From positions 6,089,001-6,153,000 of the forward strand of contig JASXTE010000017.1 of NCBI GenBank assembly GCA_030280995.1: a stretch of DNA of 64,000 bases. The letters are read 5' to 3'. This document shows positions 1-64,000 of the stretch, piece after piece. The notes below the pieces were generated by a model. The model did no database searches and had not been told where the DNA came from. It was given only the letters and a program-made list of their open reading frames with translations. The stretch is from Hemileia vastatrix. Its lineage: Eukaryota > Basidiomycota > Pucciniomycetes > Pucciniales > Zaghouaniaceae. Each line of letters starts with the position of its first letter. Position 1 is the stretch's first letter. The position numbers and the translations under genes are program-made.

Positions 1-382
1 GGATAGCAGTGACATCATCTGGATTGAAGGTCTGTGCACTCCAGTGGATTTGGGTATAAGTAAGGAGGGATTTTAACGGTTATTTATCATCATTCAATTA
101 ATACAACTCCAAAAAACACTACTATACAATTATTAACCTTTAGAAATATATTATAAAGCCACTATAAATTGATTTTATCTTTATATAAAGCTATAACTAT
201 ATTTTATTCATCTATTTTCCACCACTAGCACGCACTTAAATCCAAGTATTGTGAGTTTGACTTGAGTATAACAATTTTATTAGTCTTCCCCTGAGTTTTA
301 ATCACTAAATCATTTATCAATAAGTAGTATGACCATAAATAAACACTATTATATCATACTTATATACTAGACTATACTGACA
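1..382 (+). repeat. LTR fragment of the Gy-A family, in the opposite orientation to Gy-A
   Basis: This stretch is the diverged reverse complement of about 3619-3970 and 23385-23740, which are the Gy-A LTRs. Shared blocks include the region around 10-70 (the complement lies around 3895-3965) and around 290-335. It ends in CTGACA at 377-382, the 3' terminus expected for this LTR family. The LTR therefore reads left to right here, tail-to-tail with the left LTR of Gy-A, and its 5' part lies outside the window. Confidence 0.75.
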
Positions 383-403
383 GTATATATATATGATTTA
401 ATA

Positions 404-450
404 GGGGGTGTCAGTTCTGGCAAATCCGCACTTAAATTAAGTGCGGATTT
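404..450 (+). repeat. Harbinger A left terminal inverted repeat with subterminal hairpin
   Basis: The terminal repeat starts GGGGGTGTCAG. It is followed by a hairpin with a 12-bp perfect stem, AAATCCGCACTT at 422-433 and AAGTGCGGATTT at 439-450. A related copy at 60113 keeps this hairpin with paired base changes. Confidence 0.85.
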
Positions 451-681
451 CAAACAAAATCAGCACTTACAAATCAGCACTTAAATTTTGCAAAAAAGTC
501 ACTTATTTCAAAAAAGGGTGTCAGTTATGACCTCAAATCAGCACTTTTTTCCCGTTTTTTTTCACAACCACATTTTGGCCACAAAACATCCCTTCCTTTC
601 TTACCCCATCCCTGTCACATGTGACACACTGACCTTCCTCGCTACCTACCCATCAATCCTCAGCACACACCCCTTCCTGAA

Positions 682-1684
682 ATTTTCAATATTTTGACCA
701 GGCATGTTTACATTCTTTTTTACTTATTTCTTCTACTTTTTAATCTTTTTTCTTGTTATGTGCCAGTTTCATAATGCCTCCCAGACATTCCAAATCTCAA
801 AAGGTAACTCAAAAATCTGCTTCGTCACAAAAGTCTCCTCGTAAAGCAAGGATTACATAGAAAAAAAATCAGTGACTTTTTCTATTACTTACAACTGTTT
901 TTACAGAATTGAAAACTATGTTTCAGCTAATATTTTATGGAAGTGAACTCTGTTCTTCGCCCGAAGAACAGAGTTCATCCTCCTATTTTCACATTCTGTT
1001 TGCACCAATCTCCAACATTTTCAATATTTTGACCAGGCATGTTTACATTCTTTTTTACTTATTTCTTCTACTTTTTAATCTTTTTTCTTGTTATGTGCCA
1101 GTTTCATAATGCCTCCCAGACATTCCAAATCTCAAAAGGTAACTCAAAAATCTGCTTCGTCACAAAAGTCTCCTCGTAAAGCAAGGATTACATAGAAAAA
1201 AAATCAGTGACTTTTTCTATTACTTACAACTGTTTTTACAGAATTGAAAACTATGTTTCAGCTAATATTTTATGGAAGTGAACTCTGTTCTTCGCCCGAA
1301 GAACAGAGTTCATCCTCCTATTTTCACATTCTGTTTGCACCAATCTCCAACATTTTCAATATTTTGACCAGGCATGTTTACATTCTTTTTTACTTATTTC
1401 TTCTACTTTTTAATCTTTTTTCTTGTTATGTGCCAGTTTCATAATGCCTACCAGACATTCCAAATCTCAAAAGGTAACTCAAAAATCTGCTTCGTCACAA
1501 AAGTCTCCTCGTAAAGCAAGGATTACATAGAAAAAAAATCAGTGACTTTTTCTATTACTTACAACTGTTTTTACAGAATTGAAAACTATGTTTCAGCTAG
1601 TATTTTATGGAAGTGAACTCTGTTCTTCGCCCGAAGAACAGAGTTTATCCTCCTATTTTCACACTCTGTTTGCACCAATCTCCA
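682..1684 (+). repeat. three tandem copies of a 335-bp unit inside Harbinger A
   Basis: The units are 682-1016, 1017-1351 and 1352-1684. Copies 1 and 2 are almost identical and copy 3 diverges near its end. Each unit holds a 28-codon ORF starting MPPRHSKSQK (774-860, 1109-1195, 1444-1530). Each also holds a near-perfect hairpin with a 14-bp stem (945-958 with 963-976, and equivalents at +335 and +670; copy 3 has one mismatch). A GT start after the AAAAG of the small ORF and a later TTTTTACAG suggest the ORF may be the first exon of a multiplied gene, but I could not find a convincing continuation. Part of the unit recurs at about 49890-50230. Confidence 0.9.
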
Positions 1685-2060
1685 TCCCTTTCAATTCTAT
1701 CAACACATGCTTGTCTTCCCTCCCCATGCCTTTCGCTATCCTCCCAGCCCCATTGTATGCCATCCTCTTTTGATCCCCATTTCACCCCTCTCAACCTCTC
1801 CCAGACCCTTTTCTTCATTTAAAATGCCTCGGAACCCTTAATCTTTCCTTCCAACTCTTTCCCAACCTTTGAGTGACTGAAAAAATATGTGTTTGCTGAA
1901 AATATGCGATTTCATGTTGAGTTGATGAAAGAAAACACAGAGAGAAAAAAAAATAAGACTTTAACAGCAAATTCAAAAACCAAAAAAATATGCAAAAAAA
2001 ATTTCCATTCTCAGTGAATAATACATGCAAATTGATAATTTGAAGAGAAAGAGAAAAAAA

Positions 2061-3320
2061 TTAAAATTGCGTTGAAAAATGTTGGAGTGTTATTTGAAGG
2101 ATTTTTGCCCTTATACTAGTTGATTGAGAAATAGAAGTGTTGGATATAGTCGGAGGTGAATCAACTTGTTCATCTTCATACAGCTCTAACCATTGATCTT
2201 TGAGGTCAGCAAGTAGGTTATGAAGTATAGTGCAACACAGAATCCAGTTGATCACCGCCTCCATTTCAGATTTATTTCTAAGAGGACTTCTTAATTCCCT
2301 TAAACTAGAAAAACGGCCTTTCAAGATTCCAATAGAATGTTCAATACGGACTCTTGACTTTGCCAAATGATTGTTGAATTTGGCATTTTGACTGTCTTCT
2401 GAAGCTGCTCCCCAAAAAGCAGGAAGTACATACTTTCCATTCACATAAGCAGAATCTGCAAGAAGATACTGATTTTCATCAAAGAATTTTTCAGGTTCAT
2501 TTGAAATATGCATTCTTTGGAAGACGTAGGAGTCATGACATGAGCCAGGATAGCCAGCGAAGAATGATATAAATTTTTTGTTTACGTCACATATAAGCTG
2601 AACATTAATTGAATATCTATAAAGAAGATATATTTGTTTGTGTTAGTTTCAAGGAGGATGAAAGGAGTTAAAAATAATCTACCTCTTTTTACGGTCAAAG
2701 TAATTGTTTCCACCTTGACCAGGTTTCTGGCTCAAAGGAATAGTAGTACCATCAACAAAACCAATACATCCTGGAAAGCCCTCTGCTTGCATAACCTGAG
2801 ATGATTCAAGTCGCTCTTCTTTTGTTGGCCAGGTGAGAAGTTGAGATTCCAAGGAGTTGATGGCAGTGATACATCGTTTGGTATAAGTGTTAACTGAACC
2901 ATACCCTAAATCAAAGACATTTTCTAAACGTTTCAAAGCGGCTCCATTACCATTTGAACCCAAACGACATAGTGTGATGGCCAATTGAATTGAAGGATGT
3001 TGTTGTTCTTTTTGAGAATTATTGTGAAATATGGGATGATCCTGAATAAGCTCAAGCAATTTAAGGAAACATTCCTGAGAAGTCCTGAACAGCTGTCTAA
3101 AACTGGGTGTAGATAGGTTAAGAAGTGTTTGGATGGTGTACTTGGGGGTATGAAGTACTTGAGGCTTTCTGGGAAGAAGGTAACGTTTCCTGGCCATTTT
3201 TGATAAAACGACAAAATCTTCTTCTAGATCAGAATCGGAATCAGAGTCCAAGAGCAGTTCAAGCGCCATGAAAGTCATTGCTTTATGTAATTTATCACAA
3301 TTTGAAAGTGAGGAAGGCAT
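2061..3320 (-). CDS. PIF/Harbinger transposase (DDE_Tnp_4 type), two exons
   Basis: This would be the enzyme that cuts and reinserts Harbinger A. Exon 1 is 3320-2683, the intron 2682-2617 (66 nt, GTAGAT to TTATAG, CTAAC branch-like motif) and exon 2 2616-2061. Splicing joins FDRKKR to YSINVQ in frame. The acidic triad is visible: GFVDGTTIPL (first Asp), LADSAYVNG (second Asp) and RVRIEHSIGILKGRF (Glu). The start at 3320 (MPSSLSN) is preferred; an in-frame ATG at 3362 would add 14 hydrophobic residues not typical of the family. No stop or frameshift is seen in either exon, so it may be intact. The product is nuclear in known Harbinger systems and usually needs a Myb/NAM-like partner, which this copy appears to lack. 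Confidence 0.82.
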
Positions 3321-3545
3321 GACTCTTATATGATATGATATGAAGATGTAAGTGATGTACAATGTTTTGAGTTATGAAGTGTTATTCTGCGGAGTGCTGC
3401 GTATGAATGGGATGATGCTGACAAATCAGTGAAATGGGACTTGATGGTGAAATCAGCACTTTTGGTTGAGAAAGTGCGGATTTGAGTGAAATAAGTGACT
3501 TATTTCATTTTGAAATCCACCAGTATTGGGGCTAGTGTGTTTTGG

Positions 3546-3613
3546 AAATCCGCACTTATTTAAGTGCGGATTTGGTCAAATTTAAGTGCGGATTTGCCAG
3601 AACTGACACCCCC
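3546..3613 (-). repeat. Harbinger A right terminal inverted repeat with subterminal repeats
   Basis: The complement of the left end finishes at 3613. The subterminal motif AAGTGCGGATTT occurs at 3562-3573 and 3584-3595, and its complement at 3546-3557. This gives one local hairpin plus one extra copy that can pair with the left end. Confidence 0.85.
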
Positions 3614-3618
3614 TAATA

Positions 3619-4759
3619 GTAAATATTAATGGTCCAACTACTTATTGATAAATGATTTAGTGATTAAACCTCAGGGGAAGACTAATAAAATAGTTATTCT
3701 CAATTTAAACTCACAATACTTGGATGTTATGCGTGCTAGTGACGGAAAATAGAATATTAAAATATAGTTTATAGCTTATATAAAGATAATATCAATTTAT
3801 AAAGGCTTTGTTATATATTTCTATATGATAATAATTGTGTTGTAATGTTTATTTGAGTTTTAGTAAAAAAGTGATGTCTAATAACCGTCAAAATCCTCCC
3901 TTACTTATACCAAAATCCACTGGAGTGCACAGACCTTCAATCCAGATGATGTCACTGCTATTCCCGGCAATTGCAGCACTGTGAGGGCTCATCACCTCCC
4001 CATGGCTTCCACTTCAAACAGTTTCAACACCCAGACCTCCAGTAAGGACCCTCCATCACAATTAATGATACCACAGACCCATACCATAAATAGAATAAAC
4101 TGATAAAAGCGGATACCATAAAGAAACAGGTAAAATAGCTCATCCAAAGAGTATATAATGAAACCCAAAGCAGATAAAGGAACCAAATTAACTATCCAAG
4201 CTCCCATTAACATCCCCAAGCATCCATATTAACCCATTAATCATATCCCAACCCATAAATCCGTGAAAATCCATCCAAGGAAGCAGATTAAGTTGTTCAA
4301 ACTGGTTATATGCGCCTGAAATAGGTGTATATGCTTGTGTAGGTGTTGTGAGTCCACTGAATATGTCCATATGACCTAAAATAAACAGAAAAAAAAGGTT
4401 ATAGGCTATTAAGAGGTTGAAACCCACTTATAGACCTAAATATACATAATATAACTACATATTTCACTGAATATGAAGTTTATGTATACATATAAGCTTA
4501 TGTATGTCTATAATTACATAATATCACTTAAGATAAGTATATTATGACTCCATTAACACCTTAATAAGTATTATTAGGCTATGGATAAGCTATTTAAATT
4601 ACTATAAGTCACATAATAGTGTAATAATTATATATATATGTATTATAAACATATATATAAGTGGTTTAACCTTATTTTTAAGATAAAAGCTTAATGTAAT
4701 TAAGATTATCTTATTTTAAACATAAGAATTACTCAGTCCTGGAGATACCTAGGCTGACA
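3619..4759 (-). repeat. Gy-A 3' LTR (left copy)
   Basis: It aligns along its whole length with 23385-24528, with scattered substitutions. In sense (minus) direction it begins TGTCAGCCTAGG at 4759. The far end is interrupted by Harbinger A, and the last bases survive at 378-403. A purine-rich stretch (sense GGGTGAGGGAG) directly precedes it and is a candidate polypurine tract, matching that of Gy-C. Confidence 0.85.
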
Positions 4760-4919
4760 CTCCCTCACCCAAAAAAAACAATAAAAAAATGTTAAGACAT
4801 TTTAATTAACAAGTAAGGAGTGAATAGAAAAATAATTTAAAAATTTCTATGATACATATACTGAATTTTCAGTATTATTTGGATTTAAATTTTTTCAAGA
4901 GATTTTTAAGATTAGAGAT

Positions 4920-5579
4920 TTAATTTTCTGGAATCCACTGGTCATATTCACTTGATTTATTTTTAAACCTTAATAGATACTCAACTCCCCTTTCTTTGGT
5001 AAGGTGTCTCTTTTTAAGTATCTTTTCAATTTCTGCCTTTTCAACTATTTCTTCAGGTTGCTGTTTATGCCTTCCTGATCTTCTTGGAAATAGAGAAGTA
5101 TCATTAGAATGGTATGGTTTTATAAGGGAAGTAGGAAATACTGGATTTTTTCTATCATATGGTGTATATAGAATAACCTCAACAGCATTGTTACCAACCA
5201 TCTTTTTTACTACAAATGGTCCAATGAATTGATCCTTCAATTTAACATTACCATTTAAATTGAAATTTAGTGTGGAAATAAGGACTTCATCACCCTCTTT
5301 GAACATTTGTTCTTTATGGGCTTTATCCCATCTTTTCTTCTCATACTTAAATGTCTTATTTATACATTCTTGAGCATGCTTTCTGCATAATTCTTGCATC
5401 TGAAGAAAAGATTTTGTACCTGGATGGATATCCAATCTAGGTAATTTATTAAGAGTTTTAGCAGGTGTATTAGGTACATAATTCAACCATAACTCAAATG
5501 GCTTTTTGCCAGTGACAGAATGTATTGTACTATTTTATACAAATTCTAAGCCTAGGATAAGGGTTACCCAATCATGCGT
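4920..5579 (-). pseudogene. Gy-A pol 3' part: integrase C-terminus and chromodomain
   Basis: An open frame from about 5486 down to 4920 encodes the end of the Gy-A polyprotein. It has an integrase C-terminal beta-barrel-like region (FKEGDEVLISTLNFNL, then FIGPFVVKKMVG). It ends in a chromodomain-like segment (EIEKILKKR, then EYLLRFKNKSSEYDQWIP), which in chromoviruses targets integration to heterochromatin. The same regions are intact in Gy-C at 41130-41600. Upstream, 5579-5487 continues the integrase core but is off frame. The gene is cut at 5579/5580 by Gy-B and resumes at 17714. Confidence 0.85.
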
Positions 5580-6715
5580 TGTGGTAGCCTAAAGTTTAGT
5601 ACGGCACCTAAATATGTAAATGGAGTTATTACGGCGTGCAAGATTGGCGTTATTATTTTTTTTATATAAAAGGGTTTTATTTAATTTATTTGAGTTTTAA
5701 ATATGAAGAAATTGGTCACGAGCGAATGCCTACACGAAAACAATTTATTTTACGGAGAAAACTTATTTTTACGGTCTGAAAAATTTATAAGTATTAAGTC
5801 GAGTCACTCAAGAACCTTGGGAAATTTTCCCAGAATTTTTACTATTTTTCTTATATTTTTAAATGAATTTTAAAGTTTTATAGAAATATTTACGTTTTCA
5901 AAAATTACTTAACTTTGATGAATTTTCACAGGGTAATTAGAGCTGCGCAGACTACGAAAATTAGTTTGGTATGTAAAGGGGAAATAGCTCTATTGTGTGT
6001 AATTTTTCTAGATTTTTTATTATGGTTTTAAGGTTCTAAATTGAGTCCGGAAGTCCGGAGGGACTCCGTACGGACTCCGCTTTGACTCCGTACGGACTCC
6101 GTACGGACTCCGTTCCGGCTCCGGATTGACTCTGGAAGAGCTCTGGAGGGGAAAACTTAGGCACGTGACTAGGAATACTTAAGCGCTTCTCAAACTCGAA
6201 ATTGAGAGGGGGGGGACACATCATACAGCTTAATCTTTAACCACCACGGTCTCATTTTTTATTACTCAACAAATTAAATAAATTGTAATACCCTTATAAC
6301 TTTATATTTTATATATAACATTTTAGAAATACTACTCAACAATTTAAATAACACTTCATACAGGGTATCTTTAGAAAGGTCATCCTCACTGGGACTTGAT
6401 TATAGCTGTCTCATAAAAACTTAAATTATTATAAAAACATAAAAGTCAATCTTTTCAGATCTTTCACTGGTACACCTTAATTGTTGTTATCAGTATTTCT
6501 TTATCAACAGCCACTTTCTTTTAATCTCAATAAGCGTTAATTATTTTAGAGTTTCATTATTTTTATCAATCAGATCTAAGTAGATTGGTTAGCTTAGTGA
6601 TTTAGAACACCTACTTTGTTATTTTTATTGGAAGGACGGGGTTTTCAGCTAAATCCACATATCTCCTCCGGATTCTGCTTACAGCAAGGCGACTGTAAGA
6701 GTTTACCTTACCATA
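5580..6715 (+). repeat. Gy-B 5' LTR
   Basis: It starts TGTGGTAGCC and ends TTACCATA, and is nearly identical to 16610-17713. It is about 32 bp longer because of extra units of an 11-bp minisatellite (GACTCCGTACG-type) at about 6058-6118. The exact 3' boundary could shift by one or two bases because the following GT is shared. Confidence 0.92.
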
Positions 6716-6717
6716 GT

Positions 6718-6735
6718 TGGCGCCCAACGTGGGGT
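6718..6735 (+). other. Gy-B primer binding site
   Basis: TGGCGCCCAACGTGGGGT lies 2 nt after the LTR. TGG is the complement of a tRNA CCA end, and TGGCGCCC is the start used by retroelements primed by lysine-type tRNAs. Complementarity to a tRNA seems to extend into the T-loop (TTCGA follows). The specific tRNA is inferred, not checked. Confidence 0.7.
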
Positions 6736-6786
6736 TCGATTTCTCTAGCTTTCTTTAAAAGACTTACTTGGATCAAGAACGTTATT

Positions 6787-6849
6787 AGCCTGCAAGAGGC
6801 TTATTTTCTGGAACTATAATTGGATTTTTGTTATTGGCCTGCAAGAGGC
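6787..6849 (+). repeat. two leader hairpins of the Gy-B repeat family
   Basis: Two direct repeats 49 nt apart each carry GCCTGCAAGAGGC (6788-6800 and 6837-6849), a 4-5 bp stem with a 5-nt loop, flanked by GTTATT and a T-rich tail. They resemble the CCTC...GAGG hairpins found in ORF2 but are more divergent. They sit between the PBS and the gag start, where retroelements often keep packaging signals. Confidence 0.55.
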
Positions 6850-6892
6850 TTGTTATTTTATCGATTGTTAACGCTTTTCATTACTTATTGGG

Positions 6893-9502
6893 ATGTCTTC
6901 TTCTGCTGTTGCTTCTGGATCTTCTAACCCTCTTACTCCCTCAGTTAGAATTGTTTCTTGGGATGGCCCAAAGTTTGATGGGGAGGAGGTTAAATGGTTC
7001 ATTAGCAGGTATGAAGCTGCTGCTGCTGTTGATGGTGCTTCTCATGTGGACATGGTGAAGCAAGTTAGATTTTTTATTGCTGATAGGGAGGTGGAAAAAG
7101 AGGTTATTGCTATGCAGGCATTCAAGGACAAGGATTGGGTTAAGCTTTCTAAAGCTATGGTTGATAGATGGGGTGTTAGGTTTACTATGATGGACCTCAA
7201 TAAAATTGTTGGAGACTGGCAAGCAAAAGGTGGTGTTTCTTCTATGGCTGACTTCAAAAAACTCTGTGTTCAGTTTGATGAAGTGGTGGAATATCTCATA
7301 CTGGTGGACGAGTTAGTGCATGAGAACCAAGCAAAAGATTTGTTTTGGACAGCATGCAGCAGGGATATTCGAATGGACGTCTTGAAGGATCTTTCAAGAA
7401 AAGATTTGATGAAGGAACTGCCTAATGGTGAGCAGAAACTGCCGGCTCTGGAGGTTATCAAAGAGAACATTCAGGCCCATCTCAAGTTATTGGTGTTGGA
7501 CAAATATCAAGAGTCTTGCACTCAATATGTTAGCAAGGTTAGCGAAGTTTTGGCCGAAAACAACGATATTATGGTCAAAGCCCAAGAGGCCAAGAAGGCT
7601 CAAATGGGATTACCGGCTGCTAAAGTTGAGGGCAATGTAGAAAATAAGATGGTCGATCACTTGGCCGATTTAACGAAACAATTAAAAATATTTGTTCAAG
7701 AGACACAGAAGGCCAACAAGGCCCCAATCGCTTCTTCGTTGACGTCAACTTCTTATCAGTCCAGAGGTTATGAACGTCGAAATTATAATGGCAATAATAA
7801 TGGTAACCGCTTCCCAGGCAATGGGAGAAATGGTGGGAATGGTGGTAATGGATATAGAGGTGGCTATGATGAGCCAAAGGTGTGCTCCTATTGTAATAGG
7901 AGAGGGCACAGAGCAACAGTTAGTTTTGCTCTTGATAAGGATATGGATGCTGGGCGAGTTTTATTCGATGGTAAAGTTTATAAATTTCCCGATGGTTCGT
8001 TCATCAAGCCCAGTGATGGACAGTCTCCTTCTGATTTGGTCAGAAGAAGTTTAACGGCTGAAAGGAGAGCCAGATTTGAAGAGGTGACGGATGAAGATGT
8101 TAATGCCAAGAGTGGCAAAAATGGCAATGGTAATGGTGGTAAAGCTGACAAGGGCAAGGAGAAAGAGGTCAGTAAAGCCACATTTTCTACTTCTTTTGGA
8201 GGTTTAGAGCTGGCGACGGTTGCCCAGGTGGAGGGTAGCTGTATGGCTGGCGAATATGATGTTAACGCTGCTAGAAGAGCAGCCGCTACTAAGGCAAAAA
8301 GTAGCATTCAGAGCCAATTAAGGGCTAATCCTGGCAAGGCCAATAACAAAGTGAACCCTTACTCTAAGGACAAGAATTCTAGTGCTCAAACTGCCGCCAA
8401 CAAATTGAACCCTTACTCTAAGGACAAATTATATAAAATGCAGAAGGGGATTGCTGATATGGGGCCCCCTAGTTATGGCAAGTTTGATTTAAATGGTGAG
8501 CCTATGCCAGAGGATGATTTGGATTCTGAGGAGGACATACCATTGGCGTCTCTACCCAGACCAAGTTTTAGCGGTCCCATCCCAATGGAGGGTGTAAGAA
8601 GGACTAGCGATGGATCAGGATTAGTGCAAGAAGCTGGTGACGGAGTTAGGGTTATAGAAAGTGAAGATGTTATAATGGGGGGTGAAGATGGCTCGGTTGG
8701 ACCTCAAGAGGTACCCAGGGCCAAGGTTGTTAAATCAAAGGTCCAGTATGAGCGGCCAGTAGTTTCCGGTCAAGCTAATGCGATGGACGCAGTTTTGAAT
8801 AGGGTGAATCAACTTCAGATTCCCTTATCTTTGGGGGAGTTATTTACGATTAGTCCGGCGCTTGCTGAAAAGCAAAAGAAGCATTTGACGAGGCGTCGGG
8901 TTTCCACTGGAGAGGTGGAATATATTTGTGAAAATGCTGAAAAGTTTGGGGAAGATGTAGATACACATTTTTCCGCTCCCCTGGGTTACCTGGTGGTAAC
9001 TCTTAATGGTAAAGAAGTAAAGGCCTTGGTCGATTCAGGGTCTCAAATTAATTTAATTTCATTGGAGCAAGCGACGAGTATAGGCTTGCCAATTAAAAGT
9101 GGAACTGGGGGAAACCTCAGAGGTATTGGAGGGCATGCAACAGAGCTGATGGGTACTGCTGAGCATGTCAGGTTAGGCATTGGTGGATCTGTTGGTAAGG
9201 TTCACTTTTATGTGGCCAGAGGAGCAGTCAAAACTGTTCTTGGTGGTCCTTTTTTGATGGATTTTGAGGCCAGGATAGGGTATCAAGCTGGCATGGGGAT
9301 TAGTTTGGAGATCACTGGTGAAGATATGCGGAGGTTACATATGCGGTTAGCGCCTCCTGGAGATGAAGGTTGGGAAACACGGCCAGGGATTACTACTCTG
9401 TGCCAGTGTTGTGTTTGCACCAAGAAGCGGCATATAAAACGGATGGCTTCTGGTGAATTATGTTTGTTGGAAAGGGATGAATGCCCTCATTTTTTGGGGT
9501 AG
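6893..9502 (+). CDS. gag: Gy-B ORF1: Gag-protease polyprotein
   Basis: This 869-residue protein combines the structural Gag with the aspartic protease. Residues about 1-260 form a capsid-like helical region (start MSSSAVASGSSN). A Gly/Asn/Arg-rich stretch (about 290-325) precedes a zinc knuckle CSYCNRRGHRATVS at 331-344, whose last position is Ser instead of Cys. NPYSKDK is repeated twice (about 487 and 506). The retropepsin motif LVDSGSQINLIS is at about 712-723 and a Gly-rich flap region follows. The C-terminus has a cluster of Cys (CQCCVC). The ORF ends TAG at 9500-9502, one codon after the slippery heptamer TTTTTTG, so part of the product is likely extended into ORF2 by -1 frameshifting. 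It appears intact. Confidence 0.9.
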   Translation: MSSSAVASGSSNPLTPSVRIVSWDGPKFDGEEVKWFISRYEAAAAVDGASHVDMVKQVRFFIADREVEKEVIAMQAFKDKDWVKLSKAMVDRWGVRFTMMDLNKIVGDWQAKGGVSSMADFKKLCVQFDEVVEYLILVDELVHENQAKDLFWTACSRDIRMDVLKDLSRKDLMKELPNGEQKLPALEVIKENIQAHLKLLVLDKYQESCTQYVSKVSEVLAENNDIMVKAQEAKKAQMGLPAAKVEGNVENKMVDHLADLTKQLKIFVQETQKANKAPIASSLTSTSYQSRGYERRNYNGNNNGNRFPGNGRNGGNGGNGYRGGYDEPKVCSYCNRRGHRATVSFALDKDMDAGRVLFDGKVYKFPDGSFIKPSDGQSPSDLVRRSLTAERRARFEEVTDEDVNAKSGKNGNGNGGKADKGKEKEVSKATFSTSFGGLELATVAQVEGSCMAGEYDVNAARRAAATKAKSSIQSQLRANPGKANNKVNPYSKDKNSSAQTAANKLNPYSKDKLYKMQKGIADMGPPSYGKFDLNGEPMPEDDLDSEEDIPLASLPRPSFSGPIPMEGVRRTSDGSGLVQEAGDGVRVIESEDVIMGGEDGSVGPQEVPRAKVVKSKVQYERPVVSGQANAMDAVLNRVNQLQIPLSLGELFTISPALAEKQKKHLTRRRVSTGEVEYICENAEKFGEDVDTHFSAPLGYLVVTLNGKEVKALVDSGSQINLISLEQATSIGLPIKSGTGGNLRGIGGHATELMGTAEHVRLGIGGSVGKVHFYVARGAVKTVLGGPFLMDFEARIGYQAGMGISLEITGEDMRRLHMRLAPPGDEGWETRPGITTLCQCCVCTKKRHIKRMASGELCLLERDECPHFLG

Positions 9503-12500
9503 CTGGGGCTGATCGCTCTAATGTTGTAATCTCTCCTCATAATGAGATCCCGGATTGCAATAGGTCAGCTCACTTGGAGATAATTCAAGTGGATTCTCAA
9601 TTATTTTCTGTTAATATTACTTTGGAGTGCAAATACGTTATGGAATTTTCTATATGTTTATTGGATTTACCCTGTTTTTCTATTAAATTTAAAAACGGTG
9701 AAAAAGGCAAAATGGGCCAAATTAGGTTGGATAAAAATTGGAAGGGTATGTATATGGGCCTCCAGCAAGAGGTTAAACTGCAATTATCTCCTTCTATTTT
9801 GGACCTCCAGCAAGAGGGTAAACTGCGAAAATCTCATCAAAATCAAATAAAAAATCTTGGTATAATTAAAACTCAAAAAAATAATTTTTGTGAAAATTCA
9901 ATTCCGGTCCTCCAGCAAGAGGTTAAACTGCCGACTTTCTTTACAGGTGATTTACTGTTGGATAAGGGAAGCAAAGGTGTTGGAAAATCTGTTTATAAAT
10001 TAGACGAGGAAAAGGAGAAAAGCGTAAAATTTAAAAATGAAATAAAATATTTTTCTAATTTTTCTTATTCTGATTCTGGCAATGAAGAAGATTCATTTGA
10101 TGAAAGTTTTAATGGCGATACAAAAGAAAATGTTTTACCTCAAGTTAATTTAGATGTGGACGCAGCCAAATATAAGAAAGTAGCAAATAAAGTTCGACCT
10201 ATTAATGAACCGCTACCTGCTGAATTAAATCCACCTTTGAGAAGACCAAGGTTAACAAGAGATCCTTATGAAAGTCCCTTGGTAAAGAATCCGCCTGAAT
10301 TTTCTGAGACTTCAAGAATCACTTTTGAGAGACTGGGTGTTGTTAATTTTGGACCTGATGGTTGGTTGTCTGGAGAAGAGAAGAAGTTGTTGTTGGATGT
10401 GATGGTCAAGCGAGAGAAGGCCATTGCTTTTGTAGAAGAGGAGAGGGGTGTGTTGAAGCATTCCTATGGGGAGCCTTACAAGATTCCTGTGGTATGTCAT
10501 GAACCGTGGCAGCAGAAACCGATTCCTATTCCGGCTGCATTAAAAGAAGCCTATATTGAAGTTGTCAGAGAACAGATACGCACTGGACTGTATGAGCAAT
10601 CAACGTCAAGTTATTCTAGTCCGGTATTTTGTATCAAGAAACCGAATGGCAAGCTTAGAGTTGTTCATGATCTTAGGGAATTAAATAGGGTTACAATAAA
10701 GGATGCTGGGATACCGCCTAGTGCTGAGGAGTTTGTTGAAGTGTTTGCAGGGAGAGTGTGTTATGGTTTGGGAGATATTATGGGTGGATATGATGAGAGA
10801 GAGTTACATCCGGACTCAAGGCCTCTCACTACATTCGATACACCACTTGGACGTTTACAGTTAACAAGATTACCTCAAGGAGCAACAAATTCGGTTGCAG
10901 TTTATCAAGCTCAGATGGCTTGGATCCTTCAAGACGAAATTCCACAATATGCTGGAATCTTTATAGATGATGGAGGAATTAAGGGACCAACAACCGACTA
11001 TGATAACCAGGTGTTGGAAGAGAATCCCGGGATACGCAAATTCATTTGGGAGTTTGCAATTACTTTAGAAAGAATCTTGTTTCGAATTGAAGAGGCTGGT
11101 TTAACTATTTCAGGTTCAAAATTTTCATGTTGTGTGCCAGCCTTAGAAATATTAGGCCATGTGGTATGTAGAGAGGGTAGGATTATGTCTAAGAAGAAAG
11201 TTAACAAAATTCAGTCCTGGCCAAGACCCAAGAATACGACCGAATTCAGAGGGTTTTTAGGTGTTTGTGTATATGTTAGAATGTTTATTAAGGACTTTTC
11301 TTCATTGGCAGCTCCATTGAGACGGTTAACGAGAAAGGATGCAGACTGGGAGTGGGATGAAGAGTGTGAGAAGGCGTTTGTGAAGTTGAAGGAGGTTGTG
11401 GGGAAGGATTTAGTCCTGCACAAGTTGGATTATGGAAAAGATGCTGGCAGAATTTATTTAGCAGTTGATTCAAGTCAGGTTGCAGCTGGGGCGGTTTTGT
11501 CTCAGATGGATAAAGCTGGTTACATCAGGCCAGTTAGGTATGAATCTGTAGTATTTACTGAGGTCGAATCAAGATATTCTCAACCAAAATTGGAATTATG
11601 TGGTGTGGCGAAAATACTGAATAAACTTCAGCATATTTTGTGGGGGCAACATTTTGAGTTGCAAGTGGATGGGAAATCGTTAATCCAGATGATTAATTCC
11701 CCAAGTTTACCGAACGCACCCATGACGAGATGGGTAGCTTTTATACAACATTTTTCATTTGATTTAGTTCATAAGCCTGGCAAGACTTTTACTATGCCGG
11801 ATGGTTTATCAAGGAGACCACCCACTGAAGAAGATTCAGACTCAGAAGAGTTCGATGAAGATATACCTATTATCAAAGCCAGCACTAAAGGAGCTGAAGA
11901 CTTTCCATACCTCCCCCATGAGGTTAAACTGGCAGGACTATTGTGTTTAGATTATGATGATGATGACCTCCACCAAGAGGATAAACTGGAAAATAGTTTT
12001 TATGTTAAAAAAGGTGTTGAAAAAGGTGTAGATAAATTCGGCAGAGAGGAGGTAGAAGAAGATGTGGTGTATGAAGATGAAGATGGATTGGTAGTGTGGG
12101 ATAGTAGTAAATTAAGGAATGGTGTATATGTTGGAGAATTAGAGAATTTAAATAAAAAGGTGGATAAAGAGAAAGAGGTATTTTCAAATACGGTTTTCAA
12201 AGGATCCAAAGGTTCAGAAGAAAAACGTCGACATAGCTCGATTAAAGATTTATTTAGGGGTCAACGATTATTGGCTCATTCATGTGCAGGTGATATTGGT
12301 GATAGAGAAGTCCCTATTGATGTTATATTAATCGATTTTCAAGATGAAGTCTGGGGTCAGACTGGTTTTTATTTTTTGTTAGTCAAATATTTGTTGACTT
12401 TAGAGAGGCCAGAAGATTGTGAAGACGATGAATGGGTGGCTATCAAGAGGAAGTCATCTACGTTTTACCTATCTGGTCGACGTTTAATGAGGAGGAGATA

Positions 12501-13647
12501 TCCAAATCCTCAAGTAGTTATAACTCAACAGAAGGGGCAAGAATTAGTTTTGAAATCACTGCATGAAGATCTCGGGCATAGAGGCGTGGGAGAAACGTTT
12601 AGAAGAATTTCTGATCGATTTTGGTGGCCTGGCATGAAGATGGCTGTTAAACAGTGGGTTCAGTCATGCGAAGAATGTCAAAGACGAAGTTATTTAAGGC
12701 CAAAAGAACCTGGACGCGCGACCGGTGAATATACGCTCTTTGGAAGAGTTAGTTTAGATGCCGTTCATATAAAAGAGGGACGGTATAAATATTTAATTGT
12801 GGCCAGAGATGATCTATCTGGTTGGGTAGAGGCAGCGCCTCTTATTAATTTAACTGCCAAAAATGTGGCAGAATTTTTTTTGAATAATTGGGTATATAGG
12901 TATGGGGTGATGAAGTTGGTGACGGTAGATGGAGGTCCTGAATTTGGGACAGAGTTTAAAGAGGCCGTATTGAAAGTTGGATCAAAGGTTAGGGTAGCAA
13001 CCCCATATTATCCTGAAGCTGAAGGCATGGTTGAAAGAGGGCATCAAGTTATTAAGGATGCTTTAGTTAAAATGTGTGGGACAAGTGCCGAAAAGTGGAG
13101 GCACTATTTACCTTTAGTTTTATTTGCTGATCAAATCACTGCCAAAAGGACGACCGGATTTTCACCTTATGAACTTGTTTTTGGACAGAAAGCAGTTTTA
13201 CCGGTTGATTTAGAAGCTGAATCATATCTTGGAGTTGACTGGGACACGGTCAAAACTACTGAAGAATTATTGTGTGCAAGAATGATGCAGCTAGAAAAGA
13301 AAGAAGAATATTTAGAAAAGGCATATTCGCGGATGATGAAGATCCGAAATCAATCAGTTAGATATTGGGATGAGCGGTTGGCACATCGATTAAGGAAACC
13401 TTTGAACCCAGGAGATATGGTCCTGGTGTATAATAGGAGTTTGGAAAGTCAGTTGGGAAAAATGTTTGCAGATAGGTGGAATGGACCGTATAAAATCAAG
13501 GAGCAAGTTTCCGGCGGTTCATATGTGCTAGAAGAGTTGGATGGAGTTGTATTGAAGAAGAGGGTAGCTGCCAATCAAGTGAAACGGTTCTATCCTAGAG
13601 GCACCAGGAGTGCCGAAGTCTTCCTCCGCAATGAGGATAAACTATGA
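9481..13647 (+). CDS. pol: Gy-B ORF2: pol (reverse transcriptase, RNase H, integrase)
   Basis: This 1388-codon ORF lies in the -1 frame relative to ORF1. A TGA at 9478-9480 closes the frame just upstream of ATG 9481, so the frame can be entered only within 9481-9502. The N-terminal 270 residues are of unknown function and contain three LQQExKL repeats. RT includes KPNGKLRVVHDLRELN (about 384) and FIDD at 494-497. RNase H starts near VDSSQVAAGAVLSQ (Asp 663). A second spacer with two more LxxExKL repeats follows (about 810-835). Integrase has an HHCC-like zinc region (HEDLGHRG, then CEEC) and catalytic residues D1093, D1150 and E1185. No chromodomain is seen. The stop codon lies inside a hairpin repeat. 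Confidence 0.93.
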   Translation: MPSFFGVAGADRSNVVISPHNEIPDCNRSAHLEIIQVDSQLFSVNITLECKYVMEFSICLLDLPCFSIKFKNGEKGKMGQIRLDKNWKGMYMGLQQEVKLQLSPSILDLQQEGKLRKSHQNQIKNLGIIKTQKNNFCENSIPVLQQEVKLPTFFTGDLLLDKGSKGVGKSVYKLDEEKEKSVKFKNEIKYFSNFSYSDSGNEEDSFDESFNGDTKENVLPQVNLDVDAAKYKKVANKVRPINEPLPAELNPPLRRPRLTRDPYESPLVKNPPEFSETSRITFERLGVVNFGPDGWLSGEEKKLLLDVMVKREKAIAFVEEERGVLKHSYGEPYKIPVVCHEPWQQKPIPIPAALKEAYIEVVREQIRTGLYEQSTSSYSSPVFCIKKPNGKLRVVHDLRELNRVTIKDAGIPPSAEEFVEVFAGRVCYGLGDIMGGYDERELHPDSRPLTTFDTPLGRLQLTRLPQGATNSVAVYQAQMAWILQDEIPQYAGIFIDDGGIKGPTTDYDNQVLEENPGIRKFIWEFAITLERILFRIEEAGLTISGSKFSCCVPALEILGHVVCREGRIMSKKKVNKIQSWPRPKNTTEFRGFLGVCVYVRMFIKDFSSLAAPLRRLTRKDADWEWDEECEKAFVKLKEVVGKDLVLHKLDYGKDAGRIYLAVDSSQVAAGAVLSQMDKAGYIRPVRYESVVFTEVESRYSQPKLELCGVAKILNKLQHILWGQHFELQVDGKSLIQMINSPSLPNAPMTRWVAFIQHFSFDLVHKPGKTFTMPDGLSRRPPTEEDSDSEEFDEDIPIIKASTKGAEDFPYLPHEVKLAGLLCLDYDDDDLHQEDKLENSFYVKKGVEKGVDKFGREEVEEDVVYEDEDGLVVWDSSKLRNGVYVGELENLNKKVDKEKEVFSNTVFKGSKGSEEKRRHSSIKDLFRGQRLLAHSCAGDIGDREVPIDVILIDFQDEVWGQTGFYFLLVKYLLTLERPEDCEDDEWVAIKRKSSTFYLSGRRLMRRRYPNPQVVITQQKGQELVLKSLHEDLGHRGVGETFRRISDRFWWPGMKMAVKQWVQSCEECQRRSYLRPKEPGRATGEYTLFGRVSLDAVHIKEGRYKYLIVARDDLSGWVEAAPLINLTAKNVAEFFLNNWVYRYGVMKLVTVDGGPEFGTEFKEAVLKVGSKVRVATPYYPEAEGMVERGHQVIKDALVKMCGTSAEKWRHYLPLVLFADQITAKRTTGFSPYELVFGQKAVLPVDLEAESYLGVDWDTVKTTEELLCARMMQLEKKEEYLEKAYSRMMKIRNQSVRYWDERLAHRLRKPLNPGDMVLVYNRSLESQLGKMFADRWNGPYKIKEQVSGGSYVLEELDGVVLKKRVAANQVKRFYPRGTRSAEVFLRNEDKL
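9490..9496 (+). promoter_or_regulatory. putative -1 programmed ribosomal frameshift site
   Basis: In the ORF1 frame the bases read CA-T TTT TTG GGG TAG, giving the canonical X XXY YYZ heptamer T TTT TTG (compare HIV-1 U UUU UUA). It lies exactly in the 22-nt overlap, and slipping back one base enters the pol frame (GGG GTA GCT). Possible downstream pairing includes GCTGA at 9508-9512 with TCAGC at 9565-9569; a stimulatory structure was not computed. The alternative is reinitiation at ATG 9481. Confidence 0.7.
9759..9930 (+). repeat. three coding hairpin repeats in the ORF2 N-terminus
   Basis: Copies start at 9759, 9804 and 9909. Each is CCTC, loop CAGCAA, GAGG, then KTAAACTG. All three are in the same reading phase and encode LQQE(V/G)KL. 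Synonymous positions do not vary between copies, unlike neighbouring sequence. Confidence 0.85.
11910..11985 (+). repeat. two coding hairpin repeats between RNase H and integrase
   Basis: Copies at 11910 (loop CCCCAT) and 11967 (loop CACCAA) keep the CCTC/GAGG stem and the WTAAACTGG tail. They encode LPHEVKL and LHQEDKL in the same phase as the N-terminal copies. Confidence 0.85.
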
Positions 13648-13884
13648 CATTTATCAAATTTTATGGATTCCTCCGCAATGAGGATAAACTATGATATCAA
13701 TGAAACTTTATGGATTCCTCCGCAATGAGGATAAACTATGATATTGATGAAATTTTACGGATTCCTCCGCAATGAGGATAAACTATGACATTTATGAAAT
13801 TATATGGACGAACTCCGAAATGAGGATAAACTACAATTTTAATGACTTTTATTAAATTTATACCTCCGCAACGAGTATAAACTA
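13623..13884 (+). repeat. tandem 47-bp hairpin repeats across the pol stop codon
   Basis: Six units start at 13623, 13671, 13718, 13764, 13812 and 13863, each CCTC, loop CGCAAT, GAGG, then ATAAACTATGA. The last two are degenerate, with a mismatch in the outer pair. The first unit encodes the last residues of pol (LRNEDKL), and its tail supplies the TGA stop at 13645-13647. The remaining units are non-coding but preserve the same sequence. Confidence 0.92.
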
Positions 13885-14683
13885 TCTTCTTATTTTTATC
13901 AAAAATACTTTACTATCATTACACTGCATATGGGCGATGAAACTGTGATGAAACTTAACGAAATTTAAAAAGACCTTCTTTGAAAATTTTCAAAATTTAA
14001 AATTCTTAAAATATGGGTGAAGATAGTGTTGGAAAAATTTTAAAATTTATTGGAAGAAGTGTTCACAGGGGAACCTTCTTAATTTAATATTGGCAAGTGT
14101 GGGGGTAATTGATGGGCTGGCTGCTCTATACACAATTACCCCATAATGTTCGTTTCCAAAATTTTCCCTGTTTCTAGTTGAATCCTGGCTTTGTCTTTTA
14201 ATTCTAGGAAGTCCACTAAGACTATAAACTGGAACAAATCAAGAGACACCGCTCTCAACGCCGGATTCAAGATTTTTTTTGTTTTATTTTGTTTTTGATT
14301 TTTTATGTTAGATTGTGATTTCTTTTCTTTAATATATATTATGAATTATTGTAAAGGTGATGCTCACTGGTGGTCTCTAATCATTTTTATAAATTGGAGG
14401 GAGCCCACCCAGTGATCATCATTATAAAAATTATCTTCTAAAAACTTTCATTTATTTTCTTTTCTTTTCAATTTCTCAAAATTGTGTAACCACATCAAGT
14501 TACACTTGGATGTGGGTATGATGTCGAGGGTACGGCTCATCAAATGGCCGGGGGGCATCTTTTAAAATTTTATTTTAAAATTTTTTTTTTATTATTACTT
14601 TTTTTATCATTCTTTTCACATTCGTTTATCTTTCTTTAAAAATTAAATTTTAACTTTTATTTCAAAACTATCTCTTTTAAATC

Positions 14684-14714
<31 letters not shown>

Positions 14715-15000
14715 AAAATTAAAAAATAAAAAAAATAAAAAATAAAAATAAAAATAAAAAAATAAATAAATAAATAAATTAAAAAAAAAAATAATAATAA
14801 TAAATAAATAAAAATAAAATAATAAATAAATAAAAAAAAAAAAAAAAATTAATTAATTAAATTAAAATTATTATTATATTTCTTAGTTTTATTTTTTTTA
14901 GTTTTCATTCTTTTTAGTTTTTTTTTTTCATTTAGTTTAGACAGGAAACAGGGTCTAGGAGAACTCAATACCTATGGGATTTTACTTCAAGACATCTTTT
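13885..15000 (+). other. Gy-B 3' non-coding region, first part
   Basis: No credible ORF is present. A hairpin pairs GGGGTAATTG (14102-14111) with CAATTACCCC (14133-14142). One full member of the hairpin family is at 14210-14232 (AGTC, loop CACTAA, GACT, tail ATAAACTGG). Around 14356-14425 GATG..CACTGG can pair with CCAGTG..CATC. An A-rich low-complexity block with AAAT/AAT runs fills 14675-14875. Confidence 0.75.
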
Positions 15001-15939
15001 AGTCCTCCAACACTTTAAACTGGCTACTTTTCAAGACTTTCCTTAAGGTTTTTTTATACGTATTTTGGATCTGTTAGTCCTCCAAGACTTTAAACTGGCT
15101 ACTGTTCAAGACTTTCCTTAAGGGTTTTATACGAATTATGGAGCTGTTAGTCCTCCAAGACTTTAAACTGGCTAATTTTCAAGAATTTCATTAAAGATTT
15201 TATATGGAGCTGTTAGTCCTCCAAGACTTTAAACTGGCTACTTTTCAAGACTTTCCTTAAGGTTTTTTTATACGTATTTTGGATCTGTTAGTCCTCCAAG
15301 ACTTTAAACTGGCTACTGTTCAAGACTTCCCTTAAGGTTTTATACAAATTTTGGAGCTTTTAGTCCTCCAAGACTTTAAACTGGCTAATTTTCAAGACTA
15401 TCGTTAAAAATTTTTTTTATTGGATTTGTTAGGTCCACCAAGACCTTAAACTGGAGTGTTATCAAATGTTAGGTCCACCAAGACCTTAAACTGGACTATT
15501 ATCATGTGCTGGGTCCACCATGACCTTAAACTGGATTTCTTATCGATTAAATGTTTGGTCCACCATGACTTTAAACTGGTAGTTCATTCATTGTTTAGTC
15601 CACTATGACTTTAAACTGGAAAATTAATATCTGCAGGATAATTCAACATTCATTGGACCACTATGGCCTTATACTGGATTACTTGTCGATCAAATGTTTG
15701 GTCCACTATGACATTAAACTGGATTATCAAATTTATTCAATCTTTGGTCAAGCCTAGGCCTTAATTAGGAATATATCAAGATATTTATGCACTTAAACGA
15801 TCTTTGGTCCACCAAGACCATAAACTGGCAATCGATTATATGTTTGGTCCACCAAGACTTTAAACTGGAATGTTAATCTTGTTTGGATAACTCAATTCAA
15901 TCTTTTAATTTATCACTGTCCACTAAGACTCTAAACTGG
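15001..15939 (+). repeat. array of 17 hairpin repeats in the Gy-B 3' non-coding region
   Basis: Units begin at 15001, 15076, 15149, 15215, 15290, 15362, 15432, 15472, 15512, 15557, 15597, about 15653 (degenerate), 15700, about 15745 (degenerate), 15806, 15846 and 15917. Each has a 4-nt arm, 6-nt loop (CTCCAA, CACCAA, CACCAT, CACTAT or CACTAA), complementary arm and tail TTAAACTGG. Stem classes are AGTC/GACT in the left part and GGTC/GACC or GGTC/GACT in the right part. Spacing is 40-75 nt with weakly related linkers (TTCAAGACTTTCCTTAAGG-like in the left half). Confidence 0.93.
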
Positions 15940-16599
15940 TTATTCAATTATTTCTGGAATTGGGTGCTGATAAGCTTTAGGAGGTTTAAATTTTAGGTGG
16001 TGATGATGCTAAAGAAAGCATAATGGTTAACTAGGGAAAATTTGTGGCGCTTTAACATGGTCTAAAGTTAAAATTATTATTGGAAGCCTGGCAAAAGTAT
16101 TTTATGGGTTTGCTGTATAGCAAAGTTTGAAAATTGTGATGAAGGAATCAGAAGTTAGGATGGTAGTTGGATTTTAGGGAATGATTTTTTTTAGTGCCTC
16201 ATAGTTAGGCCATTTTTTTTGGTGTGAAGCTTGGAGGACCTTATGGCGAGATTGGAATCATAGAATTCGGCTCAGTGGGGGGCCCTATGAGGTTGGAATC
16301 AGGAGTATTCGGCTCATAGGAAGATCCACTCTCTCAATGCTGTGACAAGAAGGAAGACTGGTATATGGGAGTCTGAAGGGATTCAAACCTTGCTCTCAGT
16401 AGTGGAATCATCACAAGATTTATATTATTTTATTTTATGTTATATCAAGCCAGAGAAGAAGAAAGAACATTTTTATTATAAAGATTTAAAAGAAGACCAG
16501 CTAAAACAAATTTATCAAATTATTTTATTAGAAAAGATAATTCTTTTGGAATTGCTCAACCACTTATGCAAAGTTATAAGAATGGGGACATTCTCGATT
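15940..16599 (+). other. Gy-B 3' non-coding region, last part
   Basis: No repeat-family member or convincing gene is visible. A frame at 16342-16617 is open for 91 codons, but it has no recognizable domain and runs across the polypurine tract into the LTR. It is treated as chance. Confidence 0.6.
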
Positions 16600-16609
16600 G
16601 GAGGGAGGA
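16600..16609 (+). other. Gy-B polypurine tract
   Basis: GGAGGGAGGA directly precedes the 3' LTR start at 16610 and fits the primer site for plus-strand synthesis. Confidence 0.75.
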
Positions 16610-17713
16610 TGTGGTAGCCTAAAGTTTAGTACGGCACCTAAATATGTAAATGGAGTTATTACGGCGTGCAAGATTGGCGTTATTATTTTTTTTTATATAA
16701 AAGGGTTTTATTTAATTTATTTGAGTTTTAAATATGAAGAAATTGGTCACGAGCGAATGCCTACACGAAAACAATTTATTTTACGGAGAAAACTTATTTT
16801 TACGGTCTGAAAAATTTATAAGTATTAAGTAGAGTCACTCAAGAACCTTGGGAAATTTTCCCAGAATTTTTACTATTTTTCTTATATTTTTAAATGAATT
16901 TTAAAGTTTTATAGAAATATTTACGTTTTCAAAGATTACTTAACTTTGATGAATTTTCACAGGGTAATTAGAGCTGCGCAGACTACGAAAATTAGTTTGG
17001 TATGTAAAGGGGAAGTAGCTCTATTATGTGTAATTTTTCTAGATTTTTTATTATGGTTTTAAGGTTCTAAATTGAGTCCGGAAGTCCGGAGGGACTCCGT
17101 ACGGACTCCGTACGGGCTCCGGATTGACTCTGGAAGAGCTCTGGAGGGGAAAACTTAGGCACGTGACTAGGAATACTTAAGCGCTTCTCAAACTTGAAAT
17201 TGAGAGTGGGGGGACACATCATACAGCTTAATCTTTAACCACCACGGTCTCATTTTTTATTACTCAACAAATTAAATAAATTGTAATACCCTTATAACTT
17301 TATATTTTATATATAACATTTTAGAAATACTACTCAACAATTTAAATAACACTTCATACAGGGTATCTTTAGAAAGGTCATCCTCACTGGGACTTGATTA
17401 TAGCTGTCTCATAAAAACTTAAATTATTATAAAAACATAAAAGTCAATCTTTTCAGATCTTTCACTGGTACACCTTAATTGTTGTTATCAGTATTTCTTT
17501 ATCAACAGCCACTTTCTTTTAATCTCAATAAGCGTTAATTATTTTAGAGTTTCATTATTTTTATCAATCAGATCTAAGTAGATTGGTTAGCTTAGTGATT
17601 TAGAACACCTACTTTGTTATTTTTATTGGAAGGACGGGGTTTTCAGCTAAATCCACATATCTCCTCCGGATTCTGCTTACAGCAAGGCGACTGTAAGAGT
17701 TTACCTTACCATA
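16610..17713 (+). repeat. Gy-B 3' LTR
   Basis: It is nearly identical to 5580-6715 (about six substitutions). The minisatellite at about 17091-17125 is shorter here. It ends TTACCATA, followed by Gy-A sequence. Confidence 0.92.
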
Positions 17714-18660
17714 GTGTGAATTTGTCATTGTCTTTAAAGTCAAGACCAAAAGTACAATATCTTTTTATCATATCTTCTAAAGTTTTTATCATTCTTTCTT
17801 CTAGCCCATCAGTTTCTGGATGGTGTGCTGTAGAAACTTTTAATTGACACCCTGAAACATCCATAAGTGATGTCCAGAACTCAGAAGTAAATTTAGGATC
17901 TCTGTCTGAGAATATTGCTTTGGGGAAACCTTCTAAATTTAACATTTGTGTCCACCATAAAAAAGCTAAGTCCTTTGCAGAAACCTCTTTGTGGGTAGGA
18001 ATAAACTTACACATTTTTGTAAATCTATCTACAATTACCCATCAGGAGTTATAGCTCTTATGCCCTGCTATTGGAAAACCTGTTAAACGTCCATGTTAAC
18101 TATTTCCCATGGAGCTTTTGGTTTCTCAATTTGTTGTAATAAACCAGCTCTTTTGCCTGTTAATGTTTTAAATTTTTGACAAGAATCACATGTCTCACAT
18201 ATTTTTGAACATCATCAGACATGTTAATCAACGAAGCTGAATTTTTTACTGTGGTTAATGTTTTATGGAAGTCAAAATGACCTGCTAATATATCATCATG
18301 AAATGTATTTAACATTAACTCCTTAATTGAAGGGGGAATTACAATTACATTGCTTACTTTTTTCCTGTAATATATAAAACCATCCTCAATGGAAAATTTT
18401 CCTTTTTCTAATGCTTCTTTATACTTTTGTGGTAATTTTTTTTATTAAAACAGTCATTGAAGCATTAGATGGATCATTTAATATTGTAGTAAGTTTACTT
18501 AAGTCAGGATCTGAAGCATAATTATCAAGAATTGATTGCATAAATTCATCCTCAAGATCAAAAATATAAATGCCATAAATGTTAATAATCTCTGTTTCAG
18601 GAACATAAGCAGGATTATCATCATTATTTGGTAGAGGTACTCTAGATAACAGATCTAAAT
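17714..18660 (-). pseudogene. Gy-A integrase (N-terminal and core part)
   Basis: Read on the minus strand, 18014-17717 encodes the integrase core with the second catalytic Asp (AIFSDRDPKFTSEFW) and the Glu segment (HHPETDGLEERM). The equivalent intact region of Gy-C is at 40610-40900. The zinc-binding and first-Asp parts (18660-18020) are recognizable by similarity to Gy-C but are broken by frameshifts. The reading frame is severed at 17714 by Gy-B and continues at 5579. Confidence 0.85.
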
Positions 18661-18673
18661 TAGAGTGTAAGGT

Positions 18674-19957
18674 TCATTCTCTATGTGTAATAGTCATCCG
18701 TCCTCTGTATTCTTGTACAGATAATTGCCATCTAAACATATGTCTATTTGGAGTTTTCATGTTTAAGAGTGACTTAACTGCACTACAGTCAGTTATTAAC
18801 TCAAATTTTTGGTCTTCCAGGTAATAATGTAGCTTCTCAAGAGCCCATACTACTTCCAAACATTCAAGTTGAGTAGCACCATATTTCAATTCACTACTTC
18901 TTAGAGTACTTGAAATATAGCAGATTACTACTTCTGACATTTTACCTTCAATAAGTTGTTTTTGATGTAAAGCAGCACCCAGTCCAATAAAACTTGAATC
19001 TGTATATAATACAAAAGGTAATTGGAAATCTGGTAATCCCAAGATAGGAGCTGTCATTAAACATTCTTTCAACTTATCAAAAGCTTGTTGTCTTTCATTA
19101 TTCCAAATGAAAGCTTCTGATTTCTTTATCAGTGTGGTCAGTGGTGCAGCAATTGATTGGTAGTTTTTTATATATTGTCTATAATAACCACACATTCCAA
19201 GAAAAGATTGTACATCCTTCACATTTTGAGGAATGCCAATATTCTTTATTGCAGCCACTTTATTTTGGTCTACACATATTTGTAAGCCAGATACAATATG
19301 ACCAAGCACTTTTATAGACTCAAACCCAATTTTACATTTTTTCAATGCAAGGGTCATTTTTATTTCATCCATTTTCTGAAATACTTTCTTTAAATGGATT
19401 AAGTGTTCATCAAAAGTTTTAGAGAACACTATGATGTCATCAATGTATACAATTAACCATCCCTCAATCATTTCATTATGGAATGTTATATCCATTAACT
19501 TCTGAAATACTGATGGAGCATTTTTTGGTCCAAATGGCATTCTGACATACTTATAAATTCCCATGTGTGTTGTTATCAACAAAAAGTTCTGTGAATTCTT
19601 TTAAAAAGGAATTTGATGGTACCCTTTATTTCCATCTAGGCAACTTATATATTTAGCACCTTTAAGGGTAGCATGTATAGAGGCAATCCTTGGCAAGGGA
19701 TAGATATCATCCACTGTGAATGTATTTAATGCTCTATAATCACCACACAGTCTTGCTTTATATTGTTCATAAGAAATTAGCACTGGTGATATTACACAAT
19801 ATTTTGGTGTAGTTTCAACCTTTTCAAGAATGTTAATTTTTAATAACATCTTAATATTATCCTCTATTTCTTTCCTCTTCATTGGTAAAGCAGGGTATGG
19901 CTTCTTTTTAAGACTAGCAGGAATATTATCCATATCACAGGTTAAACTAATTTGCAT
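18674..19957 (-). pseudogene. Gy-A reverse transcriptase and RNase H
   Basis: Two overlapping frames (19957-19601 and 19582-18674) cover RT and RNase H. Visible motifs are KARLCGDYRALNTFTVDDIYPL, split here into its recognizable blocks LCGDYRALNT and VDDIYPL; LIVYIDDIIVFSKT (catalytic YIDD); LGHIVSGLQICVDQNK; and the RNase H start YTDSSFIGLGAALHQ. At least one frameshift near 19600 separates RT N-terminal and palm parts. Gy-C shows the unbroken equivalent at 38680-39940. Confidence 0.88.
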
Positions 19958-20931
19958 CTCATGATCTTTACAAGGCCAAGTTCATTTGTACCATGTGCAA
20001 AAGCCATTGGAAATGCTTTAATTAAGTCCAAAATATTTGTTTTCTCAGTTTTACTTATCTGAGTGCCAAATGATGCTTTTGAAATTTCTGTTTCCAGAAG
20101 TTCCATCTCATTGGATTCTCTTCCTTTGCAAGGAATACTTATTACTGACTCAATGTTTAAGACCCTGTTAAAAGAATTTATTTTAAATTTCCTTTTACCA
20201 TTAATGCCAATTGTAAAATTATTATTATCAGGGTCTAATTTAACACCAAACATAGTCAGAATGTCATTTCCAATGATAAAAAAGCTACTACAATTAGTAT
20301 TGTCCATTGCTACAAAGTCACAAGCTACTTTAACATAACCATGTTGATGTTTAAAGAAAACAGCAGCGTTGTATCTACCAATGGGGTGTAGTACTGATAC
20401 AAATTCTCTCTAATTTTTACTTTGAAGTGTTTCAATCTTTGACTTATACTCACTATCAAATTTCTGTAATGTATTTGTTGAAACAAAAGAACCAGCAGCT
20501 CCTGTGTCCAATACTATATTTACATTTTCTCCAGAAATGTTAGCTGGAACTGTGATAGGTGTCATTTTCAAGTTATCAGCTTGTATATCTTTAATGATTT
20601 CAGCATCTTCAAAATTCATTAAAGATTCATTTGAGTCTATATTTAATATTGGAGTTTCAAAGATGGAAAAATCATCTTCCAACATACAGACTTCATTCTC
20701 ATCACTATATGAGATATTACTTTCATAATCACTTGATTCTTTACTTTTTTCTGTTTCATTTTCAGATTCATGTTGATTTTCAACAATATTTATATTCTTC
20801 TCACATTTGTGACCTATAACCCAAGGTTTATTACACTTATAACAAGTATTAGTTTCATAATTTTTTGGTACTACAGATGCAGTAGGTTTTTTCTGATTCT
20901 CCTGAAGTGTTTTTGAATTCTGATGTTTCAC
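19942..20931 (-). pseudogene. Gy-A zinc knuckle and aspartic protease
   Basis: The frame 20931-20410 contains a Gag-type zinc knuckle (CYKCNKPWVIGHKC), an acidic linker and the protease active site NIVLDTGAAGSFVS. The frame 20307-19942 continues the protease fold (WFIVGNDILT-like region read as FFIIGNDILTMFG) towards RT. A frameshift near 20400 and others separate the two frames. Gy-C carries DSGAGG at the equivalent position. Confidence 0.82.
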
Positions 20932-20959
20932 AGGTTCTTTATTTTTTTATAAGTGGTGT

Positions 20960-22842
20960 ACCTTGCTTCATACTTATGGTTTAATCATATTTCATTACAA
21001 ATATTAATAAATTCAGAATATTCACTAACCATTATTTTTCTAGCTAAAACAATGTCTCTGAAAGATATAGGTAATTTATATATTATCTTATCTCTCCATA
21101 AGTTAAAATCCATGTTTGGCTCAATAGATTTTCATATTTTATTTAAATTCATTAAAAATACCATAGTTTTGTCGCCATTCAACAGATTATACCTAGTTTT
21201 CTCATACAGTCTCCGCTGAGTGAGCCTGAATTTAGAACCTCCAAATTGTTTTTCAATTAGTTGTTTCCATTCAGCCCAAAAGTAAACTTTACACCCACTC
21301 AAAACAGCTTCAAACCATAATAAAGCAACATCCTTAAATTAAGAAATTAATTTTGATGTTAGTTCTTCATCTGGTAACTTATATGAGAATTTCAAGTTGT
21401 CAATTCTTTGAATAAAATGTTGTTAATCAGAGCTGGCTTCCCCATCATAAGTTGGGTACTGATCAATTTTTGGCTAGTTCTTTTGATTGGATTTTGTTTC
21501 ACTAATCCTAGGTAAATTCAATAACTCATTTTACTCTAGATAAATGGTCTTGTATTTCCTCTTGCACAGATTTGTGACTTACATTTGTATTTTCAGACTT
21601 GACACTACCACCAGATGGTTTTACTTGTGGTGGTATGGGGAATGATTGAGATTTATTTTTGCCAATGAAAGGATTATTATTATAATGAGTATACTTATGA
21701 TTATCCTGATTCATTAGTAGATTAGCAGTTTCAATCTCAACTTTAGTCAATCTTTGTAGTAGCTCAGAGACACTCTGATTTGTCTGTTAAAAAGATAACT
21801 TTGTTCTTGATTCAATTTTCAATAAATGTGCTTCATACAACTTTTCTAACTCACAGAATTTGTTTGAAAGCTCACTATATTTATTACTCAAAGAATCATA
21901 ATTAAGAGTTAGAGTCAAGTGTTCATTCTCTAATTCTTTATTTCTTGTTGCCAGTTGAGAAATGTTCAATTTCAAGGACAAAATTGTATCACTTGTGAGC
22001 TTAACTGTCTGTTCCTCACAATCAGTCATTCTATTCCATAATGCTGAAACAATTCTATGGAAAGTAGGATTATTATTAAAATACTCCATGTCTTCCTTCT
22101 CAATTTTTTCACTGTTTTGTGAACTTCTCATCTCACAAGTAAGTGGTGGCAACTGAGGATTAACTGTATTAATATTATAAGTAGTACTGTTGTTATTGAC
22201 AAAAGATAAGTCAGGTGTATCTACATCAAAACCTAATTTTCTCATGTCCTCCTCAATTTTCTGTACAGATTTTACATCAATAATATTACCTATATTGTAA
22301 TCATCAGTATTGTTTTCAATCTGAGAGGGTAATCTACTTACTACTGAATTTGTTCAATCCCTGATTTTTGGCACTTTTTTTCCTTTGTAGGGGTGATCTG
22401 AGGAGGTCTGATGAGGGGAAGGATCCCTGTTGCAATTGTGACTGGACCACTGCTGGTGGAACCAATCCCACTTCCATTTCTCTACCAGAATTTTTTCCTG
22501 GGAATGATGTGACTCTTCTTGGGTAGGGGGTTGTTGGCTTGGCTGCCCTACCTTTAACTCTGCCAAGGTTTGAATCATCTGTTGGAAACCCACCTTGCAG
22601 TGGTTTTGCAACTGCTTTACCTCCTTTAGCATGAAAGACATTGATTCCTCCAGTTTCAGAACCTGCTTTACCAGATGAGACTTGTGATCCTGCAGAGGAG
22701 GTGAAGTCTTTTTGATTGTTATCTTTTTTAAGAGGGAGTCCTTTTCCTCTATGCTCATTAACTCTGGTTGTGGGTAGGATTGACCCTCCATGGTGATGTC
22801 ATGGAGCAATGTTTTTAGCTTTAGACCTGGTGTTATAAACAA
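20960..22842 (-). pseudogene. Gy-A Gag region
   Basis: The frame 22842-22354 shows a helical region and the segment VEKWKWDWFHQQW followed by HPYKGKK, shared with Gy-C (SKWQWDWLNTQW, then HPYQGGK). After a TGA the same frame resumes at 22245-21787 with a long coiled coil. The capsid part (about 21520-20960) is recognizable from the minus-strand complement of W-rich capsid sequence, but no long ORF remains. No CAGTTGA-type leader hairpin array like that of Gy-C is present upstream. Confidence 0.75.
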
Positions 22843-23350
22843 GTTCTTTAATTAAATTGTACTTTTGAGCACTCATTGCCTCTTCAAATAACAATTTTAC
22901 ACGTCTGCAAAAGAGAAAACCTATATGGTAATTTGTAGACAAAAAATATTAGCAATACAATTACTAATAAAAGCTCTGGAGCTTACCCTGTATTTATATC
23001 TTTATTTATTTAAATAAAATATAAGAAAAATTCAAAAAAATCTGTTAAAATAAAATAATAAGTTTAACTAGACCTTTATAAGGGTGAATAATTAGCTTAC
23101 CAAGCTTTAACCAAATACCAAGTGAAATTGGGTTTATATTGGGTACAGTTACTACTGTAAATACCTAATTTTTATTATAAAAAATTAGTAAAATTATTAT
23201 AAGGGTTCTTTTCCGCAATCACTGAGTTATGATGACCCACTAATATGCTGAAGACCCAAATATTTGGTTTATTTGAGATATACTAGAGAAAAAATCACGT
23301 CCTAAGGCTTATACTAAAAAATAAGTAATAACTAAGGAAAGACCCTCAAT
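22843..23350 (-). other. Gy-A leader between 5' LTR and gag
   Basis: This is AT-rich non-coding sequence. Directly next to the LTR, the sense strand reads ATTGAGGGTCTTTCC, similar to ATTGGGAACCTTTCC at the same place in Gy-C, so it is the likely primer-binding region. Confidence 0.55.
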
Positions 23351-24528
23351 TGTCAGTTTGTGCTAGTATATAAGTATAGTTTAATAGTAAATATTAATGG
23401 TCCAACTACTTATTGATAAATGATTTAGTGATTAAACCTCAGGGGAAGACTAATAAAATAGTTATTCTCAATTTAAACTCACAATACTTGGATATTATGT
23501 GTGCTAGTGGTGGAAAATAGAATAATAAAATATATTTTATAGCTTATATAAAGATAATATCAATTTTTAAAGGCTTTGTAATATATTTATATATGATAAT
23601 AATTGTGTTGTAATGTTTATTTGAGCTTTAGTAAGTAAGTGATGTCTAATAACCGTCAAAATCCTCCCTTACTTATACCAAAATCCACTGGAGTGCACAG
23701 ACCTTCAATCCAGATGATGTCACTGCTATTCCCGGCAATTACAGCACTGTGAGGGCTCATCACCTCCCCATGGCGTCCACATCAAGCATTTTCAACACCC
23801 AGACCTCCAGTAAGGACCCTCCATCACAATTAATGATACCACAGACCAATACCATAAATAGAATAAACTGATAAAAGCGGATACCATAAAGAAACAGGTA
23901 AAATAGCTCATCCAAAGAGTATATAATGAAACCCAAAGCAGATAAAGGAACCAAATTAACTATCCAAGCTCCCATTAACATCCCCAAGCATCCATATTAA
24001 CCCAGTAATCATATCCCAACCCATAAATCTGTGAAAATCCATCCAAGGAAGCAGATTAAGTTGTCCAAACTGGATATATGCGCCTGAAATAGGTGTATAT
24101 GCTTGTGTAGGCGTTGTGAGTCCACTAAATATGCCCATATGACCTAAAATAAGCAGAAAAATAAAGTTTATAGGCTATTAAGAGGTTGGAACCCACTTAT
24201 AGACCTAAATATACATAATATAACTACATATTTCACTGAATATGAAGTTTATGTATACATATAAGTTTATGTATGTCTATAATTACATAATATCACTTAA
24301 GATAAGTATATTATGACTCAATTAACACCTTAATAAGTATTATTAGGCTATGGATAAGCTATTTAAATTACTGTAAGTCATATAATAGTGTAATAATTAT
24401 ATATATATGTATTATAAACATATATATAAGTGTTTTAACATTATTTTTAAGATAAAAGCTTAATGTAATTAAGGTTATCTTATTTTAAACATAAGAATTA
24501 CTCAGTCATGGAGATACCTAGGCTGAAA
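23351..24528 (-). repeat. Gy-A 5' LTR (right copy)
   Basis: It is uninterrupted, 1178 bp, and homologous to 3619-4759. On the plus strand it starts TGTCAG and ends GGCTGAAA, where the last C of the TGACA terminus has changed. It preserves the empty site for Harbinger A around 23385. Confidence 0.87.
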
Positions 24529-25740
24529 CCTTCCCACTCACTCAATTGGACTCTAGGCAGGTGGCCCCTCTCCCTCCCTGTCCCCTCCTCTGTTTTCTAC
24601 ACAGATAGGAACCTCAAAAGTAGAGGCTAAGGCCAAAGTTCTCAAGCTGCTTTCTGTATACCCCCCACTCTCCTATTACATCTACACTGATGGCTCTAAG
24701 TCTCAAGAAGAGGCCTTTGCTTCTGCCTTTGACCCAGGACAGAACTTACCTTACATGGCACATCTGGGTGATCCCCACCTTTTCTCAGTCTTTGAGACAG
24801 AACAGGTTTGAATCTACCTTGGACTGTGCCTTTTCCTTGACAATCCATTTAACCCATTGTAAAACTCTCTTACCTTAATGACAGAAAATCAGTCAGTAAT
24901 CAGGGCCCTCTCTTCTGCATCCCCATCTACTTTTATCTCCACAACCTTTGCATCAATCACATCTGCGGTTCACTCAATACTTTGCTCTAACCCCCTGATA
25001 TCCCTCAATGTCCGATAATTCCCCAGACATTTTGGGATTCCAGGCAACAAAGTAGCAGATAAGCTAGACAGTGGCTCTCACCTTCTGGCATCCTCAGCTG
25101 GGTCCTTTCTTTCTTTTTTTCCCCCTCCACCTTCCATATCCGCACTTAAAACCCACGTGAAAGCACATTATAAAAATCTTCTTTTTTCCCTCCCCTCATC
25201 AGACACAATGAGGAAACTCAGGGGGAAATTTAACCCCCTGGGAACCCTCAAAGTGCTTGTTGACCTTCTGAAATCCAAAGCTATGGTCTTTGAGAAATTC
25301 TGCTCAGGGAATTCTCCTTTGAAAAATTTTTATTTTGTTTCAAGGCCGTAGATTCCCCTATTTCCTTACATTGTACACTTAACGCTCCAGATACCCCTGA
25401 ACACATCCTCCTCTTCTTCCCCGCTCACAAGGTGGAACATAAAGCTCTCTTTGGTGACGCAAAAAAACATAAAATCCCTTTCACTACTTCTGCTCTTCTC
25501 TCTCCTACTCAAGTTACCAGACAAGTAGCTGCGTTTCTCATTAATACTAATAGATTCCCTAAAAATATTCCACTTTCCCAGTAGTCCTCTAGCTTTTTTC
25601 CCCCTTTTTCAAATGCCTGGATTTACACCATGGCTGTTTCCTCCCTTCCCTGTAACTACCTCTTATATATGTTTCCCCCCTTCATGCCCCTAGCTGGGTG
25701 AGATTGTATGAAATTTTTTAAAAAAATTGTGAATTCCACC
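24529..25740 (+). pseudogene. 3' part of a non-LTR retrotransposon (LINE): RNase H and C-terminal zinc region
   Basis: Translation in shifting frames gives an RNase H domain with YIYTDGSK (first Asp) at about 24678, an ENQSVIRAL segment near 24887 and a FGIPGNKVADKL segment near 25032. Downstream is a gag/pol C-terminal block with TLNAPDTPEHILLFFP, a CCHC-like remnant typical of fungal Tad1-like LINEs. Several frameshifts and stops are present. RT and endonuclease are absent, so this is a 5'-truncated, inactive copy that starts right at the Gy-A LTR edge. Confidence 0.72.
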
Positions 25741-26785
25741 AATTTCTGGAATGTCAAAGAAAACGCCATGCATCAGTTTTGACTTGACTCACCTACAACC
25801 CACCAAATTTCCTCTTGCTAGATCTTTATTTTATTTTATTTATTTATTTTTATTTCATGAAATCTCACATAACTTTGGGTATGAAGGAAGAGGAGACAGA
25901 GGTAGACTAAATACAAACTACACTTAGAAACATAATGGAGATAAGAAGTGTGAAATATAAAGGAAGTTAAATAGTATTATTAAGAGAGAGGGACATTATG
26001 ATTGATCTTAACTTGAATCATTTTTTATATCTGATTGTACTCAGTTTTCCTCATTAAAGTTTAAAATAAATCCAAAATGCACTTGTGTCTTTGTTCTAAG
26101 TGTTCCACAAATTTTTATATTGATAAACATGGAGTCACCCAACATGGCATGTATATACTTGCTCAAAAAATGAAAGTGACCTGATGTCATGTGCCATGTT
26201 TTAAAAAGTTCTAAAGTACCAAGCAGTAGACACAATGCAAGATGGGTTGGTTTTTCTTTTCAATTTATAAAAAAGAAGCACCTTCCACTTTTATTTGAAA
26301 GACAGTGCAATAATGTGTAATACTAATATCTGAATAGATAGTTTATAAGTTGAGAGATAAGTTAAAAGATAAGGAAAAGAAATATTACTATCTGGATATT
26401 TCTATTCTTAATAAGTGCTAGTATCCACAGCTACTCCCTCTTGAAGCACTCTCTTTGAATATGGCTTATTATAGAAATAAAATAACTCTAATAATAGTTT
26501 ATCCTACTGAATCTATATATTCTCTCTGTGTTGTGTTTTTTAACTATACTATATGAAATACACACACAGACGCATGAACTCTAAAAGACTCAGAATATCT
26601 CTAATATGTTCTTAAACACTTAATTGCAGAGAAATACAATCTATTACTGTTATCAGAGTAACCACAAAAATAGACAAATCACTATATATTACAATATATT
26701 TCAAAAGTATATATTATGAGGTTCTAATGTTTGTGATCTAATGAATGATTTGAAAAATAATTTATCTACCTAACGACTACTTCTC
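25741..26785. other. AT-rich non-coding stretch
   Basis: I see no gene, RNA gene or recognizable repeat here. The ATTTTATTTATTTAT run near 25830 could be a decayed retroelement tail. Confidence 0.5.
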
Positions 26786-26790
26786 CTCTC

Positions 26791-27590
26791 TGTCACGCGC
26801 CACGTGACACTCAAGGCAAAAGCAGCTCATTAAATCAATAATACAGAGGTCTAAATCCATACTCGAAGTGCAGGAAGCAATTCTACATAGCAACTGCAAC
26901 TTTCCTTTGTGTACTCACTATTCAACCGTGCTCGTCTAAACTTTAAATCTAGATTAGTCAATCTCTCAATAGTGTGTTTTAGTCTTTTCCTAAATAAGCA
27001 ACACACAGCGCAATAGTCAATGTAATAGTCCGCTAAAAGGTTTATTAAGTATCTGTGGGTTATTTAAAGGGGTAGTGAGCATGGACGGGATGGTTAGTGG
27101 AGGATTAAAGGGTTAACAGATGTTAGTGAGGAGGGTCCAGGTGTAAGTTTGGTGGTCTGTGGTGTGTGGAATGATGGATGGGTATGAGGTCAATTTGAGG
27201 AGGAGTAAAGGATATAAAAAGGGGTTGGGTTTTGGTTCGCATTCTTTAGAATTTAATTATAAAACGTATATATAGTTAATAGTTGTAAAGCTTCAAGTTA
27301 AATCATTATTATTGTATCTTTCCTTATTTTTCTCATTAATCATTTCTATATCCTAAATCTTTGATTATTGAGTTTCCAACCCTTTGTGAGATCTTAAGAA
27401 TATTAATATTACATTTAAATTATATTAGAATTCTTATTGAACATACCTCGAAGCAATAGCTCTTCCTTTGAGTCATCTTGGAATCACTTCCTCAAACATT
27501 TCCTCTGTGCTTCAAAGAAGTTTCTAAACTACTCTCCTCATCTCACTTCCAGGAACACCCTCGACCTTGTGCGTAGGTTTTCCGGTGACA
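26791..27590 (+). mobile_element. solo LTR of the Gy-D family
   Basis: An 800-bp LTR starts TGTCACGCGCC and ends CCGGTGACA, flanked by the perfect 5-bp duplication CTCTC (26786-26790 and 27591-27595). It aligns with 28342-29131 and 45388-46175, and in reverse with 61348-62124. A TATA box (TATAAAAA, 27213-27220) sits upstream of the predicted transcription start. No internal sequence remains, as expected after LTR-LTR recombination. Confidence 0.88.
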
Positions 27591-27595
27591 CTCTC

Positions 27596-28341
27596 CTTAG
27601 ATAGCCTTTCCTTCTTATATTTTTCAGTGCTTCAGACATGGTTTCCTAGTGGATCTCCACTGCTGTCTCTAGCGCCACATTAGTAAAACAATAACTAATC
27701 CATTAGTAAACTAAATACACTGCTTGTAACAACTACAGCACCTAAAAATACCCTATGCTTACTAAAAATAGTATTAACTTGTTTCACTCATTTTCCACAT
27801 GCATGCTTATGGCTGTACCTTGCATTGTTTCAGTGCTACTTCCTATGTTGACACCTTTCAGTGCTGATCCTTGTCTCTTTGACTCTTGGGTGGTTTTTTT
27901 GTGATCAAGTCCTAATCCTCCTCACTTCATTACTAATTCCATAGTTCTGACAATTCACTTAACTAGTTAGCCTCTGCAACTTACATTACCTCTTTCAGTA
28001 AGTTACCACACTAGCCACTGTGCAGTATACTATGTACTTGAGGCCTTCCTTGAGCCATAATTTCTTCCTTAACAAATAACACACAATTATTGGAAAACTC
28101 AAATCCATAATCTTCAGCGCTTTCACTCCTAAGATGATAACACATAATTCCCTTTGTGAAGCACATCTTTCTGCAAAATCCAAGTGCACAGACCCAAATC
28201 CTCTTCCATGCTTCTCTTTCCCTTTGTTCTTTTAAAACCATAATCAAATATTTATAATAGCGCTATCTACTGCGCTATGATTCCCCATAGTTCTTCCTGG
28301 GATAAACAAGCTGATTGGTCCAAAAGACAAGTTACCTGCAA
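27596..28341. other. unassigned non-coding stretch
   Basis: Short frames on both strands lack any recognizable motif. No repeat shared with the rest of the window was noticed. Confidence 0.5.
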
Positions 28342-29131
28342 TGCACGTACCACAATGTGACACTTGAAGCAAAAATACCTCAGTTACACCACTAGTCCAG
28401 CCTAACTCCTAGCAATACGCAAAAAGAAATATTGAAAAAATTACATTCTATTGTGTTCTTGAATTAGCTGCACCATTCAAACTATAAATTATCCTAAATT
28501 TAAATACACTTATACTTTTCAAACATCAGCAATCTATGCTTGCTATAGCACTAAAGGCAAGGCAATATCCAAAAGGGGTAATTATGGGTCTGAGGGTACT
28601 TAGGAGGTCTGGGAAGTAGGAACAGGAAAGAAGGATTATAAGGTTAGATTAATTAGTAATTGGGAACTCCAGTAGATTAAATGGGTCTGCAAGTAATATG
28701 GTGGCTGGTTGGTTAATAGGTCAGTGCAAGGAGGAATAGGATATTAAAAGGGGGTTAATTTGGTCTGACTTTATCTAGAATTAAATCGTAAAACATATTT
28801 TTGATAGTAGTTAAACTCTTGTTAGGCTATTATTATATTTGTCCTTTTATTTCTTAATAATCAATTTTATTTAAATCCTAAATACTTAAATCTTCCCATT
28901 GATTATTAAGTTACAACCCTTCATGAGAATTACCAAGATAGTTAGTGTTCTTACATTACACAGTAAACTATTCCTCAAAGAATATTAGAAACTAGTCTAA
29001 TTACTCATTTCTATCTTTAAATCACTTCCTCAAAGTAATCCTCTGTGCTTCAAAGGTGTAGTCCCCCTCAACCTTTTATCACACTTACTTTGGGATCATC
29101 CTCAACATTGTGCATAGGTTTTCCGGCGACA
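28342..29131 (+). repeat. Gy-D 5' LTR
   Basis: It is homologous to 45388-46175 over its length and ends CCGGCGACA. The first about 20 bases are diverged from the family start, so the left edge is approximate. Confidence 0.8.
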
Positions 29132-29196
29132 GTATAATTTAATTCTCTGTAGTTCACATTCTTTGTACTACTACAATTTACGAGTGCTAAATCTAA

Positions 29197-30389
29197 ATGG
29201 CGCCTGTTCAATGCACTCCTCCTCCCATTGGTCCTACTACTAGAGCTTTCACTGGGGATAGACAAGCCTCCTTAAGTCCTGTTTCTTGCACTCACTCCCT
29301 TAAACCTCTTGATGTAAGGGAGCACAAACATTCCATTAAATCTTTAGAAGACATCCCTCAGGATTTTGAGGATCTCAGTGAAGAAGATGAAGGCAAGGAT
29401 ACTATGCATGAAGCACCATCAGCCCCAACTGCCAGACCTTTGGGCCAATCTTCAATCTGTGACCAAAATGATTCATTGGAGGACTTCATTAAACTCCTGG
29501 TTAAAACACTTACTAGTCCTGCCTCATATGAAGGATCTAAATTCAAAACTCCTTCAATTAAATCTTCAGATAAGTTTGATAGAGAGCATCCTGAAAGATT
29601 GTGTCCCATCTTGCAGAAATGCAAGCTACTATTCCACAATGATCCTTAAACACTTATTACGGATTACTCCAAGGTCATTCATGCCTCTTCTTACTTATCA
29701 GAAAAGGCATCACGGTGGTTTGAGCCTTATCTACTCATTCTTTCTTCAAGAAAACCTCACTTACTCATTAATAATTGGGAAAAGTTTGAGGATCAACTTT
29801 TTACGTTGTTTGGTGACCCCAATGAAAACGACAACATGGAGATCAAACTTGATTTCCTTCACATGAGCAATAATGGTAAAGATTCTAAGTATATCTCAAG
29901 TTTCAGGGCTCTACAAACTCCAGTTAGTTGGAATGATGTTGCCCTCAAATATCATTTCAAAAAGGGACTTCCTTTGAGGATTCTAGACCAATTGAATCTT
30001 CACAGGCATAAAATAGAGAGTTTGATGGACTTAATGGATAGGACCCTCAAACTCAACACCGCGCAGCAAGGATGACTTAAGCAAAGGTGTCACACACAAA
30101 AATCTCATGGTTCAAATTTAAAATCTGGGCCTCCTTCAAACAATTATTCCCAACCAACCCAACCAACCCAATCCAAACCCAGTCACAAGGGAAAGAAAAG
30201 TTTAAACCTAAAAGCTTGACTCCTGGCAATATCAGTAAGGTATTGGACCCAAAAGTGGAACTAAAAGAAGCTGAAAGGAAAAGATGGGCAGATAATGGGT
30301 TATGTATGTATCGTGGGGGTAAACACAAGTTGGAAGATTGTGCAAAATTGGAGCAAAGGAAAGGTAAAAGCTTAAAGTCAAAAAACTAG
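29197..30389 (+). pseudogene. Gy-D gag
   Basis: Three successive frames give a Gag-like protein: 29197-29649 (MAPVQCTPPP start, acidic region), then a capsid segment through 30075 (SRWFEPYL, then WEKFEDQLFTLFGDP), then 30087-30389 with a zinc-knuckle remnant CMYRGGKHKLEDC, where the second Cys is Arg. TAA at 29647 and further frame changes disable it. It is preceded by a 65-nt leader after the LTR. Confidence 0.8.
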
Positions 30390-30499
30390 AGAATAGTTTA
30401 TGTGTGTGCAAAGCAAACTATTTTATTTCTCCCAGTGCACAGAACGCCCATTTCTTAAGGACTGGAGTTGCCATTAACCATTTGAGATTTGTTCTTTTT

Positions 30500-33400
30500 A
30501 AGCAGGGTATACCCTTCAGTTGTTTCATTGACTCTGGAGCTTCAATTTCATTTATCAGTTTATCTTTTTCTGAAAAACTTTAGCTGAAATTTGTAGATAC
30601 CAATCAAATTCCAATTTATTTGGTTGAATCAGAGGAGCCCAAGTATTGGCTTAGTAAGAGAGTTTTATGGGTTTTCAACTTTCCAAATTTTCCTTCCTTT
30701 GAGTGGGAATTTGCAGCCTTGGATGCCCTAAGAAAGGACAATACCATTCTTGGCCATGACTTTTTAATGCATTGGAATCCTAACATTAATTGGTCAGAGG
30801 GATTGATCACCCCTTGTTCTAAGCATATTTCTGATTCTTCAATGCGGGTCAACAGGGAGTTAAACAACCTGTCTGACCATGTCCTTCTAGAGGAAATATC
30901 TCTGCCAGATGATTTGAAACCATCTAATTTTTCTCTAAATGAGAATTCAGCTAACCTTTCTAGCTTGGTTACTTCACTTGAAGAGGTTTTCAATAGCCTT
31001 GAGGTAAACAATACTTTCTCTTTATATTCAGGTCTACCCTTGACAGACTCCTTTGATAATGAAGAGGATGACTAAATCAATATTGAAGCCATTAAAGTGA
31101 CTCTACTGGAAGTTTATCATGACTTCCTCAACATATTTTCAGTCTTTAAGGCCAAAAAGATACCGCCTCATTGACCCTACTATCATCAAATAGAGTTAGT
31201 AGGTTTAGTACCTTTGGCAGGTCCAGTCTACTCCCTATCAAAGGATGAATCTCAAGTTCTTCAAGACTACATTGCAGAGAATGTGGCAAAAGGTTTCATT
31301 TGAGCCAATGAATCCCCAACCAGATAGCCAGTTCTTTTTGTCAAGAAAAAAGATGGAAGTCTTAGGTTGTGTGTTGATTATAGAAAACTCAATGCAGTGA
31401 CTAAGAAGAATGCATATCCAGCTCCTCCTATGTCTTTAATCTTTACTTTGTTTACTGGTGCTAATTTATTTTCTAAATTGATCTAAGAGGAGCTCATAAA
31501 CTTATAAGGATCACTGAAGGCCATGAACCTTTAACAGAAATGCACACTAGGTTTGGTAGTTTTGAATATTTAGTTATGCCTTTGGGTTATGTAATTCACC
31601 CTCAACTTTTCAAAATTTTGTCAATGATATCTTTAATGATGTTTTTGAACAATTTGTTGTTGTCTATTTAGATGATATTTTAATTTTTTTGAAGACCCTC
31701 AAGGAGCATATTGAACATGTCCAACAGGTTCTCAATTGTCTTTGAGTGCATGGGCTCTATGCCAAGCACACTAAGTGTGAATTCCACCTAAATTCTATTG
31801 ACTTTTTAGGTTTTACATTATCCACTGATGGCCTTTTCATGGATTATAGAAAATTTAATAAAATATTGGAATGGCCAGAGCATATATCTGTAAAATACTT
31901 ACAAGGGTTTTTAGGTTTTGCTAATTTCTATAGAAGATTTATTAAAGATTACTCTAAAACTATTACAAATCTCACATCCCTTCTTAGAAAAGATATTCCC
32001 TTTGTTTTCACTGATACAGCACAAAAGGAATTCAAAGAATTGAAGTCTGTGTTCACCACAGCTCCAATTCTTCAACATTTCAATTCTTCTACTTTGACAA
32101 TTGTCAAGACAGATGCTAGTGATTATGCTATTTCAGGGGTTATATCCCAATTAAATCCTGAAACAAAATTGTTTCATCCTGTTGTATTTAAATCACGCAA
32201 ATTGATCTCAGCAGAGTTAAATTACAAAATTCATGATAAAGAGTTACTTACTATTATTCATTGTCTGAAAAAATGGTGTTCATTTCTTTTCAGCATTAAT
32301 AGTTCTTTTCAAATTTTAATGGATCATAATGCTTTAAAATACTTTATGTCTTCCAAAATCTTGACGCAATGTCAAGCCAGATGGGCTAAATTCTAATCTA
32401 AATTTTCTTTTACTATTACGTATTTCCCAAGAAAAAATTGCGTAGTTCCAGACATATTATCATGTCGAGACAACATTTACCCAGAGCAGGGGGAGGTATT
32501 TGCTAACAAGAATCCAGAAAATGTCAAATTATTATTCAATGAATCAATGTTAACAACTAATCAACTCAATACAATGGCAACTCAAACAATTCAAAATAAA
32601 CTATCCAAAATTCAAGAAGCTGAAGAAAAAGATGATTATTGTGTAGGGATTGAAGACAAAATACTCTAAAAGCAAGGGGCCAAAAGATTCAGTATTGAAT
32701 CAGGTCTATTAGTCTTTAAAGGTAGAGTAGTCATCCCTAATGATAAAAGTATATATTTATGGATTTTCAATAGTAGACATGATTCTCTGTTAGCTGGTCA
32801 TTTTGGGGTTGAAAAAACCTACCAGTTAATAGCAAGGTATTTTTTCTGGCCAGGAATGACTAGAGAAATTAAGGCCTATATTATAGCCTGTTATGAATGT
32901 AATAGGAACAAGTTGCCTTAACATAGGAAGTATGGGTTGCTTCAACCACTTCCAACTCCCTCTAAACCTTGGGAATCAATTTTGATGGATTTCATTTCTC
33001 AATTACCTCCATCAGATAATTTTTATAGTATATTAGTTATAGTAAATAGATTTTCTAAAATGTCTATTTTCATTAAAACTGTTACTACTGTGACAGCAGA
33101 GGATTTAGAAAAATTATTTCTAGAAAATGTATTTTCTAAACATGGATTACCCAATGATATAATTTCAGATAGGGTTTCTTTGTTTGTTTCTACTTTCTAA
33201 ACTCAATTATGTAAAAAATTAAATATTACGAGGAATCATTCTACTGCTTATCACCCTGAAACCAATGGGCAAACGGAAAGAGTCAATCAAATCCTCAAAC
33301 AATATCTTTAAATTTATATTAATTATCAACAAGATGATTAGAACACATGGTTACCATTGGCCGATTTTGCTTATAATAACTTGACACATTCTTTGACAAA

Positions 33401-33842
33401 ACAATCTCCCTTCAAAACTATCTATGGACAAAATCCTTAATTAAATCTTATTCATGTAGGAATAAATAATCTTGCTGAACATTATCTTCAAACAATTTGA
33501 CGACTTCAAGGAAAAATTCAATCTAACTTGGAGGCAGGAATTAAAGGTATAAGAAACAGGCCAACAAAAATTGACAATCTGCTCCACTCTTTAAACCAGG
33601 AGACAAAGTATGGCTCAATTTAAATTTTTTTTTGAAAAACTTGACCATCTAGAAAACCATCTGAAAAGTGCTTGGGTCCATTTGAAATTGATGCTGAGAT
33701 CTCAAAAAATGAATTTTGACTCAAGCTACCTCCAAAGTTGCAATCAATTCATCCTGTTTTCCACGTATCTCTCTTGGAACTGGCTCAAGAAATATAACCG
33801 GGCAAGAACCATCCTCCTATGGAACTGGTTGAAGAAGAAGAT
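30500..33842 (+). pseudogene. Gy-D pol: protease, RT, RNase H, integrase
   Basis: Recognizable motifs in order are protease FIDSGASISF (near 30519), [21 protein letters not shown] (near 31330), VVVYLDDILIF (near 31660), the connection and RNase H frame 31746-32396 (TIVKTDASDYAISG), integrase zinc region and core (LMDFISQLPP near 32985, LPNDIISDR near 33145). Many in-frame stops and frameshifts are present (for example TAA or TGA inside 31075-31740). The end of the integrase is interrupted by Gy-C at 33842. Confidence 0.85.
33838..33842. repeat. target-site duplication of Gy-C (left)
   Basis: AAGAT here is repeated exactly at 42459-42463 on the other side of Gy-C. Confidence 0.9.
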
Positions 33843-34663
33843 TGTCAGCCAGGCTACTAGACTTACCCAGTGAAATAATTAATTATTTACTGGATGAAGC
33901 CACACCTTATCATCTTTAATTATTATTTAATTATCATTTAGTTACATTAAAATTAGTTATAAATTAACTAGTTACAGAATGTTAAAATTAAATTAATTAA
34001 TTAAATAAATAAGTAAAATTAAAATTATAATTTTGTCCCTTATATTTTCTCTAACACCGTGCTCAATTGACAGGTTGGGAAAAAATAAAACTTTATATTT
34101 AAAAAATAAAATACAAAGATAAAATAAGATTTAAATATTCAAATAATATTAAATATATACAAAAAAATCAAATTTCTTATTTGGGATTGACATTTACAGT
34201 AAATATTAAAATTATTGATGTATTTCTGACATACTCTGTAAATACATCTTTTTGATGCCTTCTTTTTGGAATAACTTTATTATTTGAAATACTCTTTCTA
34301 GAATGTTCTTTTTCTCTCTCTCTTCCTACTGTTTTTAGAATTTGGTTTCCGTGCTTTGTCTCTCCTTTTGCCTATAAAAGGCCTCTCTTTTTGTTGTCTT
34401 TTGATCATTCTATCTTACCAAACCATTTATTACAACAATAACCAATAAAAACTTATTCTTATATTCTATATCATTAGTATTTACAATAGCGTAATTCTAA
34501 TTTATAAATTATATTAATATTTAAATCCTACCTCTTTTTATTGAGTAAAACAATCATCTTTGAATTAAGAAATACGTACAAATTTGTTGAGAGTCCATTT
34601 AAACCTTTAAAATCCTCGTAGAACTTCGTACCAAAACTTCTAGACTAAAAGCGTACCTTGACA
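33843..34663 (+). repeat. Gy-C 5' LTR
   Basis: It starts TGTCAGCCAGG and ends CCTTGACA. A TATA box (TATAAAAG) lies at 34373-34380 and a poly(A) signal (AATAAA) at 34444-34449, placing U3, R and U5 in the expected order. Confidence 0.93.
34373..34380 (+). promoter_or_regulatory. TATA box in the Gy-C LTR
   Basis: TATAAAAG is followed about 70 nt later by AATAAA. The same box is at 42168-42175 in the 3' LTR. Confidence 0.7.
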
Positions 34664-34682
34664 ATTGGGAACCTTTCCGAAA
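34664..34682 (+). other. candidate Gy-C primer-binding region
   Basis: ATTGGGAACCTTTCCGAAA follows the LTR directly. The same place in Gy-A has a similar sequence. It does not begin with the usual TGG at +1, so the primer is uncertain. Confidence 0.4.
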
Positions 34683-34799
34683 TATCGACGGCGCAACGTT
34701 ACTTGAGGCGTAATCGAGGGGACCATCGGCGTACAAGCACCTGTAAAGGACGAGTGGAGGCGAGAAAACGACAAACGTCATATGTCACGTGATAAAAGT

Positions 34800-34880
34800 T
34801 TTTTGCTGCGAACGGGAATCGAACCGCGCTCCAAAACTTAAATTCATATACTGACTAAAGATCGTATATATCATGGTAAT
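34800..34880 (-). other. tRNA-like B-box remnant in the Gy-C leader
   Basis: On the minus strand GGTTCGATTCC (34814-34824) matches the RNA polymerase III B-box consensus perfectly. Upstream on that strand, TTTAGTCAGTAT resembles a D-arm, and a CTTTT run follows downstream. The T-stem and acceptor do not pair properly, so this is at most a decayed tRNA or a chance match. Confidence 0.3.
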
Positions 34881-35125
34881 TATTGTGATTACTATTTGTG
34901 GGTTACTCTTCACTCTTCATTTGCTACGTATTTCCTTTTACTCAGCACTCTGTAAGTGGCATTAATTTGCTCATCTTGCAGGGGGAGGTGTCTGGTAATT
35001 GGAATTTATTTTTATTATTATAATTTTTTTTTATTTTTCCTGGTTGACCATAATAGAGCAATAACTGTTCTTAGTCCCAGAGGTAATAAAATAATTATAT
35101 ATTAATATTAATTATTATCATTTTT

Positions 35126-35620
35126 CAGTTGACAATTGTCCTGATTAATTGAATTTTAATTGTTCCAGTTGACAAACTGTCCTGAAAATAATATTTTTTA
35201 AATAAAATAATTATTATAATTCCTCAGTTGACATTTTTCCTGATTAATTAATTGTTCCAGTTGACAAATTGTCCTGACAATTATATTATTTTTTAAATAA
35301 ATAATTAACATTTCATTACTTCAGTTGACTTTGAGTCCTGGTAATCCAATAAATCTTTTTAAGTAATAAAATTCATATTTAAATTACTTCAGTTGACATT
35401 AAGTCCTGGTAGTTAATTAATCAGTTAAAATAATTTTTATTAATAAAGATTCATATTTGATTATTTCAGTTGACAATAAATCCTGGTAATAAATTAGTTG
35501 ATTTAAATCCTGAAAATAAAAATTAATAGAAATTCTAATTTATTTCTACAGTTGATTGCATTATCCTGGTTTTAAATTTTTTTTTATTAATTTTATTTAA
35601 AGTTGATTTTTATCCTAAAA
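35126..35620 (+). repeat. array of bulged hairpins in the Gy-C leader
   Basis: Ten units lie at about 35126, 35166, 35225, 35258, 35322, 35390, 35467, 35496, 35549 and 35600. The pattern is CAGTT-GAY, 4-6 nt, RTC-CTG. CAG pairs with CTG and GAY with RTC, leaving TT as a bulge. GAC/GTC in the first half is replaced by GAT/ATC in the last three units, and two units lack the inner pairing. Linkers are AT-rich and unrelated. Confidence 0.8.
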
Positions 35621-35721
35621 AGATTTTTTTATTTTTTATTTTATTTCTGTTAAATAAAAAATTAAAAATAAGGACTAATTAATTTTTTGTCTCTTTTCCT
35701 TCATTTCAGTAGAATCTTAAA

Positions 35722-37818
35722 ATGACTGATCAAAGTGGTTTTGCTGCACGTGAAGAAGAACTAGACTTAATTGATTATGATGAGCCTACTTCTGTAAGTT
35801 CTCCTTTAACAAGAAGAATTTCTCAAACTAATAAATCCTTGCCCCAAACAGGATGTGGAAATGGAAGAAGTAGAAATCCTAGTGGACAATACTCAGGATC
35901 AGAAACCCAGGACAAACCCACCAGAAGAGCTTCCAAGAGGCTTCAAGATAAAAAAGATGCCGTTGTCCCAGCAGATAAAGAATCTGTCAACCCACATAAA
36001 GGAGTTAAATACTGACAGCTTAAACCTAAAGGTAAGGGTAGATGCCTTGGAAGAATGGGAGAAAAGAACAAATACTTCTCTCCAAGAGAAAAGGAAACCT
36101 CTTCCTCCCAGGGATCAACAACAATTGGCTCCCCAATCCCAAGAGATGGTGGAAGTGTCCAAGTGGCAGTGGGACTGGCTCAACACACAGTGGGACTACT
36201 TAGCTCAAAATCAGCATCAATTACCTCAGGTAGGTCCATCAAGGCCCACCCAGGCCAACCCCACTCCTCCCCACCCTTATCAAGGAGGCAAAAGAAGAAG
36301 GAAGCCCAATATGGTGATACCCAGCAAACCCTGGTACATCCCTCTATTGATTCTCAAGTGCCTTTTCTTGTGGATGACTCTGTTCCTTCAGGTAAATCTG
36401 GAAGGCAGGATGAAACCTTGAGACCTATAGAGGCTGGGAATAGTAGACAGTTATCTCATGTATCCAATCCATTACTTTTAATTGCTACCTCAATGATTAA
36501 TCCTGATATGGCTGTGATTGATGAAACTCTTGACCCTGAGTTCTATGAGAGTCTGGAAAGTTACTCAGTTTCCTTATTGAGAAACACTCCAGATGTAGCA
36601 AGAATTAATGATGAGCACTTGAGAGATATTATTGCCAAGCAAAATCATATAATGAACAATATGCAATTGACTCAGAGATATAATAGTTTGTTAACTGATC
36701 AGGGTTATCAAGCATTAAAAAGTGAAGCACAGAGAGTCTCTGATGAATTGTCTCATTACAAAGCAACCCATGAAAAGAAAATTGCTTTATGGAAAAATAT
36801 AGAAAATGATTTGTCTAAACTAAAAGATACTGTATCTGCCTGTTGCCAGGAGGTAGAAATAGATAAGATAAATCTGAAAAGATTGAGTGACCATTTGTCA
36901 TCTTTTCAACATAAAAACCAATTATCTTTTGCAACTATCAATGAAAGTTTATCTAGTCTTCCAAGAATGAAAACAAGACTAACAACCATTGAAGAAACAT
37001 TGAACTCATTGTTAAATAACCAAAAATATTCTGACAATTCTGTGAAGGAACATATAGTGCAGGATGCTCAACCAGTACCTGTGGCTAGTTCATCTAAAAT
37101 AAAAATTGATCCAGAAATACCTGTTGATAACACTGAGTTTCCATCAAAAACTGATGATGCACCAGGATCTGCAACAGAAGGATTAAACAATGAGATTTCA
37201 GCACAATTAGAGAAGTTACAGCTGCTTCTTACTCAGAAACAAGCTAGTACTAAGGAGACTCCTTCAAATCAAAAGAATTGGCCAAAACTTGACCAGTACC
37301 CAACATTTGATGGTGATTCTTCCTCTGATTGGCAACAATTTATTTGCAGAATTGATAATTTAAAAAATTCTTACAAACTCCCAGATGAGGAAATTGTGTC
37401 CAAATTAATTTCTTTGTTCACTAATGTTGCCCTGATGTGGTATGAATCTGTTCTCCTGGATGGGAATGACTACTCATGGGAGGATTGGAAGAAATTAATT
37501 AAAGCACAATTTGGTGGCTCCAAGTTCAGAATGGCTCAACAAAGGCAGTATGAGGAAACTAGATATAGCTCTTCTACTGATAAACCTATTGAGTTTTTAA
37601 TGAAACTTGTAAAACTCTTAAGGGAAATGGACCCAAATATGGAGTTTGATTTATGGAAGGACAGGATCCTCTATAAATTACCAATGTCTCTGAGAGACTT
37701 GATTGTGGCTAGGACTGAGTTCTCCAAAGAACCCTCTTCTTTCATTAATACTTGCAATGAGATACTTCTAAAAACAACAAGCCTTGGCAGAAAGGCCATG
37801 TTTGTGACAGGAAGATAA
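35722..37818 (+). CDS. gag: Gy-C Gag, with a 58-nt intron and one frame break
   Basis: Exon 1 is 35722-35793 (MTDQSGFAAREEELDLIDYD start). A 58-nt intron (35794-35851, GTAAGT to AACAG, branch-like ACTAATA) joins it in frame to 35852 onward, giving DVEMEEVEILVDN and later SKWQWDWLNTQW and HPYQGGK, both shared with Gy-A Gag. Near 36280-36310, in a run of AAAAGAAGAAGG, the frame must shift by -1 to reach the long downstream frame (to 37818), which holds a coiled coil and the capsid (WPKLDQYPTFDGDSSSDWQQ, then WYESVLLDG). Unspliced RNA would give a 97-residue product instead. The frame change may be an indel, so the gene may be inactive. Gag ends near a partial zinc knuckle (NKPWQKGHVC) that lies in the pol frame. 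Confidence 0.75.
35794..35851 (+). other. putative intron in Gy-C gag
   Basis: It has GTAAGT at the 5' end, CTAAT-type branch motif 20 nt before the 3' end and CAG at the 3' end, 58 nt. Removal connects two frames with natural composition, the second of which is the one conserved with Gy-A. Confidence 0.65.
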
Positions 37819-40800
37819 ATCTTGTGAAACAAACAGAGGAGCATGCTGATGACACAGTGGCACTGGATGATACGTCAAGTGATTGTGCCAGCAATATTTC
37901 ATATGAATCTCAACAAGAAATCTTGATGCTGGAAGAAGATATTCATTATTCAAATACTATTGACATTGATAATAATGATTTATCTACAGTTGAGGATGCT
38001 GAGATCATAAAAAACATTGAGGATAACTCAATTGTTATTGCCCCTCTTAAGGCACTAGTCTTGATTAATGGAACCAGCATTGAAGTTGTTCTGGATTCTG
38101 GAGCTGGAGGAAGTGTAGTATCTGAAAGAGCACTTGCCTCAGTAGATCAAGACTATAAATCTAAACTTTTGCCTATCATTTCTGAAAATTGGAGAGGTTA
38201 TGGCTCTGTTTTGTCCCCCATTGGTAAATACAAAGCCACAGTGTTTTTTAAATATAACCATGGTTTTGTAAGAGCTATTTGTGATTTTGTTGTCATGAAA
38301 AATGATAACTTGAGCAATTGGTTTATTGTAGGGAATGATATTTTAACCAAGTATGGCATAAAATTAGATCCTTCAAACCAATGTTTCACAATGGGGTTGA
38401 ATGGGAAGAGAAAATTTAAAATTTCCTCCCCTAAAAAATTATTAAAACCAGAATTGAACACATGTAATTCTGTGGTTCAATATAAAGGAAGATCTACAAA
38501 GGAAATGCATGCCCTTATGTCTGAAATTGACAATGCCTCTTTTGGAGAACAACTTTCTGGTGAGGATAAAGATTCCATCATTAACTTGATAAAATCTTTT
38601 CCTATGGCTTTTGCTCATGGGTCACATGAACTGGGATTAGTTAAAGAGGAAATGAAACTTTCATTGTCTTGCCCATTAACTGATATACCACCTAGTTTAA
38701 AGAAGAAGCCTTATCCTGCTTCTCCCACAAAGAGAAAAGATATTGAAGATAATATCTCTACCCTTTTAAAAATGAATATTATTGAAAAGGTAGTTGAAAC
38801 ACCTAAATATTGTGTTACCTCACCTGTCCTAATTTCTTATGAGAAAGATAAAGACAGGTTATGTGGTGATTATAGAGCACTAAATACTTATACTGTTGAT
38901 GATATCTATCCTTTACCTAGAATCAGCTCTATACATGCTACTTTACAGGGTGCTAAATATATCAGCTGTTTGGATGGTAATAAGGGATATCACCAGGTAC
39001 CTGTTGAGAAAAATTCTCAGAACTTTCTGATGATTGCCACTCATATGGGTATTTATAAGTATATTAGGATGCCATTTGGCCCTAAAAATGCCCCTTCTGT
39101 TTTCCAAAAAGTAATGGATAACACATTCCATCAAGAGATAATTGAAGGTTGGCTGATGGTTTATATTGATGATATCATTATATTCTCAAAAACATTTGAG
39201 GACCATCTTAAACACCTGTGTAAAGTATTCCAGAAAATGGATGAAATAAATATGACACTTGCTTTGAAGAAATGTAAATTTGGTTTCCATTCTTTAAAAG
39301 TTCTTGGTCATGTTGTTTCAGGCTTACAGATATGTGTTGACCAGAACAAAGTGGCAGCCATACAACAGGTGAAAGCTCCTACAACAGTGAGGGAGCTCCA
39401 AAGTTTTTTGGGAATGTGTGGATACTATAGACAGTATATTAAAAATTACCAAGTCATAGCTTTACCCCTTACCCAATTAACTAGAAATGATGTTGCTTTT
39501 GTCTGGAATAGTGAAAGACAAAGAGCCTTTGACACTATGAAACACTGTTTGATGTCAGCACCAATTCTTGCTTTACCTGACTTTGATCAACCATTTTTTT
39601 TGTACACTGATGCCAGTTTTATTGGTCTTGGTGCTGCCCTCCATCAAAAACAAGTGATAAATGATAAAGTTTCAGAAGTAGTAATTTGTTATATTTCAAG
39701 AACCTTGAGAAATAGTGAATTGAAATATGGTGCTACTCAATTAGAGTGTTTAGCTGTAGTATGGGCTCTGGAAAAGCTTCATTACTACCTAGATGACCAG
39801 AAATTTGAACTTGTCACTGACTGCAGTGCAGTTAAATCCCTTTTAAACTTGAAAACACCTAATAGACATATGTTTAGATGGCAGCTGGCTGTTCAAGAAT
39901 ACAGAGGGAGAATGACAATTATTCACAGAGCTGGTATTGGTCATTCAAATGTGGATATGTTATCAAGGTTACCCTTACCAAATGATGACTCAAATCCTGC
40001 TTATGATCCTGAGGATGAAATTATCCATATCCATGGGATATATGTGGTTGATATGGAGGAAGATCTATTACAGCTTATTCTGGAATCATATGATAAGGAC
40101 ACTGACTTGAAAAAGTTATGCACCATATTAAATGATCCAAAGAATGCTTCAATACAAGCATTAATTAAAACCCTTCCACCAAAGTACCAAAAAGGTTTGG
40201 AAAAAGGAAAATTTTCAATTGATGAAGGATATCTATATTATAGAAGAAAGTTGAGTAATGTTATTTTTATTCCTCCTTCTATGAAAGAAATCATCTTGAA
40301 AATTTGTCATGATGACATATTAGCTGACCATTTTGATCTTGAAAAAACAATGATCAGAATTAAGAACACTGCTTGGTGGGCTAATATGTCTGAGGACACA
40401 AAATTATATGTTGAATCCTGTGATTCATGCCAAAAATCAAAAAGATTAACTGGTAAAAGAGCAGGATTAATGCAACATATTGAACCTCCTGATGCTCCAT
40501 GGCAAATAATAAACATGGATTTTGTAACAGGATTACCTATTGCTGGTAAAGACAGTTATAACTCTTGTTGGGTTATTGTGGATAGATTCACAAAAATGTG
40601 TAAATTTATCCCTACCCACAAGGATGTTTCCACTAAAGAATTAGCTTTCTTATGGTGGTCTCATATGTTTAATACTGCTGGTTTTCCTAAAGCCATAATC
40701 TCTGACAGAGATCCTAAATTTACTTCTGAATTTTGGATGTCTCTGATGGATGTTTGTGGTTGTGATCTGAAACTTTCTACTGCCCATCACCCTCAGACTG

Positions 40801-41603
40801 ATGGTTTAGCTGAAAGAATGATTCAGACTTTAGAGGACATGATAAGAAGATATTGTGCCTTTGGCCTTGAGTATAAAGATAATGACAGATTCACTCATGA
40901 TTGGGTTACCTTACTTCCTGGGTTAGAATTTGCTTATAATAGCACTGTTCATTCTGTTACTCAAAGAAAGCCTTTTGAGCTCTGGATTGGATATGTTCCT
41001 AATACTCCTGCCCAAATTCTCAATAACAAAATACCTAAATTGGATATACATCCTGGTGTAAAATCTTTTCTTCAAATGCAACAACTATGTAGAAATCATG
41101 CTCAAAAATGTATTGAAAAATTATTTGAATATGAGAAGAAAAGATGGGACAAATCCCATAAAGAATACACTTTTAAAAAGGGTGATGAAGTGTTGATTTC
41201 TACAGTCCACTTCAACTTACAAGGTAATAACAAATTAAAAGATCCATTTGTTGGTCCTTTTGTTGTCAGAAGAATGATTGGAGATAATGCAGTTGAAGTT
41301 ACTCTGTATTCCCCATATGACAGAAAACATCCTGTTTTTCCAATATCTCTTTTGAAACCTTACACATCCAATAGTGATTTATTTCCAAAAAGGAGGGGTA
41401 GACCAAAAAAAACCCCAAATGAAATCTCTGAGACAGCAGAAATTGAAAAAATATTAAATGACAGAATAGTCACTGCTGAGAAAGGTACAGAATACTTATT
41501 GAGATTCAAGAATAAATCATCTGAATATGATTCTTGGATACCTGGGAAGGAGATATCTAATCTTCCTACTCTACTAAAAAAGTATAAGAAGAAAAAATCA
41601 TAG
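37761..41603 (+). CDS. pol: Gy-C pol: protease, RT, RNase H, integrase, chromodomain
   Basis: The frame opens after TGA 37758-37760 and lies -1 relative to the capsid frame, overlapping it for 55 nt. It has no early ATG (GTG at 37824), so it is probably made as a fusion by frameshifting or joined by a lost indel. Numbering from 37824: protease DSGAGG at about 91, RT LCGDYRALNT then YIDD at 447-450, RNase H YTDASFIGLGAALHQ, integrase zinc finger (CDSC), catalytic D899, D961 and E997 (35-residue spacing) and a C-terminal chromodomain (EIEKILNDR, then EYLLRFKNKSSEYDSWIP) at about 1203-1240. No internal stop is present. It should support transposition if Gag is functional. Confidence 0.92.
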   Translation, partial: DTSKNNKPWQKGHVCDRKINLVKQTEEHADDTVALDDTSSDCASNISYESQQEILMLEEDIHYSNTIDIDNNDLSTVEDAEIIKNIEDNSIVIAPLKALVLINGTSIEVVLDSGAGGSVVSERALASVDQDYKSKLLPIISENWRGYGSVLSPIGKYKATVFFKYNHGFVRAICDFVVMKNDNLSNWFIVGNDILTKYGIKLDPSNQCFTMGLNGKRKFKISSPKKLLKPELNTCNSVVQYKGRSTKEMHALMSEIDNASFGEQLSGEDKDSIINLIKSFPMAFAHGSHELGLVKEEMKLSLSCPLTDIPPSLKKKPYPASPTKRKDIEDNISTLLKMNIIEKVVETPKYCVTSPVLISYEKDKDRLCGDYRALNTYTVDDIYPLPRISSIHATLQGAKYISCLDGNKGYHQVPVEKNSQNFLMIATHMGIYKYIRMPFGPKNAPSVFQKVMDNTFHQEIIEGWLMVYIDDIIIFSKTFEDHLKHLCKVFQKMDEINMTLALKKCKFGFHSLKVLGHVVSGLQICVDQNKVAAIQQVKAPTTVRELQSFLGMCGYYRQYIKNYQVIALPLTQLTRNDVAFVWNSERQRAFDTMKHCLMSAPILALPDFDQPFFLYTDASFIGLGAALHQKQVINDKVSEVVICYISRTLRNSELKYGATQLECLAVVWALEKLHYYLDDQKFELVTDCSAVKSLLNLKTPNRHMFRWQLAVQEYRGRMTIIHRAGIGHSNVDMLSRLPLPNDDSNPAYDPEDEIIHIHGIYVVDMEEDLLQLILESYDKDTDLKKLCTILNDPKNASIQALIKTLPPKYQKGLEKGKFSIDEGYLYYRRKLSNVIFIPPSMKEIILKICHDDILADHFDLEKTMIRIKNTAWWANMSEDTKLYVESCDSCQKSKRLTGKRAGLMQHIEPPDAPWQIINMDFVTGLPIAGKDSYNSCWVIVDRFTKMCKFIPTHKDVSTKELAFLWWSHMFNTAGFPKAIISDRDPKFTSEFWMSLMDVCGCDLKLSTAHHPQTDGLAERMIQTLEDMIRRYCAFGLEYKDNDRFTHDWVTLLPGLEFAYNSTVHSVTQRKPFELWIGYVPNTPAQILNNKIPKLDIHPGVKSFLQMQQLCRNHAQKCIEKLFEYEKKRWDKSHKEYTFKKGDEVLISTVHFNLQGNNKLKDPFVGPFVVRRMIGDNAVEVTLYSPYDRKHPVFPISLLKPYTSNSDLFPKRRGRPKKTPNEISETAEIEKILNDRIVTAEKGTEYLLRFKNKSSEYDSWIPGKEISNLPTLLKKYKKKKS

Positions 41604-41626
41604 CATTTTTTTTTATTATTTTTTTT

Positions 41627-41638
41627 AGAGTAAGGGAG
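41627..41638 (+). other. Gy-C polypurine tract
   Basis: AGAGTAAGGGAG directly precedes the 3' LTR, matching GGGTGAGGGAG at the same place in Gy-A. Confidence 0.75.
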
Positions 41639-42458
41639 TGTCAGCCAGGCTACTAGACTTACCCAGTGAAATAATTAATTATTTACTGGATGAAGCCGCA
41701 CCTTATCATCTTTAATTATTATTTAATTATCATTTAGTTACATTAAAATTAGTTATAAATTAACTAGTTACAGAATGTTAAAATTAAATTAATTAATTAA
41801 ATAAATAAGTAAAATTAAAATTATAATTTTGTCCCTTATATTTTCTCTAACACCGTGCTCAATTGACAGGTTGGGAAAAAATAAAACTTTATATTTAAAA
41901 AATAAAATACAAAGATAAAATAAGATTTAAATATTCAAATAATATTAAATATATACAAAAAAATCAAATTTCTTATTTGGGATTGACATTTACAGTAAAT
42001 ATTATATTATTGATGTATTTCTGACATACTCTGTAAATACATCTTTTTGACGCCTTCTTTTTGGAATAACTTTATTATTTGAAATACTCTTTCTGAAATG
42101 TTCTTTTTCTCTCTCTCTTCCTACTGTTTTTAGAATTTGGTTTCCGTGCTTTGTCTCTCCTTTTGCCTATAAAAGGCCTCTCTTTTTGTTGTCTTTTGAT
42201 CATTCTATCTTACCAAACTATTTATTACAACAATAACCAATAAAAACTTATTCTTATATTCTATATCATTAGTATTTACAATAGCGTAATTCTAATTTAT
42301 AAATTATATTAATATTTTAATCCTACCTCTTTTTATTGAGTAAAACAATCATCTTTGAATTAAGAAATACGTACAAATTTGTTGAGAGTCCATTTAAACC
42401 TTTAAAATCCTCGTAGAACTTCGTACCAAAACTTCTAGACTAAAAGCGTACCTTGACA
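41639..42458 (+). repeat. Gy-C 3' LTR
   Basis: It is about 99% identical to 33843-34663. It ends CCTTGACA and is followed by the AAGAT duplication. Confidence 0.93.
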
Positions 42459-42869
42459 AAGATAATCTAGAGTGGGAAGTAAGCTAGATTCTTGATTCAA
42501 GAAGGTGCTAAGGGAAACTTTAATACCTCGCAGAATGGGAAGGCTAACTCAATGATACAAATAAACCATCTTAGGAACCAGCCATTAATGTTTCTAATGC
42601 TCCTGAACATATCAAATCTTTTCACTTAAAATATATGTCCTAACCTAAACCTTAAATTCCTTCATTCCTTCATTCTATTTTCTGTTTCTTTTCTTTCTTT
42701 TTTTTTCTTTTCTTTTCTTTTCTAAAAACCTAAAACTTAAATCTGCAACATATCTTTCAAACAAAAAACTTAAAAAACTTCATAATCATTTAAATCTTAA
42801 ATTCTTAATCTATTATTTTTTCAATTTCTAATTTCTGTATACTTCTTTAAGACTAAATTTAAAATTTTA

Positions 42870-43697
42870 AATAAAATAAAATAAAATATAATAAAAATAA
42901 AATACAATAAAATAAAATAAAATAAATAAAATAAAATAAAATAAAATAAAATAAAATAAAATAAAATAAAATAAAATAAAATAAAATAAAATAAAATAAA
43001 ATAAAATAAAATAAAATAAAATAAAATAAAATAAAATAAAATAAAATAAAATAAAATAAAATAAAATAAAATAAAATAAAATAAAATAAAATAAAATAAA
43101 ATAAAATAAAATAAAAATAAAATAAAATAAAATTAAATAAAATTAAATAAAATTATAAAAAAAAAATAAAAAAAAATAAAATAAAATCAAATAAAATTAT
43201 AAAAAAAAATAAAAAAATAAAATAAAAATAAAATAAAAGTAAAATAAAAATAATGTAAAAATAAAATAAAAATAAAATAAAAATAAAATAAAAATAAAAT
43301 AAAAATAAAATAAAAATAAAATAAAAATAAAATAAAAATAAAATAAAAATAAAATAAAAATAAAATAAAAATAAAATAAAAATAAAATAAAAATAAAATA
43401 AAAATAAAATAAAAATAAAATAAAAATAAAATAAAAATAAAATAAAAATAAAATAAAAATAAAATAAAAATAAAATAAAAATAAAATAAAAATAAAATAA
43501 AAATAAAATAAAAATAAAATAAAAATAAAATAAAAATAAAATAAAAATAAAATAAAAATAAAAATAAAATAAAAATAAAATAAAAATAAAAATAAAATAA
43601 AAATAAAATAAAAATAAAATAAAAATAAAATAAAAATAAAATAAAAATAAAATAAAAATAAAATAAAAATAAAATAAAAATAAAATAAAAATAAAAT

Positions 43698-43732
<35 letters not shown>

Positions 43733-43745
43733 ATAAAATAAAAAG
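42870..43745 (+). repeat. long (AAAAT)n simple-repeat tract within Gy-D
   Basis: About 0.85 kb of AAAAT units gradually changes to AAAAATAAAAT in the second half. It separates the pol end from the antisense gene. The reverse copy Gy-D2 has the equivalent TTTTA tracts (63205-63245 and 63840-63990) downstream of its antisense gene, so the repeat belongs to the element. Confidence 0.92.
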
Positions 43746-44263
43746 AAAAAACCAGAAAAAAAAATAAAAATAAAATAATTAGAAAATATATATTTTTTTT
43801 CCTCTTTCTCTTTTGTCTAAAATTTATTTGCATATCATATTCTTTTCTAAAATTCCTTTCTTTCTTTTCTTTTTCCTCAACACACAAGACTCTTTTATTT
43901 TCATTTCTTTTCTGTTTCCTCAAAACTAAAACCATCAAAAAATTCAAACAATAAAAATAATTTTATTCAACAATCAATCTCAAATAAAATTTCTTTAAAA
44001 TCTAAATTTCTTTTATTTTCTTCTATCTACATTTTCTCCCTGAAAATATTTCTTTTTTTTCTCTCAAAATTTTTGCTCTTAAAAACACAAAATTTTCTTT
44101 TTCTTCATCTTTTTATTTTCTTCTCTTTACATAATAAATCAAAAAACAAAAAAAAGTAGTAAAACAAACAATGAAATAAAACAATATCCAAGAATAAAAT
44201 TGTTTCCTTTCCTTTTCTTTTTATTTTTTATTTTTTTTACATTATCTTTTCTTTCAACTTTCT

Positions 44264-45245
44264 TCAAATCAATTCCTTCATCTTCTCCATGACTTGTTGA
44301 ATTCCCTTTTGACTCTTTTCAAAAACCTCATCTCCTTCCACAAATACCACCTCCCCAATGTCCAAAAACTCTTTGGCTATATCATAAAATTCCAAATCTA
44401 CAATCTTACCAACCTTGTCACATTAACCCTCAACAAATGAAATTTGACAAGTGTGGTGTGGCTGCTTGGAACATAGCTGATCCAAGGCTTTGACTGTCAA
44501 GTCGGCATCCTTGATACTAAATGGATTATTTTCAGCTGGCCGATCAACCTCAGCAGGAATTTCAAGGACTGGCCTGCTGGTTGACACTACGGGAATTCTC
44601 TCCATGGTCTCCACCCCCTAAAGAACAACAAAAAAAAGAGATAATCAGCTACCATCAAAGTGATAAAATTAAATTAAATCACAATTACCCCAAATTCAGG
44701 ATCAAATTTGAGGAATAAGGGCTTCTTTTCCACCACCTCTACCTCTTCTTCATCATTTTCCTTGATGAATAGTCGACGTCTCTTTGACGTGGAAGCCTCC
44801 TTCTCCTTTTCTTGCTCTGCAGCACCTGCAATAACCTTGTCCACTTTGTCCTCTATTATTTTTTTCTTCCCCCAGGCTACATCTGTAGCCCAGTCAGCTA
44901 TCTTCAATCTCTCCTCCTGACTAAGCCCCTCAAACTCATCCACCGCCAAATCAGTTGCTGTAGGCATGTCCCATATGTCTTTGACAATTTCCTTCAAGTC
45001 AGAAATCAACCAAAATTTAGTGGAGGTAAATGGCTCAGTTTTATCATTGAGGTTCAATGCATTACAAGTCACTCAGCACCATCAACAAAACTCGCACTTC
45101 TTGAAAGGACCTCAAGACGCCGTACTTTCCACACAGAATAGGTCCATGGCCACAGAGGCCATGCAAGGAGTCTTGAATTGCCTAGTGGGGAGCCCCCCAT
45201 CAGCTTGAGGGTGAGGAGGTGTAGGGGTTGGGTCAGTAAGTTCAG
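44264..45245 (-). pseudogene. Gy-D antisense gene: zinc-cluster-like protein, two exons
   Basis: It is encoded on the strand opposite to gag-pol, between the simple repeat and the 3' LTR. Exon 1 is 45245-44689 and exon 2 44617-44264, with an intron (GTAATT to TTCTTTAG) of 71 nt. The N-terminus is Pro-rich (LTDPTPTPPHP), then FCVESTAS, KCEFC and VTCNALNLN, matching the Gy-D2 copy. Next come STKFWLISDLKEIVKDIWDM, an acidic region and SKRRRLF. Exon 2 includes ETMERIPVVSTSRPVLEIP and a C-terminal IGEVVFVEGDEVFEK-like part. The start ATG has become CTG, and several stops are present in the zinc region and near 44420. It appears dead, but its plan is shared with 62233-63140. Confidence 0.72.
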
Positions 45246-45387
45246 GAATTATAATTAAAATGAATAAATAAATAAATAAAATTAATATATATATATATAT
45301 TTATATATACAAGAGGGAGATGATAGTAAAAGGTGAATAATGAAGTGCTCTCATGCTCAAAAGAGTTGCATTTTATACCCAGGCATC

Positions 45388-46175
45388 TGTCACCTTTGAC
45401 CTGACACTTGAAGCAAAAATACCTCAATTACACCACTAGTCCAGCCTAACTCCTAGCAATACACAAAAAGCAATATTGAAAAGATTACATTCAATTGTGT
45501 TCTCAAATTAGCTGTACCATTCAAACTATAAAGTATCCTAAATTTAAATGTGCTTATACTTTTCGAACATAAGCAATCTACATGTGATGTAGTGCTAAAG
45601 TTGAGGCAATATTCAAAAGGGGTAATTATAGGTCTGAGGGTACTTAGGAGGTTTAGGAAGTAAGAACAGGAAAGAAGGATTATAAGGTTAGATTAATTAG
45701 CAATTGGGAGCTCCAGTGGATTAAATGGGTCTGTGAGTAATATGGTGGCTGGTTGGTTAATGGGTCAGTGCGAGGAGGAATAAGATATTTACAGGGGGTT
45801 ACTTTGGTTTGACTTTCTCTAGAATTAAATTATAAGACATATTTGTGATAGTAGTTAAACTCTTGTTAGGCTATTACTATATTTGTCCTTTTATTTCTTA
45901 GTAATCAATTTTATAGAAATCCTAAATACTTTAATCTTCCCTTTGACTATTAAGTTACAACCCTTCATGAAAATTACCACAATATTTAGTGTTCCTACAT
46001 TAAACAGTAAACTATTCCTCAAAGAATATTAGAAACAAGTCTAATTACTCAGTTCTATCTTTGAATCACTTCCTTAAAGTAATCATCTGTGCTTCAAAGT
46101 TTTAGTCCCCCTCATCCTTTTATCTCACTTACTTTGGGATCATTGTTGACCTTGTGCATAGGTTGCACAGTGACA
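45388..46175 (+). repeat. Gy-D 3' LTR
   Basis: It starts TGTCACCTTTGACC and ends CAGTGACA, 788 bp, homologous to the 5' LTR at 28342-29131 and the solo LTR. Confidence 0.87.
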
Positions 46176-46942
46176 CCTGATCAACTTGAATTTAAGTATG
46201 TGAAATTCTGCTGAGGAGATTACCTGAAACCTGGACAAATTTTCTGAAGCCTCAGAATTGAATTACTTAAGTATTTCCAAAATGAGTGATAGCAAGATAT
46301 TTTTGCCACTAAAAGTTCCCATCTTCAATCCCCCACCTAAAACATGATTTTATGTCACTTTTCACAGTGAATAAGTAGAAAAAATTCCACAAGCGTTTCC
46401 AGTTTGGAAGAATATTTTCAAGATCCTTACAGCTTTTCAGGCTGCATCCAAAAATGCTGTCCGAAAAGTTCAATCAAACAAGACCCTTGAACACTTAAAT
46501 GCTTAAACTCACAAGTTTTTGACTGTATATTCCCACTCTCAATCATGTACACATTCCACTTTATCTATTTTTGGTGTGTAGCTTCATGCCCTAAGGGAAA
46601 GTGATCCCAAGAACTAATTAAATAAATGATAAACTCGGAAGTGCAGGATGGGTTTGATTTTGATAAATTTTTTTGATAATATTAGTTTTAGATGCCTTAA
46701 TACTTTCAACATCTTTGTTTAGGGTATTAATCAGTGAGTAGAATTTGTTTTGATTGATCATAAGAGTCTCTGTAAAATCTCTAATATCCCCAGAGAATGA
46801 AGAATCCCCTTGAGATAATCTGGTGCCTATGGGCAGTGATTAAGAAGTATTCATGAGATCAAAACTAAATAATTAATATAGCACATAGAGTACATCTAAG
46901 TCACAAATGCTTGCAGAATTTTGGTCAAACAAATTATAGCTG
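46176..46942. other. unassigned non-coding stretch
   Basis: No gene or repeat was recognized. Only short frames are present. Confidence 0.5.
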
Positions 46943-47034
46943 CTCTCACAAGAAAATGATTTGCCTATTCAAAAGACAGTACTCCCAACTCATTTCCAAC
47001 CCTTTTGAATAGGCAAATCATTTTTTTATGAGAG
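46943..47034. repeat. inverted repeat with 33-nt arms
   Basis: Arm 46943-46975 is complementary to 47002-47034, with a perfect 20-bp core (ATGATTTGCCTATTCAAAAG) and two mismatches further out. The loop is 26 nt. It may be a very small MITE or a hairpin; no duplication was clear. Confidence 0.75.
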
Positions 47035-47541
47035 GAACTTTGATTTTTTGTCAAAATTTTGGCAACCTTTTCAGATTTTTCTGTAAAACAGGACTTATAA
47101 AATCAAGAGAATTATCAAACATTCAAATAAAATAGAAAAATGAGGAATAACTCAAGGATTGAAGGAAGATGAAGAATTAGATTGATGGACTGTGGGTTAC
47201 TCAAGTTTAAAATGATGTGTAGCGTTCATTCTGAGGTTCCAGAAATTGGTGGCATTTGCAATTGCATGTTGCGTTTGTCATGGCGTTTGCAAGTTTGAAT
47301 GGAACAAAAAGCAAACACCATGGTGACTTTCCCACTGGGAACGTCAGCAAAATGTTGGTAGTGTTAAGAGAATCCACACTTGTTTGGTTGTTTAACTCCC
47401 GCTTACATGCATATTACTTCGGATTTGCACAAATTTATGATATCATTCCACACTCATTTTTTGAAAAATTCACTATTTGCGAGTTACACAAAATATTCAT
47501 CACTCATGTTTCTTGGTTTATTCAATAACATCACTGATTCC

Positions 47542-48898
47542 ATGGCACTAATTTCTTCTATCCCTCCTTCTACCATACTCATTTTTCTTCACTCAACTGT
47601 TACATTTCCCATGCCTTTAAATTTCCTAGATGATTTATTAGACATGGAAGAAGAAGATCTCCCTCTTACATATTTGTTAACTACCTATTGCAACAATCAA
47701 TCATCTAATTCAACTATACCAAGACCAAAGAAAAAATGATACAACAAGATTGTTACACTGGTAATGCACGCTTAATGAAAGACTACTTTGGGAAAAACCC
47801 TGTTTACAACAATATTATTTTTGAGCGCCAATTTAGAATAAGCAAAGATCTATTTACAAAAATTGTTGAGTATCTACAGATGCACAATAAATATTGGGTT
47901 TTAAAATCTGTAAGTATAGTATTTTTTTAATAATATCCATCACAATTTTTCTCAATTTTTTACTAACTACATTACTACAGGATTTCTGCCGGAAACTTGG
48001 ATTGACACCTCACCAAAATATAACTAGTGTACTTCGCCAGCTTGCCTATGGGATTTTGGCCAGCTCAACTGACAAGTAAGTTTGCATAGCTGAAACCACT
48101 TCACTAAAGGCATTTAAAACTTTTGTTAAAGACAACATATCATTATACAAAAGCAAGTATTTACAAGAACTAAATGCTGTGGAGAAAACCAAGATTTTGA
48201 GGGAGTAAGAAGACAGGGGGTTTCTGGGATGTCTTGGAAGTATTGATGGGATGCACTGGGAGTGGAAAAACTGCCCCACAGCCTGGGCTGGTCAGTTCAA
48301 GGGGAAGGAAAATACTCCAACAATGATATTGGAGGATGTAGCAAGCAAAAACTTATGAATTTGGCACGCTTTCTTTGGATCACCTGGAGCTTTAAACGAC
48401 ATCAATGTTCTTCATTGCAGAAACTTGTTTGATAAACTTTTGGGTGTTATTCAAGATGGTGTAACATATAAAATAAATAATAGAATTTATAAAAATGGTT
48501 ACTACCTTTCTGATGGTATTTACCCACCATGGTCAACACTGGTCAAAACAATTTCTCATCTGCAAGATGAGGAAAGCAGATATTACTCTAAATTACAAGA
48601 AAGTGCTAGAAAGGAAATAGAACGCGCTTTTGGGGTGTTTCAAAGTAGGTGGGGCATTCTAACCCAGCCATGTTGTCTATGGCATATTGAAGAAGTGAAA
48701 GAGACAATTACCTGTTGTATAATCTTACACAACATGATAGTGGAAGCAAAATCAGAATCAGATCCTTACCCAAATGAACAATCCATTCAATGTCAACTTT
48801 TGACAAACCACCAAGATCCTTCTTTGACAAACATCTTAGTGAATTTTATTCAGAACAGCCAGAAGCTTCTCTATTCCGACACACATTTTGAATTTTGA
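47542..48898 (+). pseudogene. Harbinger B transposase, decayed
   Basis: Exon 1 (about 47542-47909) includes NARLMKDYFGKNPVYNNIIF and is shifted by one base in an A-run near 47730. An intron 47910-47980 (GTAAGT to ACTACAG, CTAAC branch motif) joins WVLKS to DFCRKLGLTP. Exon 2 shows the DDE residues GSIDGMHWEW, YYLSDGIYPPW and EIERAFGVFQSRW, as well as NCPTAWAGQFKGKE and FFGSPGALNDINVL. In-frame stops lie near 48208 and 48357. The last 157 codons (48425-48898) remain open. The family is the plant-and-rust type whose product needs the NAM-like partner. Confidence 0.82.
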
Positions 48899-49562
48899 GA
48901 GAATCTGAAGAAACATATTTGGAAAAATAGAGAAAGATCTGAAAATATACAAAGGGAATAATTTATGATTACTAAATGTTTATAGCTATTGAGCAGTGCA
49001 ACTAACCTAGCAATAGTATCAGGCTGCCCGTAAGCAACATATATTTCAGAATGAGATAAGTAGTAATACAAATGTATCTATACCTTTTATTATATAAAAT
49101 AGTCTTGGGATAAGTTTCCCAAGCCTTAACTATTGAGCAGCGCAACTAACCTATCACATGCGCACCTAATAGAATAACATGAGAATTTAATGGTGTAGTA
49201 CTAAAAAATTATAAAAACTCGAGATAAATTTATATTATATATATAAAGCTTTTTAGCAAGTTCCAGCGTTTTTTGTGGTTGGTGATAGCTTTGATGCAGA
49301 CTTTATATATTTCTTGGCTTCCTTGAACAAGGATATCTTGCCCAGGGAATCCTATATGTCCAAACAGCCTTTACCCAAGATTTTTACCACACCTGGGAGG
49401 GAGTTGCAAAAGATATTTGGTGCACCTCCAAACTTTTTTTTATGCATCATTGATGATTAGCATTTATTTCTGAAACTTGTATTTTATCTTTTTCAAAATC
49501 TCTTTTTTATTCCAAAATTCTCTGATTGTTTTATTTACAAGAACATACACCACACAATATTT

Positions 49563-51412
49563 GGGGGGGGGACTTGCTAGCAAGTCCTCAACTTGAAGTC
49601 AGATGGAAATCAGATGGAACTCAGACTGAAGTAATACTGAACTTTCACTTGAAGTATCACACAAATAAAAATGGATCTATATTGAAAACATAGTGAAAGT
49701 GTGAGGGTAACTGATTAGAAGCCAGAAAAAATTGTTCCATGAGTCTACTCAATGCACAGTATTTTTTCAAGAAACTTATTTAAATAATACTTTATTAAAT
49801 TAAGTTGATCAATAAAAATCGATTGACAATATCACAATTCTTAAATACAATAATTTTATTAAAAACATTCAGATTACATATAATAAAAATAAGTGACTTT
49901 TCTATTACCTACAACTGTTTTTACAGAATTAAAAACTATGTTTCAGCTAATATTTTATGGAAGTGAACTCTGTTCTTTGCCTGAAGAACAGAGTTCATCC
50001 ACCTATTTTCACACTTTGTTTGCACCAATCCCCATCCCTTTCAATTCTATCAACACATGCTTGTCTTCCCTCCCCACCCCTTTCAATATCCTCCCAGCCC
50101 CATTGTATGCCATCCTCTTTTGATCCCCATTTCACCCTTCTCAACCTCTCCATGACCCTTTTCTTCATTCAAAATGCCTTGGAACCCTTAATCTTCCCTT
50201 CCAACTCTTTCCCAACCTTTTTGCTACCCCATATACCCTTCCTCACCCCTCTCTCCAGCTTCCCCAACCCTTGTAGCCCAATTCCTCCCCTTTACCTCGC
50301 CTCCACAATCTTTGAACCCCAATTTCCTCCCTTTCAACTCAGTCCCTATTTCTTTATATAAAAATAAAGTGTTAGGGAGAAATGGGGAGGTAAGCAAACT
50401 GGAAGGAGAGGAGTGGAGAGGGGTAGAGAGGCGTGGAGAGGGAGAGGTAAATGTGGATAGGGGTTGAAAATGATGACAAAGGGAGTGAAAAGGTTGGGGA
50501 GAAAGATGAGGTGATGATAAAGAAATATTTCAAAGGGAAAAGAGTGAGGTATTCTTGAGAGGGAGTTAAAAAAGATGATAAAAGAAGATATTAATACAAA
50601 ATAAATATACAAAATATATAAAATATGTTACAAAGAGTGGGCACAGAAATTCCTTGACTCCTAAAAATCCACAACTCCTATACTGTTATTCTCTTCATTT
50701 ACTTAAATCAAATTAAAATCTACATTTTAATATTTGAAAATTTTGAAGAAGAGGGGAAATTAATTTTAATAAATATTAGTATGAAGTTTTTTTTATTTAA
50801 TAGTGAAATATAGTATGTCTATTGGATTTTAAAATTAAATTTCTAAGTAAAGTATTTGTAACATCATTTTTAAGATTTTTGCACCTTCTTTAGATATTTT
50901 AATGATTTAGAATATTCAATATTATCTAGTAATATAATAAGTATATAATTTTTTCAATTCTTGAAAATAATACAATAAATACTATAAATGCACAAAATAA
51001 CCTTTCATGAACAAATTGACATATTTCAAATTGTAGTTTCTCCTTGTATTTCTGGCCAAAGAAACTTATGTAATAATGTCAGATGGTGTCTTTCTGGATC
51101 TATACATTGGTGTACTTTTTTTTAAAAATTGCAAAGAAACTTCTTAAATAGTTTAAAATATGTATTTTTCAGATTAATTTGAGTGTGGTCTGCACTGTAT
51201 TAAAATTTCTATAAAAAATCTCATTCTTCATATCTCAAGATTTGTTCAAAGTATTATTACCTATGTTTCATTAAATGTTCAAGTTGTATTCATATTGAGC
51301 TCGCCAGAATTTCAATATTTTTTCTTGGTGGTTTTATCACTAATTCAATGTGGGCTCAAAAAGATATGAATTAGGGTTCAAGGTTGCAGACTTGCTAGTA
51401 AGTCCACCCCCC
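49563..51412. mobile_element. G-tipped inverted-repeat element nested in Harbinger B
   Basis: The left end is a run of eight G followed by the palindrome GGACTTGCTAGCAAGTCC (49570-49587). The right end has GACTTGCTAGTAAGTCC (51389-51405) then CCACCCCCC-type bases. ATATT occurs on both sides (49556-49560 shifted by one base, and 51413-51417), which could be a duplication. The outer flanks CACCACRCAATAT are also inverted copies of each other. The interior at about 49890-50230 resembles the 335-bp unit of Harbinger A, including its hairpin. No transposase is present. Confidence 0.7.
49890..50235 (+). repeat. sequence related to the Harbinger A 335-bp unit
   Basis: It matches about 1550-1865. 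The strong hairpin is kept (GAACTCTGTTCTT at 49967 with AAGAACAGAGTTC near 49986-49998), with a G-T wobble near the loop. Confidence 0.85.
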
Positions 51413-51654
51413 ATATTGCGTGGTGATAGTGGATTGAAAGCAACTTCAAAGCCAAATCAATATATTGTTCTTGTTGATGAGGTAAATTAAAAGATATATA
51501 TTTTATAATAATATATAAAAATAAAAAGAACTGTGAGTTGAAAATAAAACTAAATATATGTAATACTTGTAAGACATTATGTAAATAATAATTAAAAAGA
51601 AGAAAATTGAGTTGAAAGGGATGGAACAGACCAGTATATATATTATTTCTGGGC

Positions 51655-52115
51655 CTCCTAGCAAGCTCAAAGTGTAGTCGGGAGAGCCATTTGCTGCTTG
51701 CCTGCAAGAAAGAAAAAAAAAGAAAAAAAAGGGCAAGAGGAGAGAGGAGGGAAATATCTTACCAGTAATTAATTGGAAGAGCCATTTGGTGTTTGCCTGC
51801 AAAAAAGAAAAAAGTAAGAGGAAAAATAAATAAATAGTAAGTAATTTCTCTCCTCTTGCCTATTTCGTTTTTGTTTTTGTTTTTGTTTTTGTTTTTGTTT
51901 TTTTCTTTCTTGTAGGCATGCACCAAATGGCTCATCTGATTAATTTACTGGTAAGTTATTTCCCTCCTCTCTCCTCTTGCCCTTTTTTTTCTTTTTTTTT
52001 CTTTCTTGCAGGCAAGCAGCAAATGGCTCTTCCGACTAAATTTTCACCTCACATACTCCACATGGTAACCCAAAAGCCCTTGCAGCAAATGGCTCTTCCA
52101 ACTCATTACTGGTAA
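51655..52115. repeat. inverted and tandem exon-like repeat units
   Basis: A unit containing CAGCAAATGGCTC occurs five times: on the minus strand near 51680 and 51785, and on the plus strand near 51925, 52018 and 52083. Each is bordered by a pyrimidine-rich tract ending in GCAG or GTAG and by CTGGTAAG-type bases, so the units look like duplicated small exons with introns. The two halves form a large imperfect palindrome around 51845. Confidence 0.7.
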
Positions 52116-52286
52116 GTAATTTTACTCCTCTCCATACAAATAATAAATATATTTAGTTTGATTTTTGACTAACACTTCTTTTTATTATTACTGCTCTTTC
52201 ATATTCATTTTGACTCACTTTTATTTTCTTTAAATCATTATATATATTTTAAAATTCACAAATAAAACAATAATTAAAAAACTAAA

Positions 52287-53265
52287 TCAAGAGTTACTCT
52301 TTTCAATCCACCTCCTTTTCATGTCCTCCTTCATTTTTTGTAAAAGCTCCAAGTCTTCATCAGTACAAAAATTATTTTCTTTAAGTAGTAGAAGTTGTTT
52401 CATATCATTACCTCTCATTTCACTTAGATTTTTCTCTTTTTCCAGTTGGAGGCGCTCTTTTTGAATTGAAAGTTTCTCTTTTGTAAGTAGAATTTTCTGT
52501 TTGGTAAGCTCATTTTGTTTTTCCGTTAACTTCATTGCTGATAATCGATTTTCTGTCATTTTACACATTTGCAAAGCCAGGTTAGTTTGTTCCTTGAGAT
52601 CACTTGCTTCACTAATACAAAGTCTTTTTGAAGATTTTAGACCCAGAGGATGTGGAGAAAAGGCTGATTGTGGGGTGTCACTACATGTTTCCACTTTGAT
52701 GTTGCTGCTTGCCTCTTCTACTCTATTGATATCACTTGAGTATGTGTTACTAGATTGAAGATCTTTTCTTGTATTGAGTCTCCATTTAGGAACATGCCTA
52801 AGTTTGTCCCACGCAGTCAAGATTTGAAAAGATGATTTAGTTTGTTCTTGATAAAGAGATAGTGCAAGCCTCATCCTGTCACTGGGTGAGCTTCCACTAG
52901 ATGGGTTTCTTTCAATTGAGTTATAGATAGGGCTGAACTTCAAGGTGGACGTGTTAAGGGCTTGCCTACTAAGGTTGATTATTGAAAAATAATAAACAAG
53001 TTTTAATAAAAATATAAGTCTACAAATTAAATGAAACTTACCAGATTCTAATCTGTTCATGATCTCTATATTGTGTCTTGCTATACTCATTAAAATGGCT
53101 TTTGATTTTCCTATAAAATGTCTCACCAGATTGGTATGTAGAAAATTCTGGTTGCTTGCTAATAAAAATCCAAGATATAGCGAGTTGTTCCTCCTCATGT
53201 TGAGACCAATTTGGTGACCGTTTTCTCTTATTTTCAAATTTGCTGGAGCTTTGAGGTGTAGACAT
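52287..53265 (-). CDS. Harbinger B accessory protein: trihelix/NAM-associated type with coiled coil
   Basis: Exon 1 is 53265-53042, the intron 53041-52969 (73 nt, GTAAGT to CCTTAG) and exon 2 52968-52287. The N-terminus has a SANT/trihelix-like DNA-binding region (RSPNWSQHEEEQLAISWIFI, then FYRKIKSHFNEYSKTQYRD). Exon 2 continues with FSPIYNSIERNPSSGSSPSD and LTAWDKLRHVPKW, as in NAM-associated proteins. It ends with a strongly charged coiled coil (about 90 residues, LTKEKLSIQKERLQLEKEK). In known PIF/Harbinger systems such proteins bind the transposase and the terminal repeats and bring it to the nucleus. No lesion is seen, although the matching transposase is dead. Confidence 0.78.
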
Positions 53266-53639
53266 AGTTTAGAAAGTACTATAAAATAAAAAAAGTGATA
53301 ATTGTGGTGTGATGTGATGATGAGAAGTGAGAAAAGTTATGTTTGGTAAGAAAATAGCGAGTAATGAAGTGTTTGGTAAGAGTGAAGATTTAATGAATTG
53401 GAGGTAGTGAGGTGTCGCAAGTTTGACCAAGTGAGATGAATTACTAAAAAAATGGCGGGGCAGAAAATGAGTTCCACTAATGATTCAATAATTTGTGGAA
53501 AGATCCACAATTTACTGAAAAAATTACTGATTTGACCCTTTACCAAAAGACTGAAAATAGATGAGTGTGGAATTTTAGCAGCTATTTTCTGTAAAATATG
53601 TATACCAAACGGGTTTACCAAAACAAGTGGAGATGCTCT

Positions 53640-53697
53640 AACAATTGTTTTTAGCACTTAAAGGTCTTATGGGTCTTAAGTGCTAAAAAAATTGTTT
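53640..53697. repeat. hairpin at the right edge of Harbinger B
   Basis: AACAATTGTTTTTAGCACTTAA (split around 53640-53661) pairs with the complement at 53676-53697, with one mismatch over about 21 bp and a 14-nt loop. It starts at the TAA duplication. Confidence 0.7.
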
Positions 53698-54354
53698 TGT
53701 AACTGTTGCACAACTGTTGCGCAATTGTTGCGCCGCATGGCGAAACAAACATGTGCTGTAGTGACAGCTAGCTCCCTTTTCTTTCTTACAACCACCATCG
53801 TCTTGATACCGCCCGATTTCCTCCAAACAACACCACTGACTGCAAGTGAAGTAATTCAATAACTATCAAAATACACACAGAATGTTTATCTAATCAGCTT
53901 ACCCCTAAATGATGCAAAAGCGGGACAATGAAGTTGCATATGCTGATCCCCTGCCATTTAACTGAAACTTTTTTTCCTTTTTTCTACATCAATTTTTGTG
54001 ATTTCTCTCTTGTTCTTTTCATGGTTTCTTGTGGTTTGCTCTGGCTAGTTACTCATAATAAAGCTACATTTCTCTACTCTTTACTTCTCCATCCAAAAGC
54101 TGGGGGCCTGACAAATTTTTAAAATATGAAAAACTACTGAACATTTTTCATTTTATTTTATATTATGAATCTTAAATTCATTGAACATTTAGCAAAATTT
54201 GATTTAAAGTGAATCAGTTTTGTGAGAGTAGTCAAAAAAAAAAAGAGGGCGACGAGAATATGTTGCCGGGCACTGCACCTTCTGAAACAATTCAAGTCGC
54301 TGTGACAGTTTTTTATGTGTTGATAGAGTTGTTGCATGGCATATTTTCGGCGTG
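53698..54354. other. non-coding stretch
   Basis: Three near-identical 11-bp units (ACTGTTGCRC-like) lie at 53701-53735. Nothing else was recognized. Confidence 0.5.
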
Positions 54355-54357
54355 TTT

Positions 54358-54791
54358 CACTACGCACCAAGTAAGATATCCCTGATGGGGATATCCTGCG
54401 CGAGCTGGGGATATTTTAGGGAGGGACAAAGATCAGAAAAATAATTGTAAGAAAAGTAAGTGCAAGAAAAATAAGTGCGAGAAAAGTAAGTGTAAGAAAA
54501 ATCATTTGCCACCATGAGAATTTTTTTTTTACAAATAAATTGTAAAAAAAGGGAAAAAAATAAAAAATGAAATTAAAATCATTTTTTTGAGAAAAAAAAA
54601 TTAAAAGATAAAATTTCCTATGGTTTCAAGATATTTTTCTTACACTTATTTTCCTCGCACATTTTTTCTACACATATTTTCTTGGCACATATTTATCTCG
54701 CACATATTTTTCTATCCTTATGTCCCTCCCTAAAATATCCCCAACTCGCGCCGGATATCCCCATCAGGGATATCTTACTTGGTGCGTAGTG
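54358..54791. mobile_element. CACTA-type MITE
   Basis: A 434-bp element with inverted repeats of about 70 bp starts CACTACGCACCAAGTAAGAT. The flanks carry TTT (54355-54357 and 54792-54794), the 3-bp duplication of CACTA/EnSpm elements. Subterminal AAGTGYRAGAAAA-type units repeat in both arms. There is no ORF, so it depends on a transposase elsewhere. Confidence 0.85.
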
Positions 54792-55059
54792 TTTAGATAT
54801 GAAGGGTATGTGAAACCCTGAAATTATCATATTAACGGGAAGACAACCATTAGTGTAAAAGTTTTTGAAACAAAAACCAAGATAACAAATTTTTTTCTCT
54901 AGTCAGTCGTGCATTTAGCATAATGCTAAGCATTCCAAGACCATGGTGAGGGTGTTTCAGCCGTTAACAAGTCAATCATTACCTGTACATTCACATATTG
55001 TATTGTGTTGGCTGTTGTAATCCTCCCCCTCCCTCTCAAATTTCTCTCTTCACCGCCTA

Positions 55060-55175
55060 CGTACTCTTAACACCGGTCCCCGTCATCCAGTGGATGATAT
55101 CTTGTACAAAGCACCATTAATAGTAGTTTCGTGCCTTTAGGGCGAAAGATCCTACGAAATAAATAAATAAATAAA
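55060..55175 (+). mobile_element. possible LINE or SINE 3' tail
   Basis: The sequence GGGCGAAAGATCCTACG followed by (AAAT)n at about 55140-55175 looks like the short-repeat tail of a non-LTR element. No coding region accompanies it. Confidence 0.35.
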
Positions 55176-56214
55176 ATAATTCTCACGATTACTACTTCTC
55201 AATGAGACCTTGCTATGAATGAAAGCCGAATAAATTGTTAAAATGAAATTTATAAAAATCTTGATTTTTTAATTTTTAATTTTTCGTTATCAAATCAACT
55301 GAGAGCAAACTATAAAAGTAATTGAAGCGATTAATAAACTCATAGTGCTATAATATAAGAGCTAAGACACTACACCATAATTTTTAGTTCTCGCAAGTCA
55401 GACAAGGAACTCAGAATTTGACTACAACAATAATTTACTATAAGTTTTTAATCCATATCGTAGGCTGAATGAAAATCAAAATAAAATGATATCACTTGAA
55501 TATTGGGAAATATCCCGGCACATTTAAACTTTTCAAGGGTTATAAAATTATTGTTAAACATTTATAACTTATAGATCATAAGGAACTATCTCCCTCTATC
55601 CCTACCAATAATATACTGATCAGTATCAATAATTATAATCTTGGTGAAACTTCCATTCTGGTGTTACGAATTGACTGGGTTTTGCTAATCTAAGCACTTT
55701 TACTACAACTAAGATATATCTATTGAAGGATAAATCCTTCTAATCAAAATATTCTTCCATTCATTCCCATTTTGAAATCTCAATTTGACTCCGATTGAAA
55801 CTAGCCGGCTTGAAATTTGTATTTATATGAGAGTCGAAAACTTGCCTCTACTTTATCATACCTACGTTATCTAAGTGAAAAGTTTTTTCGAGCGGACGTG
55901 TATCATCAATATATCAGATCAAGCAAAATGGACATATTTGCGATTACTCAGTTCTTATCTTTGTGACACGTCTATTATGCTATCTGAGTAACTAAATTAT
56001 TATACACAACAAGCTGAGCAGTGAAGAGAAAAATACAGTTTGCTTCCCTATCTCTAGACACAAATTTACTTAAATTGGATTGTGATTCACTTTGTTAAAA
56101 TGTTGCCCATTTGTTCAGCATATAAATTTTTCGTTATCAATATCTCATCTTACTATTTAGGGTGCAAATATCCCTGTCTTTGGTGAAGATTTACAGTTTT
56201 TTCAATTAGCAGCT
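55176..56214. other. upstream region of the host gene
   Basis: No repeat or second gene was recognized. A TATA-like stretch (ATATAAAT) lies at about 56121, roughly 95 nt before the start codon. Confidence 0.45.
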
Positions 56215-58354
56215 ATGCTTCTTGAGTCATTCAAGATCATGGCTATACCATTGCTACTCTTCTTTTTTAAAATTTTGCACTGTGAATTTGTCCAAGAACC
56301 CTCCATGAATAGACAAGCACAAATTTCTAAATCTTTCTCATCTGTGAAATTAAACTCGAACTCAACTCTGAACAATAAATCTGATCATGATTTCAATAAA
56401 TCCTATCAAAAAAAACCTTTGAGCCCACAGATTTGGGCAGATTTGAACATGAATGAGTACCTTTTGAATTATCCAAGCGGAAAAAACCTATCTTTAACAG
56501 TATATATTATTAAGGAATTACCTTCCCTCATTTTAATTCTACTAACATAATTTATTTGAATTTCACTTCTTACTTTTCAGTCTTACGCGAGATTGGTTGG
56601 GAGTACCAACTTCAATTGTGGAATCGGAAGCTCTTGCCGGGAACCTCCAGTAAGGTTTGGATGATTTATTCCTTGCTAGGCACACTATTCTCAAAACATT
56701 TTTAGCTTTGTGCAGATATCGATGAGCGAGATTGGTACGCCCTGGTTGCTATGCACAGATGGAATACCATTAACAACCAGATATACGAAGCGACAGCGTA
56801 TGCTATCAGTGTTGTTTCACGTCAGTTGTTTCAATTAGCATAATAGCTTGATTTATTCGCTGAAAAGACGCAATTGAAACTTCTTACAATTGTAGGTCTT
56901 ACCCCTTGTATGGTGAGCTGAAACTTAGGAAACTTGGAAATAAGCTTCAACTTATGTACTTTCACACTATTAATTTAGGTGAAAGATTTGATACCCAACG
57001 CATCTGGATTTTGGATGTTTACAGCCATTTATATAGGTGTGCTTCTGAGTAGTTTCATATTTAGTGTGCACGGGTGAAAAAAAGTGATGATTGAGACTTT
57101 TCTATTCTGAGCGATAGGTCTCATTACTGCCCCTATAGCTGGAACACCTACCTTTGTTTTCAGTTCTAAAAATTTCCAGATACTATGGCTAAGCTTAATT
57201 GGAGCTCTATTCGTTGCAAGTGGCTCAGCCTGGACTGTTGCCAATCTAGAAGTTCCTGATCCTCACAAATTTACTACGGTGTGTTACGGGTTTAGTTGGA
57301 AAGAAAATTATAAAACTTATGCTGTTTTTAACAGTGGAGCCAAATTATGTATAAATTAGAAGACTTTCAAAATTTTTTGCAGAGTAGTTTGACGAATTAT
57401 ACAGAAAGTGTCATTAATGCTGGCATCAGCACAGAACAAGGTTTATATGGAATAAACAAAGATGGGAGTTTACTCCAGCAGTTAGACATTGACGCTGAAG
57501 TTAACGCACAGAAAACCCTTCAAAATGCATTTCAGCTGCGGTGAGTAGGTTTGGAATCTCTATTCCTTCACCTTAAATAAGTTAATTGAGATTTAAAAAA
57601 CAGTGCACTCTCTTTAATTTTGAAATCTCAGGTTTGCATCTTTCACTTATCTTTCACAATGAGTATCATTAATGTTTCGTGTATGTGGGCTCAGAATGCA
57701 TTTATACTCAGAGGAAGTGTAAGCTTAAGTCTTTTGATTTTTTTAAAGCTAAACTCAAAAAAGCTGTGCAAATGTAATATTCTAGGAGCCATGCCAAAGT
57801 GATGGACCTGACGGAGCTTTAACAGGGACAGGAATATTGTCTTACTGTGATCCAAATGGAATCATGATGAATATTGTGCTGGTGAAAGATGAAAAGATTG
57901 TAAACCAGATAAACAATTCTGAAATTATTTCACAGAAATATGGGTTATCAATTGAAAATCTAACAACTGTAGCATGGAAATGCCATCAAAAATATGGTGC
58001 AGTTGAAAAAAATCCATTTTATTATAGGTTTGCTTTACCTATATTGTGCTAAAGAAAACTACTAGAGTATTTTTATTACATGAATTTTACTTACCACGGT
58101 TTTGGCGTTGAATTTAGCTCCGGAACAATACACTCATATACGGCTGCTACTCAGGCTATGGAGTTTGAGTCTGACTGTCTTTTCAATCTTCCGATTTGTG
58201 ATTTAACAATACCAGGTTAGAAGAATATCAAACACATTATTCTTTACTTCTCCGATATAGATGATTGATTTTTCTTGATATAGGTCTTAAAAAAGAACGT
58301 AAAAAACATGGAGTATTGCATGCTTGCAGAAAAGTAGCTAAGTTAAACATTTGA
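56215..58354 (+). CDS. host gene: secreted/membrane protein resembling the basidiomycete DUF7872 family, 11 exons
   Basis: Exons by inspection are 56215-56499, 56581-56649, 56706-56820, 56896-56912, 56979-57036, 57118-57278, 57335-57540, 57664-57718, 57786-58027, 58118-58215 and 58284-58354. All ten introns have GT...AG ends, phases agree and the joined frame codes 458 residues without a stop. The N-terminus is a signal peptide (AIPLLLFFFKILHCEF). A Cys-bearing motif (FNCGIGSSC, then LCADIDERDWYALVAMHRWN) follows. Two hydrophobic segments (GFWMFTAIYIGLITAPIAG and LWLSLIGALFVASGSAW) suggest membrane insertion. Later Cys residues (EPCQSDGPDG, SYCDPNG, CLFNLPICDL) may form disulfides. Function is unknown. 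Exon 4 is only 17 nt, and the intron 7 acceptor is the least certain. Confidence 0.82.
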
Positions 58355-59189
58355 GTTCATATACAAATTTCTACTTTTCAAAAAACTTAATCTGTAAACC
58401 TTTAAACTCTGTTATCCACAACTTAATCTAATATAGTTTCCTGAAGCCCATGTTCTATTTTTTAAACACCTAATTTCATCATATTTTTTTCAAAGATATA
58501 TAATTATAGTTTTTATCACTGAAGATTCTTGAACTGCTCAAATAAATAATGTAAGATATTTTATGCAATATACCAAACTTTCACTGGATTATAAATTTAG
58601 GTTGTGCATCTATCAGGGGATATAAAGGTACACCAGTCTGCTATCAAATTATTGATGGTTAGAAGACAAATAACCATAAAAGGGGATATTAACGTTAGAA
58701 AATACACAATTAAATTAATTGAGGATAAAAATCCATATACCCCAATATTCTTCCGCAATTAAATTTGAAAAAAATTAGGTTATTAGACATTTTACATATC
58801 AAAGTTCACCTCTTATCTGACATTTTTTTCCTCAATTTTTCAAAACCACATCTTGGAGAACTTTCTGGATGTTCCAGCCTCCCTACCTTTCTGCACACTC
58901 CCATCCATTCAGATTCCTCCCCATCTCATCTACTCATCTCCTCTACTTTTCATCATCAAATATCTTAAAATACCATGGCATCACATATCTTCTCAAAGGC
59001 AGCCTTCTCCCACCTGCTCTTCAAATATAACTACTCCATCTTTTTCCCACTCAGCTAAGAAATAAAACACCATTCAACTAAAAAAAGATGATCACCTCAT
59101 TCTTATCAACTGGCTAAAATATAAAACTAATTATAATTCTTGTTTTGGTACTGAGAATGAAACTGAAGTAGGATCATCATGGGAAATTT
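58355..59189. other. non-coding stretch downstream of the host gene
   Basis: No gene was recognized. The open frame near 58765-58968 has no domain and a composition typical of non-coding pyrimidine-rich sequence. Confidence 0.5.
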
Positions 59190-59211
59190 GGGGGGGAACT
59201 GCTAGCAGTTC
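59190..59211. repeat. G-tipped palindromic transposon end
   Basis: A G-run is followed by the palindrome GAACTGCTAGCAGTTC (59196-59211), the same design as the left end of the nested element at 49563. No matching opposite end was found, so the element is probably truncated. Confidence 0.45.
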
Positions 59212-59807
59212 ACCACCTTTGAAATGGTTGCAAAATGGTTGGAAGATGGTGAGGAATATTTTAGGACACTTTTGAATCAGATGAAAACATATTGGAAAGA
59301 AAATTGGTTATATATTGAAGACCAATCTACCCTGACTTAAAATCAGTTTGAGAAGAGTATAAACATTACCTTGAAAATAATTTTGAACAAGTTTGAGAAA
59401 ATGTTAAGCACTGAATTTAATGTACCATATTATTTAAGTATATAAGGTACATATCTAACTTAACCATGGATAGTATTCATTATCAAAGCAACCTTGTTAA
59501 AAACAGCCACTTCAAATATGACACCTCAAGTCACTTAAAGGTGCTTCCTATGTAAGTATAGCTTAAGTGTAGTAAAAATTTGCATATCAAGAGCTAATTT
59601 TGTTTATTTAGTAATGGCACCAATTTTTTATCAGAACAATATTAATTGGACAGGGGAATAATTTTAAGATGAATACAAGTCAGGCTGTAAATTTTTGCAA
59701 CATATCTATAATAAATTATACAAACTTTCTTTCTCAGTAGGGTAACATCATTCAGGTAGACACTTGTTTACCTAATGTGACATGAGCTCTTTTAGTAGCC
59801 TTGGTGT

Positions 59808-60112
59808 CAGCCAGGATATATTGAGAGGCAAGTAAAATCTTATGTTAAATTACAATAAGATACGAAATTGGATTTAAAATATATACAAATTAAATATTAT
59901 ATTAAAAAAATTATATAACAATATATTTTAAATAAATTATTATATTAATTTTATTATTATATACACTGTAAATACATTAAAATACAATATAAAAATATAT
60001 TCTATAAAAAGATTAGTATGTTTTTATGTACTTAATGATTATAAATTTATAATTAATTAACTACAAAATGTTATAAGTAATGGCATCAACTTATAATGTA
60101 ATTAATTAATTA
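59808..60112 (+). repeat. possible decayed LTR start of the Gy-A/Gy-C group
   Basis: It begins TGTCAGCCAGG and includes AACTACAAAATGTTA, similar to AACTAGTTACAGAATGTTA in the Gy-C LTR. It is interrupted by the Harbinger A fragment at 60113. Confidence 0.4.
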
Positions 60113-60410
60113 GGGGGTGTCAGTTTTGGCAAATCCACACTTAACTTAAGTGTGGATTTCAAAGCAAATCAGAACTTAAATTTTGAAAAAAAGTCACTTA
60201 TATCAAAAATGGGTCTCAGTTATGACCTCAAATAAGCACTTTTTTCCCAATTTTTTTCACAACCACATTTTGGCCACATCATTGCTTCCTTTTCCACTTA
60301 AACCCTGTCACATGTGACACTCAGACCTCAATCCTTTTATCAATCCTTGGAACACACCTCACACTGAGATTTGAAATGTTTTATTGTGAAATTTTAACCA
60401 GGCATGTTTT
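60113..60410 (+). mobile_element. truncated copy of Harbinger A (left end)
   Basis: It starts GGGGGTGTCAGTTTTGGC and follows 404-710 with scattered changes, including the 12-bp subterminal hairpin with compensating substitutions. The TTA before it could be the duplicated target. Similarity ends near 60410 and the transposase is absent. Confidence 0.85.
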
Positions 60411-60936
60411 TTTTCTTTTTTATGTTTTCAACCTCCCCAAATCAGATGTCCACCTTCATATAAGGTAAATTGCTTTTTGTTGATGGCAAATGAAGTAAAA
60501 AAGAAAACAAAAGGGAAAATCGACATCAATTCTAAATAAATAAAGGAGAGTTCAAAAGCTATCAATCAAAATATAAATAGGCTCATTTCCCTTCCACTTT
60601 GACTGGCTTTGGTATTGATGATTATAATTTGAAGAATAGAATTACTACTGTTTCCAAAAAGCTCAGTGTCATGTATCTTCTCTATGAGGAGATGAATATT
60701 CTTTTTGGTTCCCTATTTAATAGTTACTTTTAATCATATTACAAATAGTTATATCATGAGATTCTGGTAACACCATTTTTCCTTACTGGAATCTAAAATA
60801 TTGCACTTTTGGAATTTCAGATGGTAAAATAATACTGACACCTGTGCAAAAAACCTCATCACCAACATGATTTTATCATCTCACCACCAATTTTGCATTT
60901 CTAAATAAAGCTAAGTCAACAAAATTCTATAGATTT

Positions 60937-61095
60937 TTGAAAAATTTGGCAATACCCTCCTCTGGATTTTATTGAAGAAAGGGGTGTGTATCACCAATTT
61001 TTTCTAAGTCATAAATTTTCCATGTCAGATTTGAAAATTTGGCAATACCCTCCCCTGAATTTTACTGAATTAATGGGTGAAAATCACCAAAATTT
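60937..61095. repeat. two-copy tandem repeat of about 94 bp
   Basis: AATTTGGCAATACCCTCC and the following ATTTTAYTGAA recur at 60941 and 61035, with gggtg...ATCACCAA after each. No function is apparent. Confidence 0.7.
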
Positions 61096-61347
61096 CGAAT
61101 TATTCCATAAATTAATTAATAAATAAATAATTTAAGTCAAATTCACTAGTTTTAAAGTAATCAAAATTACTCAAGCCAAAATGCAGACCAAGTCTAGAAA
61201 GTAAGTTTGGGACTTTCCACAGGTATAGGCAAGATGAACCCCATGAAACAATTTAATTTTATCATGATTACCTTTTATACAACACAAGGTTGTTGGCTCA
61301 TTACTTTAGTTAAGTAAATTTAAATATAAGATTTATTTATTAAAAAT

Positions 61348-62124
61348 TGTCACCGGACGACCTACGCACAAGGTCAAGGATGTTCCTGAAAGTGAGATGA
61401 GAGAGATTTAGAAACTTCTTCAAAGCACAGAGGAATGATTCGAGGAAATGGTTCGAAGGTTACTTGAAGTAAGAGCTACAGGTTCGAGGTTCGTTCGAGA
61501 AGAATTATAAAATAGTTTCAAAGGTAATACGAATTCTTAAGATCTCACGAAGGGTTGGAAACTCAATAATCAAAGATTTAGGATTTAGAAATGAATATTG
61601 AGAAAATAAAAGAAAGATACAATAACAATGATTTAACTTTAAAGATTTACCACTATTAATGTAAATACAATTTTATAATTTAATTCTAAGGAATATCGAA
61701 CCAAATACCCAACCCCTTTTATATCCTTTGTTCCTCCTCGCATTGACCTCCCTTCCATCGCACCATTCCCTTTCCATTGACCATTACTAACATACACCTA
61801 GACCCTCTTCGCTAAATATCTGTCCATGCTCAACTTACCCCTTTTTAATTAACTAACAAAACTTTAATGAAAATACTACTTCTGTACTATTTCGTTGAAC
61901 CTAGCGCTGTGCGTCGCTTATTGAAAAGGAGACTAAGGCACCCTATTGGGAGATTGACTAATTTAGATTTAGAGTTTGGGCTAGCGCAGTTAAATAGTAA
62001 GTACACAAAGGAAAATCGCAGTTGCTATGGAGAATTACTTTCTGCGCTTTGAGTATAGATTTAGGACTCGATATTATTGATTTAATGAGCTGCTTTCGCC
62101 TCAAGTGTCACGTGGCGCGTGACA
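61348..62124 (-). repeat. Gy-D2 3' LTR
   Basis: The plus strand begins TGTCACCGGACG and ends GGCGCGTGACA, 777 bp. It is the reverse complement of the family LTR at 26791-27590 with good conservation. Confidence 0.88.
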
Positions 62125-62232
62125 GATGCCCGGGTATAAGAATCGCGAACTCCGTTGAGCTTGAGCCATCTTCCCACACTAGTTTCCCTTCTTCTATAAC
62201 TTTTTCCTCACTTATTAATTTCTCTTTTTATA

Positions 62233-63140
62233 ATGAACTGCCCTACTCCCACACCTACGCCTCCACACCCTAAAGCGGATGGGGGAATGATTACGCGACA
62301 ATTTTCACAAACTTGCACGGCTTGTGAAAGCATGGAATATTTTTGTGTCGAAAGTACGGCGACTCGAGGCCCTCGCCAGAAATGCGAGTTTTGACGTTGG
62401 CAACGAGTGGCGTGCGATGCATTGACGAAGAACGCAGAGATTGAACAACGGTTCACCAAGACCAAGTTTTGGGTAATCCCTAAAACAAAAGAGGTGGTTG
62501 AAGACATTTGGGATGTCTCGATTGAAGATGAACAATCGGTGGGGGAAAATGATAAGGAGCTAAATAACGAGATCACAACCTGGGTAACCCAGGCCACGAG
62601 TTCGAAGCGAGGTGTCGAGGAAGAGGTCGACAAGTTGGTGGAGGAAAATGAAGATGAAGTCCCTGTTCCAGGGCGGGCACCCAAGAAACGACGAGGAGGA
62701 AGGAGAGGCAGAGGCCGAGGTGGCGCCAAGGTTATTCTTAGAGCCTGACCCCATCTTCGAGGTAAGTTTTCAATTGTTATTTTTTAAGGATGAAGTCACT
62801 GATGAGTTTTGTTTAGACATCGAATACCCTTGAAGACCCAATTGGGGAGCCTGCGCCGGTTTTACCAACTGAGGCAAACCCTCTGGCCACAGATGTAGTT
62901 GAAGAACCTGAAGACACACTGGACCAGGTGTGGTCGAAGAAACCTCGTCAAGGTCGACGAGTAAGGTTTGCAGAAGAGTTATGTGGGGAGGTCGACACAA
63001 TTATCGACACTGCTTCCTTCGACGTGGCAGAGGAACTCTTGGAGATTGGAGAGGTGGTTCCAGTAGGAGAGGAGGAGGTATTTGAGAAATGCAGAAAGGA
63101 GATAAGGGTAGTTTTGGAGAAAATGAAAAGATTGGTTTGA
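62233..63140 (+). pseudogene. Gy-D2 antisense gene: Zn2Cys6-like protein, two exons
   Basis: Exon 1 is 62233-62761 and exon 2 62817-63140, with a 55-nt intron (GTAAGT to TTTAG) at the same place as in the Gy-D copy. The start is MNCPTPTPTPPHP. A cysteine pattern follows: CTAC, FC, KCEF then a TGA at 62392-62394 where the Gy-D copy has Cys, then VACDAL. With that Cys the spacing is C-x2-C-x6-C-x13-C-x2-C-x7-C, close to a fungal Zn2Cys6 cluster. Then come TKTKFWVIPKTKEVVEDIWD, an acidic stretch, a basic KKRRGGRRGRGRGG and, in exon 2, GRRVRFAEEL and an acidic helical end. One frame shift near 62690 is also present. It lies on the strand opposite to gag-pol. Confidence 0.72.
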
Positions 63141-63204
63141 GAAAAAGTAAAAGAAAAAATTTGAAATGAAAAGGAGATGTAAAGAAGTAGAAAAATTTGT
63201 ATTT

Positions 63205-64000
63205 TAGTTTTATTTTATTTTATTTTATTTTTATTTTATTTATTTTTTTATTGTAGGTGAATATTATTAATTTTATAAGATTTGGGAGAGAGAGAAAAAA
63301 GGAAAAGAAAAAAGAAGTTTTAAATGAAAATTTTAGAATTCGAAAGAAGAAATTTAAAGAAAGAAAAAAGTTGTTTAATTTGAAGGAAGTTTTAAGGTTT
63401 TAAAAGGAAAATTTTATGTAAGAAAAGAGAGAGAGAAAGAAACGGTTGGTGATTGAGATGAGTTTTTTAAATTGAGAATTTAATGAAATATTTTTTTTTT
63501 TTTTTTTTTTTTAGGAAATTTTAGTTGAAAAGAGAGGAAGAAGAAAGAAAAGAAAAAACAGAATTTAGAATTTAAAGAGAATTTGAAAAGAAGAATTATT
63601 TGTTCGAAGAATTATTATAGGGAGATTTAGAGGTTGAAGTTAAGTTCGAGGAAATGGTCGTGCCGTACAAGATTTGATGGTTCGAAGAAAAGAAAATTTT
63701 AAAGAGATAATAAATTTTTAGAGAAGAAATTCTAAAGAGAATTTTAAATTTAAGAAAAGAATGTATTTTTAGAGAATTGAAAAAGAGAAAAGAAAGAAAA
63801 TATTTAGAGAGATTTAAGAGTTTTTTTATTATTATTTTACTTTATTATTTATGTTTATTCTATTTATTTTATTTTATTTTATTTTTATTTTATTTTATTG
63901 TTTATTTTTATTCTATTTATTTTATTTTATTTTTATTTTTATTTTTATTTTATTTTATTTAATTTTACTTTTGATTTTACTTTTAGTTGGTTTTTAGAGA
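63205..64000 (+). repeat. A/T-rich simple repeats within Gy-D2
   Basis: TTTTA runs at 63205-63245 and 63840-63990 and purine-rich GAAAGAAGA stretches between them. They correspond in position and reverse orientation to the AAAAT tract at 42870-43745 of Gy-D. Confidence 0.75.

What the first reader, a model, noticed from the sequence alone, without database searches (positions are those of the whole stretch)
6787..15939. A family of about 30 covarying mini-hairpins spread through one retrotransposon
Seen: Gy-B contains 29 copies (plus two divergent ones in the leader) of a 4-bp stem, a 6-nt loop of the form CNNNAW and a tail NTAAACTGG, all in the same orientation. The two inner pairs (T-A, C-G) are constant. 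The two outer pairs change together: CC:GG in the pol region and its 3' tandem copies, AG:CT in the left part of the array, GG:CC and wobble GG:CT in the right part. Inference: selection acts on RNA (or single-stranded DNA) structure plus the tail, for example Gag packaging, RNA dimerization, nuclear export or silencing evasion. I know of no described family of this kind.
Basis: partly seen in the sequence, partly recalled or inferred. Interest (0 to 1): 0.88.

Follow-up and report, generated by a model that had tools for sequence, protein, structure and literature searches.

The report
Retrotransposon with 28 coremin-like RNA pseudoknots
A probably fungal jumping gene carries 28 copies of a tiny RNA shape that closely resembles one that plant and fungal RNA viruses use to stop the cell's RNA-destroying enzyme, which would be a new place and a new scale for this trick if it works here.

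Summary
One LTR retrotransposon (5580-17715; nearest named relatives in Puccinia rust fungi) carries 28 sense copies of a 23-nt motif, with none elsewhere in the window. Stem pair 2-13 covaries and is standard in 28 of 28; in the right array the motif stays 87% identical while flanks fall to about 42%. The motif is not undescribed: it is the core (hp1 plus spacer) of coremin/xrRNAC, an RNA-virus element that stalls the 5'-3' exonuclease Xrn1. Four copies match its published hexaloop consensus exactly. The 22 'class B' copies lack the loop G that coremin needs, but loop bases 7-9 pair with tail bases 21-23 in 22 of 22, an H-type pseudoknot; phage and bacterial hits covary in the same register, strongly when pooled, unevenly by subset. 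Best explanation: serial roadblocks to 5'-3' decay. Against it: coremin's required second hairpin was not found, class B loops are untested, shuffle measures that resist relatedness are not exceeded in the window set, and no other copy of the element could be examined. Side result: coremin cores recur between genes in phage contigs.

The parts
5580..6717 (+). 5' LTR
   Evidence: 99% identical to 16610-17715
16610..17715 (+). 3' LTR
6887..9502 (+). gag-protease ORF (Pfam Asp_protease_2, gag-asp_proteas, RVP); no motif copy inside
9490..9496 (+). TTTTTTG slippery site, probable -1 frameshift from gag-PR into pol (inference from sequence)
9481..13647 (+). pol ORF: RT 10633-11163, RNase H 11353-11754, integrase 12532-13014
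9759..9781 (+). motif copy, class B (loop GCA / tail UGC), PR-RT linker
9804..9826 (+). motif copy, class B (GCA/UGC), PR-RT linker
9909..9931 (+). motif copy, class B (GCA/UGC), PR-RT linker
11910..11932 (+). motif copy, class B (CCA/UGG), RNaseH-IN linker
11967..11989 (+). motif copy, class B (CCA/UGG), RNaseH-IN linker
13623..13645 (+). motif copy, class A (CGCAAU, canonical coremin core); last codons of pol, its last base is the first of the stop codon
13670..13692 (+). motif copy, class A (CGCAAU, canonical)
13717..13739 (+). motif copy, class A (CGCAAU, canonical)
13764..13786 (+). motif copy, class A (CGCAAU, canonical)
13812..13834 (+). motif copy, class A loop CGAAAU, outer stem pair broken
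13863..13885 (+). motif copy, loop CGCAAC (6th base outside consensus), outer stem pair broken
14210..14232 (+). motif copy, class B (CUA/UGG)
15001..15023 (+). motif copy, class B (CCA/UGG), inner stem pair 4-11 broken
15076..15098 (+). motif copy, class B (CCA/UGG)
15149..15171 (+). motif copy, class B (CCA/UGG)
15215..15237 (+). motif copy, class B (CCA/UGG)
15290..15312 (+). motif copy, class B (CCA/UGG)
15362..15384 (+). motif copy, class B (CCA/UGG)
15432..15454 (+). motif copy, class B (CCA/UGG)
15472..15494 (+). motif copy, class B (CCA/UGG)
15512..15534 (+). motif copy, class B (CCA/UGG)
15557..15579 (+). motif copy, class B (CCA/UGG), wobble outer stem pair
15597..15619 (+). motif copy, class B (CUA/UGG)
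15655..15677 (+). motif copy, class B (CUA/UGG), stem pair 3-12 broken, tail UAUACU
15700..15722 (+). motif copy, class B (CUA/UGG), outer stem pair broken
15806..15828 (+). motif copy, class B (CCA/UGG)
15846..15868 (+). motif copy, class B (CCA/UGG), wobble outer stem pair
15917..15939 (+). motif copy, class B (CUA/UGG), outer stem pair broken

Best explanation
Each copy is a coremin-type mini pseudoknot in the retrotransposon RNA: a 4-bp stem (1-4/11-14), a 6-nt loop, and an A-rich stretch (NUAAAC) that leads back so that loop bases contact the tail. Class A copies (6) have the loop and tail bases of published coremin (loop CGNNA, tail CUA). Class B copies (22) have instead three Watson-Crick or wobble pairs, loop 7-9 with tail 21-23. 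The copies most likely act in series as roadblocks to the 5'-3' exonuclease Xrn1: decay that starts at the 5' end of the element RNA stops just before a copy, later copies back up leaky ones, and the RNA downstream persists. Shown here: the motif, its orientation and positions, stem and loop-tail covariation, and the match of four copies to the published Xrn1-resistant consensus. Inferred: that the fold forms, that it stalls Xrn1, and that the gain is protection of the RNA or a decoy for silencing, as for the noncoding RNA of a benyvirus.
For: 28 sense copies, none elsewhere in the window. Stem pair 2-13 standard in 28/28 with both G-C and C-G; covariation score 0.462 against 0.156 shuffled, 0/500. 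Class B loop-tail helix paired in 22 of 22 at all three pairs, including C-G to G-C at 7-23. Motif identity 0.87 against 0.42/0.41 in flanks for the 10 right-hand copies (0.52/0.51 if flanks may slide), and 0.88 against 0.35/0.33 for the 5 pol-linker copies (0.43/0.47 if sliding). Four copies match the coremin core (4 bp, YGNNAD, N, UAAACUA) exactly; CGCAAU and CGAAAU loops are Xrn1-resistant in the BNYVV context (PMC10520033). Outside the window, in hits whose pattern left those bases free and whose loop lacks the G, pair 8-22 is standard in 26/39 (mean 15.2, p 0.0002) and 7-23 in 20/39 (mean 14.5, p 0.03); in the intergenic subset 18/24 (p 0.003) and 15/24 (p 0.019), wrong registers not; 14 further pair types, reached by 5/500 shuffles. 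None of the 28 lies in the leader or gag-PR, as expected for a motif that blocks scanning ribosomes (PMC10520033).
Against: hp2, the second hairpin that coremin needs in vitro, was not found: a hairpin of 3 bp or more at -1 kcal/mol or better starting within 5 nt downstream in 3 of 28 copies, against 10% in shuffles; mean z -0.15, as at control offsets. Phage/bacterial class A hits lack it too (12% against 12% shuffled, n 122). The 22 class B copies lack the loop G that was required in the BNYVV context. The two shuffle measures least sensitive to relatedness (pairs with two-sided change, further pair types) are not exceeded in the window set (482/500, 483/500; class B with pseudoknot 94/500, 339/500; all 28 with pseudoknot 413/500, 482/500). 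Six of 28 stems have a broken pair. The second external set alone was not significant (8-22: 10/20, mean 7.5, p 0.16; 7-23: 10/20, mean 8.5, p 0.31). GG-tailed hits of the first scan showed no loop-tail enrichment (3 of 9 stem-paired, 15 of 51 others). Predicted stem formation in native flanks is no better than with shuffled flanks (0.43 against 0.48). No other copy of the element could be examined.
Confidence: 0.6

Rival explanations
1. The pseudoknots are binding sites for Gag or a host RNA-binding protein, spread along the RNA so that many contacts drive packaging, like the dispersed packaging signals of small RNA viruses.
For: Many similar stem-loops spread along one RNA, all 28 sense. A review of Ty1/Ty3 says that RNA sites scattered outside the major packaging regions are likely to contribute and that packaging sequences are not clearly defined (PMC4974528, passages). 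Dispersed packaging signals are described for RNA viruses (search listing with abstract starts only).
Against: The sequence is the coremin core down to spacing and tail, and the same core lies between genes in phage contigs, including a tailed DNA phage. No copy lies in the 5' leader or in gag.
Confidence: 0.14
2. The pseudoknots act on ribosomes: they slow or stop scanning or translating ribosomes in linkers and after the stop codon, to pace folding or prevent reinitiation downstream.
For: Coremin blocks scanning ribosomes in reticulocyte lysate and wheat germ, and the hexaloops CGAAAA and CGAAAU do so more than wild type (PMC10520033). Five copies sit in pol linkers, and one reaches the pol stop codon.
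Against: 22 of 28 copies lie 3' of the pol stop codon, where few ribosomes should pass (the second half is inference). The published test concerned scanning, not elongation.
Confidence: 0.1
3. Ordinary tandem-duplication debris of a fast-evolving region between pol and the 3' LTR, without function.
For: Arrays with 47-, 75- and 40-bp units. [quoted passage not shown] Few stem classes, partly spread by duplication (measures).
Against: Flanks have diverged while the 23-nt core has not. Five copies sit in pol linkers without flank similarity. Stem and loop-tail covariation. Match to an independently known RNA motif.
Confidence: 0.06
4. DNA-level protein-binding sites, such as an insulator or enhancer array (compare the Su(Hw) sites of Drosophila gypsy, recalled).
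For: Repeated short imperfect palindromes with AT-rich flanks.
Against: Both half-sites change together between copies and the loop changes with the tail, which base pairing explains and one DNA-binding protein does not. Single orientation also in dispersed copies.
Confidence: 0.04
5. A short linear peptide motif (L-x-x-E-x-K-L) repeated in pol linkers; RNA pairing is incidental.
For: The coding copies are in one reading frame and encode L..E.KL. Two homologues, P0008 and P0017, carry similar peptides in the gag-pol linker (3 hits against 0.5 expected; the pattern was narrowed after the first scan).
Against: 22 of 28 copies are noncoding, and the codons CTC, GAG and AAA are the same in all six coding copies.
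Confidence: 0.02

Closest known systems
coremin / xrRNAC of benyviruses, cucumoviruses, umbraviruses, hypoviruses, a chrysovirus and others (Dilweg et al. 2023, PMC10520033)
   Same: 4-bp hairpin with C-G closing and U-A second pair, C-starting loop with A at the fifth of six positions, one spacer base, UAAACU; four copies meet YGNNAD and UAAACUA exactly. Also reported in coding sequence, at stop codons and as repeats.
   Different: No stable hp2 found here; 22 copies lack the loop G and instead pair loop 7-9 with tail 21-23; 28 copies in one RNA; host is an LTR retrotransposon in a cellular genome, not a virus.
Flavivirus xrRNAs, which come in tandem and also stop RNase J1 and Dxo1 (PMC5760640, passages)
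   Same: RNA roadblocks in series (by analogy).
   Different: A different, larger fold; far fewer copies.
Long pol-3'LTR regions with tandem arrays in plant Retand elements (PMC11963269, passages)
   Same: Long region after pol with tandem repeats.
   Different: No hairpin or stem-loop is mentioned in that paper's main text (0 occurrences); repeats there are family-specific; here one RNA core is conserved against decayed flanks and also sits in pol.
Dispersed packaging signals of small RNA viruses (STNV, MS2; search listing only)
   Same: Many similar stem-loops along one RNA.
   Different: Here the sequence core is that of an exonuclease-resistant element; no evidence on Gag binding.

Membership tests
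coremin / xrRNAC | 4-bp hp1 with conserved top pairs | tested here: met
   All four pairs standard in 22 of 28 copies; pairs 3-12 and 4-11 in 27 of 28 each
coremin / xrRNAC | Loop YGNNAD (hexaloop form) | tested here: not met
   Met by 4 of 28 with a full stem and by 13812 with a broken outer pair; 13863 ends in C; 22 of 28 lack the G. Met for the class A subset, not for the array as a whole
coremin / xrRNAC | Spacer N-UAAACUA at fixed distance | tested here: inconclusive
   NUAAACU in 27 of 28 (15655 has UAUACU); the next base is A in 6 and G in 22
coremin / xrRNAC | Second hairpin hp2 directly downstream, structural only | tested here: not met
   3 of 28 with a hairpin of 3 bp or more at -1 kcal/mol or better, shuffles 10%; 2-bp hairpins, said to suffice in vitro, cannot be tested this way
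coremin / xrRNAC | Stalls Xrn1 | not testable with these tools
   Needs an in vitro decay assay
H-type pseudoknot (class B) | Loop bases pair with 3' tail, supported by covariation | tested here: met
   22 of 22 copies, C-G and G-C at 7-23, C-G and U-G at 8-22; only one two-sided change within the window; external sequences, with weaker or null subsets
Known Rfam family | Match at gathering score | tested here: not met
   0 matches in the window; 8 weak matches below gathering score in 6700-16700, best E 0.36 to a snoRNA family
Dispersed packaging signals | Sequence-specific Gag or coat-protein binding | not testable with these tools
   none
Retand-type elements | Long pol-3'LTR region with tandem arrays | tested here: met
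   13648-16609 with 47-, 75- and 40-bp arrays
Retand-type elements | Membership of the plant Retand lineage by RT phylogeny | not tested
   No tree built; nearest named pol relatives are Puccinia and Phenoliferia

The most novel reading that the evidence does not exclude
The coremin core is a widespread natural RNA part, used by RNA viruses, a fungal LTR retrotransposon, DNA phages and some bacteria and archaea alike to stop 5'-3' exonucleases (Xrn1 or RNase J). It exists in two interchangeable lock types, loop G with tail CUA or a covarying three-pair loop-tail helix that needs neither the loop G nor hp2. This retrotransposon wires 28 of them in series across its RNA.
Probability: 0.4. Interest if true: 0.92.

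Novelty: new variant of a known kind. Interest (0 to 1): 0.82.

Why it matters
Exonuclease-resistant RNAs are known from viruses. In the held open-licence library, 18 papers hold both 'xrRNA' and 'retrotransposon'; 15 were listed, none by title or abstract start about a native one, and the two opened mention xrRNA only in a reference or as a viral element. The phage search showed 15 of 10,156 papers, none with the word xrRNA, so it says little; searches listed none on transposons or phages either. A retrotransposon with 28 such units in series would mean that transposons, too, manage 5'-3' decay of their RNA. The loop-tail covariation gives a concrete pairing model for an element whose structure was unsolved in 2023 (PMC10520033), and predicts which loop and tail changes should rescue each other in a simple decay assay. 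The phage hits suggest the core may be much older and wider than thought.

Tried and rejected
Homologous DNA: two pol-based scans of IMG/VR and one of GTDB contigs found no relative. The source genome could not be searched: the genome search was busy on all 12 tries. Protein relatives: 92 proteins, of which 11 are named Puccinia and 9 Phenoliferia, the best ones unnamed. A linker search from P0008 found only P0008 and P0017; a window-linker search found nothing at E <= 10. The peptide pattern L..E.KL gave 11 hits in the 92 proteins against 3.8 expected, but 8 of the 11 are one site upstream of RT shared by relatives; the class A pattern, written after seeing those hits, gave 3 against 0.5.

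Rejected: known Rfam RNAs (for 8 external loci, where only a tRNA scored well); leader hairpins as family members; loops of 4, 5, 7 or 8 nt (13 matches in the window, 2 of them inside the element and both on the minus strand); hp2; flanks tuned to favour the stem. The first IMG/VR pattern scan (78 contigs) looks like chance: 13 stem-paired places with C...A loops over the 78 loci with up to 1 tail mismatch and no loop-tail enrichment. The p-values are for pairs predicted from the window, with wrong registers as control. In the G-loop class pair 7-23 is not enriched (14/62, mean 17.8) but is (23/58, mean 16.8, p 0.03), which I cannot explain. In the ORF subset 8-22 is enriched too (28/47, p 0.002) but 7-23 is not (20/47, p 0.29), which is partly unexpected, since most such hits were thought to be chance.

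Dropped rows: collapses 117 places to 101 distinct 41-mers; one search keeps 78 distinct 23-mers with a paired outer stem out of 149 places; one search uses distinct 23-mers with paired stems and leaves out the 78 loci because that pattern fixed the tail. One search pools all loci held then. The flank grouping merges 18 of 28 copies into one group, partly because the flanks are AT-rich.

Full report
What is there. The window holds an LTR retrotransposon at 5580-17715 (LTRs 5580-6717 and 16610-17715, 99% identical). Its flanks match another repeat of the window, and ORFs on the minus strand on both sides look like another element, so it is probably nested. It has a gag-protease ORF (to 9502) and a pol ORF (9481-13647) in the -1 frame, with RT, RNase H and integrase domains. 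Of 92 homologous proteins the best are unnamed environmental ones (up to 74% identity over 40% of pol); 11 are named Puccinia and 9 Phenoliferia. The host is therefore probably a rust-like fungus (inference).

The motif. A 23-nt unit (stem 4, loop 6, stem 4, one base, TAAACTGG or a variant) occurs 28 times between 9759 and 15939, always in sense, and nowhere else in 64 kb (a sequence-only model gives the same 28). A strict pattern has 22 matches in the internal region against 3 in total over 200 shuffles. Copies sit in the PR-RT linker (3), the RNaseH-IN linker (2), at the end of pol (1) and in the noncoding 3' region (22). None is in the leader or in gag-PR.

Selection on structure. In the right array (10 copies) the core is 87% identical while 20-nt flanks are 42% and 41% (52% and 51% if allowed to slide); for the five pol-linker copies 88% against 35% and 33%; for all 28, 74% against 35% and 36%. 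Stem pair 2-13 is standard in 28 of 28 with 17 G-C and 11 C-G; pair 1-14 in 24 of 28 with C-G, A-U, G-C and G-U. The covariation score is above all 500 shuffles and above slid registers, but the two measures that resist relatedness (pairs with two-sided change, further pair types) are not exceeded (482 and 483 of 500). The number of independent events is small (three stem classes linked by a wobble state) and tandem duplication has multiplied them, so the stem alone is moderate evidence. Grouping by flanks gives 10 groups whose representatives keep pair 2-13 in 10 and pairs 1-14, 7-23 and 8-22 in 9 each (one group holds 18 copies). The stems are weak (about -1 to -5 kcal/mol in isolation; copy 15001 forms none) and native flanks do not favour them (mean pair probability 0.43 against 0.48 with shuffled flanks).

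Loop and tail covary. In 22 copies (class B) loop positions 7-9 pair with tail positions 21-23 without exception: CCA/UGG in 14, CUA/UGG in 5, GCA/UGC in the 3 PR-RT copies. This makes an H-type pseudoknot: stem 1 of 4 bp, loop 1 of 2 nt, stem 2 of 3 bp, one linking base, and an A-rich third loop NUAAAC. The other six (class A, 13623-13863) have loops CGCAAU, CGAAAU or CGCAAC and a tail CUAU or CUAC.

Identification. A class A unit is the core of coremin (xrRNAC), a motif of benyviruses and many other RNA viruses. Dilweg et al. 2023 (PMC10520033; parts 1-4 of 6 read) give the original 20-nt motif, the hexaloop consensus YGNNAD, and show CGCAAU and CGAAAU to be Xrn1-resistant, CGAAAC not. They also find it in coding sequence and at stop codons, in hypoviruses and a chrysovirus, and show that it blocks scanning ribosomes. 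Four window copies match stem, loop and spacer exactly, and the first of them reaches the pol stop codon, as motifs do in two viruses of that paper. Yeast Xrn1 makes the benyvirus noncoding RNA in yeast (PMC5869530, passages), and that RNA acts against silencing (PMC5086608, passages).

What does not fit. hp2, said to be required, is not there as a stable hairpin (3 of 28, shuffles 10%; mean z -0.15). Class B loops lack the G needed in the BNYVV context. In the published failures (for example CAGAAA) the construct was otherwise BNYVV, whose tail is CUAC, so a loop matched to a UGG or UGC tail is untested there. I therefore say that the array shares the coremin core and probably works like it, and do not file it as a proven xrRNAC.

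Independent support. Pattern scans that left loop bases 6-8 and tail bases 22-23 free were run on IMG/VR and GTDB contigs. Of 101 distinct places for the first two stem patterns, 62 have G at loop position 2, and of these 56 have a purine at 8 and 53 have A at 22: the coremin class. That class lies between genes: 120 of 132 places are outside ORFs of 80 aa or more, against 26 of 82 for other loops and 58 of 360 random positions. Like the window copies, these lack hp2 (12% against 12% shuffled, n 122). For the non-G places, pair 8-22 is standard in 26 of 39 (mean 15.2, p 0.0002) and 7-23 in 20 of 39 (14.5, p 0.03), shifted registers not. In the intergenic subset of the loci it is 18 of 24 (p 0.003) and 15 of 24 (p 0.019), with C-G, U-A, U-G, A-U and G-C at 8-22; 5 of 500 shuffles reach the number of pair types. 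The second pattern set alone was not significant (10 of 20, p 0.16), and GG-tailed hits of the first scan showed nothing (3 of 9). So the pseudoknot register inferred from the retrotransposon recurs in unrelated genomes, with strong pooled but uneven support.

Mechanism. Most likely the copies stop Xrn1-type decay in series, so that 5'-trimmed RNAs persist; those starting near 9759-9931 or 11910-11989 would still carry RT or integrase coding sequence, those starting within 13670-15939 only noncoding 3' RNA (inference). What the element gains (protected 3' end, decoy for silencing, or occupied Xrn1) is open. A flavivirus xrRNA stops even RNase J1 (PMC5760640, passages), which would make sense of the phage hits. 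Packaging and ribosome-directed roles remain as rivals.

Novelty. The fold type is known; I saw no report of this host, copy number or loop-tail lock in the papers I could search (open-licence library, capped lists, mostly titles and abstract starts). One possibly pertinent paper, PMC12397905, is not held and was not read.

Noticed in passing
IMG/VR loci such as L142, L128, L113 and many of L086-L157; named record MN018232.1 (L337:714-736, - strand): Coremin-core motifs (loop CGNRAW, tail NUAAACUA) recur between genes in phage contigs; 120 of 132 places lie outside ORFs of 80 aa or more. In Synechococcus phage S-B43 the motif lies between annotated genes, about 35 nt upstream of a CDS start. 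The same check found none in the fetched stretches of phages S-B05 and Sha1.
   Followed up: partly
L168:1875, L182:483, L185 and L159 (Treponema MAGs); L170 and L177 (Methanovirga MAGs): The same core occurs in 6 of the 33 GTDB contigs, twice in L170. In L168, L182 and L185 it lies just upstream of a likely ribosome-binding site and ATG. No Rfam match at it.
   Followed up: partly
9490-9502: TTTTTTG followed by GGG TAG at the gag-PR end: probable -1 frameshift site into pol.
   Followed up: no
about 7880-7930: The Gag zinc knuckle reads CxxCxxxxHxxxxS; relatives P0003 and P0008 have a Cys as last residue.
   Followed up: no
6787-6801 and 6836-6850: Two direct repeats in the leader, shortly after the presumed primer binding site, each a 5-bp stem (one with a wobble) with loop GCAAG; not the motif family, but well placed for a packaging or dimerization signal (inference).
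   Followed up: no
16230-16239: CTTGGAGGAC is fully complementary to 10 nt (GTCCTCCAAG) of the AGTC-class copies; seen by eye (position checked), may be chance.
   Followed up: no
P0008 residues 713 and 789; P0017 residue 953: Two homologues (P0017 from Puccinia coronata) carry LCNEVKL, LRDEGKL and LRNERKL in the gag-pol linker; the first two could be translations of coremin cores (3 hits against 0.5 expected, pattern chosen after the fact). DNA not in hand.
   Followed up: partly
14684-14848: Long A-rich stretch inside the noncoding 3' region between the 47-bp and 75-bp arrays.
   Followed up: no
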